A stretch of DNA of 64,000 nucleotides from Leucosporidium creatinivorum (Eukaryota; Basidiomycota; Microbotryomycetes; Leucosporidiales; Leucosporidiaceae), in assembly GCA_001600635.1 (NCBI GenBank), contig BCKL01000004.1, positions 1,078,904 to 1,142,903 of the forward strand, given 5' to 3'. The notes under the pieces were generated by a model. The model was not told the origin of the DNA. It saw only the letters and a list, made by a program, of their open reading frames with translations, and did no database searches. Made by a program: the position numbers and the translations under genes. The stretch's first letter is position 1, and each line of letters begins with the position of its first letter. Positions 1 through 64,000 of this stretch are shown piece after piece.

Positions 1-1808
1 GCATGGCATGTCGGTCCAGCCGACGACGGGGGTGTAAGGTCGGACGAGGCGGTAGACGTAATCCTTGAGGTTCTCCCTCTGTTCCGCGAGCTCCTCCTCG
101 GCCGACTTGCCCTTCTTCCCCTTGCCCTTCTTCTTCTTCCCATCCTCATCCTCGGAATCCGACTCATGCCCCGACGATTCCGACGTCGCGCGGTCCTCGT
201 CGTCGGATTTGACGACCCGCTTCTGACGTTTCCTCTTGCGGCGAGTAGACGTCTTGCCCCCTTCCTCCTCCTTCTTGGCCTTCCTCGCCCTCGCCGCCTC
301 GACATCCTCGTCCGAATCAAAGTCGTCCGATTCGGATTCGGGCTCCTCCTCGGAATCGTCGCCCGCGAGTTTGGTCTTGCGCTTCTTGGTCGCTCGTCCG
401 TTGGCGGCCTTGCCCTTGCCCTTCCTCCTCCTCGGTCCATCATCATCGCTATCGCTCTCCCCCGCACTGCTCTCGGGCGCCTTCCTCTTCTTCCCCTTCC
501 CCTTGGCATCCTTGCCATTCGTTGACTTCTTGCTCGGTCCTCCTCCATTGACGGCCATATCCGAGTTGATGAAGATCTTCTCGACCGTGCCGTCGTAGAC
601 CATGAGTTCGAGAAGCGATTGGACGTGGACATCTTGCAGCTCGACCGAGATGGCCACTTCGAGGCTGTCGATGTAGTTGAGGATGTTCTCGACGGTGGGG
701 AGGTAGCGGGTGGAGCTGACGGGGTAGATGCGACGTTGGCCGGCCTTCATTTTGGGGACGGACTGTGTGTGCGAGGAAGCGAACGCCGAGGGGAGGGAGG
801 GAGAGCCGAGAGTCAGCTTGCTGGCACGCAGGGAGTGGAGCAGAGGAGATGGTACGCACGTTCATCTCGAGGTACTTGTACGCGCACTTCTTGAGTAGCT
901 CGACGAACTCGGTATCGAGCTCGTTGTCGGTGAACCATGGACCTCCGGTAAGCTCGACCGAGGGCGTCAGGTTGGCGAGCATGTAGATCTTGCGAGTGGG
1001 GGCCTGGGAGTGTAGAGCGGAAAGAGTAGAAGGGTCAGCTTCCCAGCTCACTGTATCTTCACTTTGCCCAGCAGGGAAGCGCCGAGGAGAGGGGAGCTCA
1101 CCTTGACCGACTTGACCGTTTTGACCGTCTTCCTCCCTTCGAGCGTCTTGAGCACCTTGGTGATTGTAGTCCTCGGTAGTCCCGTATTGGTCGTCAAGTT
1201 CTTGGTCCAGATTCCTGTTAGTAGAGAGCAGCGCGGTCAGCTCGGAGCCTCAACAAACACCGCGAAGGGGAGGATCAAATCTCGGAGAACTGACCCATGT
1301 TGCCCGCCGCTTTGATCTGGTCAAACACGAGCTTCTCCTCGCTGTCCATCGAGCCCATCCTGTTGTCCCGCGAGTAGGTCCGAAGTCAGCTCTGCAGTCA
1401 CAAAGTGGAGCGAGCGAGCGGGAGGACTCACGCCTTGGCCTCATCCTTGCCAACAAAGCGGAAGACAATATCTCCGTTCGAGTTTTTGAGCATCTGCGCC
1501 AAGTTCTGTAGTCGGAGCGGGTCAGCATGTTCTCGTGACTGCTGCTCGCGCTGTGCTGGGAAAACGGACCTTGCGCAGGAGCGAGTTCATGGCATCCTGA
1601 GTGGTGCTAGAGATGGTGAGACCGCATTGAGCGAGTAGTTCTGCTTGGCCGATGGACTGTAGGGTAGTACAAAGTTAGCGAGCTACAGCAAGCCGAGGGA
1701 AAGGGCTCGACGACTGACTGCTCCCTGCGCTGCTAATCCCACTTTGACGATTTTGGCCTCCAAGGCGGTGAGCTTGCCCCCTTTGGAGCTGGAAGCTGTA
1801 GGCGCCAT
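1..1808 (-). CDS. RPC34: RNA polymerase III subunit RPC6/RPC34, partial (C-terminus outside window)
   Basis: Subunit of the Pol III initiation subcomplex (RPC82-RPC34-RPC31), which contacts TFIIIB and helps open promoters of tRNA and 5S genes in the nucleus. The ATG at 1808-1806 opens a protein beginning MAPTASSSKGGKLTALEAKI. About six short introns split it. Recognisable winged-helix segments follow: SIGQAELLAQCGLTISSTTQ, KLVFDQIKAAGNMG, IWTKNLTTNTGLPRTTITK, then APTRKIYMLANLTPSVELTG with WFTDNELDTEFVELL, a strong family signature. After TVEKIFINSDMAVNGG comes a tract of about 120 residues of alternating Lys/Arg and Asp/Glu runs (roughly 85-560). The conserved part resumes as YRLVRPYTPVVGWTDMP at the window edge. 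The expected C-terminal Cys-rich end (an Fe-S cluster in the human protein) lies outside. The start is only 123 bp from the divergent PAC4-like gene. Confidence 0.95.
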
Positions 1809-1931
1809 GCTTGCTGCACCGAACGAGCCGAGCCGAGAGTCGACGAGACGAGGTAGAAGTTGGGAGGAGAAAGACAGAGGAGCGGGCGCGTTTCGCAAGC
1901 TCAAGGCTTGGAGTCCGACCGATTCGACGAA

Positions 1932-2432
1932 ATGACAGCTGTACCACAAATCACTACTAGGACACTAGTACTAGAACTAGACGACCCTGCTCTCCCAGTG
2001 TTCTACGCCCAGCTCACCTCCCTCCGCGACTCGCTCTTGCTCAACCTCGGCTCCAACCCTTTACCCTTCAACATCTCTCACGACCTCGCTTGCGCCATGC
2101 CGGTCAGTTCAAACTGTAGCTCATCATACTCCCGCTGCTCGGCTGACTCTCCTTTACCGTTTATCAGCGACCTACCGGCCCAGCAACCTCCACCGCCGTG
2201 TCCAAGACGGCGTCGTCATCCCTCTCCCTCTCTGCCAAACTCTGTACGTCTTCAGCTGGGAGCTTCCTCTTCCTCCTACAGAGCTGACTGTCCCGTCGTA
2301 ACACAGCCAAGCGCTACAACCGCCAAGTCTTCCTCTCCCTCGACCTCTCCTCCTGCGCCAGTCAAGGAGGCTCGACCGACCATGTACTGCTACCGCTCGA
2401 AAGGGCGCTGCTCAAGCAGTTGGATCCTGTAA
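1932..2432 (+). CDS. PSMG4: Proteasome assembly chaperone 4 (PAC4/PSMG4)-like
   Basis: A small protein of roughly 125 residues in three exons. Exon 1 starts MTAVPQITTRTLVLELDD, and the last exon ends LLPLERALLKQLDPV before a TAA. Resemblance to PAC4 is seen in the order: a helix with LTSLRDSLLLNLGSNPLPFN, then DLACAMP, a Ser/Thr-rich turn (RPTGPATSTAVSKTA), and finally SAKLSKRYNRQVFLSLDL. This parallels human PSMG4 (DSLFLWVG, NLAVAM, LARKTNKQVFVSYNL). Family members pair with PAC3 and guide assembly of the 20S alpha ring in the cytosol. The identification rests on my recall of the family pattern, because such short proteins diverge quickly. The gene converges on the PRA1 gene and shares a 123-bp divergent promoter with RPC34. 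Confidence 0.85.
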   Translation: MTAVPQITTRTLVLELDDPALPVFYAQLTSLRDSLLLNLGSNPLPFNISHDLACAMPVSSNCSSSYSRCSADSPLPFISDLPAQQPPPPCPRRRRHPSPSLPNSVRLQLGASSSSYRADCPVVTQPSATTAKSSSPSTSPPAPVKEARPTMYCYRSKGRCSSSWIL

Positions 2433-2708
2433 TCCGGGGTGCTTGAGCTGGTGAGCTTTCTTCGCTCCGTCCGTTCTCGGCGAAGCTCCAGCTGATGACC
2501 CTCCTCTCGCTTCTCTCGGTGGTAGGGGCAGGGCATCCAGTAACGAGCGATAAGTCAAAGAGAGTCCTGTTGTAATTGTATGCGAGTCGATCCCCATCCC
2601 TAGCCGCCGTCCCTACAAGCTCCTCCTGCCGCCCTCGGCGCTCCTCCTCCCCTTCTTCCTCAGCATCCTCCTCTCCACCACCCCCTCCGCGAGTGCGATC
2701 CCCTCCTT

Positions 2709-3656
2709 TCAAACGGTCTGCACCGATCCATACTCGGACTCTACGCCCGGCTCCATCAATGAGGCGTGAGCGCCAATGAGGACGGCCGAGGAGCCGACGA
2801 GCCAGAAGAACTGTGGTGGTGGGGAGGGTCAGTTTGCGAGAGGGGAGAGGGGTGGGAGCAGAGAGTAGAGTGCGTACTGTAGCGATGGGAGCTGCGAAAC
2901 GAATCAGAAACGGGTCAGCTCCTGCAGTTCGGCAATCCTCTCGACGCAGCGCCAGACTCACCAGCAAACCAAAGCATCGGCAATCCCAACACCATCAGCG
3001 CCGTATACATATTCTTCTGCGTCACAGTCGTTCCCCCAAATTGCACATCCTCGGTAATGAACCTCGTGATGGCCAGGAATCCTCCCGCGAGGAATCCAAT
3101 CGCGATGAGCAGGAGGGGGTTGGTGAGGAGCGAGTAGACGGCGAGGAGGAGGATGAGGCAGATGTAGTTGCCCGAGAAGAACTTGGTGTTGTAGGCGACG
3201 CGCTGGGAGATGACGCCGAAGTCGGCGGGGCGGGAGACGCGTTGGACGTCGAAGAACTGGGGTCGGGAGGAGAAAGGTTAGCGAGCTGTGTAGGAGACGT
3301 CCAAGCTGTACTCGGGAACAGCCCGGGCGAGGTCGTCCTCTAGTACAGCGGCTCCTCGCCCTCCCCCAAAACTCACCTCTTGTGGTGGGCGCAGCATGCT
3401 AAGCTTCTCCTGCTACCAGATTACGGAGGAAAGTAGGATCACAACTCAGTCAGCATGCTCTTCTGTAGCCTCTGCCTGTCTCCTTGCTCGCCCGCTCGCC
3501 AGCCAGCAACGCGCCTGTGATTCCCGTCCTCCTTCTCTCGTCCTCTCGAGCCGGGCAGCATAGCAGGCATTGCTGGAGAGCGAGAGAGAGCAGCAAACGG
3601 ACCTTGAAAGTCTGCAGCGCCTCGGGTAGGCGGTTGATCAGAGCTTGAGGCTCCAT
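2709..3656 (-). CDS. PRA1 family protein (prenylated Rab acceptor, Yip3-like)
   Basis: An integral membrane protein of the ER/Golgi that binds prenylated Rab GTPases. The ATG at 3656 gives MEPQALINRLPEALQTFK. A small exon QEKLSMLRPPQE follows, then the core exon starting FFDVQRVSRPADFGVISQRV, with NTKFFSGNYICLILLLAVYS and LLTNPLLLIAIGFLAGGFLA. The second half has FGGTTVTQKNMYTALMVLG, the tiny exon encoding PIAT, and FFWLVGSSAVLIGAHASLME. The protein ends ESEYGSVQTV. The N-terminal FFDVxRVSRP, the NY...N..Y pattern and two hydrophobic hairpins are the PRA1 hallmark. There are five exons with short introns. It converges on the PAC4-like gene. Confidence 0.93.
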
Positions 3657-4041
3657 TGCTGTCTGGAGAGACGGGAGAGCGCGTTCGGGAGGTGGCTGGT
3701 GAGAAGGAGGGTGTAGTGATGTAGCTTGTGCGGCCGAACTGTAGTCCGTTCGATTGAGTCGAGGTTATGAGATGCAAAAGAAGCGAGTGATGAGGCAGGA
3801 GCGAAAGCCAGCTTGGCCGATTTGCAGCAGACACGTCGAGGCTCGAGAGCAGCGCCTCCTTGCGAAGGGGGGCTGACTCGACATTTCCACCTCGACACCT
3901 CGCTGCTCTGCACTCGACCGAGGAGGATGTACGAAAACTGATTGGGTATCGTCACATCAAGCGCTAGCTATCTCTCAGACCCTCGTTCGGCCTTCCTTTC
4001 CCTCTCCTCCCCCTCACGCCGAGCTCATCTCCTCCTCCTCG
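3657..4041. other. Intergenic: 5' side of PRA1 gene and 3' side of ERT1
   Basis: 385 bp between two minus-strand genes. It holds the presumed promoter and 5' UTR of the PRA1 gene and the 3' UTR of ERT1. Minus-strand reading frames here extend the PRA1 first exon upstream but show no conserved residues. I see no repeat or RNA gene. Confidence 0.6.
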
Positions 4042-6575
4042 CTACGTCAAAATCGGCAAAAAGCTGCCCACGACCAACGAAGGGCACGAAAAGAGGTCCC
4101 TGTCCACCCCAAAGCACACCATCAGCTCTCCCATCTCGCGCGGCGAGGAGCCCTCGACGACCGAGCGAGACTCACCGCCGAATCGAGAAGCAAAAAGCGC
4201 AGGGCACGGGCCGCCCCGTCGGTCCTAGGACTACACACTGCATCGTGACGCTCGAGGAGGTCGACTCGAACGCATGCTTGGCGAATGCCTCGTACAGGTC
4301 CACGACCGAGACGGTGTCGAGGAGCTGTTTCCCCACCCAGCGCATCAACTTCCAAACCCTCGAGAAAGATAAGGAAGAGGGAAAAGAGCGACCCACCTCG
4401 AAGATGTACTTCCTCCCCAACAATTCCTCCCTACTCCACCCCGTCAGAAGACAAAACTCTGTCCCAACGAGGCAGATCTCGCCCGTTCGGCGCCAGACGA
4501 CCGTGGGGGTGCCGGAGAAGGAGATGAGCTTGTTGAGTTCGACGAGGGTGCGTTGGAAGGTCCGCTCGACGAAGATCTGGTTTTATCGTGGGAAGGGAGG
4601 GGGGTTAGTGAGGGAGAGAGAGGGATGGGACGGAGACGAACCTCGTCCTCCTCGGTTAAAGGCATTTGGAGGGCGATGAGACTGGGTCGATAGGTGGCGA
4701 GGGCGCGGATGATGCGGAGGATGTCGTTCTTCTCGAATCTGCTCAGCCCAATCACTGCATCAGCTTCCCTTCCCTCCTCGCCCGAAAGAGAGAGATAGAC
4801 AACTCACCGCTCCTTCAGATGCTTGACCAAATAATGATACGACTGAGCATAAGGGTACGGCTTGGTGACGGACCGATAAGCCTCCTCGCCCGTCATCTGT
4901 CCTCCATTCACAGCGAGCTGAGCAGGCTGAGCCTGGGAAGGACCGCTGGCCGTTCCTCCGAACGACTCGGCGCCGAAGAGATCTCCTCCTCCTGCCCCTC
5001 CTCCTCCTCCCTGCACGCCATACGCGGACGAACCGTTCTCCACCTCCTTCCCACCCTCGAACAGCGACTGCACCGCATCCAGCCTCGGCGGGCTCATCTG
5101 AAATCCCCCTTGCGCCGGGCTGGTGGCCGTTGAGGCTCCAGGTCGGAAAGACGAGAGGAACTGCTGGCCGTTGGGTCCGCCTGGTACCGCTGCTCCTCCC
5201 CCTCCGCCCAATGGCGAGTTCATCAACATGGCCTCTCCACTTCCATTCCCCGTTAACCTCGGATCATGGCCCCCTCCCCCTCCCCCTCCTCCTCCGCCGC
5301 CTCCATAGCCGTCCACAGCAAACCCATTGCCATTGAGCATGGAGCTCAAGATTGCGTACTCGAGGTTGGCGGCCTCGGAGCCAAACTCGTTCGAGTTGGA
5401 GAGGAAGGTCGAAGGGTCGTAGTAGGGGAGATTGTCGAAGGAGAAGGGTTGGGGTGGTGCTGCGGGAGTGGGGTCGGGGAGGAGGGCGTTGGGGGACTCT
5501 GCGGTGTGGAGGAGAGGTGTGAGCGAGAGGGAGAGGGGGGGGGGGGAGAGGGAGAGGAGGGACGAACCGCTCCCGCCGAGACCGAGCTCGGGGGTGTCGA
5601 GCGCGATGCCTTCTTCCTCCTCTTGCTGCTGCTGTTGGGGTTGGTAATCGACTGAAGGCTGCTGTTGAGGATGTGGACGACGTTCGAGGACTGTATGTAC
5701 CTCGAAGGTCAGCTGGTGTCGAGGTGAGACCAGCAAGGTCGACTCACGCTCGTCGGGAATCTCCATCAAATACTTGGCCTTCTTCCTCGTGCCATCATGA
5801 CAAGTCTCGGGCACTCCTTTCTTGATGCACCTGGCGCAAGGTCGAGCTGTGTACTCCATCCTCGTTAGCCGGCCAACCCGCTCGCGCAAACAACCCTCAC
5901 CGAACCGAGCGAGGACTCACCATCATCGCAAGTCAAATGCGCCTTCTGACACGCAGCGCAAGCTCTGCCCGCCTTCTTCTTCTTATCCCCACTACTCTGT
6001 TTCCTCTGCTTAACCGGCTTGGTCTTCTTGCCTCCTCCTCCCTCCCCGCTCTCTCCCTCGCCCAACTCGCCATCCTCCGCCTTCCTCTTCCCTTTCCCCT
6101 TCTTACCCGCATTGCCTCCTCCATTCTTCTTCCCTCCCCCCGCCTTACTCCCCTCACTCTCGCTCTCCCCATCCCAACTAATCACCCCACTTTCCCCCCC
6201 TCCCAAGGCCTTAGGTCTCTTCCTCGGCCTCCCTCCCCGGCTGTACGAGCTGCCAGCCTCTGATCCTGCGCCGTCCGTGACGTCGAAATCGGGGAGCGCC
6301 GAGTATTGCCCTGCCCCTCCCCCTCCTTGACCTGAGGCGCTGCTGAGGTCGTAGCCCTCCTCCCCGCCTCCTCCTCCTCCTCCGGAGTGGGCGAGCGAAT
6401 GGTTGGAAGTGAAGAACGAGCTCCCTCCTGCTGCTCCGAGCGGTAGAGCCCACCCTCCCCCTCCCCCTCCAGCGCTAGTATCAACATCGCCCTGCTGGGA
6501 GGTGGAAGCGTAGGGCTGGGTGCTGTACGAGGATTGGGTGGGCGGGTCGTAGTAGTTGTTGTTATTACTGCTCAT
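4042..6575 (-). CDS. ERT1: Zn2Cys6/PAS transcription factor, ERT1 (AcuK-type) regulator of gluconeogenesis
   Basis: A nuclear regulator of gluconeogenic and non-fermentable-carbon genes. The start MSSNNNNYYDPP (6575) precedes a Gly/Ser-rich region and a basic stretch. The zinc cluster CAACQKAHLTC...CARCIKKGVPETC has C-x2-C-x6-C-x5-C-x2-C-x8-C spacing, and an intron interrupts it after CDD. It is followed by the family motif RKKAKYLMEIP. Further on are Gln- and poly-Gly tracts, NLEYAILSSMLNG, YAQSYHYLVKHLKERFEKND, RALATYRPSLIALQMPLTEE, then the PAS domain: GTPTVVWRRTGEICLVG, CLLTGWSREELLGRKYIFEV, CFSIRRDLFSCPSLVVGSFL, ending PILT. The order and motifs match S. cerevisiae Ert1. An in-frame upstream ATG (6830) would add about 85 low-complexity residues; I prefer 6575. 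A second member of this regulator class lies at 58670-61463. Confidence 0.95.
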
Positions 6576-7353
6576 CGTGAGCCCGTGAGCCGCTTGCCGT
6601 GGCGAGGCGAGTCGAGAGAAGCGACGAGGTGAGAGATGGTAGAGGAGGAAGAGAGAGAGGGAAGCGGGGACGCGTGGGAAGGGCGAGGCCGGCGAGGGTG
6701 CCAAGGAGTCGAGAAGCTCGGTGTTGAGCTTTGCTGTAGTCGAGTCAGGTAGCGAGCGAACGAGATGGCGATGGGCGGAAGACAAAGTCGTCTGAGCTGG
6801 GAGGCGAGCTACCCCACACTGACCGCTCACCCACTGAGATTGGTTCGGCGAGGGTCGGGAGGGCTACTCGTCAGCTCAGGCGATCTCTGAGCTGGGCTGG
6901 CGCGGTGCTTGTGTGTAGCTTGATATATCCCTTTCATCGGTCGAGAAGGGGAAGACGAGCGAACTACCATCCGTTCGATACAAGCCCCTGCCCTTCTCAT
7001 CTCGGCGCACCTCCTCCGGCCTCTCAAGAGCTGAGGCGCTCTAGCTGCTCACTCTGCTCGCTCAATGCTCCTGTAGCTCGTCAGAGACGTCTCCTTCCAA
7101 TCTCGAGGCGAGGACTGGCAAACCCAAGTCCTTGCTTCCTCCCTCGATATCGACACCTCCCTTCTCCTCACCTCGGCGCCGAGCCTCCACCGCTCGAGTC
7201 GAGCTGGCTTCCCCTTCTGCTCGCTCATAGCTCATGTAGCTCTCTCCCATCTCAAAGACGCGGCGGACTGGTGAAACTAAAGTCCTTCCTTCCTCTCTCT
7301 ACACCTTACATCTCCCCCTCCTTCCTTCTCGGCGCCCCCTCGGGCGGGCGAAA
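6576..7353. other. Intergenic: ERT1 promoter side and 3' end of MSF1, with imperfect tandem repeat
   Basis: About 780 bp with no supported gene. The ERT1-proximal half (6576-6900) probably carries its promoter and 5' UTR. The half near MSF1 contains two diverged copies of a pyrimidine-rich unit (see the repeat entry) and one copy of the TCGGCGCCGA palindrome at 7173-7182. Confidence 0.6.
7054..7341. repeat. Imperfect two-copy direct repeat downstream of MSF1
   Basis: Unit A (7054-7182) and unit B (7217-7341) both begin CTGCTCGCTCA, carry TGTAGCTC shortly after, then GACTGG, AAAC, AAGTCCTT and CTTCCTC in the same order, and close with CTCGGCGCC. The copies are diverged by small insertions and deletions. 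The arrangement suggests an old local duplication in non-coding DNA. Confidence 0.55.
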
Positions 7354-9052
7354 CTACCTAACCTCGACCCCCATCTCCCTCACGACTGTCTCAATCACCT
7401 TCTGCTGAATCTCGTTGACCTCGTCGTTCGATAGTGATCTGTTCGAAGCACCCACAGTCGAGGGTCAGCGTGGCGAAGCGAGCTCGGAAGGGAGAGAGAG
7501 AGAGAGAGAGAGAAAGGACGGAGGGGGAAAGCGACGACGAACCGGTCCATTGACCTGTAGTTCAGGCGGTAGCACACGCTACGCCTTTGGGTCTTGGGGT
7601 GGGTGAACTCGTCGATCTGTGCGTGTGGTCGACGGGGGAGAGAGGGGGAGAGAGGGGGAGAGGGCGAGCAGGGAAGGGGTGTCAGCGCAGCGCAGCGCCG
7701 AGTCGAGAAAAGACGAGAGCGAGAGCCGAGAAAGCCGAGAGAAAACGCACCAACTGCACCCCCTCGACCAAATCCCCCGCCACGTCCCTCACCACCTCAC
7801 AAAAATCATTCTCATGCCACGTCCCCTCTGCCCCCTCTCTGATCCAAAACGCGAGGTCCTTATAACACGGCGGGTGGTTGGAGAAGGGTTTGAAGGGGGT
7901 GATCGAGTCGGGGGAGAATTGCGAGAGGAAGCGAGGGTCTTGGGACCAGAAGAGACGGATGTCGGGGATGGAGAAGAGGACCATGGAGATGCGCTCGAGG
8001 CCGAGTCCGAAGGCCCAGCCGAGCTTTTCGGGGACGTCTGGTTTGCGCGGCGAGCCCAACCCAGTCGCTGGTTCAGCTCGGCTCGGGAGGGAGAAGGGAG
8101 ATAAGAGAAGGGAAAGCCGCACCGGAACGATTGAGAGCGTCCTGCTTGACGACCCCACAGCCCAGAATCTCCAACCATTTGCCCTCGTAAAGCACCTCGA
8201 CCTCATAACTCGGTGCGGTCCAAGGGAAGGTGGCCTCAATCCACCTCACCTGCAAGGGTTCCTCATCCCCCTCCTTCCTCAACCCCCCAAACAACCGCAG
8301 CACGAGCGTGTTGAGCGTATTCTTCAAATGGTCCGAGATGATTCGAGCTTCCTCCTCCGTGTGCTCTGGTTGGATTGGGTTCGTTGATGTCGTGGTGCGG
8401 GTGGGGTCGGTGATGATGATATTAGCGGAATCGAGTTGAGCCCTCATCTCGTCATTCTCCTTCTCCAATCGAGCCAACCCTGGGCCCCTCGTAACGACAT
8501 GAGCTCCCTCCATCTGATGAAACACGGGATAATGGCTCCGGTCAATCTCGTCCCTCCGGTACACGTCGGCCGTCAATAAGAACCTCTCGACCCCGGCTTT
8601 GAACAGTTCGACCTCATGGGCCGAAGTATGAGTGCGGAGCATCTCGCTCTGGTTGAGATAATAGCTGTCGGTCGTGCTCCTCCCCGGGTGGTCGGCTGGG
8701 AAGCCCAGGTCGTCGAAATTCTGTTGTACCGTGACGATAGGGCTGAGGGAGTCGAGGTGTTGGAAGGTAGGGAAATGGTGTTGGATCCTCGAGCGGAGGA
8801 TGGAGAGCGGGTGGGAGGGTTGAAGGTGCAGGTTGGTGCCTACTTTGGAGAGGATGGTAGGAGTGGCGTTGGTGTACGAGTCGCGGGGGTAGGATTTGCC
8901 CAGGACGAGGAGGGGAGGGCGAGAGGGCTGCTGTTGGAGAGACGCGTTAGAGCGCGAGAGGAGAGGAGAAGCAAGAGACGTACAGTGGTGTAAGAGCGGA
9001 GGGACCAGTGTGATGAGGTACAGGCTCGACGGGTGAGCTTTTCTAGTAGCAT
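7354..9052 (-). CDS. MSF1: Mitochondrial phenylalanyl-tRNA synthetase
   Basis: A monomeric class II synthetase that charges mitochondrial tRNA-Phe. The N-terminus [20 protein letters not shown] is basic and acid-free, as expected for a matrix presequence. Then come [40 protein letters not shown], a motif with [40 protein letters not shown], and motif 2 region [19 protein letters not shown]. Substrate-pocket and motif 3 residues are in [20 protein letters not shown] and [13 protein letters not shown]. The C-terminal anticodon-binding (FDX-ACB) domain spans [37 protein letters not shown] and [20 protein letters not shown], ending in REMGVEVR. Five or more introns. Length and domain order match the mitochondrial enzyme. 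It diverges from the antizyme gene. Confidence 0.97.
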
Positions 9053-9305
9053 TCTAAGTAGCCGAGAGAGACGAGCAGAGCAGGAGCAAGAGCAAGAGAG
9101 GTGAGCGAGACTTGGCCGTGAGTCGACTTGAACTTGGTCGCGCTCAAAGTGCTCCCGACTCTTTCAATCTCCTACCACATCTCTTCAAGACTTTTCCCAA
9201 CTTCTTAACGGAAGTTTCCCGCCCGTCCGGCCTACAGACACCCGTACAGAGCTACCTCGCAGCTACCCTACTCTTCATCACCCGGAAAGCTTCGTCAAGC
9301 GAATC

Positions 9306-10719
9306 ATGGCCAATCATCAACAATTGGACGACAATCACTTGAGGTCCGTCTGGTCTCTCTTCTCTCTCTCTCTGGCTGTAGGGCTACAGTCACTCTCAGA
9401 CGCTAACTAGACTACTCTACTCTGCTACTACTACAACAGTATCAGCCCCAAGGCCTGCGGCGGTCTTGCTGGGGCTGTTCAAACTCCCAAGTCCGCCTAC
9501 GGCTTGAGCTACGACGCTCCCGAGTCCTGCACGCTGGGTGCTCGTGAGTATTTTACATCTTACTCTGTAGTACACCCTTCCCTGCAGTAGAGCAGAGGGC
9601 TACAGCTTTCCCGCTCAGAGTTGGAACCTCCCAGCTGACCCACCCGCACGTTGCTCCCTCCCTCCCTCTCTCTTACACCTACAACAGCGCCCCCACAGTG
9701 GCCCTAACGCCCGCCAGGATGAAATGCCCACCGACAAGTTCGGGGGTGCGCACGCGTACGTGACAGGTATGTAGTCTCTTGTGCAGCTTGTTCGCCACTC
9801 AGACGCTGATGAGCCGTTGCGTTCTCGTCTCGCTTGTCAGGTACCATGCGTTCTACCACTTCCCTTCCTTTCCTTCCCGCCCCTCCTTCTACTACTACTA
9901 CTACTACCACTAAGAACAATTCGAAACTTTCCACCGCCCTCCATTCCATCCTCCTCGGTTCCTCGCCCACTTCCTCGGTCTCCTCTTCCTCGAGCATCAC
10001 CCCTCCTCCCGCCTATCACGCCCTCTACCCTCCTTCCCCTCCCGCCTCGCCTCCCACTCTCGCTTTCGCCAGCTCGGGAGCTTCCATCCGCTCGGCCACT
10101 TCGAGCAATGGATCGGCCAAGAGCTACATCAACCCCCTCCAACAAGCCCTCGCCTCCCCTTCCTCGCCCGTCAAACCGCTCCTCACTCCCCGCTCTTCCC
10201 ACGATTCCACCTCCTCCCCCATCGCGGAGGAGGAACAAGAGTCGACCAAGAACATCCTCTCGACCATCTTCCCCGCCTCGTCGGCCCTCCACGCTCTCCC
10301 CTCCACCCCCGTCTCGCTCGCCGAGCTCGTGCCCAGTTGGAAAGGAGCCGTGCTCGAGAACCCGGCGATGGGGACTAGGACCCTTTATGTCGAGGGTGGA
10401 AGCTATGGCGATGTTGGACTGGATATGAGGGAGAGCGTTTGTGGTGTGTTGGAGATGGCCGAGGAGGGATTGGGGTGCACGGGGGTGGTCATGGTCTTGG
10501 AGAGGAACTCGGCGGAAATTAGTGAGTTCTAGTCGTTCTGCCTTCTGCCTTCGGGCGCCGAGAAGGGATGGGAGGGAAGAACGAGAGCTGACCATCCCCT
10601 TCGACGACAACCCAACAGGCGAGCTCATCCACCAACTCCTCTACGTCGGCGGAACGATCACGTCCTCTCCCTTTGCGCCCAACCCCGCTTACATCCTCGT
10701 CGCCCTCGACTTGATGTAA
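9306..10719 (+). CDS. OAZ1: Ornithine decarboxylase antizyme, expressed by programmed +1 frameshift
   Basis: Antizyme binds ornithine decarboxylase, targets it to the proteasome and lowers polyamine uptake. Five exons: 9306-9343, 9440-9543, 9688-9766, 9841-10521 and 10619-10719. The zero frame runs MANHQQLDDNHLR through YDAPESCTLGAPPPQWP and stops after 53 codons at TAA 9705-9707. Skipping T9705 continues directly as NARQDEMPTDKFGGAHAYVT and stays open to the stop at 10717-10719, giving about 333 residues. The C-terminal antizyme fold is clear: WKGAVLENPAMGTRTLYVEG, ESVCGVLEMAEEGLGCTGVV, MVLERNSAEISELIHQLLYV, SPFAPNPAYILVALDL. A Ser/Pro/Thr-rich linker separates the two parts. The shift context is TGG-CCC-TAA-C. 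Polyamine-stimulated shifting is established for the family; here it is inferred from the two-frame structure. Neither nearby AG (acceptor starts at 9688 or 9699) restores the downstream frame. Confidence 0.93.
9702..9708 (+). promoter_or_regulatory. +1 ribosomal frameshift site of antizyme (CCC-UAA-C)
   Basis: The last zero-frame sense codon is CCC (9702-9704), followed by stop UAA and C. The protein continues if the ribosome reads AAC (9706-9708) instead. The site is in exon 3, 17 nt past the splice junction, so its upstream context includes both exons. Most antizyme sites I know use UGA as the stop; UAA is uncommon. Confidence 0.85.
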
Positions 10720-11319
10720 ATTCGGACCGGACCGAACTCGGCGATGCGATGGATTTCTCGGCTTTTGGCTTTTCGGCGTGCGCGCGCGGCTACTCTCTCT
10801 CTCTCTTTATAAACCTCCCGATAAACTCCCCAAATGATGCTCGTTTCTCTTCTTTCTTCCCCCCCCCCCCCCTCCCTCTTCACTACCCCTCTACGGAAAC
10901 CCCGATCGACAACCGTGAGGACGAGTCGGTGTTGCCTCTCTTCCCACCTCTTTCCCCCTCCTTCTCGGCGATCCTGCCGGCGAGGGAAGGAGAAAGGAAA
11001 GAAGAAGCCCCGAGACTCTAATCCCCCCCGGGGGGCCCCCCCCTTTCCCCCCCCCCCCCCCCCCGAATTTGATAGCGCTAGAGAATCTATACTTTGGAGC
11101 TGGCTACCCCCCCTTTTTGATTGCAGCTATATTCCTTCAACGTTGCTGGAATTGACACCTTTGATCGTTTCGAATACACCTCGACTTGCTGGAGAGATAG
11201 CCGAATCGAGAGTTTGAGACTTCGAGCTGAGAGCAACAAGTTCCGAAGTAGCCGAGCGAGCCGGCTTGGGCTTCGACCATCGCCTTGCCTTCGAAACCTC
11301 GACTCGACTACAAACAGGG
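10720..11319. other. Intergenic between OAZ1 and PEX5, with C homopolymers
   Basis: 600 bp in the same orientation as both neighbours: the antizyme 3' UTR and the PEX5 promoter. It contains a 14-C run (10859-10872), a C7-G6-C8 block (11023-11043) and an 18-C run (11047-11064). No gene is supported. Confidence 0.6.
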
Positions 11320-11596
11320 ATGAGCTTCGCCGCTCTAGCAGGAGGAGGAGGAGCAGAATGTGGGCCTGTCAACCCCTTGGCGCAGTTGAGTAAAGCCTAC
11401 AGCAGTGATCGCGGGGTGCAACAGGTGCGTTTACACTCACTCTGGTCTCTCGCTCTCTCTCTCTCTCTCGCACGTTCGAGCTGCTAGCTGATGATAGATC
11501 CTGATGGGCTACACAGGACCACTTTAACCAACCCTCCTCTTCCCGCTCTGTACGCCCTCTCTCCTCCCTGCTCCGCGCGCCACGCTCGCTGACCCA

Positions 11597-11643
<47 letters not shown>

Positions 11644-14494
11644 ACAGGCCTTCCGCGCCGTCCACCAGCAACAACAACCAGCAGACGCCTCGCGCTTCTT
11701 CGCCCACCCCCCTCCCCAGCAGCAGGCATTCGATCTCGCGCCCCTCGGACGAGCTCTCACCCCCCTCCCACTCGCCCAGCAGCAGCGCGAGGGATCGCCC
11801 GCGCCGACGCCGGCGTGGGCACAGGCTTTCGCTCAGCAGTCCCAACAGCATGGAGGAGGAGCAGGAGGGGGTGGGCAGACCGAGCAGGAGGCGTTTAGGA
11901 GGGCGTTTGGAGGAGGAGGGGGAGGGGGAGGAGGGGGGCAGCAGCGCGAGTGGAGCGGCGATTTCGCTCGCCATGCTCAGCAGCAGTCGAGGGAGGGGGA
12001 GATGAGGCTACAGCATCAAGGAGCTGAGCAACAGCAACAGCAAGGAGGAGCGGGAGCGGGAGGGATGTACGCGATGGGCCAGGCGAGGTTGATGGGCGCG
12101 GGGTGTGGCGCTTCGGGGATGATGGGAGGAGGGATGGGGATGGGGATGCAGGTGCCGATGTACCAGGGACAGGGTATGCAGCAGCAAGGGAATGATATGG
12201 TTGTCGAGACGCAGTGTACGCTTCCCTTTCTCCTTTCGCTCGGCTCGGCGTTCGTTCGCTGACCCTTTCCTTCTCCCTCTCCCTCGCAGCGGCAGACTGG
12301 GACCACGCCTTCCGGCAACTCGAGTCCTCCCCCCTCCACGCCTCTTCCATCTCCTCCATCCACGCCGAATCGACCCCACTCATCCCCGAAGCCGAACGAT
12401 CCTCCTCCCCCCCCATCCTCACCGACTCGCAATCGCGCGACGCTCTCGCCCGTACAGCCGGCGCTCTGCTCTCCACCGTCCGAAACACCGAACAGACCCG
12501 CTCTCAAGGCCAAGGCCAAGGAGGAGGAGACAAGTTTGCCAATTCGAGCTTCATGGAATTGATGAGGAAGTTGAGGGATGGCGAGGTGGCTGTCGAGGGG
12601 GATAAAGTGGTGGAGCAGGTCGGGATGGCTAGTGGGAGGGGAGGAGTGGATGTCAAGGGGAAGGGGCGAGCGAGTGGGTGGGCCGACGCATTCAGCGCGC
12701 GAGGAGGGAGGGAGGAGGAAGGAAGGACGGGAGCAGCCCCGAGCTCGACGTTCGGCCTTAGCCCCGCTGAGTTGGCTACCCAGCAGCAGGCTTATGCGCA
12801 GAGGGAGGCGGGGAGTGCGATGCGAGCGAGGGAGCTGGAGGAGAGCTACAAGACGATGGCTGAGTTGTGGGAGGATGAGGATCAGATGAGGGAGCTCAAG
12901 GAGGCGAGACCGGCGGCGGCGGCGGCGGGGCTGCAGTTCCAGGGTGATGGAGGATGGACCGAGGAGCAGCAAGCGAGGATGGACGTGGATACGAGCGTGC
13001 CCCTCGCTTCGTCCAATTGGGAGGAGGATTTCGATGCGACGATGATTTCGGGGGGGCATGCGTTCAATGCCCCCCGAACGACGGGGCCGAGGGAGCTGTC
13101 GGCGCAGCAGAAGGAGTGGGATGCATTGCAGGCGGATTGGGACCAGTTTGACGTCTCGGCTAGTGGGTTCAAACCCTCCGCCGCCGCCACCGCCAACGCT
13201 ACCGCCGAGGCTTCGACGTCGACGACTCTCGCGGGGTATGGATTCGCGCAGAACAATCCCTACGTCGTCTCCTCCTCCTCCTTCTCCTCCACTCGGACCC
13301 ACTCCCTCCACCACGCCCACCACCACCCGACTTCGAACTACGACTCGATCCTCCAAAAAGAAGCGACCGTCCTCTCCAACCCCAACTCCTCCTCGGCGTG
13401 GCTCGCCCTCGGCATCAAACAGCAAGAGAACGAGCGGGAGGACCTCGCCATCAAGGCCCTCCTCCGCGCTATCGAGCTGGACGCCAACTCGGGAGAAGCG
13501 TACCTCGCCCTCGCCGTCTCGTACACCAACGAGAACGAGCGGAGCTTGAGCTACGAGTCGATTGATCGCTGGGTCGAGACGCTGGGGGTGGAGAGGTATA
13601 CCGCCGAGGTGGAAGCTTATAGGGACTTGTTTGGCAAGCTGCCGGAGTCGGGGAGGGGGAGTAAGGAGCGCCACGAGTACCTCACGGGGCTGTTGATTCG
13701 GTTGGCCCAAGGACGGGCAGAGGTCGATGGAGCGGATGTGGACGCTGAGGTGCAGATTGGGTTGGGCGTGCTGTTTAACACGAGTGAGGAGTATGAGAAG
13801 GCGGGGGATTGCTTCGAGTCGGCGCTGTCTGTGAGGCCGGATGTGAGTTCTGTTTTTTCCTCTTCCTTCGTCGCCGAGCTGAGCAGGAGCTGACGAGCGA
13901 TGACGAGCACAGGACCCCCTCCTCTTCAATCGACTGGGAGCGACTTTTGCCAACTCTGGCAAGACGGAACTCGCGATCCAGTACTACCTCGAGGCGCTCG
14001 ATATCCAGCCCGGATACGTTCGCGCGAGGTTCAACCTCGCCGTCGCCAATATGAACCTCGGCGTGAGTCGTCTCGGCTCGTTCGCTTCGTGATGGTGTAT
14101 GCTGATGCTGCTTTGCGTTGGAACAGCAATACGAGGAAGCGATCCAGCACCTGACTACCTCGCTTTCGATTCAAGAGACCGAAGCTCAGCTCGAAGGTGA
14201 GCTCTCTCCGTTCTCTCGCCCTCCTCGAATGCTCGCTCACGCCTCTCCACCCCCCTACAGCCAACAACGTCGACAACTCTTCCCGCGGCGTCACCTCCCA
14301 AACCCTCTGGGACTCGCTCAACATCTGTCTCCTCCAGTTCGTCTTTCCTCTCTCCCTCTCCTTCTCGGGCTTCGCTGACTCTCCTTCCCTACCTCCTGAA
14401 CAACAGGATGCACCGCTCCGACCTCGCAACCTACACCTCCTCGCGCGACCTGCGAGGCATCCTCGCTGCCTTCCCCCCAACTGCTCAAGTGTGA
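11320..14494 (+). CDS. PEX5: Peroxisomal targeting signal 1 receptor PEX5
   Basis: A cycling receptor that binds C-terminal SKL-type signals in the cytosol and carries cargo to the PEX13/PEX14 docking complex. The start MSFAALAGGGGAECGPVNPL includes a Cys near the N-terminus, the residue mono-ubiquitinated for recycling in this family. Exon 2 is only 33 nt (DHFNQPSSSRS). The Gln/Gly-rich half carries five WxxxF PEX14-binding motifs in order: WAQAF, WSGDF, WDHAF, WADAF, WEEDF. The C-terminal TPR domain starts near NYDSILQKEATVLSNPNSSS and includes AWLALGIKQQENEREDLAIK, LDANSGEAYLALAVSYTNEN, LGVLFNTSEEYEKAGDCFES, LFNRLGATFANSGKTELAIQ and YVRARFNLAVANMNLGQYEE. The last exon ends LRGILAAFPPTAQV. 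About nine exons. Intron 2 contains a 44-C run. Confidence 0.97.
11598..11641 (+). repeat. 44-nt poly-C tract inside PEX5 intron 2
   Basis: An uninterrupted run of 44 C lies between the likely branch point (GCTGACCC at about 11589) and the acceptor TCACAG ending at 11647. It thus makes up nearly the whole polypyrimidine tract of this intron. The true length may differ, because such runs are error-prone in sequencing and assembly. Confidence 0.85.
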
Positions 14495-14884
14495 CTCGGT
14501 CCCTCGGCGCCGAAGAGAGCAGACTCGCCGTACCCCGTCTTTCCTGGTGATGCGAGGTATGGCGAGAAGGGGAGGTATGCTACGAGAGGGGGCATGTTGG
14601 GCATGTGTAGATTGGCGGGAGAGGATCTGTAAGCGGCTTTTGATAGGTAGTGAGGAGGGAAGCGAGAGCGCGGTCGCCGAGAGGGTTGCGAAGGGAGTGC
14701 GAGATGGGAGCTGGAGGGGGAGGGCTCGGCTAAGCAGAGCACCGGAGCTGAAGTGCTGCTTGTTGTACTGAACTGTATCAGATCTACAGCGAAGCCTCCT
14801 CACGATTTCGACCACCCCTAGCGAACCCCGGCGCGCCTCTCTCGCTCCTTCCTCCTTCTCGCTTGTCTCGCCACCTCACCAGCA
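14495..14884. other. Intergenic between PEX5 and PTPA
   Basis: 390 bp holding the PEX5 3' UTR and the PTPA promoter, including one TCGGCGCCGA palindrome (14504-14513). Small open frames here show no family resemblance. Confidence 0.6.
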
Positions 14885-16448
14885 ATGGCGCACGACCACT
14901 CGCACGACCACTCAGACTCTCCCATCACCTCTCCTATAGCTCCCATCAAGCGCATCATCTCGCGCGCTCACCTCCAGAACTTCCTCGACTCTCCAACTCA
15001 TCAAGACCTCGTCAACTTTCTCGAGGAGCTCAACGAGTCGGTAGTGGGGTACAAATTGACTGAGGAGGTGGAGGAGGGTGAGGTGTGTCTGCTCTCGTCC
15101 TAAGCCTTGTGAGGAGACGGGACTGCTGACTGAACGGAAACGAACGAGCGAAGGCGGTCAAGAGCTTGTTGAGCGTGCTGGAGCAGGTAGAGCAGACCGT
15201 CAAGGAGACACCACCGGTGGATAATGGCAAGAGTCGGTTTGGCAACCCGGCGTTCAAGACGTTCTACGATAGGATTGCGGAGGTGCGTTCGACTCGTCTG
15301 GCTTCTTCAGCTCGCGGAAGGCTGACAATGGGGGCGTGCGACCGAGCAGAAGGCCCAGAAGCTACACGAGTCCATCCCTGGTCTACCGCAGGATAACATC
15401 GACGAGCTATCGACGTACTTCTGCGAGAGCTGGGGGAATAGGACACGAGTCGACTATGGCAGTGGCATGGAGCTCAACTTTATCTGCTGGCTGTGAGTTC
15501 AAGCTTCAGATCTGTGCTGTGCTCCCTCGCTGATCCCCCTCCCCTCTCACAGGCTCTGCTTGAGGAAACTCGGCGTAATCGAGAAGAGCGACGACCGAGC
15601 AGTCGTGGCGAGGGTGTTCTGGAAGTGCGTGGGAGCTGCAGAAAGCTCAATTGAGATACTAGCTGACGTCTCTTGCGCTCCCAGATACATGAAGGTCGCT
15701 CGACTGCTGCAGACGGAGTACTGGCTCGAGCCGGCCGGTTCGCATGGAGCGCAAGGGCTCGATGACTACCACTTCGCCGTCTTCAGTGCGTGTGACTGCT
15801 TGCTCATCGGTTTCTCTTGCTTCGCTCACCTCTTCCACCATTTGCAGTCTTCGGCTCGGCACAGCTTCGCGGTCACAAGCACCTCCGACCGAAGGCGATT
15901 CACGACAGCGAGATCCTCGACGAGTTCTCAAAGGACTACATGTATCTCTCTTACATCAAGTACATCAACTCGGTATGTCCGGCCTCTCCCCTGCGTACTG
16001 GACCCCGCTCACGCTCTTCTCCACCGCAGATCAAGACGGCAAGCCTGCGCTGGCACTCGCCCATGCTCGACGACATCTCGGGGGTGCGTTTCTGCCCCTC
16101 CTCCACCCGCTTTCTCGCCTGCTCACTCTCCTCCTCCTACCACAGGTCAAGACCTGGGACAAGGTCAACTCTGGCATGCTCAAGATGTACAAAGCCGAGG
16201 TCCTCGCCAAGCTCCCCGTCGCCCAGCACTTCCTCTTCGGCTCTCTTCTCCCCTACCCCACCTCGGCCGACACTCTCGAAGCCGAGCCAGAAGCAGGCGT
16301 TACGACGGATGAGCATGGGCATCTGCATGTGAGGGGAGAAGGCTTCGGCGATTGCTGTGGGATTCCGATCCCTTCGGCGTTTGCTGCTGCTGAGGATTTG
16401 AGGAAGAGGGAGGCGGCGGGGACGGTGAGGAGGATTCCGTTTGATTAG
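14885..16448 (+). CDS. Serine/threonine phosphatase 2A activator PTPA (Rrd1/Rrd2 type)
   Basis: A peptidyl-prolyl isomerase-like activator of the PP2A catalytic subunit in cytosol and nucleus. A His/Asp-rich start, MAHDHSHDHSDSP, leads into IKRIISRAHLQNFLDSPTHQ. Later exons give FGNPAFKTFYDRIAE, YFCESWGNRTRVDYGSGMEL, NFICWL, VFWKYMKVARLLQTEYWLEP, then the family signature AGSHGAQGLDDYHFAVFIFG. After that come [40 protein letters not shown], and NSGMLKMYKAEVLAKLPVAQ followed by HFLFGSLLPYP. The C-terminus has GFGDCCGIPIPSAFAAAEDL. About eight short introns. Domain length is usual for the family, with a modest C-terminal tail. I cannot tell Rrd1 from Rrd2. Confidence 0.96.
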
Positions 16449-17260
16449 TGCTTGTGAGGAGGTAGAAGATATGAAAGGCTTGCTCTTGCCTGCAGGATTG
16501 AGGCGAGCGAGGAGGGCGGGGCAGCGAGTAGCGAGGGCGAGGTGCAGGAGAATCGTGCGGCACGTACTACGAGCTCGTTCGGACCCACAACATCACTCGA
16601 GCTGAGATGGTTCATTTCTCAAGCAAAAGCCCGATCAACCTCAACCCTGGGTGCGTTTCAACTCGACCTCGCCCCGGCCCAACTTCGCTCCAGCTGCTCC
16701 GCTAGCTTCTGCAGCGAGGTGTATGTAGGCTGTAGCGAGACGTGTGTGGGGGTCAGCAGCTAACTCCGCTTCTATCACCATTTCACAGCGATGGATTAGA
16801 GGCTCCCATCGTGATTTATGGCTACATCCCTTCTCGAGCTCTCGGCGCCAGTGAAGTCCGCTGGACTCAGCGTCGCGCTGAAGTGAGCTGCACGTAGTGC
16901 TGAAGAGCAGTCTCGTAGTGCCGCTAGTATGACCCTTTGACCGCCCGTTCAGGCGAAAGGTGGGCGGATATGGTCACCGCAGGGGATTGGGCTCGCCGAG
17001 CGATTCTCACGTTTCGTGGGCCCCAGTGAGGGAGGATGACGACCCCATCCGCAGAAAAGCTGCTCACTCCATCCTTGAGTAAGTGGTGAACGGCAATGGG
17101 GAGCTTGTCGTCTTGTGCACTGATCGAAAGCCGAGAAGCAGCAGCTCGGCGATTCGCTGTCACGTCTCGAGGGCGTTCCTCTCTTCGACGCCGAGTCTGG
17201 TGGACTACAACCGCGCGGTAATTACAGATTTTGACTTATGAACCCTCTCAGCTCCACGCC
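16449..17260. other. Intergenic between PTPA and the Asterix-like gene, with a truncated RTA1 copy
   Basis: About 810 bp. The left half holds a truncated copy of the RTA1 gene 5' end (separate entry). The remainder, 16900-17260, shows nothing recognisable apart from a short inverted repeat, CCGCCC (16941-16946) with GGGCGG (16962-16967). It also includes the 3' UTR of the minus-strand Asterix-like gene. Confidence 0.6.
16607..16897 (+). pseudogene. Truncated duplicate of the RTA1-like gene 5' end
   Basis: It matches the first exon end, first intron and start of exon 2 of the intact RTA1-like gene at 18156, in the same orientation about 1.55 kb away. Shared features include CCCGATCAACC, the donor GGGTGCGTTTCA, a near-identical intron and the exon encoding APIVIYGYIPSRAL. 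Similarity ends abruptly at about 16855, just after CGAGCTCTCGG. The copy still reads open as a 50-residue spliced frame (MVHFSSKSPINLNPG, then GDGLEAPIVIYGYIPSRALG and an unrelated tail to TAG at 16895-16897). It lacks nearly all transmembrane segments, so it is probably a relic. Confidence 0.8.
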
Positions 17261-17840
17261 TCATCGCTGTAGTGGAATGACACCTCCACCGAGCTTGAAC
17301 GGCGAGTTCCAATCCAGGGGCGCCTTCTGAGCGACTCCTTGCAAGATGGGAAGGTATACGGAGACCATGGCGGTGACTATAGGGGTACAAGGTGTCAGCT
17401 TCTTCCCTCCGCGACGTTCAACATGGACTCACGAGAGAAGAGCAGGCAGCTCCAGCCGGAGAGCGAGTTGCTGTCGGCTTTAGCCTGTACCAAGCTCTTG
17501 GTCGATCGAATGGACGCGATGGAGAGGAGAATAGCGAGCCATGCCCAGGGAGCGAAGCGCGTCAACATGCACAGTGCAGCCGAGCCGAGCGCGATCATGG
17601 AGATGACATCTGCCGAAGCCGGAAGCGACGAGGAAGCGCGAAGAAAGCGCGTGGGAGCAGGAGAAGTAGCACATCAGCTCAGCCTATACCTCACCGAGGC
17701 TGCCGACACTCACCTGCAGCTCGAAACGGCCCTGTAGCCAAGGGAAAGACGTAAGGCGCCGCTTCTTGAGGTCTCCGAGGTTCGCTCGGGTCGTAGGAAG
17801 CGGAGGAGCGCTGTGATGGTGTTGTGGTCGCTTTAGACAT
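17261..17840 (-). CDS. Asterix-like (PAT complex/WDR83OS, UPF0139) small ER membrane protein
   Basis: Three exons encode about 130 residues. Exon 1 is MSKATTTPSQRSSASYDPSE and RRPQEAAPYVFPLATGPFRA. Exon 2 starts with a split Asp codon and reads VISMIALGSAALCMLTRFAP, WAWLAILLSIASIRSTKSLV, then QAKADSNSLSGWSCLLFS. Exon 3 gives LTAMVSVYLPILQGVAQKAP and ends GGGVIPLQR. Three hydrophobic segments, APWAWLAxLxSIAS followed by a short polar loop and a third helix with YLPI, match the Asterix layout (human: CAWVAVYCSFISFANSRS, then VVMSYLQNP). In animals Asterix with CCDC47 chaperones multipass proteins in the ER. Assignment is by pattern, not alignment. It diverges from the RTA1 gene with a 315-bp gap. 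Confidence 0.8.
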
Positions 17841-18155
17841 GATAAGCGGCTCTGTAGCCGGTTACGAGAGCGATGGAAGGAAGCTAATGACGGGTCGTGG
17901 GTCGATGCCAAGAGGTTGCTCTCGCTCTCCGTCCGAGGTTTGACCTCCTTCTTCTTCGCCGAACTCTGCTCTTTCTCTTCGCTACAATCCTGCAGCACTA
18001 CAGCCTGCGCCCTAAGGACACGCTTGAGCACCTGCTGCATCTCAATCGGCCGTCCGTACCCCGCCCATCTCGCCAAACTTGCAACGCAGATCTAGCAGCA
18101 GCCTCAATCGCTACAGCTTCACAACCAGCTCGCCCACGCTTGAGACTACACTAAA
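17841..18155. promoter_or_regulatory. Divergent intergenic region, Asterix-like gene and RTA1-like gene
   Basis: 315 bp between divergent starts; presumably both promoters. I see no clear TATA box or repeat. Confidence 0.45.
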
Positions 18156-19391
18156 ATGGACATGTCATCAAGATACCAAGGCTACAACGGCCCGATCAAC
18201 CCTAATCCTGGGTGCGTTTCATCTCGCCCCGGCCCAAGTTCGCTCCAGCTGCTCCGCTAGCTTCTGTAGCGAGGTGTATGTAGGCTGTAGCGAGACGTGT
18301 GTGGGGTCAGCAGCTAACTCCGCTTCTACCGCCAATTCACAGCGATGGAGAGGCTCCCATCGTGATTTATGGCTACATTCCTTCTCGAGCCCTCGGCTGT
18401 GTGGGAGCCATCATCTTCGCACTCGCTTTCGTCACCCATTTCGCCCTCTTCATACGCCTACGAGGAACTAGGGTATTCCAGGGACTACTGGCGCTGGGCT
18501 GCGTGATGGAGGTCGTTGGCTATTGCATGCGGATCATGAGCCATTGTGAGCGAGGCGCATCTCGACGCTCGAACTGTAGCTGATCGCTTCGCCTCAACAG
18601 TCCACCCGTACAAGGTCATCTACTACGTCGTACAATACTTCCTCATTGTCGTCGCTCCCGTGTTCTTCTCGGCCGCCTTCGTAAGCTCTTCCTCGGACCT
18701 CGGTCGAGCTCTAGCTGACCACTCCTGCTGCAGTACCTCGCCCTCTCTCTCGGCATCCGTCGCCTAAGCTACGGCTACGGCCATGCCCTCCTCTCCTTCT
18801 CGCCTCGCATCTTCGTCTCAATCTTTATAGGCGCCGACGTCGTCACGACCATCATCCAGATCACTGGAGCCGCTCTCATCGGTGTGTCGGAATCATCGAA
18901 CGTACGAGGAAGGGAGGCGCCCAAGATTAGCACCAAACAAGCCAACGACATTCTCCTCGCCGGTCTTTCGGTGCAGGTGAGTTCGCCGATCGCTCGCTTA
19001 TGTTCCGACCGAGCTGACCTTCTCGCTTCCACAGTCGGCCTCCTTCCTCGCCTTCATCATCATCCTCTCGGTCGTGAGCTACCGCGCCAACCAAACAAGG
19101 CCAGCAACACTCCCTCGCAAGCTCACTGGCCTCCTCCTCTTCACCTCGCTCCTCGTCTTCCTACGCACCGTCTTCCGTCTCGCCGAGACGGCCCAGGGTG
19201 TATTCGGATTCGCTTCCTCCAACGAGATACTCTTCGCCCTTCTCGAGTTCCTCCCTGTAGCGTTGGCAGTCGCGCTGTGGGGTGCCATGTCTCTCGACTC
19301 GCTCCTTCCTCCAGAGGCGGCCAACCATGAGGTCGAGAAGTGGGAGGGCAGGACTAGGTCGATGACTGGCGAGCACGTAGGAGGACTATAG
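18156..19391 (+). CDS. RTA1-like seven-transmembrane protein (lipid-translocating exporter family)
   Basis: A fungal membrane protein family (Rta1, Rsb1, Rtm1) tied to sphingoid-base export and sterol-drug or stress resistance, at plasma or vacuolar membranes. It begins MDMSSRYQGYNGPINPNPG; exon 2 gives APIVIYGYIPSRALGCVGAI and IFALAFVTHFALFIRLRGTR, then LALGCVMEVVGYCMRIMSH. Following exons give HPYKVIYYVVQYFLIVVAPV, YLALSLGIRRLSYGYGHALL, FVSIFIGADVVTTIIQITGA, and SASFLAFIIILSVVSYRANQ. The family motif FRLAETAQGVFGFASSNEIL is followed by FALLEFLPVALAVALWGA. Seven hydrophobic segments are visible. The substrate is unknown. A truncated copy of its 5' end lies at 16607-16897. Confidence 0.93.
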
Positions 19392-19613
19392 TAGAGTCCC
19401 TCTGTACATCCGAGTAAAACCTAATGCTATACTCTTGACACCCTCGCCGAGCCCGAGCACTTCAGCCGTTTCCGCCCCGCTTCGCTTCGGGCCAGTCTCA
19501 CTACAAGAGGTTCACGTGTATCCAACCTATTCATACCAACTCCTGCTCCTTAATCGGCAAGCACGCTACTAGCAAACAACTTCCGCCCTCGCCCGTCCGA
19601 TCCTCGACCCCTC

Positions 19614-21318
19614 CTATCCAACTCCCTCTCCCTCCTCGTTCGACTGCACCTCCAGCGAAGGCGCAGCGACATCCACGATCTGCTGGATTCTGTTCGTCTC
19701 ATAATCCGCGCTGCTCACGCCCGAGTAGTCGACTTCGGGGTGGATCTGCTCGATTTCGGCGAAGGGTCAGCGTCAGCGTTGGGCTTCCAACAGGGCGGAA
19801 GGACATAAGAGGATGACGAGACGGGGAGAGGGAGGAGAGAACGGACCTTGGTGTGACGCTTGAGGTTGGAGAAGACGGTGAAAGCTCGACGACAGCTGGC
19901 GACGGGGCAGACGAAAGCTGTGTTCGGCGAGCGAGTGAGTCGAGAGAGGGTCAGCGAGTGTGCAGAAGTCGAGAGAGGTTGCGGGAGATGAGGCGACGTA
20001 CGCTTCTCCTTGGTATGCGACCTCTTGTGCGTCGTCAACGCCGAAGGGCGGGCGACTGCGAGAGAGAAAAGGGTCGCGAGTGTCAGCGCTCGGCGCCGAG
20101 CTGGGCGAGAAGAGAGAGCCACTCACAAGCCTTCCCACATCCCTGCTGATCACACTTGTACACCCTCTTAGCCTCGTCCACCGGGGGTCCTTCTCTCCCT
20201 CCGTCACACCTTTTTGTACGGGGCTTCTTGACGGCCGGCTCGGGCTTCTCACACTCGGCGGACGGATGAGAGAGGGAGGAGGTCGAAGCCAGAGACCCAG
20301 CGCTGGAGTGCTCAGTTCCGAGATTGAACTCGGTCCACTGAGGGTAGAAAGGCAGAGGTAGGGTCGGCGCGGCGAAGAGAGGGCTCAGTCTCGGCGCCGA
20401 TGGAGAGAGAGGCGAGTGCTGAGAGTGAGACGAGGGGGAGAACGAGTAGGTGCTGGAAGTGGGACTGGCCGAGTAGTAGCTGCTTCCCGCATCGTCTGAG
20501 TCGGAGCGCCAGTCTTGCCAGAGCGAGTAGTCGTCCTGGGAAGGAAGGGGCGGGGGAAGATCGTACGCCGAGGGTGTCGCCGAGGGAGGAAGGAGAGGGA
20601 AGTGGGGAGGTCGAGGGAGGGTGTGAAAGGGATTAGACGGCTGTTGGGCGTTTGGTAAGAAAGTTGGACGCCTGTAGGTCGTCTCCGATACGAGAGGTGA
20701 ATCGTCGGCCAGGGGAGGAGGAGGGAAGTCGGGGAGAGCGGCAGCGGCGGCGAGGAGAGTGTCGAGAGAGGTGTACTTGGTATCGCCAGAGATCGCTTGT
20801 TGAGGCTGACCTCCGAGAGGAAAGTTGTGGTAGGGAGGGTCGGGGCAGGTTGAACGAGGCGGCCTCGGCTTAAAGGGTGCGCCAGGGGTCGGCGAGGAGG
20901 GCTGCACCGAGGTCGCTCCGTCACCCCTCGCTGCGAACCTGCCTCCCAACATATCCTCGAACGATCTCCTCTGCTCCAAATTCTGCATCCTCCCACCCTC
21001 GAGCCCGTCGTCGCTCCTCCCAGCCTGCCCGTTCGCTCCTCCGCCGTCGCCGAGGCTGTTCCNCCTACTTNCTCCTGCGCCNAGCTCCTCCTCNTCACCC
21101 GCCTGGTCAAGCTNACCCTCTCCGTAGTATCCCNNTTTGTNCCACTGCACCCCTTCCNAGTAGCTCGAGTGCATGGGAGGTGGAGGAGGAAGAGCGAAGA
21201 TGGGGCGANCTGAGCTCGGCGAAGCGCTNTAGGGCNAGTGGNAGGGGGGANGAGGGTACGGGAGACCCGAATCGTCCGTGTAGTGTTGAGAANCCTTCCA
21301 ATAGCCTCCAGAGCTCAT
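19614..21318 (-). CDS. C2H2 zinc-finger transcription factor (two fingers, C-terminal)
   Basis: A long Ser/Pro-rich N-terminal region (with SPTSSTYSFSPSSHSQHS) precedes a basic stretch, VKKPRTKRCDGGREGPP. Two C2H2 fingers follow across small exons: YKCDQQGCGKAFARPSALTT then HKRSH, and FVCPVASCRRAFTVFSNLKR then HTKIH. Both have C-x4-C-x12-H-x3-H spacing. The tail reads DYSGVSSADYETNRIQQIVD and ends EGEGVG. Finger placement near the C-terminus is common in basidiomycete regulators; I cannot assign a specific orthologue. The N-terminal coding region contains about a dozen ambiguous bases (N), so that part is uncertain. Start at MSSGGYWK (21318); an in-frame ATG at 21366 would add 16 residues. 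Confidence 0.85.
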
Positions 21319-22539
21319 CTTGTAGGGTGTCGAGGGAAGGCGAGGTCGAGCTGAGGAGGGTCGCACAAGCGAGGAGGGGGGTCAGTACTAGTCTGGAGAG
21401 CTGTAGCGGGTCAGAGGGGGCTAAAGAGCTCGCCTGAGGGGTGTAGGATAGTTGTTGGAGCAGTCTGAAGTCGGTTAGGCGAAGTGAGCGTAGTGGCAGG
21501 AGGAGAAGAGACAATCTCGACTTTGCAGCCGACTCGGACTTGTGCGAGTTGGTTTCTTCTTGCTGTGCTGTAGCTTGATAGCAAATCGTGAACAGCTCTA
21601 GAAGCTCTTGACACATTTTCCGATAGCTCATTAGGCTTCGATACCCCTCGCATGCTCTCCTCGCTGAACAAGAGCTCGACCGAGCCGAGAGCAATCGGCG
21701 ACGAGCAGTTGATCCGTCGCTGTACTCGCTAGTAGCCAGTTTCGAGACCTCGAGGTGTCTGCTTTCACTTCACAGGTCACATCTTTAGCTTCAGATGTCG
21801 TCCAAGCGGCTCAAGAGTGAGCAAGGTGCAGAGATCTCTCATCGCCGAATTTCAAATCGAGTGCAAGCTGCTTGCGCTCCTTACAGTGTACAACAGAGTG
21901 TTGTTGACTCTGCGCAGTGGGTATTCAAATACATAAAGGACCGCTCCAGGCCAAGACGAGTGCAGAGGGGCACCTGTCAGCGGCGAATGGCATCGCCGAG
22001 AGAAGAGAACTTGAAGCTGCGCCGAGCCCTGTATTCTGCTAGANTACGCCCGGGCCGAGAAGGTTGACTGGTCGGAGTAGTACCTCGAAGCGCCGGAGGA
22101 GCTGCTACGCTTTTCGTGGGCTCTCGAGGAGGTCAGGCTGTTGGAGATTCGCTCACAACCTTCGCCGAGCTCCGTCTGCATCACCAGGCTCGGCTGGTTC
22201 GGCTGCTGAGGTCCTAAGCCGCTGTGCTGGGCATGTCTTGAAGTAGCCTACTCATCTACAGCGAATCAGAACTAGAACTAGACCTCGTCTGCCCCCTCGC
22301 CTCGGCGCTGCGAGTCTATAGAAGTCAGCGAGCAGGCTCGGTCGACTCTTGGCCTCTGACCACTTTCTGCTTCTTTGCCTCGAGTGCTCGAGTGCACAAG
22401 TGACTCTCACCTNCTCCATCCACACCTACAGCACCTTCCTCACTCGACTACAGCTCCACTTGATCAGCAGCTCGNNGCTCAACNCCTNCCTCCCCTCCCC
22501 CGCTCGCTTCCGCGCCGANGNNNAAGCTCGAACAGCGCG
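21319..22539. other. Divergent intergenic region with ambiguous bases
   Basis: 1.2 kb between divergent genes, with N at about 22044, 22413 and scattered from 22475 on. A short open frame from 21795 (MSSKRLKSEQGAEISHRRIS) has no recognised relatives and no clear splice structure. Promoters of both flanking genes must lie here. Confidence 0.5.
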
Positions 22540-24382
22540 ATGGAAGCTNTCGGNAGAGCGTCCAGTACGCCTACACGCCTCAGCAGCNACNCGAAGCTNG
22601 CAGTGAAGGNCCAGCAGGCGAGCAACGAGGTGGAAGGTGAGTCGTTGGACATCGCGCGGAGACGAGCTCGCTGATCTCACTCTCGCTGACCACTCCACAG
22701 ATCTCGAGGATACACCAAACCAGCGCGACTGGCAACCCTCATCTCCCCACTCGTCGCCTACCGCCCCACCACGCCCTGCTTCGAGGTCGGCTCGCTTCCC
22801 CGTCGCACCGCTTCCCTCTACCACCCCTTCGCAATCTCGCTCTTCCAGTGGATGTGCCAGTGTACTAAAGAGGGGTCTTAGAGTCTCGTCCCAGCATCCC
22901 AGGAGGATGGAGCGCGAGAAGGACGCCACGACGGCGGACGAGACGAAGAGCCATCGCCGAGGCCTACCCAAGCTCCTTCAAGCTCTTCGCCCCAAGTCGA
23001 AACGCCACCAGTCCAAGACGAGTAGCGATCGTAGTCGCTCTTCGACCCTCACATCCTCCATTTTGACCCCTACGACGCGTCAATTTCACTCCGTGTCCGC
23101 CAATCTGCCATCGCCGACGCCAAAACCCTTCGCCTCTACGTCTGCCGCCACCTCTTGCTTCTCTTCACCTCTTCCAGCTCAATCCAAGAGACCTCGCGCA
23201 CAGCCTCGCCCACCTCTCGCCGACTCCCATTCGATACCGAGCCCGCACGAACAGCGATGGTCCTCGCCGACGAGCTCGGACAGCTGGCGAGGCGATCTAG
23301 TAGGGATGGGTCGCCACCAGGAGGAGTCCTTCGTCAGCTCCCTCGAGGAGTACCGCTTTCCTCCTCTACCTCAACAGCAGCAAGCTATTCTGCAGCCCAC
23401 GCCTCAAACCCCTCGACTCCCGCCAGCTCAAGCGCTCCCAATCCCCATCTCGCCTTTGGTCCTCCCTTCACCTCACTCGCCCATCTCTCATCTCACAAGA
23501 CTCCCTCAAGTCAACGTCGATGAGCACCAGGACGAGATCAGCTCGCTCGAAGCCCCCACATCCTTTGTTCGAGCCGGTCGGCGTAGAGACAGCTTCACCT
23601 CCTTCTCTCAGTCGTCGCTCTCGCTCTACGACACCCTCTCCCCTCTGCCAGGGCCATCCCACTGGAGTACTACCGATTCTTCGGGATCTTCGTCCGGCGA
23701 TTCTCGTCGACCTTCGCTCGCGCCGACCGAGGAGGAGAGGTGCATCGCGACGGGCGTCAATCCTCCTGCTCCCGTCCTCACCTCCACGTTTAGCGACTGG
23801 ACGCTCAGCACACACCACTCCTCTCTCCTCTCACACCCCCTCAGCAACCCCTTCAACCCGTCAAGCCTTAGCGACAGCCGTCGCAGCTCGGCAATGGAGC
23901 ACCTCGGCGACTCTCCGCCTCCCTCTCCCCTTCCTCAAGCTCCGGCTACTCGTACCATGGCTGTGCAGACCGACCCTTCCTCCTGTACCGACTGCGAGGC
24001 CTTCCACTCTTCCTCCTGGGGAGACGAGGAGACGACCCGAGGACCTCGACTCGGCGGAGGGCGCTGGTCGACGAGCCGAGGAGGCGCCGAGACGACCAAC
24101 AACGACGGCGGAGGCGAGGAGTTGAGCATCCGAGAAGCGCTTGCTGCGTTTGAGGATGGGTGTGCGAGAGCCGAGTTGAGGAGGAGGCTGTTGGAGGCGG
24201 GTCTGGATGGCAAGGGAGGCTGGCGAGGAGGAGGAGGGAACCGAGGCTCGCAGTCGCCGCTTCGTGGGCACGAGGAGATGGATCAGGAGGCGAGGGAGGA
24301 GAGGATGAGACTGATGGAGGACGAGACCGAGTGGAGGATCGAGTCTTTCCAGAGCGCGGGCGATATCATCGCTCGGCTTTGA
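22540..24382 (+). CDS. Hypothetical disordered Ser/Pro-rich protein
   Basis: Not recognised. Exon 1 (from the ATG at 22540, with several N) ends QQASNEVE and splices to DLEDTPNQRDWQPSSPHSSP; the rest is one long exon. The protein is rich in Ser, Pro and Arg with no visible fold for about 480 residues. A basic patch, RGLPKLLQALRPKSKRHQSK, lies near residue 110. The C-terminal 100 residues look more ordered and charged: ELSIREALAAFEDGCARAEL, EMDQEAREERMRLMEDETEW and RIESFQSAGDIIARL. TMAVQTDPSSCTDCEAF holds a possible C-x2-C pair. The frame is open for 1.7 kb and codon use matches its neighbours, supporting a real gene. The exact start is uncertain because of the N bases. Confidence 0.6.
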
Positions 24383-24946
24383 GCTTCGGCGAGGGCTTGA
24401 AGGTGCCATTTTTAGTGCATCGGGTGGCTCATCGGGGCGAGGGAGCGGTATACAGGGCTCGATAGCTTGTAACGAAGTACATCTGCTAGCCACCTTTCCA
24501 GCTGCTGCTCAAGTGTATGCTCGGATTATCGTGAGCATACACTCTCTTCGGCGATCCTACCCAGGCCACTTCTCCTGCGCAAACTGTACCTCTGTAGTTT
24601 TTCATTCGCCTTCCCACCAGTTTACATTTCTCACCTACAACTCCCTTCGATCTGGCCCTCCCGCCTCTTTCCTGCGGCTTTTGCTGCTCATCAGTCCTTC
24701 ATCTCGCCAAAGAGGGGAAGCCTTCCACCTTGCACTCTGACCATATCGCCCTTCGCACTCGATTTTCTCGCAAACTCGCGCCCTACTACAGCACCTGCAC
24801 CACGGTGCACCCTGGCGACCGACTGCACCAACTCCGCCGAGCCCAGCTCGCAGAGGACGCAAGATCAAGCAGAAACCCGCCCGCAAGATCAAAGACGAGC
24901 ACAGAGAAGGAAGCAGCAATCCAACCAGTCCACTTCGCTCTACGCG
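24383..24946. promoter_or_regulatory. Upstream region of FRQ-like gene
   Basis: 564 bp upstream of the FRQ-like start. An exact 10-bp direct repeat, GCAAGATCAA, occurs at 24859-24868 and 24883-24892, spaced 24 bp start to start and about 55-90 bp before the ATG. GATC-containing pairs are a feature of white-collar light-response elements in Neurospora, but calling this one is speculative. Confidence 0.35.
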
Positions 24947-27900
24947 ATGGACTCTGCACCGAGTGCGAGTGCGGCCCTACTTCGCCGCAGAAGCGATGGA
25001 GATCCTCCCATGCCAGAAGCGGGAGCCTCGTCGTCGACCACATTGGAGCTGAATCGACTCGACCGCGCTGGAACGTATCCTCCTGGACCTAGTCGACTAC
25101 GAGGTGCTGCACCGTACCCCGTCTCATCTCCCGTCGGCGCTCCCATCCCCCTTCGCCGACCCTCCGCCACTCCTTCCTCCATCGCCTATTCGACCTGGGA
25201 CGCTCGTCTTTCGCCCATCGACCCTCCCGACCAGGGGAAAGGCTGCATAGATGACGCTGGAACCCCCGTCGACTCGCTGTCGCCCGTCGCAACCGGTTCC
25301 ATCCCCTCCTCCGCCGTTTCGCCGAGGGAGCTCTCGGACGAGGCGCCCATTCGCATTCGGCGCGTAGGCGCGCTCGGTATTAGTGTGGGATCGGATTCAG
25401 AAGATGGAGATGTCAGCGTCCACCCTTCGAGTACCAGCGAGAGGCCTCGGAAACGGGGTCGATTCGAGGTCGATCGGAACCGAAGCTCCATCAGCAGCGA
25501 CGAGCTGGACTTTGGTGACGATGCAGACGAGGAGAGCGCGGCAGGCGGCAGAAGAGGAGGGAAGAGCAGGAGAAGGGGCCAGGGAGTGGCAGAGGGACAG
25601 TTCAGATCCATCGTCGACGACTTGACCCGAGAGAGTGAGTCCGATCTCGTTCGCTCCTGTTCTATCCTCGAGTTTTCGCTGAATTTCTTCTCTCTGCATC
25701 GTGACAGACCAAGCTCTCAAGGCTCAACTGAGGCAGTACGAGATCAGTCAGCTGCCGCAAGAGGTCAAGAAGGAGCGGGTGCTCGAGGTGCGATACTTCG
25801 GCGGGCTGGCAAGGTTCGTTCTTGCCGTTCTTACTCGCTTTGCGGAGAGAGGACTGACCGTTCTTTACACAGTGATCGCGAGCAAGAGCTGTCGGACCTA
25901 CTCGCTCGATACGTGCAGCGTCTACCCCCCTCGGCATCGACCATCGTCGACTCGGCCGACTCCCATCCTCCTCCTTCGACGTCTTCTTCGCACGCCGACT
26001 CGCCACCACATTTACTACCGCCTTCCCTCCAAGAAGCCCTGCGTTCACCAAGCAACTCGCCCCCTCCTCCCATCATCCCCGAGCGACCTGTCGTCCGCCA
26101 GCGCCGAAAGCGCAACGAGCGTGAGATGCTCGCCGGACCCAGCAACTCCGGTGTAGAGCCACAGTCTCTTACCGGTACTGGATCCGGACTGCACGTCGAG
26201 GACTCTGGGAGGAAGTCAAAACGAGCCCGGCTGGATCCATCACCGATCCCCTCCTCGCCGGCACACCTCGAGGCCAAGGACGAGCCGAGGGCCAAAGAGC
26301 TCATCGCGGTACTCGAGAAGCTCTTCGAGGACTCGATCGACCTGCCTTTCGAGGCGCCTCGCTCGCGTAAGCCCACGCTGGCGTCGCAGAACGGCACCAA
26401 CGAGGCGTACCTCGGTCATCTCCTCGAGAACGACGACCTCTCCGGCGGCTGGACCTTCCTCAACCTCGTCTGCACCATGGCTCAGATCCATCGCTTCAGC
26501 GTCACCATCCCCTTCGTTCGCTCCGCCGTCATCTCGTACTCGTCCAAGCTGGAAATCTCGCCCGACGGCAAGAAGATCCGCTGGGTCGGTCCTAGTCCAC
26601 AACACTCGCCCGCCTATGGACGCAAGCACGACTCGGACCCCCCTCCCCTTACTCGAGCGCCGTCGAGCACCCGATCGAGCTCCACTTCCGGCCTCACCAC
26701 CTCGTCGTATGAAAGCGCGACTCGCGTAAGCGGCTCGGGAGAAGGGTCGGCCGAGGCGTCTACCACCGCCACTTCCGTCGCTCCTCACCCCTCCGACATC
26801 CTCCATAAAGCCAGGCTCGCCCCTACACCTCTCCAGCCCCGAGCGTCAGCCGCTTCGAGTTCGGCACCGGTCAGCGGGGCCGTCACCGAGAGCACATCGA
26901 ACACGTCCGAGGTCGTCAGCAAAGCATCAACACCTACGGAGCCTTGGGCGCACCGCTACGTGCCCTGTCCTTACCGATCTCGAGACGGAGCGGTTTCGCC
27001 TTGGCCGAGCACGCCGGACGATCCGTTGTCGACTGAGGACGAGCAAGGATCGACCTCAACGGGCATGCTCGTCTTCTACGCGGACGCTGGTTTCTGCTCC
27101 GACTTCTCCAAGTGCCGCCCTTCCGCCTCAGCCTTCCCAGGTCGCCCATCTCCCCTCAAGCTACTCGGCGCTTCGACAACGACTGAAGCCCAGGACGAGG
27201 ACGAACGCTCTCCTCCTTCCCCTGCCATCACTTCACTGGACTCGGTAGATGACCTCGCCGTTATCTACGGAGAGCAAGGAACCGTCATGCACCCGACGTC
27301 GTCGTCCTCGGCCGACTCGCCAATCGCTCAAGCCGAGGAGGTCCAGGACATCGATAGCTTCCGCACGGCCACCGGAATGACGGATACGACCATGGCCGAC
27401 CTCTTCATGATCATCGTCTCAACTCGCCTCTCAGTCTCGCCTCTCGTCTCGAGCGACGCCAGCTCGGAGCGCAACGCCGCCTCGGCATTCGACTCGACGG
27501 ATCTCGCCGCCTTCCCAGCCAAGCAAAGTCGCTTGCAACAGTCCATCGTTTCCTCCGACGTCGTCTACCACAGTCCTCGCGTCACGCCTCGCCGTCCGAT
27601 CCTCCTCCACACCCTCTCGAGCGATGATGGGACCCTCGCGTCAGAGTCGACTTCCTCCTCCGACTCTCCGAAGCTGGTAAGTGTTACATTCTCCAACCTT
27701 AGGACTATTGCTAACCTCTCATATACCTCTACAGCGCTCACTCCTCCAGCAACGCCCTCCCTCGCCCGACTACCTCCTCTCCCTCTCCCTCCCCTTCTTC
27801 TCCTGGGCACCTCGCGAGACGGGCACAGCCTACCGCTGGAGCGGCGCCGACAAGGAGTACGCCAACTCGGACTCGGTCGCTGGCTCGGGAAATCGTGCAG

Positions 27901-28052
27901 GAGCTGGAGCAGGAGCGCCGAGGCCGAAGACGGGGAACCGCCTCTCGCCCGACTCGGGCAACATGGGCGAGCGTGACATGTCGGTCGCCCCTGCTAGTAG
28001 TGAGGACCTGGCACCGATTGACCTCGATGATAGCTTCGTTGTAGCTTTGTAG
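24947..28052 (+). CDS. FRQ: FREQUENCY (FRQ)-like circadian clock protein
   Basis: Four exons (24947-25634, 25708-25813, 25873-27676, 27735-28052) encode 971 residues, close to Neurospora FRQ (989). FRQ is the negative element of the fungal clock: it dimerises by an N-terminal coiled coil, binds FRH and casein kinase 1, and represses the White Collar complex. Seen here: nuclear-localisation-like SERPRKRGRFEVDRNR (about 160), and a coiled coil NQALKAQLRQYEISQLPQEV to SDREQELSDLLARYVQRLPP (230-290). Next is RAKELIAVLEKLFED. The hallmark block (about 450-500) reads GGWTFLNLVCTMAQIHRFSV, TIPFVRSAVISYSSKLEISP, DGKKIRWVGPS, against the FRQ pattern GWxYLNLLCxLAQLH...DGRKIRWRG. GMLVFYADAGFCSDFSKC (about 660) matches a second FRQ block. 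Near the C-terminus are MADLFMIIVSTR, YLLSLSLPFFSWAPRETGTA and a Ser/Asp-rich end. Neither FRH nor WC-1 is in this window. Confidence 0.9.
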
Positions 28053-28562
28053 TTGCTCGGGGATGGGACGAGTTGGGGAGGAGGTCGGGGCAGCGGAGAT
28101 GGATATGCGCTCCGTTTTGTTACCTTTGCCGTACACAGTGTAGCTTATCACATGTTGTTAGTAATAGTACGAGTATCAACGCACTGGCACTGGCCATCGG
28201 CGAGCCTGTGCCATAGAGAAGGTTCGCCGAGCTCTGCAAGCCAGCGCCGAGCTGTCGAGGAGACGTTCTGAAGAGCTCAAAAGTCAACAGGTTCACCTAT
28301 AAGACCCCTTGCATAAGCACAGCAAATCTCACCGCCCTCAGCAAGCTACACATCCGAGCTCGGCGCTTCGACTCGGCGCCGAAGCTGGAGACCCGAAAGC
28401 TGCTGAGCCAGGGGAAGAGTTTTGATCGAGCAGCAGAGCTGTCGGAGCGACTGAAAGTAATCTGCTACTACTTCGGAATCGACGAGCGAAGATGCTACAC
28501 CAGGCCGGAGCGCCTTCCTCGCTTCTTGTTTTCTTGCCTCTCGCTGCTTCCCGCAACGAATA
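28053..28562. other. Intergenic between FRQ-like gene and MRM2
   Basis: 510 bp: FRQ-like 3' UTR, the MRM2 promoter and its 5' UTR. Contains one TCGGCGCCGA palindrome (28373-28382). The only nearby ATG, at 28492, opens a 24-codon frame ending at the TAA that overlaps the first base of the split MRM2 start codon; it could act as an upstream ORF. Confidence 0.55.
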
Positions 28563-29566
28563 AGTGAGTCGAGACGCGCCAGAGCACCGCAAAGTACAGT
28601 CTAATCTCTCGGTACTTCTTCACAGTGTCTCGCCTCTCTACGGCATCCCCTCGCCGCCTCGTCGCCTCTTCCGCTCCCTCCTCCTGGTCCCTCTCCTGCA
28701 CACCATCATTCACCTTCCACCGCAATGCCTCCTCCCGCTCCGGCTCATCCTCTCAATGGCTCCAACGCCAACGTCAAGACCCCTTCGTCCGAGCTCGCGC
28801 TTCCGGAGAGCTGGATCCCTCCGCCCCTGCCGATGCCTCCTCGCACTTCGTCTCCCGCTCCGCCTTCAAGCTGGTCGAGCTGCAACAAAAGTCACGAGGA
28901 ACCCTCATCCGACCGGGGATGTGCATCGTGGATCTGGGAGCAGCGCCGGGAGGATGGGTGCAGGCGGCAGCGAGGGAGCTGGCGGTTCGCGCTGCGAAGG
29001 GGAAACGCAAGGGAGACGGCGTGATTGTGGGAGTCGACTTGCTTCCGCTGAGCTCCGAAGTCTCCTCAATGCCGGGCGTCTCCTTCGTACGCGGCGACTT
29101 CCTGGATCCAGTCATTCAAGCGCAGGTGGTCGCTGCTCTCGCCGAAGCTCGAGGAGGGAAGGCAAGAGCTCAAGTGGACCTCGTACTCTCAGACATGCTC
29201 GCAAACCTCTCTGGAAACCCCTTCCGCGACGGTCAGCTTTCCATCGACCTCTGTGAAGCAGCACTCGCCTTCGCCTTGGACAACCTCGCGCGGAGCAAGC
29301 CTCTCTCCGCCGACTCGCCGACTACCAAGGGGAAGAAGAAGCGTGGACCGTCACTCGTGATGAAGTGCTTGCAGTCCTCGGTCTCTCCGGCGTTCCAGGA
29401 CCTCCTCAAGGAGCATTTCGAGGGCGTCGCTTGGTCAAAGCCGAGCTCGAGTCGGCCGGAGAGTAGGGAAGGCTATTGGGTGTGCAGTGGGCTGAAGGCG
29501 CAGAAGGGAAGAGGCCAAGATAGTTGGGAGGGTGAAGAGGCCGAAGGAGATGGAATCTACTTCTGA
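28563..29566 (+). CDS. MRM2: Mitochondrial 2'-O-ribose rRNA methyltransferase MRM2 (FtsJ/RrmJ family)
   Basis: A SAM-dependent enzyme that methylates a uridine in the large mitochondrial rRNA. The start codon appears split: A28563, then an intron (28564-28625, GTGAGT to CACAG), then TG at 28626, giving MSRLSTASPRRLVASSAPSS. No other ATG lies in frame before the conserved core. The N-terminus is Arg/Ser-rich, as for a mitochondrial presequence. The core has FVSRSAFKLVELQQKSRGTL (first catalytic Lys), IVDLGAAPGGWVQAAARELA (SAM motif I), VIVGVDLLPL, FVRGDFLDP, VDLVLSDMLANLSGNPFRDG (catalytic Asp), SLVMKCLQ (second Lys) and SREGYWVCSG (Glu), completing the K-D-K-E tetrad. It ends EGDGIYF. Length of 313 residues fits the family. 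Confidence 0.93.
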
Positions 29567-29732
29567 GCATGCTCGCCGAATCACTTCAAGCGCCGAGCCC
29601 GACGAAAGCGAGTGACAAAGGGTATCATTGCGCAAACCAGATGCGATGCGACGAAGGGGGGGTATCTATACATGGTTAAAGCCGTAGTGTCACAATGGGA
29701 GCCTCTCCCCCCTGCTAAGCCCCAGACACACT

Positions 29733-31677
29733 CTACCGGAACGGCGCCTCTCTCGTCCGTCGATAAGGCAGGTCTATGTGGAAGCCTCGTACCCACGAAT
29801 AACAGACGACCGACTCTGGCGGCTTCAGTGGCTCCCAGTCGATGATGGAGGATGGAGATTGCGAGTTGAGCTCGCTGCGCCGAGTGAGGTCGACGAGGGA
29901 AGGGTGGTTGTAGACGTCCTGGGCGTAGCTGACGTGCACCGAAGGGACGATCTGCGAAGTACTACGTTAGCTCAGCTATCGGCAAGCATGAAACTGCAAA
30001 CTCACCATCCACCGATTCAGTCCTTGCGCCCAAAAGTCCCGAGCAAGAGTCTTGCACTCGGAGGCGGCTGCGAAGGAGAGCAGAGATCAGCTCTGAGTGC
30101 TGGGAGGACGAGCGTAGAGACTCACCACACTGTCCTGGTTCATTAAAAGTGCTGCGGAAGAGCGTTGCGGGGCCGTTGACGCCGCGGAAAGGTGCAGCGG
30201 GCAGAGCGAGCATGCCGTTCCAGCAGGAGTCTGCGGCGAAAGGAAGCATCAGCGATGCTCCTCAGCTCGGGGAGGCAAGCTGGACTCACAAACTGGTACA
30301 GGAAGACCTTGCGCGAAGATGTGGCGAGATGCTTCGGAGCCAGGTTGGTCGAAGAGCTCGTCGATGCCGTCCCTCGTCTCGGCGAGCGTGTCGAACCTCG
30401 ACCGGAGCATGTCTCCGGTGATGGTGCGGCTGACCCCTGTTCACCGTAAGACAAAGGAACGGTCAGCTCTATTCTCGAGCGCGTACAGACCAGCCGAGCG
30501 AGAGAAACGTACAGTTGTCGTAGAACTTGACGCTCTTGAAGCCCAACCAGCCGAACCAGGATTGCGTGGCGCGCCAATCCATCGCACACGCTGCATGAGC
30601 GTTCTGCTTCTTGCGCTGGTATAGCAGCTCCAGCGCGTCTCGGGGGCAAACGAAGACGTCGTTGATGAACACGACCTCCTCGTAGCTCCGTTTCCGGCCA
30701 TCCTCACCGCCGAGGGTTCCGTTGACGGGGGCGAGGGCATAGTTGCGGTAGACCGAGAGCTGAGCGATCCTGTCGACCTTCTTCCAGTCCGTCTTGCGAG
30801 AATCCGAGACGACGGTGTGCGAGATGCCGGCGCTGGTGAGGGCTGCCGCGAAATGAGCGAGGGCGAGGGTGGTGTTGTCGGTCGAGCCGTTCTCAAAGAT
30901 GGAGATGTGACTGTTGTTGGTGCCGAGGAAGTGGGAGAGATCGAGGAGGGTTCGGGCGAGGGTCGGGAGAACGGCTTGGTTGTTGTAGAGGTTGAGCGCA
31001 AAGAAGTAGGGTCCTCCGGAGGGTAGCGCGGCGTACTTGGTTTCCTCTGCAGCCGTCCATGCACAGCTGAGCGTCGAAGGCGGCGCCGAGAGCTCCAGCA
31101 GCCGCTTGTCGAGGTGCGTCTGCACGGCCGCTCGCGACGGCTTCTCCGCGAGGCCGAATGGCTGTACCCTAGTCTCGACCGCTTCACCTTTGGGGATGAG
31201 AGGGTTGGCGAATACGGCGTGTGCGTAGGCGTCGTGTCGGAGAAGGAGGAACTTGACCAGCCAGTAGCCTACAAAGACAGCGAGGGCGAGTCCCAGCAGC
31301 AGCGCGAGGTGGACGGTCGAGCGAAGGAGGCCAGCGTATCGCGAGGAGCGGTAATGACTGGTATTCTTGCTGCTCCTCCGCCTTGCATGCGATTCCAAGT
31401 CCTCCTCGTAGGTGTAGCCGTCGCGATTCGTCGACAGCGAGGGCCTGGAGGCGGCAGAGTCGAGAGAGGCCTTGCGCACGAGAACGTCCAATTCGTCGCC
31501 GTCGTCCAGTGAGGAGCGAGATCCATAATCTGCACTGGAGCGCATCCTGCCCGCTTGCGACGCGAGGGAGAGTCGGCGGCGTGAACGAGAAACTTGAGGC
31601 GAGAGCGAACCCGTGAGGGCAATCTGGGGCGCGGGGGGAGCGCTGGCCAGGGAGTCCATTTTGGGCTCGTTCACCAT
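29733..31677 (-). CDS. GT69 glycosyltransferase, CMT1/CAP59-like alpha-1,3-mannosyltransferase
   Basis: A type II Golgi membrane enzyme of the family that includes Cryptococcus Cmt1 and Cap59. About 115 cytosolic residues (Ser/Arg-rich, MVNEPKMDSLASAPPAPQIA onward) precede a transmembrane segment, STVHLALLLGLALAVFVGYW. The lumenal domain has GPYFFALNLYNNQAVLPTLA, FLGTNNSHISIFENGSTDNT, VSDSRKTDWKKVDRIAQLSV, VVFINDVFVCPRDALELLYQ, ACAMDWRATQSWFGW and FYDNWVSRTITGDMLR. Later exons give GLPVPVYSCWNGMLALPAAP, SECKTLARDFWAQGLNRWMI and VPSVHVSYAQDVYNHPSLVD. The IFENGSTDNT and FINDVFVCP motifs are family hallmarks. The acceptor and product are unknown here; relatives build cell-surface or capsule mannans. 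It converges on MRM2. Confidence 0.93.
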
Positions 31678-31867
31678 TGTGGTACACGTCTACCGACACG
31701 TCGAGCACAGCATGGTAGACCTCCAAGCTCGCACCAGAGTCGCAAAGAGAAACAAGAAACGATCGCTATTGCACGAAAGCCGAGGGTGCCCCTCCTCTCA
31801 AGATCAACCTCGGCCTTCTCGTCAGCCTTCTGCCGTGACTATCCACCATCGAGGTATCGCCTTATCT

Positions 31868-33736
31868 TCAGTACCAAGCTGAGCGACTCGCCGTGACTGC
31901 TGGTCGACTCGTCGACCCCACCGCGCTCCAACCATCGCCGTCGCCACCGTTCGGCGCTGGCCCCGTCGAGTCGCTAATCTCGCTGGCAGGCTTCCTCCAT
32001 CCTGGGCCGCTGACCATAGCTGTTCCGAGTGGAGATGGTCTCGTGATGCGATGGATGCTCTCCACTCCTTCCGGTAGGGCTCCCAGTCCGCTCGACGAGC
32101 TATCGGAGCTGGTCCCTCGCCTCAACTCGGCGGCCTTTGCTGGACGACCGGGGTTGTTGATGGAGAAGCATGTTGTAGCGGGTGCCGAAGAGCCGGCGTT
32201 GTGAGGGAAGAACTCGAAGTGAAGGCCTTTGGTGAGGGCGGTGAGCTCGAGGACGTTGATGGGATGACGGCCGAGAGTGTTGAGGCGTGAGGTGCGGGTC
32301 TTGTCGCGACACCAGAGCTGGATGCGATTGTCTCGAGGACGAATGGAGAGCACTGAGGTAGATTAAAAAGTTAGCACTAGTCAGAAGTTTGAGCGAATTG
32401 AGCTCGGCGCACCTGCTCCGCAAATCTGGCCCTCCTCGACAAGCTGCTCCCCTACCAGCGCCAGTACCAGCCACAGCCAGCTTCGATCGAGCAAGGCAAC
32501 ATCTCCCTTGATGAGAAGCGACCATTTGCCGCCGTTGGCGTTTGCCGAGTGTTCCCAAGCGGGGATGATGCCGTCCTATTCGGAGTGTAGGGCGATTGAG
32601 TCTCTGGTCTCCCGATCCGAGCCCAAAGCACCTCAGCAGCAAACTCACCTTGAAGATGTAGACGCTCGTTCCAATCTCCTGCGTTGATGGCGTCTTGAGC
32701 GGGACAAAGAGACGAGCAAAGCTTTCGACCTCGGTAGCATCTCCGAGCTCCGTTAGCGACGATTCGTAGGCAGGTCGATTGCGGGAGAGGGCTGCGACTT
32801 TCTTGTTAGCGGCCGAGTCGGGTGGCGTCTGTTGGTAGAAGGTCCAGCGATGCTCGAGAGGGTAGTGAGGAAGGCTCTTGGTCGCCGCTGGCTTTGAGTG
32901 AGCGTTGCCCCAGCCTCCCGAGCCTGCTTCGAAAGGCAGAGGGAAGTAAGTAGGCGCATACTCGGATGGCAGGGGACGAGGCGGTGTTGGGGCGGAGATG
33001 GAGATGATAGGCGGCTGCTCGGTGATGGGCTCCGTCGGCGCCGACTTAGTCTCCTCCGTCTGCTTTAGCTCAACGGATCTTGAAGGACCTCCATCGAGCT
33101 TCGTGACGTCTGTAGCCTCTCGAAGAGCGTCGACGCTTCCCTTCTCCGCGAGCTTGGTGCGTAGCTGCTCGAGCGTAGGCGGTTGCGAGGCCGAAGTGTC
33201 AGTCGTCGAGGAGGGGAGCAAGTCTGTGGCGACGGGCACGCTGCTTGGAGCCGGATCGGAAGCCAGTGCTTTCTCCGGTGTCGTGGTCGAGCTGCGAGCC
33301 TGAGCGCGCGAGAGAAGGGAGGTCGAGAGTCGAGGAAGGAGGGGTGGTCTGAGCTCGGCAGGCTTGTCAGAGGTGGGGAGTTGAGCATCTTCGAGCTCAG
33401 AGTGAGCAGCAGGGCTTTTAGGCCTGTCGAGAATCTCCTCACGTCTGCGAACAGGGTACTAGGCGTCAGCTAAGCGGTCTAGCAAGGCTGAAGGAGGGCG
33501 ACTGACTCGGCGTACGCTTCTTCGGGTGCAGAAGAGCTTCGGCGTGGGTCAGGCAGCAGTATATCGTCCTCACCAGCTTCAACTTTCGCATCGGCACGCG
33601 TCGCCTCCTCTGCTACAGCTTCAGTCTCGTGCGAGCTCGTGTCGCCTTGTGAGGAGTCGCTCGTCTCGGCGTTGGCAATGGCGTCTGGTACGCTGCTGTC
33701 GAGCTCCTCTGTACTTGGTTCGTCTTGAGCTGCCAT
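31868..33736 (-). CDS. eIF4E-family cap-binding protein (4EHP/eIF4E2-like) with long N-terminal extension
   Basis: Binds the mRNA 5' cap in the cytosol, either to start translation or, for 4EHP types, to repress it. The start MAAQDEPSTEELDSSVPDAI opens a Ser/Thr/Pro-rich extension of over 200 residues, rare in canonical eIF4E (about 210 residues in all). The fold begins PHYPLEHRWTFYQQTPPDSA. It continues EVESFARLFVPLKTPSTQEI, YIFKDGIIPAWEHSANANGG, KWSLLIKGDVALLDRSWLWL, VLALVGEQLVEEGQICGAVL, SIRPRDNRIQLWCRDKT and GLHFEFFPHN. The distal cap-stacking Trp is present (PAWE). At the first cap-stacking site (RWALW in human eIF4E) the last Trp is Tyr (RWTFY). GEQ..EEGQICGAVLSIR is closest to 4EHP. 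About 90 extra residues follow the fold. 119 bp separate it from the divergent ACBP gene. Confidence 0.9.
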
Positions 33737-33855
33737 AGCGAGTCGAAGAAAACTGACGAGGTGAAGGTAGGAGCGAGAAAGGTGTGAGAGCTCGCGAGCT
33801 CGCGCCGCCCGACTTAGCTTCCTCGACAACTCGCCTTGCACCTCACCTCGCCAGT

Positions 33856-34805
33856 ATGAGCTCTACCGACGAATTCGAACGCGCTGTAGTCTACATCTCA
33901 AGCTCCAGCACCTCCAGCACCTCCGAAACCAAGCTTCGGGTGCGTCGAGCTCCTACTCCACCTCCAAGACCAGCGCGCTGACCTCCCTTGCAGGTCTACT
34001 CTCTCTACAAGATCGCTACCACCTCCTCACGACCATCTACCTCCCGCCCCGGCATCTTTGACTTCCAAGGCCGTGCGAAATGGGACTCGTGGACGGCGCT
34101 GGGGAGCAAGAGCGAGTATGACGGAGAGGGAGGGAGGGCGAGGGCGAGAGAGGAGTACATTGGAGAAGCGATCAAGATGGGGTTCAAGCGGGAGGAAGGC
34201 GAGGAGAGTGTAGCGGAGGACCGGCCGAGCGCCTCGTCCTCGAAGAGGCTACCGGAGCCTGAAGCGATGGTCAGGGTGTCAAGGATGGCCGAGGAAGAAG
34301 TAGATGATGCTGTGTGAGCTTCGCTCTGGCCCGCGTAGCGCTTATGAGGCTATAGGCCCCCAGATCGCTGACCTTCTCTCGGCTCGGCGCTCCCAGACCA
34401 CCATCCAAGCTGCACGAACTGGCCATTGATGGCTCAGCAGGAGCTCTGGAAGCATTCCTACAAGGAGAGGGGAAGGGTAGCAACCTCAACGAGCTCGACG
34501 CTTATGGCTTTGCGCCGGTACACCTCGCGACGGACCGAGGTGAGCTCGTTCGGCGCTCGAAGCCTTCGTTCTGTCTGACTGACCCGTCCTCCGGATTCAT
34601 AGGACACACCGAAGTAGTCAAGACTCTGCTCTTGCATGGCGCGACCAGAGATCTGAAGGTGAGTGCAGCGTCCGAATCTTCGGCTTCGGCGCTCGCTCAC
34701 CTCTCCCGTTTCCCTATCTTACCGCAGGACGAGGACGGCAACACCCCACTACAGCTTGCAGAGCTCTCAGAACATGATGAGCTGATCGCCCTCCTCAAGG
34801 CATGA
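33856..34805 (+). CDS. Acyl-CoA-binding domain protein with ankyrin repeats (ACBD6-like)
   Basis: Binds long-chain acyl-CoA for lipid metabolism and couples this to ankyrin-mediated protein contacts. The start MSSTDEFERAVVYISSSSTS runs into SETKLRVYSLYKIATTSSRP and STSRPGIFDFQGRAKWDSWT: the ACB fold with its conserved KL.LYxLYK and GRAKWDxW motifs. A linker follows (EEYIGEAIKMGFKREEGEES). Then come two ankyrin repeats: ELDAYGFAPVHLATDRGHTE with VVKTLLLHGATRDLKDEDGN, and TPLQLAELSEHDELIALLKA at the C-terminus. Five exons. The ACB-then-ankyrin order is that of animal ACBD6. Confidence 0.92.
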
Positions 34806-35427
34806 GTGCTCAGCGTCGCGCACTCGGGGCCGGCTAGTTGAAGCGAGTTCTCGGTGGACTGGTATCATCGTGCTCGATGGGGAGGACGCAGTAGTGAGAA
34901 GGAGGTGCATCTCGGCACGTGTTGTACTGTAATATTCTTCATCCGGCTGTCAGTCGAAAGGGATGGCGAGCTCGGCGACGGTTTGAGCGATTCGGGCTCT
35001 CTCTGTCGCAAGTCCACGCTTGATTCAAAGCAGACGAGCCGGGAAGACAATGCCTGCGGTAAACAAGCTGCCGATCCTACTGCCCAACAGACTAGCGGGA
35101 TCGCCCACCCGAGCAGTTGGCGCTTCCCTTTCATCTCTCTTTGTCTCGCAGCGCCGGTCGCTCTCGATGGTCACGGTTTGAGTTCAGGAAGGGAGAATGT
35201 TGTGGTGCATTCGTCCGGGGGTTAGAGTTATAAAGCGCACCTAAGACCAAATATAAGAGGAAGAGCGAGCTCTGTACAAGAGGGAGGGAGAGAAAAAGGG
35301 GGAGAGAAACGAGAGACGTGACGGTGGTGGTGACCCGAAGGTCGAGTAATAGAGTAAGTGTGTGAAGGGAGGGGGTATCTGGAACTGCGGGAGGGAGAAT
35401 GATGATGATGGAGTGAAGGTCAAGCGC
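34806..35427. other. Convergent intergenic region, ACBP gene and G-alpha gene
   Basis: 622 bp between convergent 3' ends; likely the two 3' UTRs. Minus-strand reading frames here look like continuations of the G-alpha antisense and show no conserved motifs. Confidence 0.6.
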
Positions 35428-37385
35428 GCTACAGCAGTCCCTGGGAGAGCGCAGAACGAGGTCAGCCGAGCGAACGAGAGCTGAAAGCGCCGAAGGGGAA
35501 CGTACGCAGTCGCGAAGGTTGACCTGGATGACAATGTCGTTGACAGCGCTCAAGACAAACTTGATTTGGTTGGTCTGTGAGAGAGCAGCAGGGTCAGCGA
35601 GGGCTCAACGAGCTTCGGCGTCGATGTTTCGACTCACGTCGGTCGCACAAGTGAAGTGAGTGTAGATCTGCTTGGCCGAAGACTGGTTGAGACCGACGAA
35701 TCGGCTGCTGAAGTAGTCGCAAGCAGCCTGAAGGTCGGCTCCGCCGTTGTAGTCGGGGAAGAAGTTGGAGATTGGTGACCGTGGCAGCTTCTCGCGGAAC
35801 AGGTCAATCTGTTGTGGAAAGGGAGGTTAGCGCTACTCCGCGTGAAGAGAAGGGCCGACGAAACGCACCTTGTTGAGGAAGAGGATGATGGATGTTCGCA
35901 CGAACCACCGCGAGTTGCAGATCGAGTCGAAGAGGACGAGAGCCTCCTGCATTCGGTTGATGGACTCTGAGGACGCGGAGGCGATCAGCTTTGACGTCTC
36001 TATCACTCGAACAAATCGACGACTCACCATCCTCGTAGAGCATCTGGTCGTATTCGGAGATGGCGACGAGGAAGACGATGGCGGTGACGTTCTCGAAGCA
36101 GTGGATCCACTTTTTACGCTCCGAACGCTGTCCTCCGACGTCGAACATGCGGTACTTGAGCTCTCCAATCTCGAAGTTGGTCTCGGTGATACCGGTCGTC
36201 TTGACACGGGAGCGGAGGACGTCTGCTCGGCGAGGAAGAGGTCAGCTTTGGGTCGGTCGCCGTTCAAAGTCCGCTTTCAACGCACCCTGGTCTGAGGGAA
36301 GGTAGTTGCGCGATCCTATCCGGGCGATCGAGTCGAAGTAGCTGCAGAGTAGAGCAAGTCAGCTCCCTTCCTCGACCGAGCCGACTCCTTCCCTCGCCCG
36401 TCCAGGGACTCACTATTGCGCCGAGTCGTTCAACTGGTACTCGCGACTCCTTCCAAAGCACTCGAGCACGCCAGCATCCTTCCACAGCTCCATGATGGCC
36501 TCGGTCACCTCGGCGTCGAGGTAGTCGGCCTCGATCTGGTGAGGCTGGTTCATGATGATCTCCTGATAGCGGGCTCCCGAAGAGGTGGCGAGCGAGATGC
36601 CCATCATGTCCATGGCATCGAGGATGACCTGGAGGAGCGGGAAATAGAGCGGAAGTCGAGGGAGAGGAGAGGTTGATTGACGGGCGAAAGAGCGGAGGAG
36701 AGCGACATATCAGCAGATATCCCATCCGGGGCAGCGTGGAAGAACTCCAAAAACTCACGTGCATCGACTGAACCGTGTTGGAGTAGATGATCTCCTTGTA
36801 GTTCTCGCGCTCCTTGTCCGAGTAGCTTCCCTGATGGATGAGCTTCATCTGCTTCAGGATGGTACTCTTTCCACTCTCTCCAGCTCCCAACAGGAGCATT
36901 TTGCTGTAAGAACATAGCGCAACATGGCGAATGGTCAGCAACAGCGCAGCGGAGAGGTCAATGACCGCGGCGTTCGAAGGAGGCGGGCAGTCTGACGGCT
37001 GCGTGGAGGTAAGGCGAGGCTCACATCTCATTCCTGCGTGAAGGAGGGGAAGGGAGGTTAGCGCAAGCTCTCCGTTCCGAGCGCGTAATAATGTAGTGCT
37101 TTGTCCGTCCGGTCCAGCTCGCTCCCCCTCGGCAGGTGGAGCGCGAGAGGCGGCCTGAGCGTCCGAAAACGCTCAGCACACCCAAACAAGGGCGAATCGC
37201 TGTAGGTCGCCGAGGATGACCTGCAGCGTAGTGTAGCCTTCTCCGCCGGGGATATCGCAATTGTAGGCCCTTCCACAGCAATTGCCAACTCACCTCATCA
37301 TCATGCGGTCCTTCTTGAGCTGATTCTCAATAGCGTCGCTCCGGTCCTTAGCAGACGAGTCCTCTTTGGATCCACCGCAACCCAT
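35428..37385 (-). CDS. Heterotrimeric G protein alpha subunit (G-alpha-i-like)
   Basis: A membrane-anchored GTPase that relays pheromone or nutrient signals. [20 protein letters not shown] carries Gly2 (myristoylation) and Cys3 (palmitoylation). Nucleotide-binding motifs in order: G1 [20 protein letters not shown], switch [21 protein letters not shown], switch [22 protein letters not shown], then [20 protein letters not shown] and [20 protein letters not shown] (NKID), and [20 protein letters not shown]. The C-terminus NLRDCGLL has Cys at position -4, the pertussis-toxin-type site of Gi proteins. Exon 2 is a 9-nt microexon (37025-37033) that supplies N-E-I between KKDRMMMR and KMLLLG, restoring the conserved NEIKMLLLG. 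The 5' intron is about 260 nt, much longer than most here. The last exon encodes only GLL. Fungal paralogue (Gpa1/2/3) not resolved. Confidence 0.98.
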
Positions 37386-39080
37386 GATGAGCTGGTCGGG
37401 GTCGAAGAGAGTGTTGAGTTGGGAGAGTGTGTAGGCGAGCAACGGGCGAGGAGGAGAGAGCGAGAGAGGGAGAGCCAAAGAGGGCAAGGCGTGAGCGGGG
37501 AGGCGAGTCGAAGCGGGGTGGGAGAGACAAAGGGCAAAGGTTAGCTGCTGATCTGCTGTAGGTGACCAAGTCGGGGGCTTGCCTAGTACTTGTGATGCGA
37601 GTTGTAGGGAGGTGAGGTGCAGGAAGGAGAGAAGGCAGGGAAGGGCGCGGGCTGAGAACGAGCGCTTAGCGTCTGTGTTCGCTGTCGCTCCTGTAGGTAG
37701 TCCGCTGTAGACCTGTTTGCTGCTGGGGCCGATGCGCTGTACGTCTGCAGGCGTATAGAAGCCGACGAGCGAGGCGAGAAGCGTGAGAGACGAGGTAAAA
37801 CGGTGTGGGAGAAGGCAGGAAGCAGGCCTCGAGTCGGTCGCTTCTTTGGGCGGCCGAGGGCAAGTAGTCGGTCGAGAGATCGAGCACAAAGGCTCCGCTC
37901 CTTTCTCCTTGCTCTCGCTTCCATTCTTCACCTACAACAAGGTTGCACCTTTTACTCTCTTACAGCTTTCCTTCGCTCCCAGCACCGACAGCTCCCTCTG
38001 TCATTTCGGATCATTTGGAGTCGCCGACTTCGGCGCTCTCGGCCCCCCTGGCTCTTCATCGTGGTCGGGCTCTCGCGAATGAGCCTGCCTCCTTCCCAGC
38101 CAAAGACAATGTTCGGCTCTTGCCATGCCAAGCTACAGAACTCCCCTCGGCGCCACGCGAGCTCGAGTACTCTGTCCTCGTGGTCCTTCTTACTCCTCAC
38201 CCGCTCTCTTCTAGCCGAACCGCTCGCTCGGTCGACTTGACTTCACTTCACACAACGACCACCGTCTCCTCATCACACTTCGCTACACGAAAGCAGAGCG
38301 CCGAACGGGATTGTCCGCTGCTGCACGGCTATCTTCTCGCGTCGACTCTCGGCGACCCCGACGGCAACCATCTGGAAGCTCCTCCTCAGGGCCCTGTACT
38401 ATTCCTTCTCCGGCCGGTCAAGACGGATGCCACCAGCGGGATGTACTGGCATCAAGGGGAGCATCATCCGGGTCCGATTTGCTCGCTGCGCGAGATAGGA
38501 GCGAGTGGGCAGCCTCGAGGAGCGGTTGCTGCTCGGCGATGGCTCCGTTCGGAACTCGTCGGCGGCTGAAAGCTCGTCTACACTTGCATAGAGATCTGAA
38601 ACAACGCTCCATCCGGGCCGTACTCTCAGTACATCTTTTCCCGCCTTCAACAGCTCGCAGCTCATCTTCTTCCATGTCCTTTTTCGGCGCCGAGCAGCAG
38701 GTTCTCAACTTCCAAATCCCCCGCCTCATCAGCGCAGAGTCAGCTTCCTCCGAGAATGAAATGCAGATCCCTGGTATTGTAGATGAGCGGCGGAGAAGTG
38801 CGCGGGCGAGACGTGAACCGAAAACGGATGAGCTAGGTTCGCCGAAAGGGGTGCTCGGCATGCTTCTTCTTCTCTCCGGCTTGGCGAGACGAAACCAGCT
38901 CACAACCGAAAAGGTGGTATCGTTTTGCGATTGACCGATTCCTAGAACGAGGAGGAGGCTACAGCTACTACATGAGACAGACAAACTCGGGGGAATCTCA
39001 GCGGCGGCGGCGGCGAAAGCGGACCAGCGACTAATGCCTCCCTCCTCCTCTCTAGCACGAGCTCATCATCGAACGCCTCT
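37386..39080. other. Large intergenic region upstream of the G-alpha gene
   Basis: 1.7 kb, the longest gene-free stretch here. Overlapping open frames of about 200 codons occur on both strands (for example 37943-38569 and 38311-38934 on plus, 38418-38984 on minus). None has recognisable motifs or a convincing intron structure, and GC-rich DNA throws up such frames by chance. It also holds the G-alpha promoter and the 3' UTR of the minus-strand methyltransferase-like gene. One TCGGCGCCGA palindrome lies at 38684-38693. Confidence 0.5.
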
Positions 39081-42000
39081 CTATGCCGTAGCAGTAGACG
39101 TCTCGGGTCCCTTCCTCCTCAGCGCGACGATCTGCACCTCCAACTCGAGCGGTTGAGGGCCTTCCTCGTCGACCTTCTCCTGTTGAATCGGAGACGAGCA
39201 GGAGGGTCAGCTTCTGCAGAGAGACGGAAAACAATGTTACTGACCTTGGCGACCGTCCATAGACACTCGAGGATCCACTCGCAAGCAGCTCGAGACTCGA
39301 GAGCATCGCGAAGGATGCTCCGCATGGTCGACTCGTAGAAGATTTTGAGGAGCTGTTCCAGACGGCAATAAGTCAGTACAGCCTTCTCAACCTCTAGCGA
39401 GAGCTTCGAGAACTCACCTGCATGGTATGGTCCGAGTAAGAGGCGGGAGAGACGGTCTTGTGCTCGAGTCCGCGCCAGGCGGGATGAGAGAGGACGATGA
39501 TCTCCTCCTCCTCGACGGTCCATGAGTGCTGCATGGCGCGAAGGACGGCTTGCGTCTGACGGGGTGTGCGAGGGTGAATTGGGAGGGCTGTAGAAAGGCG
39601 GAGAAGGGTCAGCGTGCTCGGCGATGAGAAGAGGCGACGGGCGAGGGAAGCTTACCGAGAAGTAGACGAGCGACGGCGGGCTTGAGCAGGTTCGTAGAGA
39701 CGAGTCGCTGAATCGCCTTGCCCAAGATGCCTGACAACAAGTCCCAGATGTCCCTCTTCTTCAACAACGGCACCGCCGGCGAGCTAATCGCCCGCTCCCT
39801 CAACGTCGGTCTCATTGGCTCGGCCGATACTCCAGGGGTACCAGGGTTCGAGAGGGATCCTCCATTGGTAGCGTTCGGCGATGCAGACGAGTTGGTACTG
39901 GCGCCGCGTTGGAGGACATGCTGGAGGGCGGCGCTGGCGGCGGGTGTGGTGGGCGCTGGGGTGGACTCTGAGCGAGCGATGTAGGCCATGGCGAGAAGTC
40001 CGCCGGGCTTGAACTCGGTTGCGCGGGAGGAGAGGAAGGCCATGAGCTCGCCATGAGCGAGCGTGCTCGGCGGCATGTGATACCTAGGCGAGGGGAAGGG
40101 GTGTCAGCTAGCGATCGAGAAAGGGAAGGAGAAGAGAGCATATGACGCACTTGCGGTCGGTGCTCAGCCAGTGCAGCGCCATGGCCGAGAAACCAAACGA
40201 GACCGACGAGCGAGGGAGAACCTTGGATGCGAACGGCCGACTTGCAAACGCCGAGAAGACCCTGTTCTCGAGCTCTTGCGCTGCGAGCCAGCTAGGGTTG
40301 AGGTACGACGAGTCCGAGTTGCTCTCGAGCATCTGAGAGAGGGCGCGAAAGTCGGAACCAACCTTGTCGGCGTGGGTGACTTGAAAGGAGAGCGAGTCGG
40401 TGTCGTCGGCGTGCGAGGAGGATGAGGACGCCGAAGAGTCTGAAGGAGAGAGTGCAGCGTGCCGTGCAGCGAGTTGAGAGATGATGGGCGGAACGAGCGA
40501 TGAGGATCTGCGAGCGGGGAGGAAAAGAGATGAGGATTAGCTTATAGCGCCTAAGGTTGAACTCGGAGACGACTCACCTCGAGTTGAGTGCACCATACTC
40601 GACGATATGCACCACCTCGTCCTCCTTGGCCAACGGCACCTTCGGCAGATGCCTCTCGATCAACGTTGCCAGCCTCTCCCTGGTCGAAGGTCCGAAGTGA
40701 CCTCCTCCCGAGCCGAGCATCAACGCCTCGTTCCCGATCCTCTCATTCGACCCGTTCGGCGTCCCCGTGTTCGACGTCGCCGCTCCCACAGCTCCCACGC
40801 CCCCACCTCCTCCGCCGTTGGTCCCAGGCGTCATCCTCACCGGCGCCGGCGTCTCATCCTCCAGAGCCATCAAATCGTCGACCTGAGGGATCGAGCTCTT
40901 TCCCGAGCCGTCCCTCGACTCGCCCAGCGAGAAGTCGATGCCGGAGAAGCTGAGAGCGCCGATAGGACCGAGCACGTCGTTCCAAGCGAGGTCGGCAGCC
41001 GAGGTGAGGTGTCGACCTGTTCCCGATGATTCGGGGGGAGTGAGAGGTGCAGGTTCGGGTGAGGCGTAGACATGGTGAGGTGAGGAGGTGACCGAGGAAG
41101 AGGATGACCGCCAGTGGCCGGGAGTGGTCGGTGCTCGTGGTGGTGAGGAGTGGAAGTCGTTGGATTGAGAGCGGATTCGTTCGCTTGCCCGTGGTGGAGA
41201 GGAGTGTTGGAGGTGTCGCGGGAGGGCGGCGTGGGAGGAGGGAAGAGGGTTGTCGCCGTTCTGCGGAGGGGTGCGGCCGATGGGCGTGGAAGGGGAAGGG
41301 GAGACGGCTCGAGGAGTACCGCTACTGCTGGTGAAATGTGGTGTTGATGGCGAAGGAGGGAAAGGAAACTCTTCGATGGGGCGGCGCATAGCAGGTCCGA
41401 GTCCGTCCGCAGACGTCGCTGAAGTGTGAGAGGTCGAAAGAGGAGAGGGCAGTGCTGGCTTGTAGGAGGGAGAGCACACGGGTGGCGAAGGACGAGGTTT
41501 GGCCGACGAGCGGGCTGGCGAGTTGCGGGAAGGTTCGCCTCCGAGTGCAGCGGGATCGGACTTGGCCTTGACGACCTGCTCGCTCCCGTTCACAACGGGA
41601 ATCGCATCCTCCGAAGCGGCTCGTAGTAGCACGCCCGGCACCTCGGAAGCTGTTGGCGTTTGCTCGACTTCCCTTGCCTTCCCCTTGGGATCCGAGCTCG
41701 AGTCGGCGCTGGGGAGTGAGGGCGAGAGGGCAGCGAGCGAGAGTCGGAGGGGAGATTTCGGTGCGGGAATGGCAGACGAGTCGGAGGAGAGTGAAGATGG
41801 AGGTCGAGGTGATGCTGAGGGGAACTTGAAGCTTGATCCGAAAGGTGATGTGCTCGAAAGGGAGGAGGAAGCGACTGGCGGTGCCGTGTGGGGAACGTCC
41901 TGCTGCAGAGCTGCATCGTAGCGAGCCGGTCGAATGCTCATCTGTAGCCCTTCGTCGTCCTGGTCCGTAGATCTGTCGCTCTGGAGCCCTAGCCCTGCAG

Positions 42001-42283
42001 TCGCAGCCAAATCACAGCTCTCGGCCGTAGCTTCGGAGGCCAGGTCGTCGGCGCTGCGAGTGCGCGGTCGCGAGCCTAGGGTCGGGGAGAGACGAGCTGC
42101 TGCCTTGAAGCGCCGTACAGCGAGTGTCTCTTGCGGTACGAGAGGGCCGCGCGGAGATACTGGACGACCTTGGGCGTGATGGCGAGGAGGAGTGGAAGGA
42201 GGGGAAAGCCCCGAGGTGGAAGCGACCGGCGCCTCGATGGAAGGGAAGAGGAGTTCGCCGTCGGACTTCGGTGGGTTCTCCAT
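39081..42283 (-). CDS. SAM-dependent methyltransferase-like protein (SABATH-like fold) with long disordered N-terminus
   Basis: The first exon (40574-42283) encodes about 480 Ser/Pro-rich residues starting MENPPKSDGELLFPSIEAPV with no visible domain. The folded part begins at its end: STRERLATLIERHLPKVPLA, EDEVVHIVEYGALNSRSSSL and VPPIISQLA, which resembles the SAM-binding segment of SABATH-type carboxyl methyltransferases. Then SQMLESNSDSSYLNPSW, FASKVLPRSSVSFGFSAMAL and HWLSTDRK, matching the family's region that places the catalytic loop and the HWLS motif. Later exons give HGELMAFLSSRATEFKPGGL, KKRDIWDLLSGILGKAIQRL, IIVLSHPAWRGLEHKTVSPA and CEWILECLWTVAK. It ends ETSTATA. The substrate is unknown. 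The fold call is by motif order and is moderately sure; extra 5' exons cannot be excluded. Confidence 0.7.
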
Positions 42284-43653
42284 GTCGATGTACCGCTGGC
42301 AAGTTGAATCAGGGTCAGCTTGCAGTTCGGGCGGATTGATGAGGCCGGGGGACGAGCTGCGCTTGGCTGCTGAAAGGACTCACTTGAAGACGGCTACAGC
42401 AGGACGGACTGTACGCTTCTCACTGAATGATACTGCTTGCACTGGGCGAGCGTCTGGATGGTGGAGGATGAAGAGCGAGAGGGAGCGAGGGAACAGCTGC
42501 GACGAGGGTGAAGAGGGTGAGCCTTGGGACACGACTCGGCACAGCACAGCACAGCCGCGAAATTGCACTCGTCCTGAATTGACCCAGCACTCACCTGAAT
42601 CCTCGCTTTCGAGAGAGAGAGAGAGAGCCTGACCGACGAAGCGAGCTAACCTGGCGTTCACGAGCAATTCCAGGTCGTACTCGACGACAGCTGCTGGCGC
42701 CAGGCGAGGGAGCAAAACGGAAGGGTGTTGAACGCTGAAATGTACGCTGCTCAGAAGGGCTCGTGCGCTGGTCCCAAGTCCGTCTTGTAACGTCGTCTCC
42801 TCGGGTGCAGGGCACGGAGCGAGCTTGTTTCGAGTTGAAGCTGGTGCAGCGACCGCTCGTCCTTGCTAATGTAGCAGATCTGATCGAGATGAATCTGCCT
42901 TGACGCTGCTTGATGAGCTGCAGGCTGGTGCGTCGCTTTGTTGTTTGAGAGCTGCCGGCGAGAAGGCTTGGAGAGCGAGGGTGGTCGAGAGCGGGGTAAC
43001 GAGCGAGAAGGCGGTGAGCTCTGATGGGGTACAGCTGGGTCGATCCTCCTGTAAGCTTCGTTTGTGCTGTAGCAGAGTAGACGAGGAGTGGTAGAAGACT
43101 GAGCCCCGAGCGAGGCGCCTGCCCTCTTTGTCGGCGATCTCGACCCTGCCGCGTGCAGATTGGGAACGGCAGCCTCCCTGCTCCCGTGAAGCTCTCTAAT
43201 GACATCTCGCAGGCGCGCTTGAGCACCTGTCCTGTAGCCTTGCAGGATCCTCGCCCCAGAAGCACGCCGACCCCCTTTCCTCGACGCCGAAGCTACGCCT
43301 GAACCTTCCCAGCACGAGCTACAACGGTCGCTGCTAGTAGTAACGTGGACGAGGCCATGCTCGTAATCGCATCGTGGATCTGGTACACAGATCGCCGGCC
43401 TCTGCTGCTCGTGACCTCCCGAGTCACTTCCCGACCTCCCATCCTCGAGCCTCGGCGCTCTCGGCTCTCAGCTCGTCCTCCCATCAACTCTGCGCGAGCA
43501 AGGCTTTGATTCTGTATTCAATCGTAATGCACAACATCTGTCTGGCTATCTGCGAATGTAGCCCTTTGGATCCCTCTCCCTCCCGCTCCACGCCTTTGCT
43601 CGCTCCCGCACCGAGCCAAGCGCCTGGACGACCGAGGCTCAACAAACTTCCTC
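42284..43653. other. Intergenic upstream of the methyltransferase-like gene and downstream of TAF5
   Basis: 1.37 kb. Contains the promoter side of the methyltransferase-like gene and the TAF5 3' UTR. A minus-strand open frame of 224 codons (42591-43265) has no recognisable motif. Nothing else is seen. Confidence 0.5.
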
Positions 43654-46600
43654 CTAGCCCGACTCCTGCATTGAACCAGCGGCGAGACAGAGGTTGCGAG
43701 TGGTGAATTTGACCTCGAGGACGGGGGTCCGCTTGGTAGCGAGGGAAGCGAGGAGGTCGGCGCTGTTCGAGATGGGAAAGCGAGCGAGGGTCAGCTTTCG
43801 CGCTTGAGAGCCAGGACTACCGCAGCGAGGAGCTGAAGCTGAAAGAGGAAAATCAAACACACCTCTCCTTCTTCTCCTTTTCCCCAAACTTGCCCAACGC
43901 GCCAAACTTGCCTCCCTTCTGCTGGCCCTCCTGCCCTCCCTCCCCATTCCCCAGCGCCATAGCCTGCTTCAACGCCTTCTCCTTCGTCGCCGCCAGACTC
44001 TGTCTCCTACCCACCGCCATCCCCACAGCTCCCTTCGCCGCTCCATTGGCGCCTCCGCCGCCCGAGAGAGGTTCGTCGCTTTCTGGTGGGGCGAGGACGT
44101 CCCATACTCGTACGGTGGCGTCCGAGGAGCCGGAGACGAGGACGGTGGATTCGGCGGAGAAGGAGAGGGAGTGGATCGAGGAGGTGTGGCCCGTCATGGT
44201 CTTGATCTTGCGGCCCGAGGCGAGGTCCCAGAGGTTGATCGTGAGGTCTTCGGCTGTTGAGGAGGAAGTAGGGCGTCAGTAATCGCGGCGTTCAAACGAA
44301 GTGGAGAGGAAAACTCACATCCACTGGCAAGCCATCGTCCATCAGGCGAGATGGCGACACAGCTAACGCTCCCTCGGTGACCGACAAAGACTCGAACGCA
44401 AGTTCCCTTCTGCACGTCCCAAAGGCGACAGGTACGGTCGGAGGATCCAGTAGCGAGATAGAGGGAGTTGGGGTGGAAGCGAACGCACTGCAAAGAGAGA
44501 GAGATCAGCTCGGCGCTTAACACGTCGCGAGTCGAGACAAAGAGAGAGAGGGATCCAGCGACTCACGTTTACATCGCTCAAATGCCCCGCAAAGATCCTC
44601 ACCGCACTAGTCTTATCCGAGCTCCACAACCTCGCCGTCCGATCCCTACTCGCCGTCGCGAAATACACTCCCCTCGGTCCCCACTCGACATCCCACACCG
44701 GTTCCCTATGCCCTCTGTAGGCGACTAGACTGGTGTAAGTCTCCAATGACCAGAGTCGGACAGTCGCGTCTTGCGAGGCGGAGAGGAGGTAGCGAGGAGG
44801 TGCTGAGGCGCCGGGGACGGGGTCGAAGGAGAGGGAGTAGACGGGGCCCGAGTGGCCGATCAGCTTGCGGGAGGTGGGCGCTTCTTTTGTGCGGAGCTTT
44901 TTGAGGTCGTTGGCTGTGGAGAGGGAGTCGCAGAGTCAGTACAGAGCGAGAGCGGAGGGAGGTCGAAGGCGCTGAGGATCAAACGATGTGATATGAGAGT
45001 GGTAGGAGGGTGTCGAGACGGGAGTAGGAGTAGCAGAAAGTCACAACGTACCATCGTGGATCTCATCCGAGTCAAAATCGGTCCTCATTCCTGGCAGCTT
45101 GCCGCCCTTGAGGTTCCACAGGCGGATGTAGCTCTCCGAGAAGCCAGCGGCCATAAGCGTCGAGTCCTCCGAGAAGGTAGTGGTGACGAGGCTGTTGCAC
45201 GGATGCAGGAAAGTCTCGAAGGTCAGCTCTCGACTCCTTCAACTCCGCCGAGCACCTCAATCGCCGACAATCCAACTTACCTCTCCCCAGCATCATGAAT
45301 CGTGAACAAGCACACACTCGGCTTCGCGGCCTCACTCTTCTCCCTCTGCTTCCCAGCACTAGTGACCACCTGCCCGTTCGGTCCTGGCGCGTAAGCCTCC
45401 GCCCCCAGCTTGATCCTCTTCCTCGCCTCCCTAACCTTCTCCACCTCCCTCGCCACATCAATCGTCCTCAGTGTAGTAGGATACGGCGGTAGTTCCGCCG
45501 GGAAGGGGGAGATGAGCTCGGGAAGCCCTCCCTCCGCTTCGGTGCTCATCGTGCCGTCTGCTGCTGTGCCGACGGTGCTCGTAGTCCCATCGGCGAAATC
45601 GGTGGCCAGGGGAGCAGTAGGCTTGGTATCGCCTGCTGCTGGTGCGCTGGGGTCGGTGGGAGCCGGCGTTCCCGTCGCCGAGCCTTCGGCGGTGGTCGTT
45701 CCGTCGCCTGCTGGTGCAGGAGCAGGAGCAGGCGCCGGTGCCCCCTCGTCGTCGCGGACTGCACGAGCAATCTCGCGTTGGAGTTTGGGGTCGAGTGGTG
45801 CAGGACCGAGCTTGAGTTCGTCGAGGGTTTTGGAAGCGCGTTTGGAGCTGAAGTCAGAGGAGAGGCCAAAGTCGGTGGGAGTCTTGGCGGGGGGACCGGG
45901 GACGGCTGTAGGATCAGAAGGTGAGCTACGAGCCTGAGAGCAGGGGAGGGAGCAACCCAAGCTCACCATCGACCTTGACCCTCTCGTTGATGATAGCCAG
46001 CACTCGGTCCCTTCCCCTCGCTTCGGTACCCTCAATCGAGCCAGCGAGTCCACCACCCTGTAGCCAACCGAGCAACAGTCCCCACCCACGCTCCGAAAGC
46101 CGAACATGGTAGCGCTCCTGCCTCCAGCGAGTCGCCTCCTCGCTCTCGCCGACGTGCGAAGCGTTGCGGATGGCTGAGAGCATGCGGACTATGTGAGGGT
46201 CGGAGGCGGAGTGATCGGAGGCGAAGCTGCGATGTCGAGTCGTGTTAGTGCAGAGCGCGAGCTGAGAGGGAGCATCAAAGGCCAAACGCACCGAGCGAGG
46301 AATTGATCGGCTGCTTCGCGGTAGCCGACGAGGACGAGGTCGAGGTAGGAGTGCACGAAGAGTGGTAGCAGAAGAGGGTGCAGTTCTGGTCGGTGAATGT
46401 CGAGAGACTGTAGTAGAAGCGCGGCGAGAGAACAACACGGCGCGTCAGCTGCTGAGCGCGTTCAGAAGCTGTACGAGCTCGGACTCACATGCTCTACAAA
46501 GTTGCTCAGTCCCTCGTAGCCCTTTTCCCAGCTCGGCGGATCAGCGAGCAGCTGTCCTCCAGCTACCGCCTGATCCGGCCTCCTCCTCTGCGGTTGACCA

Positions 46601-46842
46601 GGCTGTTGCGGAGCTGCTCCTGGTGTCCTCGGCTGCGAAGGAGCGTTGCGGTCGGCAAAGTCGTCTAGTCCTACTTGCTTGCCTCCCCCCTGAACAGCGT
46701 TGGAGCCGGGAGAGCCAGCATCGGCAGCGAGGTCGGCGGTTAAGGCGGCAGCTGCCTTGGAGTGGCCTCGTCGGTTGAGGTAGTCGAGGATGGCACGGTA
46801 GGACTGGTCGTTGACGGACCCCTGAGGCTGAGGGGTGCTCAT
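43654..46842 (-). CDS. TAF5: TFIID/SAGA subunit TAF5
   Basis: A scaffold subunit shared by TFIID and SAGA in the nucleus. Start MSTPQPQGSVNDQSYRAILD with LisH motif YLNRRGHSKAAAALTADLA. The TAF5 N-terminal helical domain follows: WEKGYEGLSNFVEH, SLDIHRPELHPLLLPLFVHS, YLDLVLVGYREAADQF, then DPHIVRMLSAIRNASHVGES and SERGWGLLLGWLQGGG. A linker rich in Ala/Pro/Thr (APAPAPAPAGDGTTT) precedes six or seven WD40 repeats: SEDSTLMAAGFSESYIRLWN, LIGHSGPVYSLSFDP, YRGHREPVWDVEWGPRGVYF, TASRDRTARLWSSD, FHPNSLYLATGSSDRTCRLW, GHRGSVSCVAISPDGRWLAS, AEDLTINLWDLASGRKIKTM and SSDATVRVWDVLAPP. The last blade has a Gly/Ala-rich insertion. It ends FTTRNLCLAAGSMQESG, as TAF5 does. About nine exons. 124 bp from SLU7. 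Confidence 0.97.
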
Positions 46843-46966
46843 TCCTGTAGCTAATTCGAGCCTGAGGCGAGCAGCTGAGAATGAGTGACTTGGACGCGGG
46901 CAAGCCTCGAGCGCTCGAGCTGCTCTCACTCCGCCCTACTTCGTCGTCTCAAGGCTCTCGTCAATC

Positions 46967-49392
46967 ATGAGCGGTGAGTGTGTCGACCTGTACAGCTACA
47001 GAATCTTCCTACTGACTCTGCTGTACTCTACAGGCAATGCAAAGCTCTCCCGCGAGGAGTTGTGCGTCCCACCTCTCCCTCATCTCAGCTCGCCACACTG
47101 TACTCACGCTTCCTGCTCTCCCTACAGCCGTCGTCAGAAGGATCTCGAGGCTGCTCGTAAAGCTGGAACTGCTGCCCCCGCCATCGACGAGGATGGCAAG
47201 GCTATCAACCCGCATATCCCAGGTGCGGCCCTCTCAGCTCCTCTCTGCTGCTCGTCTGTAGCCTTACTGACGATGGCGATCAAACAGAGTTCATGGCCGT
47301 CGCTCCTTGGTACATCAGCCAAGGTGGTGGTCCATCTCTCAAGCATCAGAAAGTGAGTGCTAGCCGGCTGCCCTTCTCCTCCTCGCGCTGTAGCTGACTG
47401 CGTTCCCACAGGCTCCCGAATACAACGCCGACCCCAACAAGCTTCAAGAGCGATTCGACCGAGGCGCCAAAGTCGTACGTGGCCCTCCTTGCTCGGCTCG
47501 CTCGCCTCCGAAGCTGACCTTCGCGCTCGCTCTCTCATAGGGTCCCGCTGCCACCAAATTCCGCAAAGGAGCCTGCACCAACTGCGGAGCAATGACCCAC
47601 AAAGTCAAGGACTGCCTCGAGCGCCCTCGCAAGATTGGCGCCAAGTTCACGGGCAAGAACATCGCCGCCGACGAGGTCATCCACGACGATTCTCGGGGGT
47701 TGAACGGCATGGAAGGGATGGGAGATTTCGACGCCAAGAGGGACCGATGGGATGGGTATGATCCGGCGAGTCATAAGGCGGTGGTGCAGGAGCATGAGGC
47801 GCTGGAAGAGGCGAGGAGGAAGTTGAGGGAGGAGGCGATTGATGCTGGAGCAGCCGGGGCGGACGAGAAGGCGATGAAGAAGCTGGCCAAGGCGGGCAAG
47901 GGCAAGAAGAAGAAGCAGGACGACGATGACGATTTCGGCAGCTCGGACGAGAGTGATGGCGAGGCGGGAGCGGGCGACGATGAGGACAAGTACGCCGAGG
48001 GCGCCGACGTTGCGGGACAGAGGCTCGATACCAAGACTCGAGTCACGGTGCGCAACCTCCGTATTCGTGAGGACACGGCCAAGTACCTCATGAACCTCGA
48101 CCTCGAGTCGGCCTACTACGACCCCAAGACCCGTTCGATGCGAGAGGCGCCCGTCTCTGATGTTCGACCAGAGGATGTACGTTATTCGCCTTCTCGTCTC
48201 CTTTGCATATGCTGACCATCCCTTCCCACCACAGGCCGTCTTCGCCGGCGACAACTTTGCCCGACACTCGGGCGGCGCGACCGAAGTCCAACGACTCCAA
48301 CTCTTCGCCTGGCAATCCGAGCAACGCGGCAACGACGTCCACATCAACTCGAACCCCACGCAATCCCACCTCCTGCATCGCGAGTTCTTGGAGAAGAAGG
48401 AGGCGTTGAAGGAGACGAGCTCGGCGTCCATCTTGGAAAAGTATGGAGGCGAGAAGTATTTGGAGAGGGTGCCGAAGGAGTTGCTGGGTGGGCAGACGGA
48501 GGATTATGTCGAGTATTCGAGGACGGGTCAGGTTGTCAAGGGTAGAGAGAGGGCAAAGGCGAGGTCTAAGTACGATGAGGATGGTGAGTGCGCGCTCGGC
48601 GCTCGCCCTTCCTTCGCTCGAGCTCAGCTGACCTTCTTTTTTCTCACGCCACTCTCTACTTCCACGCCACTTCCTCTCTGCAACGCCTATCCCTGCTCTC
48701 TTCGCCCCTCTTCACCGCTCGTCGTTCGCCCCCCTCCCCCTTCCCTCGCCTCTCCCGCCCACCACCAGTCTACCCCGGCAACCACACCTCCGTCTGGGGC
48801 TCCTACTACAACGCCCAAACCGGCATCTGGGGCTTCGCCTGCTGTCACTCCTCCGTCAAAAACTCCTACTGCGCAGGCCAAGCCTCCATCGAAGCAGCCA
48901 AAGCCGAAGCTGCCGGTGGACTCGGCTTGCTCACGGCGCCCCCAGGAGGAGCAGAGGCGCCGGACAATAGGAGTTTGTTGCAGATCAAGATGGATAAGGA
49001 GGCGGAGGAGAAGAGGGTCGAGAAGGAGAAGAGAAAGAGGAAGGCCGAGGGTGGGGCTGATGAGGAGGAGGAGGGGAGTAGGAAGAAGAAGGATGATAAG
49101 GAGAAGGATAAGGGGTTCGGGGCTGCTGTTACCGATGCCGAGATGGGTGCGTTTCTCTCTCCATCCCTCCTCCCTCTTCCCTGTTGAATCGTTCACCTAC
49201 GCTTCGGCGCTCGCTTTGCCTTCGTCTCGCCCTCGCCCTCGCCCTCGCCGTCTCGTGCTCCTTGGTCGCTCGACAATTCACTGACCTTTTCATATCCCCT
49301 CACTACGAGCAGAAGAGTACCACAAGACTCGCGACCAACGCTTCGACGACCCAATGGCCCAAGTCAGCAAGGACGAGCTGCTTCCTATGTGA
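46967..49392 (+). CDS. SLU7: Pre-mRNA splicing factor SLU7
   Basis: A second-step splicing factor that helps select the 3' splice site. The first exon codes only seven bases (ATGAGCG), then [10 protein letters not shown] and [17 protein letters not shown]. Conserved blocks: [40 protein letters not shown], the CCHC zinc knuckle [139 protein letters not shown], then [20 protein letters not shown] and [20 protein letters not shown] Lys/Glu-rich tail leads to [20 protein letters not shown] and LPM. Eight or so exons. Full-length and intact. Confidence 0.98.
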
Positions 49393-50589
49393 TTGAGATG
49401 GCGTGTCGTACTCCGACATAGGAGTGTAACATACTTGTTTGTTCGTCTCAGATGAGTCAGAGCCGAGTGATTGAGCGCGAGAGATGCGAGCAAGGGCTTT
49501 GAAGCCGCTTTCTGGGAGGAGTCCGTGGCGGAGATTGGAGCTGACAGCTACGAGGAAATTGTGCAGACCTCGCAAAGCTCTTCCCGACAGCTTCGTATGG
49601 GTGGGCTGTGGTGACTGTTTCCTGGATCGTGAGTGGCAGAGCAGCCTCCTTCGACCCCCGGCGCCGAGCACCGAGCTGACTCTCCCTCCACTCTGCTCGC
49701 CCGGGACGGCTCCTTGACTCAGCCATTGGTCAAGCGTGCTACTTGCATGGTCCTCATCAACGCTTCAGGCAAGACTCCCAACGTCTGGTTCTCGCCGCGT
49801 TTCCTCGCACTTCTTACGCCGAGCGCTCGGCTGACCCCGCCTCCAACTCAGCCTGGCTCCGACAGACCTCTCTTCCGCTTCATGCTAGGCTTTATCGAGT
49901 CGGTTTTTTTCCGGGCGCAGGTCGTTCTCCTGCCTCTCCCCGAGCTCCTGGATCGCCTGCTGACCCCCCGCCGTCTTCGCCGAGCACAGATGTTCTTCTT
50001 TTCGACCTTCTACAACAAGACCCAGTTCGCCGCGCGTGGCTTCATCATCTACAATAACTTTCAGATAGTAGGTCGATGATTTGCTTGCTGTTGATTTGTA
50101 TCGCTCTGCAGCCTTTCGAGGCGCCTTCTCGCTTTCGCCGAAGCCAACTCTTTCGTTTTCCTCGAGCAACGAGAACGAGCTCGTGTTACAGCTTTTTGAA
50201 CGTGAGTAAACCCTTCATTCGCCTTCTTGTCTGCTGCGTTACACCGATCATCGAAGCACACGGACCATCGTTCGGCGCACCCACCCCTTGCCTCCGACCG
50301 CGACGACCGCGCGTCTTTCTTGCTCCTCCCACGTCTTGCTCGCTGTCTTCTCGTTTCCCTGTACGATGCAGTAACAGCTTCTTCGAGTTGTCTACTCGGG
50401 TATATACCTCCCTCTCGACTTCCCCTTCTCCGGCTCCCTGCTCAGGTGAGCAAGCGAGGAGAAAAAAGCATTTGGAGGGGTTGACCGGCTTCTCCCACAG
50501 GTAGCAGCGCAACACACCACATTCGTTTCATCACTACAATCGCCTGCACCTTCTCCTCCGCCGACTTCTCGCCCTTCTCCTCCGCAATT
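49393..50589. other. Intergenic between SLU7 and a membrane protein gene, containing a transporter relic
   Basis: 1.2 kb. Its middle holds a rearranged relic of the Dal5-type permease (separate entry). The last 500 bp (50070-50589) presumably holds the promoter and 5' UTR of the next gene; no other gene is supported. Confidence 0.6.
49590..50065 (+). pseudogene. Rearranged relic of the neighbouring Dal5-type permease gene
   Basis: Two blocks match the intact permease (minus strand, 52982-55524) but in swapped order. Block 1 (about 49590-49840) resembles its C-terminal exons near 53200-53460 (GGCTGTGGTGACTGTTTCCT, then GTCAAGCGTGCTACTTGCAT). Block 2 (about 49870-50065) resembles its N-terminal exons near 54560-54770 (CGCTTCATGCTAGGCTTTAT, then GACCTTCTACAACAAGACCC). 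Exons and introns are both retained, so it came from DNA, not from mRNA. The exon fragments no longer form a transporter. The tail-then-head order suggests the junction of an old tandem array that later shrank. Confidence 0.75.
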
Positions 50590-52402
50590 ATGCCCTCGAA
50601 TGGGACGGTCTTCCTCGTCGCCATCGTCGTCCCGACCTCAGCGGTGTTGATCATTGTCACATGGAGCATCTTCATGTACATCAAGTTCCGGGCCCTCGTT
50701 CGCGCCCATCCCGCCGCCGCTCGCGATGTCGCCGAGCAACCTCCTCAATCCAGCCTCGCCGGTCGCCGAACGAGCAAGCTGCTGGAGCACATCATGCTTC
50801 CTCCTCGTCCTTCATCTCCCACCTTCACCATCCAAACGGGCGTCAGTCGCAACGGCTCGAGGGTCCTCGTCCGTGGTCCAGGACGCCGAAGCAGCAGCAG
50901 GCGCCGAGGAGGGGAAAAGACGCCGAAGCCGGAAAGGGCGAGGAAGGTCGCTGCTTGGGGAACGGGAGATGATGGAGACCACCCGCAAGGAGGCAATGTA
51001 GACAGCTACGGCTACGCTGTACAAGGATTCGCCTCGTCCTCCCACCTCCGGCACTACTCCGCCGCCATTCCCTCCATTCAGCCCACCTCCCCCTTCCAGC
51101 CAGACTTTAACAACTCCATTCGACGTCGCAACAGCACTTGGCACGAACACGACCTCGTCATCCTCAGCACCACCGCACCAACTCCTCCGCCGGTCGTCAT
51201 CTTCTCCCCCCTCGGCGAACGACCGCACTTTGGCGCTCGCATCAGCTCGAGCGAGGGTGGGCATATCGAAGCTGGTGGCGCAGGGAGTCAAGAGAGTGGC
51301 TGCGAGGCAAATGGGCTGCTGGCAGGGACGAGGACGGAGCAGGAGCAGATGGAGGCCGAGGCGGAGGAAGACGATTTTCGCCGGTATTCGGCCTACACCG
51401 CGCTGGACATGGCGCAGGGCAGCTCAGCCGACAGCATTCGCATGGCCGAAGGAGGACAGGTGGAGGCAAGCAGATCTAGGCACCTGAAAGACTCGACGCC
51501 GCCTTTCGTCGAATCGCCGAGGGCGATGTCGGTCCACAGCAGGCGCCAGCACACCATCACCGTCGACATACCACCGCCCGTTCCTCCCCGTAGCTTGTCT
51601 CTACACCTCAACTCGCCCGCGCACACCTCCATGCAGCGTTTCGACCCGCCACTTTCCCCCTCCTCTCGCTACTCTTCGAGATCCGCTCTCCCTGGCCAAT
51701 ATCGAGATCGCACTTCGACCTACACCCACTCCCATCATCAACTCTACACTTTACCCAATCCCAATCGACTCTCCGTCGCCTCCATCTCCACCGACCACTC
51801 ACATACGGAGCGCGGTCGCGAGAGCTTCCGACAGTCGACTGGGCCTCCCTCCGGTGAAGCTGCACCCTCTCGCCACCACTCGCTCGGCCCCTCACCCTCC
51901 AATCGACTCTCCTACCCTTCCTCCTCTCCATTCGCGCTCCATCGAGCTCGCTCGGACCCACCCCACGACGCTCCTCGAACGAGTCGAGACGGCGCCTCGG
52001 ACGAGGGCGACCTCACTTCCAACACCTTCGGCGTCTCCTACCTTCAGCCACGGCTCTCTCGGTCTATGAGCCCGGATGCTCTAGAGGAGTTGGAGTTGGT
52101 CGCATCAAACTTTGAGGCGGCGAAGGCCTCGCTGCTCACATCTTACGGGGAACCCAAGCTCGCCTCTGCCATTCGGCCTACGCTGTGGATGAGCCGAGAA
52201 GATAGCAGCGGAACCCTTCCCGATCGAGCTCCTCTAGACGAGGCCGCTATGCTCAAGGTATGCGTCTCAGCCGTTTGGGGCAACGCTTCGGTGCTCGGCG
52301 CTGACCTTGCCTCGCCTGCAGCTCGTCAACCCGGATCATCATCTTAAGGAGTCCAGTTCATCATCTTCTATTACTCAATCTCGATTGAACGCTCGAGTGT
52401 AA
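50590..52402 (+). CDS. Hypothetical single-pass membrane protein
   Basis: Not recognised. Start MPSNGTVFLVAIVVPTSAVL, with one strong transmembrane segment VLIIVTWSIFMYIKF near residues 5-35, followed by a long Ser/Pro/Arg-rich, probably cytosolic, region. Notable short motifs: PPPVPPRS (SH3-ligand-like) and SRSMSPDALEELELVASNFE with AAKASLLTSYGEPKL near the end, which looks helical. A final intron (about 52258-52320, GTATGC to CCTGCAG) is likely; splicing gives the ending LVNPDHHLKESSSSSITQSR and LNARV, stop at 52400-52402. Without it the frame ends at 52347. The layout resembles fungal cell-surface or polarity adaptors, but I assign no function. Confidence 0.72.
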
Positions 52403-52981
52403 TCCCATCTCAGTCTACAGCGCTTTTCCTGCGCCGAGGCGAACGAGCGCCGCGGCTTAAAACCGAGCGGAATGCTGCTCGAAGCTCCCTCGTGATCGCG
52501 TTCATGCTGGATCGTACATGACAGACCACGTCTGGTGTGACTGAAGTACAGCACTTGGTGAGTGCCGCGCAGGAACGCGCGCCGCTGTGCGAGTCCGCCG
52601 AGCAGACTGGCCCCAGGCAAAGAGCTCACTGATGAACAGCCACTTCCACCCAGAGATGCCGTGCATGCCATCCAACTTGAAGCTGGCGACGGCGAGAGGC
52701 CGCCTAACGCACTGCCGACTGTGTAAGAGGGAGGTTGGTGCCGCCATGACAGATCACTAGTAGCGAAGCGAGGGGTGGCTGCTGAGCCGCTAGACGCTCT
52801 TATAGGTCCATAGTCGGGCTCATGAATCTGTGCAGAACGTACCGGGACGACGAAGCCGCTTCAGAGCAGCGGCGCTGCCTCGAAGGTGGAGGATGAGACC
52901 AAAACCGAGTCGATTGCCTTTGAACCTAATACTACAGACCGAATGAAACCACGGCGAGTCCTGACGTCTAGTCTCAAACGT
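52403..52981. other. Intergenic with a permease fragment
   Basis: 579 bp between the membrane-protein gene and the 3' end of the Dal5-type permease. Holds a fragment duplicated from that permease (next entry). Nothing else is seen. Confidence 0.6.
52555..52710 (-). pseudogene. Fragment duplicated from the Dal5-type permease (one exon and flanks)
   Basis: Near-identical over about 150 bp to 54290-54440 of the intact gene, on the same strand. It encodes the stretch FKLDGMHGISGWKWLFISEL plus part of the following intron (AGCTCTTTGCCTGGGGCCAG). It is a second, separate remnant from the one at 49590-50065, and too short to be functional. Confidence 0.75.
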
Positions 52982-55524
52982 CTAGAGCAAGTACCTGAAG
53001 CCACCAGCGAGCTGGCGTTGAGTAGGGGCTCCTCTAGCCGAGATATCGCCGCGAGCGAGCTCGGCGTTCTTCCTCTGGAGGTAGAAGCGCGTGGCGAAGG
53101 CGAAGACGATGGCGAGGGCAGAAGCTGCGAGGTTGAGCGAGAAGGCGTTGAAATAACGAGGCGGGGCCTTGTAGAGGTAAGGGGTCCTGTAGGGAGGGAG
53201 CCGAAGAGTCAGCCGAGCGCTTGGCGCAAGTGAGAGCGAAAAGCGGCGAAAAGCTCACCAGACGTTGGGTGTGTTGCATGATGCGTTGATGAGAGCAATG
53301 CAAGTAGCACGCTTGACCGACGGTTGAGTTAAGGAGCCGGCCTGGGGGAGCAGAGTGGGGAAGGAGTTAGGTCGGTGCTCGGCGCCGGGGGTCGGAGGAG
53401 GCTGTTCTGGCACTCACGATCCAGGAAAGAGTCACCACAGCACTTCCATAAAGAGTGGTGGGTAGCAACATCATCGCAAAGTCTGTGGAAAGGTCACAGG
53501 TCAGCCCAGACCTCGAGGGGCGCCCTCAAAAGCCATCGCCGAGACTTACAGCGAGCGCCAGTGTTGAGAGTCGAGATAGCGATGGCGTTCGCGACGACAG
53601 CTAGGCCAAGGGGAATAGCAATGTGCCAGAACCGTTCTTGCGTCTTATCAGAGTGCCAGCCATTGATGACCTTCGGAAGGAAAAACAAGATGAGAAGGAG
53701 AGGGTCACAAGAAGGAGGGAGTGAGGTCAGTAGGATGAAGGCTGAGAATGTCTCGATGAGCACACATACCATGACAATAGAAGCGAGAAGGTAAGGGGGA
53801 GCGGTGAGAACGAGCGTGATGTTGCCTGAGGGACGGGGGAAGGTCAGCTTCGGCGAAGGCTAAAACTCGAGCTGGAGACTGACGACTGTAGCCGAGAGTA
53901 CCGACGACCGAGGGGAAGAAGGAGACGACGGCAGCAGCGATGTAGGTCTGTAGAAGTAGTGTGATGGGTCAGATCCCGTCCTCGTATACCTTCCTCGATC
54001 TATCGCCGAACTCACGCAGTAGAGGATGCCCATGAGAAGCCAGGTCTTGGGATCGGTGACGGCCATGATGAAAGCCCTTCCAGCGCCGATCTCACTCGCA
54101 TCGTCGGAGGCACCTTGCTCGCGAGCCAAGTTATGCAAGACGAGAGCGCGCTCCTCCTCGGTGAGCTTTTTGAAGGTCGAGGGCTTGTTGGGCAGGAAGG
54201 AGGCGATGGCACCGGCGAGGCCAACAGTGGCGACTCCCTCGACTGGTAGCGAGATGTTGGTCAGTACTGCAGACTCCGGAGAACGCTGCACAGAAACGCG
54301 CGCCGCTGTGCGAGTCCGCCGAGCAGACTGGCCCCAGGCAAAGAGCTCACTGATGAACAGCCACTTCCACCCAGAGATGCCGTGCATGCCATCCAACTTG
54401 AAGATGGCGATGGCGAAGAGGCCGCCGAACGCGTTACCTGAGTACAGAAGCGAGAGAGGTAGGAAGAGGAGAAACGTATCAGCTTCGGCGCGGACCAAAT
54501 CGATCTCTTGAAGGCCAGGAGAGCGTCCCAGAGCCATGACGACCAGGGAGAGGGAGGCTTACCAAGTTGAGATCCAGTGTAGAGGATGGAAACACGAGTG
54601 GCGAACTGTGTCTTGTTGTAGAAGGTCGAAAGGAAGAACATCTATGCTCGGCGAAGACGGCGGGGGGTCAGCAGGCGATCCAGGAGCTCGGGGAGAGGCA
54701 GGAGAACGAACTGCGCCCGGAAAAAAAACCGATTCGATAAACCCTAGCATGAAGCGGCAGACCACCAAACCAGCAAAGTTGTGAACGCCGGCCGTGATCG
54801 CCGAAAGAGCTCCCCAAAGGGCCATGGCTCCGCAGATGTAGAGGCCGGGGCGAGCGATCTTGGAAGCAATCATGTTGGATGGTACTTGCATGAGGATGTC
54901 TGCGAGAGGTGTAGCGTGTTAGCTTGGTGCGCGACAGAGCAGCGCAAGGTGCGGCGCGAGGGCTCGGCGCCAGAGCTCGGTGCTTCCGCACCGAGCGCTG
55001 TCGAGTCTTTGAGGATACTCACATCCGACAAAGAGGAACGAGATACACATTTGGTACTCGACGGGGGTGAGCTTGAGGTCCACGGTAATACCAGCGAGCT
55101 TGGCGGCGCTGAGGACGAGCAGCCGAGGTCAGCGACGAGCCAAGGAGCAGTGGACGACATGCAGTGACCTACGCGATGTTCTGCCGGTCGAGGTAGTTGA
55201 AGATGTACATCACTGTCGTTCCGGACCATCACACAGGTCAGCTAATCGACTCGTTGCGGAGGAGACTTCCGAACGGCGCTAGCCTGCTCCCGCTCCTTGG
55301 CGGCGACAGGATGGCGAGAGCAACTCACAGATCATAGCAGGCATGATGTACAAGTCGAGCTTCCAGGTAGCGCTCCTCTTGATGGCCTTGAGCTCATCCT
55401 CGGTCTTGCTTGCGAGGATGGCGGGGAGGGGAATCTCTTGATGAGTTTCAGCGGCGTAGCCCTTCTCCTCGTAGGAGGTGGTCGCTTTGATGTCGGACAT
55501 GGAGCCGTTGACGTTGGTGGCCAT
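52982..55524 (-). CDS. MFS transporter of the allantoate permease (Dal5/anion:cation symporter) family
   Basis: A proton-coupled plasma-membrane permease; relatives take up allantoate, ureidosuccinate, nicotinate or other carboxylates. Start MATNVNGSMSDIKATTSYEE, then a lead into the first helix (ATWKLDLYIMPAMI). Signature motifs: YIFNYLDRQNIA, YQMCISFLFVGYILMQVPSN, IASKIARPGLYICGAMALWG, GLVVCRFMLGFIESVFFPG, FFLSTFYNKTQFATRVSILY, FKLDGMHGISGWKWLFI, EGVATVGLAGAIASFLPNKP, KLTEEERALVLHNLAREQGA, DPKTWLLMGILYC, SFFPSVVGTLGYSNITLVLT, GWHSDKTQERFWHIAIPLGL, TPYLYKAPPRYFNAFSLNLA. It ends GGFRYLL, typical of the family. More than ten exons. Substrate unknown. Two relics of this gene lie beside it. Confidence 0.94.
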
Positions 55525-56477
55525 AGAGTGTGGCGCAGAGAGAAGGTTCTATGGGCGAGGGTAGTGAAGCGACTCGGAGTGGGGAAGCGAAGGCGGCGAG
55601 GACGAGTGAGGATGAGGAGAAGAAGAGGAGAGAGAGGGAGGCGCTATTTGGTGCTCCACGGAGAAGGTTGCGAGGCCCCACTCTCTTCTGCACCCTTCAG
55701 CGGGTGAGCCAGCATGCCGGGCCTGCTGGAACCTGCCGCTTCGCCAGTCGGTAGGCGCATCGACCCGCCGCTGCAGGCCAATCGAGGCGTACTCAGCTGG
55801 CTTTTGGGCTTGGAATGCGCTCTGTAGCGATCCAGATTCTTGAGAAAGCCCGTGGGGTGACATTCGGAACCTGGTACCCCCGCGAAACGATCTTATCGTT
55901 GAGCGAGGGGGGAGGCGGGGGCCAGCGCCGAAGTCCCGTCGGCGTTGCACATGAGCAGGCGAGATCGTTCGGATGTCAAGGATGCTCCCCTTTGAAAGCT
56001 TCGGCTCAATCACCTGAGCAGGATGGGCAGGCTGTCAAGGCAGCAGATGCCCGCCGAGGTCTAGTTCTCTGCCAGCGCCGAAGGGTCCTTCAAATCGACG
56101 AGGGGATGGACAGACCCTCACAGGGAGGGGCTTGGCAGACTGCTCAAATGCGGATGGAGCGCCGCTCGTTGTTCGGAACCACGGCAAGAGCGGAATTGCC
56201 AGCAGAACAGCTCGGGAGGCGCCAAGGAGATCGGCTCCGCCTCGCTGCCTCTGCCACAAAGACCGGTGGGGCTGCTGCAGGAATTGCACTGTAGGCCTAC
56301 GCGAAATATCTGACGCTGTGCGGCGGCCAAGTGGCAAGGAGCCGAACGAGACGTCAGCTGCGAGAGATCAAAGAGCGAGCGCGGCCAACCTGAGCCAGCT
56401 TGCCTTCGTCCCAGTTTACCTCGTCTGCTCGCAGAGCTACAGGACACCGAAAGAACGACCACAGGACACCGCACACT
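55525..56477. promoter_or_regulatory. Divergent intergenic region, permease and CDK11
   Basis: 953 bp between divergent starts. A perfect palindrome, AACGAT-CTT-ATCGTT, lies at 55886-55900, about 360 bp upstream of the permease start; its centre includes TTATC, the complement of a GATAA core. GATA factors control Dal5-type genes in yeast nitrogen metabolism; a role here is only inferred. No gene is supported. Confidence 0.45.
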
Positions 56478-58366
56478 ATGCCCATGTACTCTGAGCTACC
56501 CGAACAAAGCACCAGTGAGCTCAGCCGCTTCTCAAACACGAGCTCGAGGGCTGACTGTCGCTCCGAGCAGGCCTTCTCGTCGAGCCACCGCGCAAGAAGT
56601 CGAAATGGGACGATGACGAAGAGGATCAAGCTGCTGCTCGCGAGCGCAAGCGCATCAAGAAGGTAGAGCTCGAGAGCAAGCTGGCAAGGGAGCGTGAGCA
56701 GCTCGCGGTGCGGGCAGCCGCTGCTGGGGGAGGGCGCGGAGGGTCACAGAGCAGTCGCGAGAGTACACCGGGGAGGATACGGACGCTGGGCGAGACGAGG
56801 GAAGGCAAGAGCAGGGGTCCACCGCGAGGGAGGGACGCGCATCCGCTGCTAGAGAGCTGTCGTTCTGTCTACGAGTACGAGGTGAGCTTCTGCTCGCCTG
56901 TCGGCTTCTGAACGATGTGGTCAACGCTCCATTACACCTGCAGCGCCTCAACGAGATCGAGGAAGGCAGCTACGGCATCGTCTTTCGCGCTCGCTGCAAG
57001 TCGACCGGCGCCGTCGTCGCGCTCAAGAAGCTCAAGATGGAAAAGGAGAAGAATGGTTTCCCCATCACCAGTCTACGCGAGATCCAGACGCTCATGACGG
57101 CCAGCCACGAGAACATCGTGCGCGTGCGAGAGGTCGTGGTCGGCGACACCCTCTCTCAGTGAGTCTCGACGTGCGCCGTGCTCTAAAACAGCACCGACTG
57201 ATCACTGAGCCTCCCGCAGAATCTTTATCGTCATGGACTTCATCGAGCACGACCTCAAATCCCTCCTCGCGACCATGCCGACCCCCTTCCTCGCCTCCGA
57301 GATCAAGACCCTCATGCTTCAGCTTCTCTCCGCCATCGCTCTCTGCCACGACAACTGGATCGTGCACCGAGATCTCAAGACCAGCAACTTGCTCATGAAC
57401 AATCGAGGGCAGATTAAGGTCGCCGATTTTGGACTGGCGAGGACGTACGGCGATCCCTTGGGTGACATGACTCAGCTCGTCGTGACCCTGTGGTATCGGT
57501 GAGCTGTCGATCGCTCGTTCGCTGTGGTCTAGAGCTCAGCTTACCTTGTACATCGCCCACAGAGCTCCGGAGCTGCTCTTCGGCGCAACGGAGTACACGA
57601 CGGCCGTCGATATGTGGTCGATCGGCTGCATCTTTGGCGAGCTTATCCTTAAGGAGCCGCTACTACCGGGCAAGGGCGAGATTGATCAAGTCAGCAAGGT
57701 GAGCCATTCGCCCGTCTTCTCACTCGGCGCGCCTTGCAGCGGATGACTTGAATCTCTCGCTCATCTTCTCTCTCCGCACAGATCTTCAAGCTGCTTGGTC
57801 GACCAACAGAAGACATCTGGCCAGGCTTCAACAAGCTCCCCAACGCCAAGAGCTTCAACCTCAACGCCGCCCAGCCGTTCGTCCTCTCACCTCGCTGCTG
57901 TTCCGTTGCACCCCAGCTCACTCCCTCTTCACCCCTCCTCCCTCTCCTCTCCCCTCCTATCATGCAGCTTCTCTACCCTCCGCCAAACTTTCCGCTTCAC
58001 CACCTCCCACGGCCTTGACCTCCTCTCCCAACTCCTCACTTACGACCCTGAGAAGCGCATCTCGGCCGAACAAGCCCTCAAGCACCCTTACTTCACGGAA
58101 AGCCCTCTGCCGAAGCATAGCGATCTCTTCGCCTCGTTCCCCAGTGTCGCGGGCGGGGAGAAGTGAGTTCGGCGCCCGAGTCGAGGCGAGAAAGGATGAG
58201 GACGAGGAGCTGACCAGGCCGTTATCATTCCCGCGTGCAGGAAACATGTCTTTGCTTCGCCTTCTGCCCCGGTGAGGGAGGAGCAGTAAGTCTTCGATGC
58301 CTCTGGCCATCATCGCCGAGCGCTGACATCGCTCTCTCGCTTCGCAGCCTCTACGACTTCGTGTAG
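56478..58366 (+). CDS. CDK11: Cyclin-dependent kinase 11 (PITSLRE kinase)
   Basis: A nuclear Ser/Thr kinase linked to transcription and splicing in animals. A short N-terminal part, [12 protein letters not shown], then [20 protein letters not shown] and a charged helix [20 protein letters not shown], leads to the kinase. Kinase motifs: [20 protein letters not shown] (Gly loop), [15 protein letters not shown] (Lys), the name-giving [46 protein letters not shown] (HRD), [20 protein letters not shown] (DFG and T-loop), [60 protein letters not shown] and [20 protein letters not shown]. It ends [20 protein letters not shown]. About eight exons. The N-terminal extension (about 120 residues) is far shorter than in human CDK11. 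Confidence 0.96.
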
Positions 58367-58669
58367 CTTCTCTCATAATAAGAGCAAATCGGTCGTTTGA
58401 CATGCATAGCTCTGCGGCTGTACCGCTGAAAGCAGCGAATGCCCAAACCTGCTCGCTCCACTCGATCCGCTCGACCAACTCGGTGAAGCTGGCAGCGGCC
58501 TTTCGGCTGTTCCCTATTGCAAACGAAGCAAAGCGCGAGTCTATCCACTATCCTACAACCATCGTCATCAAGACGCGAACATGTTACAGCACCCACACCT
58601 CGTTTCTTCCGATAGCCTGCAAGCAAGCGAGAGAGCGACGTCCTCCTTTCCGACTCCGGAGACTCGGCT
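58367..58669. other. Convergent intergenic region, CDK11 and RDS2-like gene
   Basis: 303 bp between convergent stops; likely both 3' UTRs. Nothing else is recognised. Confidence 0.6.
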
Positions 58670-61463
58670 CAGAAGCGAAGGAAGTTGCCGACGATCATCT
58701 GTAGCGTAGGGCGATCGTGTTAGAGACGGCATACGAGGGGCGAGGAGTGAGAAGCGAGGACAAGGTCGACTAAAACCGACGACTCACCGAGGGAATGGCA
58801 TAACTATCCCTCCTAATCGTAAACGAGAAGCAGCACTGTCCGCACCACCGTATCAGCGTCCACTCTCTCTTCTTTATTCCCGCTCGCGAGCCCGAGCAGC
58901 AAGAAACTCACATTGATCATGGCCTCCTCCTTCCGCTTTGCCTTGTCGCTGCCCGAGCTCTTGCGCTTCTTGCTGAGGGCCGCTTGGTTGACGAGCACGC
59001 AGGAGGTGAGGACGGCTTTTTGGCCGGCGTCGAAGGCGATCTATGGGGCGTTCGGTCGGTTGGCATTGGTCGGGGAAGGGGTCGATGCAGGCGGGAGGGA
59101 GAGGGCGCGAGAATACGGAGCGGGGTCAGCGCTCGTTCCCGCGAGAGATCAGGTAGTACACAGAAGAGAATGGAGGAGCTACAACTCACGTTCCCGTACT
59201 TCTCCCAGTAGTTGACCGCCGACTCCTCGGCCATGAGCTCATAGATGGCCAGTTTGCCGCCTTGGAGGTGCTCGAGGGGGACGCCGACTGTGTTGCAGAG
59301 GGGGGAGCGAGTGATGGGGCAAATGGGAAGAGTGTGCGAGTGAGAGTGCGAGTGAGAGTGGAAGGGGGGAGGGTAGGAAGGAGAGGGGAGGCGGGCGGGA
59401 GTCAGCGAGGGAGCGAGGCAGGGAAGAGGGTAGACGACGAACCGAGCGCAGCGAACTCCTTGTTGCCTTTGTAGATCTCTCCTGTCCTGCGCCACAAGCA
59501 CGAAGGGATGCCCATCGAGGAGAAGACGCCTGTTCGAGGATCGCCGAGGGAGGTCAGCTTGCCTTTCTCCCTCTCCCACCTCTTCTGCTCTGCGCAACTA
59601 GCAGAGGCGAAGGAGAGAAGGATTGTCCGTACGATCGTAATCCAACAGCAACCTCTCGAACGCCTCCTCGATGAAGACGAGGTCCAAGTCGGTCAAACCC
59701 GAGGCGATGGCGCGGAAGGCGGGGCGGAACTCGGAGAGGGTGTGCAGGGTGCGTTGACGGGAGGATTGCGACATGCTATGTGCAGCGCAATGGGATTAGC
59801 TGAGCTCGACTCGGAGGAGGGGCAGCGAGGTAGAGAGACGAGACCAAGCGAGCGAACTCACTTATCCGCCATCCACCTCATCAGCCTCGTATACCCAGCA
59901 ACATGGTTATACGGCCTCAGCAATCCTGCCTCAAACTTGGCGTGGATGACTCGGGCTAGTCGGTCGGAACGGGAGCCGTCTTTTTGGTCGGCGGCGGTGA
60001 GGAGGAAGCGTTCGGTTCTGCGTCGGTGGTGGGCGAGGGTCAGCGAGAGAAGGGAGCGTGCGAAGGCAGCCACAACGTACTTGTTGACAGGACTGCCCGG
60101 CACCGAATGGCCCGTCGACGTCCCTCCAGTCGCTCCAGTCCCAATACCGGCTCCTCCTGTTCCTCCAACTCCAGCTCCATTATCCGTTTGACCGCCCGTT
60201 AGTCCCGCTTCGCTGTTGGTCGGCAGGTTGGTGTAGGCTTGAGAGGTGGTAGTTGGGTCGACTGAGGTGAGGTAGGGAGAGTCGGTGAGGGATTGGAGGA
60301 ATTCGCTGTTGCGGTGCAGGAGCGATTGCGAGGAGGGTAAGCTCGAGCGAGGCGAGAAGGAGTCGAGAAGAGAACGTACGAAAGCCCAAGTCCTTGAAAC
60401 TCGCCCGAGGGCTCCATCGTCATGTCCAGTCCCAATCCTGCGCCCATGCCATCCTGTCCACTTGCAAGATCGAGCTGTGGGGTGGTCCGAGAAAACGCAG
60501 CGGGAGGAGGAGGCGAAAGTGGTGGACCGAAGTAAGGAAAGGGGAGAGGAGGGCCGAAGGAGGGGATTGGGAAGGAAGGGCGAGGGCGGTGGTGGAAAGA
60601 CATGGTGTGAGGGGAGGAGGGAGAGAGTAAGTAAGCGCTCGAGTTCCGATAGCGATCAACGGCGAAAGAAGGAGCGCGGTGGGCTATAAAGGCGCTTCTC
60701 TCGGCCTTCTCTGCCTAGGAAACGGTTGCCAACTCACCATGGCCAAGTTAAAATTGGTGCTGAGCATCGGTAGCTGCTGTTGACCGTATCCTAGTGCTCC
60801 GTCTTGACTCGCAGCGAACGACATGGTAGGTTGATCACCGAGCGAACCCGCCATGGCGAGATTGGCGGCGGTGGCCGAGAGGGAGGGAGTCAAGCTGGGT
60901 CTTGAGGAGGACGAGATTGCGCCTCCATTGAGAGTTTCGAGACCGAGGAGGTTGGCGCCGAGCCCCCCTGCTTGCGATACAGCAGGCGGTTGGGGCGTCC
61001 TGTCTTGAGCGGGCTGCTGAGGCGGAGGGCGGGGTTTGGGGGAAGCTGAGCCTGTTGCTGGTGCTGTTGCCGTTGCTGGTGCGGGCGAATGCGGTGCAGA
61101 AGGAGCCGAGAGGGACGAGATGGGTTCATCCCTACAGAGATGGGCGATATCTCGTTTGACGCAGCGAGAGCAAGGGCGACCGGCATCGCACGACATGTGC
61201 GAGCGGCGGCAGAAGCGACATGCTTCGGCCACTTTGGAGCGACGGGGCTTCTTGGCTGGTTTGCTGTTGGTCGTTGGTGCTGGTGAGGAGCGCGAGGCGG
61301 TGGGAGGAGGTGCTGATGAGGCGGAGGCTGCCGAGGCGGAAGCGAGTACGCCTGCTACTGCTATCGATTGAGGGTCGAGTGAGGAGGAGGAGGAAGCTGA
61401 ACCAGGTGAAGCTGTAGCTTGTTGAGGCGCAGGTGCTGGCGCTAGCGGTCGTTGAAGTGCCAT
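58670..61463 (-). CDS. RDS2: Zn2Cys6/PAS transcription factor, RDS2/AcuM-like regulator of gluconeogenesis
   Basis: A nuclear regulator. Start MALQRPLAPAPAPQQATASP, then Ala/Ser/Pro-rich sequence and a basic region KPAKKPRRSKVAEA. The zinc cluster CRFCRRSHMSCDAGRPCSRC through VKRDIAHLC has the same C-x2-C-x6-C-x5-C-x2-C-x8-C spacing as ERT1. The long linker (Gln/Gly/Thr-rich) is followed by TERFLLTAADQKDGSRSDRL, VIHAKFEAGLLRPYNHVAGY, TRLMRWMA, RTLHTLSEFRPAFRAIASGL, TDLDLVFIEEAFERLLLDYD, then the PAS domain IPSCLWRRTGEIYKGNKEFA, LAIYELMAEESAVNYWEKYG, FDAGQKAVLTSCVL, CCFSFTIRRDSYAIPSMIVG, NFLRF. HMxCDxGRPCxRCxKRxIxHLC is closer to Rds2/AcuM than to Ert1/AcuK; that split is recalled, not computed. 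About seven exons. Confidence 0.9.
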
Positions 61464-61737
61464 CCTTGTTACAGAGAGGTTGAGGGAGAGAGGAAGGCGG
61501 AGATGTGGGGACTCGGATCGAGTCGGGCTTGAAAGTAGACTTGTAGGTCGATACCTGTAGTCGATTGTAGCTAATTACGACTCCCTGCGAGCTGTACGGC
61601 GATAGACGATTCGAAGCGAGCGACGAGTACAAGGCCAAGCCTTGAAGCTTGAATCCGCTCGAATCTGGCTTGTCCTGGCCCAAGTCACGCGGATTTCTGC
61701 TTCCCTACAACTTTCGAGCCACAGCAAAGCAGCAGCC
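61464..61737. promoter_or_regulatory. Divergent intergenic region, RDS2-like and SNAPC3-like genes
   Basis: 274 bp between divergent starts; presumably both promoters. No clear motif is seen. Confidence 0.4.
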
Positions 61738-63846
61738 ATGGCTCCTCGTGCACCAGACATCGCCGAGCTGCTACCCATCACCCATCACCGCCTCTACCTC
61801 GAGCCCATCGGTCCGCCTACAGAGCTCGTTCAACCAAAGCAATTCGTCGCAGAGGCTCAGGCAGCGTTGGACAAGGCGAAGGAGCGAGTGAAGGAGCTTC
61901 AGCAGAGGTTGGAAGAATCGGGTGTAGAGGAACAGGTCAGGGAGAGGTGCAGGTGAGTTGGTTCTCGCTCGCTCTGGCGCGCTGCCAGGGCTGGACGTTC
62001 GCTCGAACTTGCTCTGTAGCTGTACAGCCCGATCACAAGGCTATAGCACTGCTGCCTCGCACTACTCCCTCTCCTACCGCCCGCACTAACCGCTCCGTTC
62101 CCATCTCGCAGTCTCTCTCCCCTCCGCACCCTCATCTCGATCACCCACTCGGACATCATCGCCCGCGAAGAGCTGCGACAATGGCACGAAAAGCGACTGC
62201 TACCCATGACCGGCGGGCGGTCGCTCGGCGGTGGCGGCGGGGATGATCTCGACGGCGAGGACGAGGAAGATGGAGCCGGCTCGGCGCTGGGAGGGTTGAC
62301 TGGCTTTGGAGCGGAGGGAGCAAAGGCGAAGAAGGTGGCTGAAATTATTGAGGAAGCGGAGGAGAGCGAGTTGAAGTTGCTCAAGTGGGTCCTTTTCTCG
62401 CTCGATGGCCGCCCTCGGCGTTCCTTCGGCGTACGCCTGACTCCCTTTCTCTCCCTCAAACAGGTCCCTCGACCTCTCCCACTACCTCCGCAAACACAAG
62501 ATACAAGATACTAACATCCTACAAAACATCGTGCGTCTCTCTCCCTCACATCCATCCTTTTCGCTAACCCCCTCCCTCCCTCCCTTCCCTCCCTCCCTCA
62601 CAGCTCCCCTGCCCCCCTCTCCCTCGCACACTTCTCTCGGCCTCCACTCCCCCAGAACCCCTAGATACCCTCATCTACACCCTCATCTTTCACGCCATCC
62701 CCACCCTCACAGGTCGCTCCCCTTTCGCGACCAAGAAGCAAGTGATGCACGTCTTGGGGAGCTCGACATTGGCGGAAGTGAGGGGCGCAATGCGGGTCGG
62801 TGGGGAGGCGGTACCGATTTTTGAGGAGGTGGAACAAGGGGAGGGGGAGAGCGAGGAAGAAGATGATGAGATGGAGGAGGAGGAGGAGGAGGTCGTGGGT
62901 GGGAGTCCGGGAGTCCAGGGGAAGAGGAGCGGCGTTTGGGCCAAGAAGGGGCAGCAGGGGGAGAAGAGGAAGAAGGTCAAGTGGGGGGAGGAGAGGAGGA
63001 GGACGGGCGCTTGCTTTGGGATTGAGGGGGTGCTGTATGCCGATGGGGAGGATGATGTGGAGGATTACGCCGAGTGAGCTTTCACTCTCTTTCGCGCGCT
63101 CACTGATGCTGGGCTCCACACTCGGGTAACTTGGAAGCTAGGAGCTAACTCGTTCCCTCGTCACACACTACAGGATGATCCTCACCTCCATCGCCTCCCT
63201 CCCGCGCACCCTCCCCCGCCACATCCGCTCCCCCTCGACCGAGCTTCTCCCCATCCCCAACCCCCTCCCCCCACCCTTCCCACCCGCCTCCCACGCAGCC
63301 CACATATCCGAACGCTGCAACCCCGACCCCAACACTATTCACCCTTGGCTTCCTCCTCCTCCTGCCGCCCTTGAAGGAGGAGGAGGAGCGCCGGTGTGGG
63401 ATGAGATCCATTGGCGAAAGGGAGGGAGTATGCAGGAGACTAGGATGGGGGAAGTGGAGCTGAGGGTGGGAGAGCCTTATTGGTTCGTGCATCAAGGGAG
63501 TGCAGAGCACGTCTGGAGCGTAGAGAGCGTTCGGTCCGTCGTGTCTCCTCCTTCTCCCTCGCTTCTCCTCCTCCTCCTCACTAACCCCCCCTCCCTCCCC
63601 AGCTTACTCCACCCGCACGACCCCCCCAACCCCTCCTCCTACCCCCTCACCACGCATCTCTCGCGCCTCATCCACCCCAAATGCCGCCTCTGCGACCGCG
63701 ACCCGTCTTCCATCGTGACGCTCAACGACGAGCTAGCGGGAGAGAGCCCCGCGTGGCTGTGTAGGAGGTGTTTTGAGTGTTTGCATGGGGATGAGGAGGG
63801 GGCGAGGAGTGGGGGTGTGGAGGTGCTGAGGGTCTTTGGGGAGTGA
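61738..63846 (+). CDS. SNAPC3: snRNA-activating protein complex subunit 3 (SNAPC3/SNAP50)-like
   Basis: In animals and plants SNAPC3 binds the proximal sequence element of snRNA promoters used by Pol II and Pol III. Start MAPRAPDIAELLPITHHRLY, a coiled-coil helix (LDKAKERVKELQQRLEESG), EIIEEAEESELKLLK, and SLDLSHYLRKHKIQDTNILQ. The SNAP50 domain then follows: KKQVMHVLGSSTLAEVRGAM (compare the family's LGSQTLTELRD), an acidic/basic insertion, GACFGIEGVLYADGEDDVED YAE (split by an intron), WLPPPP, MGEVELRVGEPYWFVHQGSA, EHVWSVESVRLLHPHD, then the zinc site: KCRLCDRDPSSIVTLNDELA with PAWLCRRCFECLHGDEEG. C-x2-C, ND, P...C-x2-CF-x3-H is the family signature. Six exons. Confidence 0.87.
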
Positions 63847-63861
63847 GGTGACTAGGCCGAG

Positions 63862-64000
63862 GAGGATGGCAGAGGAGGGCGGTGAGGGCGGAGTAGTAGG
63901 AGGCGTATAGCTTGGAAACGTCGAGGTTGAACCTTCGGCTAGCGTATGGGGCGTTTTTGGTCCGAGTGGAGAGCTGGATGTTCGACGAGGATGGCGAGCC
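63862..64000 (-). other. Possible 3' end of a neighbouring minus-strand gene (unresolved)
   Basis: Read on the minus strand from the window edge, one frame stays open and gives a protein-like segment: NIQLSTRTKNAPYASRRFNL then DVSKLYASYYSALTALL. A family could not be named and the stop is unclear, because this frame runs on into the antisense of the SNAPC3-like gene. It could be chance. Confidence 0.25.

Follow-up and report, generated by a model that had tools for sequence, protein, structure and literature searches.

A homologue of the clock gene frequency in a basidiomycete, with a core predicted to fold like a La motif

The window, the whole stretch of 64,000 nucleotides analysed here, carries an intact homologue of the gene for the clock protein FREQUENCY (FRQ), which sets the pace of the clock in bread mould. 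We put the probability of a true homology at about 0.97. The lineage carrying the gene is a basidiomycete, probably related to the red yeasts, and the best explanation of the locus is an FRQ orthologue of a microbotryomycete. The first-pass annotation had already read it as a FREQUENCY homologue in a basidiomycete with the family's segments in the right order, and both claims are borne out below. The sequence itself shows the gene, the segments conserved in it and genes for the partners FRH, WC-1 and WC-2. The fold of the core is a prediction, and every binding event, the repression and the rhythm we infer from Neurospora.

The gene and its family

Removing three GT-AG introns brings the reading frame to a stop codon at positions 28050-28052 (Table 1). 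This model reproduces the length and the end that the first-pass annotation had given. Alternative splice models gave 942-979 residues (8 models above 900 aa). Left unspliced, the frame runs from the ATG at 24947 through the introns to 27976 and encodes 1009 aa. Exon 1 has no in-frame ATG, GTG or TTG upstream of this ATG. At gathering scores, Rfam had no match anywhere in the window.

An FtsJ-like methyltransferase gene (28625-29563, + strand; PF01728, E 4.3e-39) lies directly downstream of frq. A CAP59-type mannosyltransferase gene is at 30469-31689 on the - strand (PF11735, Cryptococcal mannosyltransferase 1, E 9.9e-39). A PAS match at 4403-4531 (- strand), near the Zn2Cys6-like cluster ARACAACQKAHLTC, seems to belong to a Zn2Cys6 regulator and not to a clock gene. 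We take it to resemble the Ert1/AcuK-type regulators.

The spliced protein matches the Pfam FRQ family (PF09421) in two stretches, with 79.1 bits and E 2.9e-22 for a cut-off of 26.6. The unspliced frame reaches 58.3 bits. FRQ is the sole Pfam-A family listed for the product, at E up to 0.1 when spliced and up to 1 when unspliced. The match is no chance resemblance. NCBIfam has no match for residues 1-504. The whole genome (27.7 Mb, 63 contigs) contains one FRQ match.

Residues 400-760 as query retrieved 11 proteins at E <= 0.01 among 7990 candidates, each of them PF09421 by precomputed annotation. A profile search with alignment A1, again among 7990 candidates, also gave 11 matches, three of them new. 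All belong to the same basidiomycete-type family, and ascomycete FRQ is absent from these matches. The close relatives with names are Microbotryomycetes spp. JL201, NB124-2 and JL221, Rhodosporidiobolus poonsookiae and R. ruineniae. The lineage of JL201 and R. poonsookiae is Basidiomycota, Pucciniomycotina, Microbotryomycetes. Over the core, the window protein is 98% identical to the FRQ P0013, and for exon 3 the figure is 83%. The FRQs of JL201 (P0006), NB124-2 (P0007), JL221 (P0012) and Rhodosporidiobolus (P0010, P0011) are of the same family, but longer (1167-1210 aa).

Basidiomycete frq as such has been published before (PMC9508176), which makes the window gene a further member of a known family. 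Passages of that paper report Basidiomycota FRQ from annotation and give no basidiomycete species by name, and a passage of a 2024 paper describes frq as seen in Ascomycota only (PMC11105155). A literature search pairing frq with Rhodotorula found nothing.

For the ascomycete side, the search bait was an N. crassa sequence. It gave 1168 proteins at E <= 0.001 among 1279 candidates, and the top one listed was 'FRQ [Neurospora crassa]' (P0015). The comparison set of 45 consists of P0015 and 44 random picks of 850-1040 aa among the 120 matches listed. BLASTP of the window protein against P0015 found 25 identities in 48 positions of the core (52%, E 2e-15) and 24 in 70 of the coiled coil (E 5e-8). 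A profile-profile alignment of 15 basidiomycete-type FRQs with the 45 ascomycete FRQs covers 496 collinear columns (E 2.5e-39), from residues 219-856 of the window protein and 151-869 of Neurospora.

Did an ancestor of these basidiomycetes acquire frq from an ascomycete by horizontal transfer? The named close matches are confined to one class among the 7990 candidates, as such a transfer would have it. However, the 31 ascomycete FRQs of alignment A4 (mostly or all Sordariomycetes, judged by their names) share an even and low 31-38% identity with it in the core, and the N-terminus is unrelated to that of ascomycete FRQ. These two features argue against a recent transfer from the sampled ascomycetes, and we consider this origin improbable.

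Conserved segments of the protein

The order of the segments is the one that the first-pass annotation had described. The coil, the CK1-docking core, the FCxDxS block and the FRH-binding element are collinear with ascomycete FRQ. The LEKLF segment occupies residues 412-416, the stretch GGWTFLNLVCTMAQIH...SPDGKKIRW residues 456-502, and GMLVFYADAGFC residues 662-673. We compared the segments region by region with hhalign, with 40 column shuffles each; the E-values are those of a single comparison.

Table 1. Features of the frq locus in the window and of the WC-1 genes in the same genome (hhalign E-values for single comparisons; shuffles scoring as high, of 40)
Feature	Position	Strand	Basis
frq homologue, 971 aa, four exons	24947..28052	+	gene model; Pfam FRQ 79.1 bits
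frq exons	24947-25634, 25708-25813, 25873-27676, 27735-28052	+	
frq intron 1	25635..25707	+	73 nt, GT-AG
frq intron 2	25814..25872	+	59 nt, GT-AG
frq intron 3	27677..27734	+	58 nt, GT-AG
Coiled coil, residues 214-282, across introns 1 and 2	25586..25924	+	BLASTP; hhalign E 1.5e-19, 0/40 shuffles
Conserved core, residues 398-504, predicted La-motif fold	26270..26590	+	AF2, Foldseek/VIA, profiles
FCD1 equivalent, residues 408-415, LIAVLEKL	26300..26323	+	whole-protein alignment to Neurospora 319-326
FCD2 equivalent, residues 463-470, LVCTMAQI	26465..26488	+	aligned to Neurospora 488-495
GMLVFYADAGFCSDFSK block (FCxDxS block), residues 662-678	27062..27112	+	hhalign E 5.7e-9, 0/40 shuffles
FFD-like FRH-binding element, residues 774-783, DLFMIIVSTR	27398..27427	+	hhalign E 5.2e-6, 0/40 shuffles
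WC-1 paralogue L023	G000:C8, about 431-434 kb	minus	LOV motif GRNCRFLQ, GATA finger
WC-1 paralogue L027	G000:C16, about 486-490 kb	minus	LOV motif GRNCRFLQ split by intron, GATA finger

The protein resembles N. crassa FRQ (P0015, 989 aa) in length and in the order of coil, FCD1, FCD2 core, FCxDLS block and FFD. In the coil, L233 and L237 align with Neurospora L165 and L169, for which a part of PMC4592989 describes a role in FRQ-FRQ binding. The differences are of three kinds. The first 213 residues show no similarity to the ascomycete N-terminus (33 of 40 shuffles score equal or higher). The two halves of the core are separated by 18 residues, compared with about 120 in Neurospora. Finally, N. 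crassa FRQ has both FFD arginines and the window protein one of the two.

The Neurospora positions (FCD1 319-326, FCD2 488-495, FFD 774-782 with RR783) are taken from parts of PMC11045787 and PMC10963029. FCD1 taken alone is matched by one shuffle in 40, and so is the C-tail, for which the comparison yielded nothing usable. The C-terminal part including the FFD reaches E 1.8e-6, with no shuffle as high.

The window FFD reads DLFMIIVST-R. Its first essential arginine is present and the second is absent (TRL). More precisely, the hydrophobic part is kept and the arginine pair is incomplete. The element DxFxxxV occurs in all 15 basidiomycete-type sequences, and the first arginine in 7 of them. 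JL201, NB124-2 and JL221 are without an arginine directly after the FFD, unlike the window protein. The FFD motif pattern is found in 39 of the 45 ascomycete FRQs, and 36 of these 39 carry RR, KR or RK.

Outside the Neurospora-like segments, RIRRVGALGISV, LAGPSNSGVEP.SLTGTGSG, ASTAAT and the C-terminal PIDLDES show strong conservation among those of P0001-P0014 and the window protein that extend that far.

Partner genes and the proposed clock

The first-pass annotation had suggested searching the genome for FRH, WC-1 and WC-2, and likely genes for all three were found. The domains of WC-1 and WC-2 were scored exon by exon. MTR4/FRH is represented by exons on contig C23 with the MTR4 stalk and beta-barrel domains (MTR4_beta-barrel E 4.1e-53). 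Its presence says little, since FRH/MTR4 is conserved across eukaryotes. Contig C6 has a second DSHCT gene, which resembles Ski2. WC-2 is on C1, with a PAS exon and a GATA finger (E 9e-16).

There are two WC-1 paralogues, each with a further PAS domain and a NVFDEL...SWQFEL stretch. Their GATA fingers are complete (E 5.9e-13 in WC-1a and 6.8e-13 in WC-1b). The basic run RKKRKR before the finger is present in WC-1a and absent in WC-1b. The basic DBD region and the finger of WC-1 are reportedly needed for the circadian functions and not for those in light. In Neurospora, according to a passage of PMC7656774, FRQ binds the WCC at the 'DBD' region of WC-1. According to passages of PMC4831468, Wco1 of Ustilago has no zinc finger and basidiomycete WC-1 is without it. 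FRQ and a zinc-finger WC-1 co-occur in the present genome. Two further LOV-type PAS exons, L003/L024 (G000:C6:394025, GRNCRFLQSE) and L006/L026 (G000:C6:679803, GRNCRFLTGP), possibly belong to other photoreceptors. The gene set for an FRQ/WCC loop, taken as FRQ, FRH, WC-1 and WC-2, is very probably present.

By analogy with Neurospora, FRQ would be a mostly disordered scaffold protein. Its coiled coil would pair two FRQ chains. The core, its main folded part and predicted to be a winged helix similar to the La motif, would use FCD1 and FCD2 as a pair to dock casein kinase 1, and the FFD strand would bind the MTR4-type helicase FRH. FRQ, FRH and CK1 together would then attach to WC-1 next to the zinc finger and switch off the WC-1/WC-2 complex. 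This complex would drive frq, which would close a negative feedback loop that light can reset.

We lean towards a working circadian FRQ/WCC loop in this organism. The coil, the FCxDxS block and the FFD each score above all 40 shuffles when tested apart, and both WC-1 paralogues retain the zinc finger. Somewhat less likely, at roughly half the weight, is a real FRQ with no part in a clock, which would be a CK1/MTR4 scaffold for light adaptation, stress or RNA metabolism. Having frq is no guarantee of a clock: a passage of PMC11105155 says that the frq of Verticillium dahliae does not cycle, and one of PMC9508176 that it hardly responds to light. The missing second arginine of the FFD speaks against the loop and for such a scaffold. 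The resemblance of the core to an RNA-binding fold also speaks for the scaffold. The promoter likewise shows no clear signal. The 564 bp upstream of frq contain 4 GATC, a count reached or exceeded by 14.2% of 2000 stretches drawn at random from the window; an enrichment of GATC-type elements is thus not clear, with a motif that may not be the lineage's own. Against the scaffold stand the fingers of WC-1 and the conservation of the coil, the FCD2 core and the hydrophobic FFD.

The core and the La motif

The FRQ core probably has a La-motif fold, as seen in predicted structures (AF2; Foldseek/VIA). When the structure comparisons are ordered by Z, ranks 1-21 and 1-17 all go to La proteins. Independently of structure, the sequence of the core agrees with La, if weakly. 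Searching 177,635 PDB sequences with a profile built from 11 basidiomycete-type cores gave 8 matches, 6 of them La (best E 0.096). When nine basidiomycete-type and four ascomycete cores were combined in a joint profile, La proteins took ranks 1-7 of 11 (E 0.0067-0.093), and the next, unrelated match has E 0.81. These La matches are five human constructs, Dictyostelium 2m5w and 1s29. The four ascomycete cores alone gave 19 PDB matches with KptA first (E 0.18) and without La, so it was the addition of the divergent basidiomycete cores that brought La to the surface. The whole-length alignment A1 gave four PDB matches, none of them La (best E 0.043).

Using hhalign against six La-motif sequences, the E-values, each for a single comparison, are 1.5e-5 for the basidiomycete, 1.9e-5 for the ascomycete and 1.6e-6 for the joint profile. 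None of 200 shuffles scored as high with any of the three. The joint profile was also run with hmmsearch on 6 real La-motif and 3000 shuffled sequences. Human La (E 1.5e-4) and Dictyostelium La (E 4.7e-4) stand out. S. pombe C1527.03 (E 2) and LARP4B (E 3.6) fall among the shuffles, and LARP1 and the La-type motif of this genome are absent from the best 15 rows. That motif lies in an intron-split gene, L042 (G000:C23, about 383.5 kb), whose two exon matches are both below the Pfam cut-off. Its best PDB relative is LARP1, and no other La match was listed in the six-frame genome search.

The core could also be another winged helix, such as one like the N-terminal lobe of the RNA 2'-phosphotransferase KptA/Tpt1, and its likeness to La a convergence in a common fold. 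The ranks by Z, the distance of the joint profile's La matches from the next unrelated one and the absence of high-scoring shuffles in all three hhalign comparisons weigh against it. We regard this convergence as unlikely.

How the La motif maps onto FRQ differs between the two helices. FCD2 falls on La residues 51-58, in the register of the GW block, with sequence and structure behind the placement. FCD1 falls on La residues 17-24. The hhalign alignments to La are inconsistent for the helix before the GW block, and the HMMER matches extend little beyond this block. The place of FCD1 and the residue map of the first helix are therefore drawn from the structural ranges alone, placed by hand without a gap from the first aligned pair (model residue 133 = La residue 7). 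In this layout, FCD1 and FCD2 would be neighbouring helices of one domain. Such an arrangement would account for the way in which the two FCDs, which in Neurospora lie about 160 residues from each other, work as a single CK1 site. Parts of PMC10963029 describe FRQ as mostly disordered, with 'a small, clustered core', predicted to be ordered, that includes the CK1-binding region, and report short distances and rigidity for Neurospora labels at 490 and 658.

We take human La Q20, Y23, Y24, D33, F35 and F55 to be the residues that hold the RNA 3' end. The window protein has V411, K414, L415, E442, Y444 and M467 at these positions, and Neurospora FRQ has R, Q, L, M, Y and L. In the window protein, only the aromatic character at F35 is kept. 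La E22, F25, G45 and A71 are kept in every FRQ row with a residue there (15 + 45 rows), and W46 in 58 of the 60. The buried frame of La is thus retained, and its grip on RNA for the most part is not. Compared with the La motifs of La/LARP proteins (human La, Dictyostelium La, LARP7, LARP1), FRQ has mostly replaced the RNA-contact residues. Pfam finds neither a La match nor an RRM in the window protein, and no La match at E up to 10 in 8 FRQ sequences. Two of the three La membership features tested are missing, so we file the gene under FRQ and not under La/LARP.

A descent of FRQ from a La/LARP protein has a little under an even chance, in our judgement, and we know of no account of FRQ's origin. 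The main texts of PMC10963029 and PMC11045787 do not mention La motif, winged, La-related or LARP. La motif, winged and LARP are not mentioned in PMC10140173, nor La motif and winged in PMC4592989.

Tentatively, and as a whole with somewhat worse than even odds, the observations may be joined. FRQ would come from a La-related RNA-binding protein whose pocket for the RNA 3' end became a docking surface for CK1, with the FCDs as one site. Together with MTR4, the negative arm of the clock would be a converted RNA-processing adaptor. Basidiomycetes that retain FRQ would also retain the zinc finger of WC-1, so the full loop would date to at least the Dikarya ancestor, and both would have been lost together in other basidiomycetes.

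For specialists, the interest lies in the La-like core and in the presence of WC-1 paralogues with a zinc finger in a basidiomycete that has FRQ. Such a basidiomycete, with FRH and WC-2 as well, would allow the age of the fungal clock to be tested outside the ascomycetes. The La-like core concerns the whole FRQ family and not the window gene alone. With the divergent basidiomycete FRQs, the core can be compared with other families, and they point to a La-motif origin. Such an origin would single out specific residues for mutagenesis and might explain the partnership with an MTR4 helicase.
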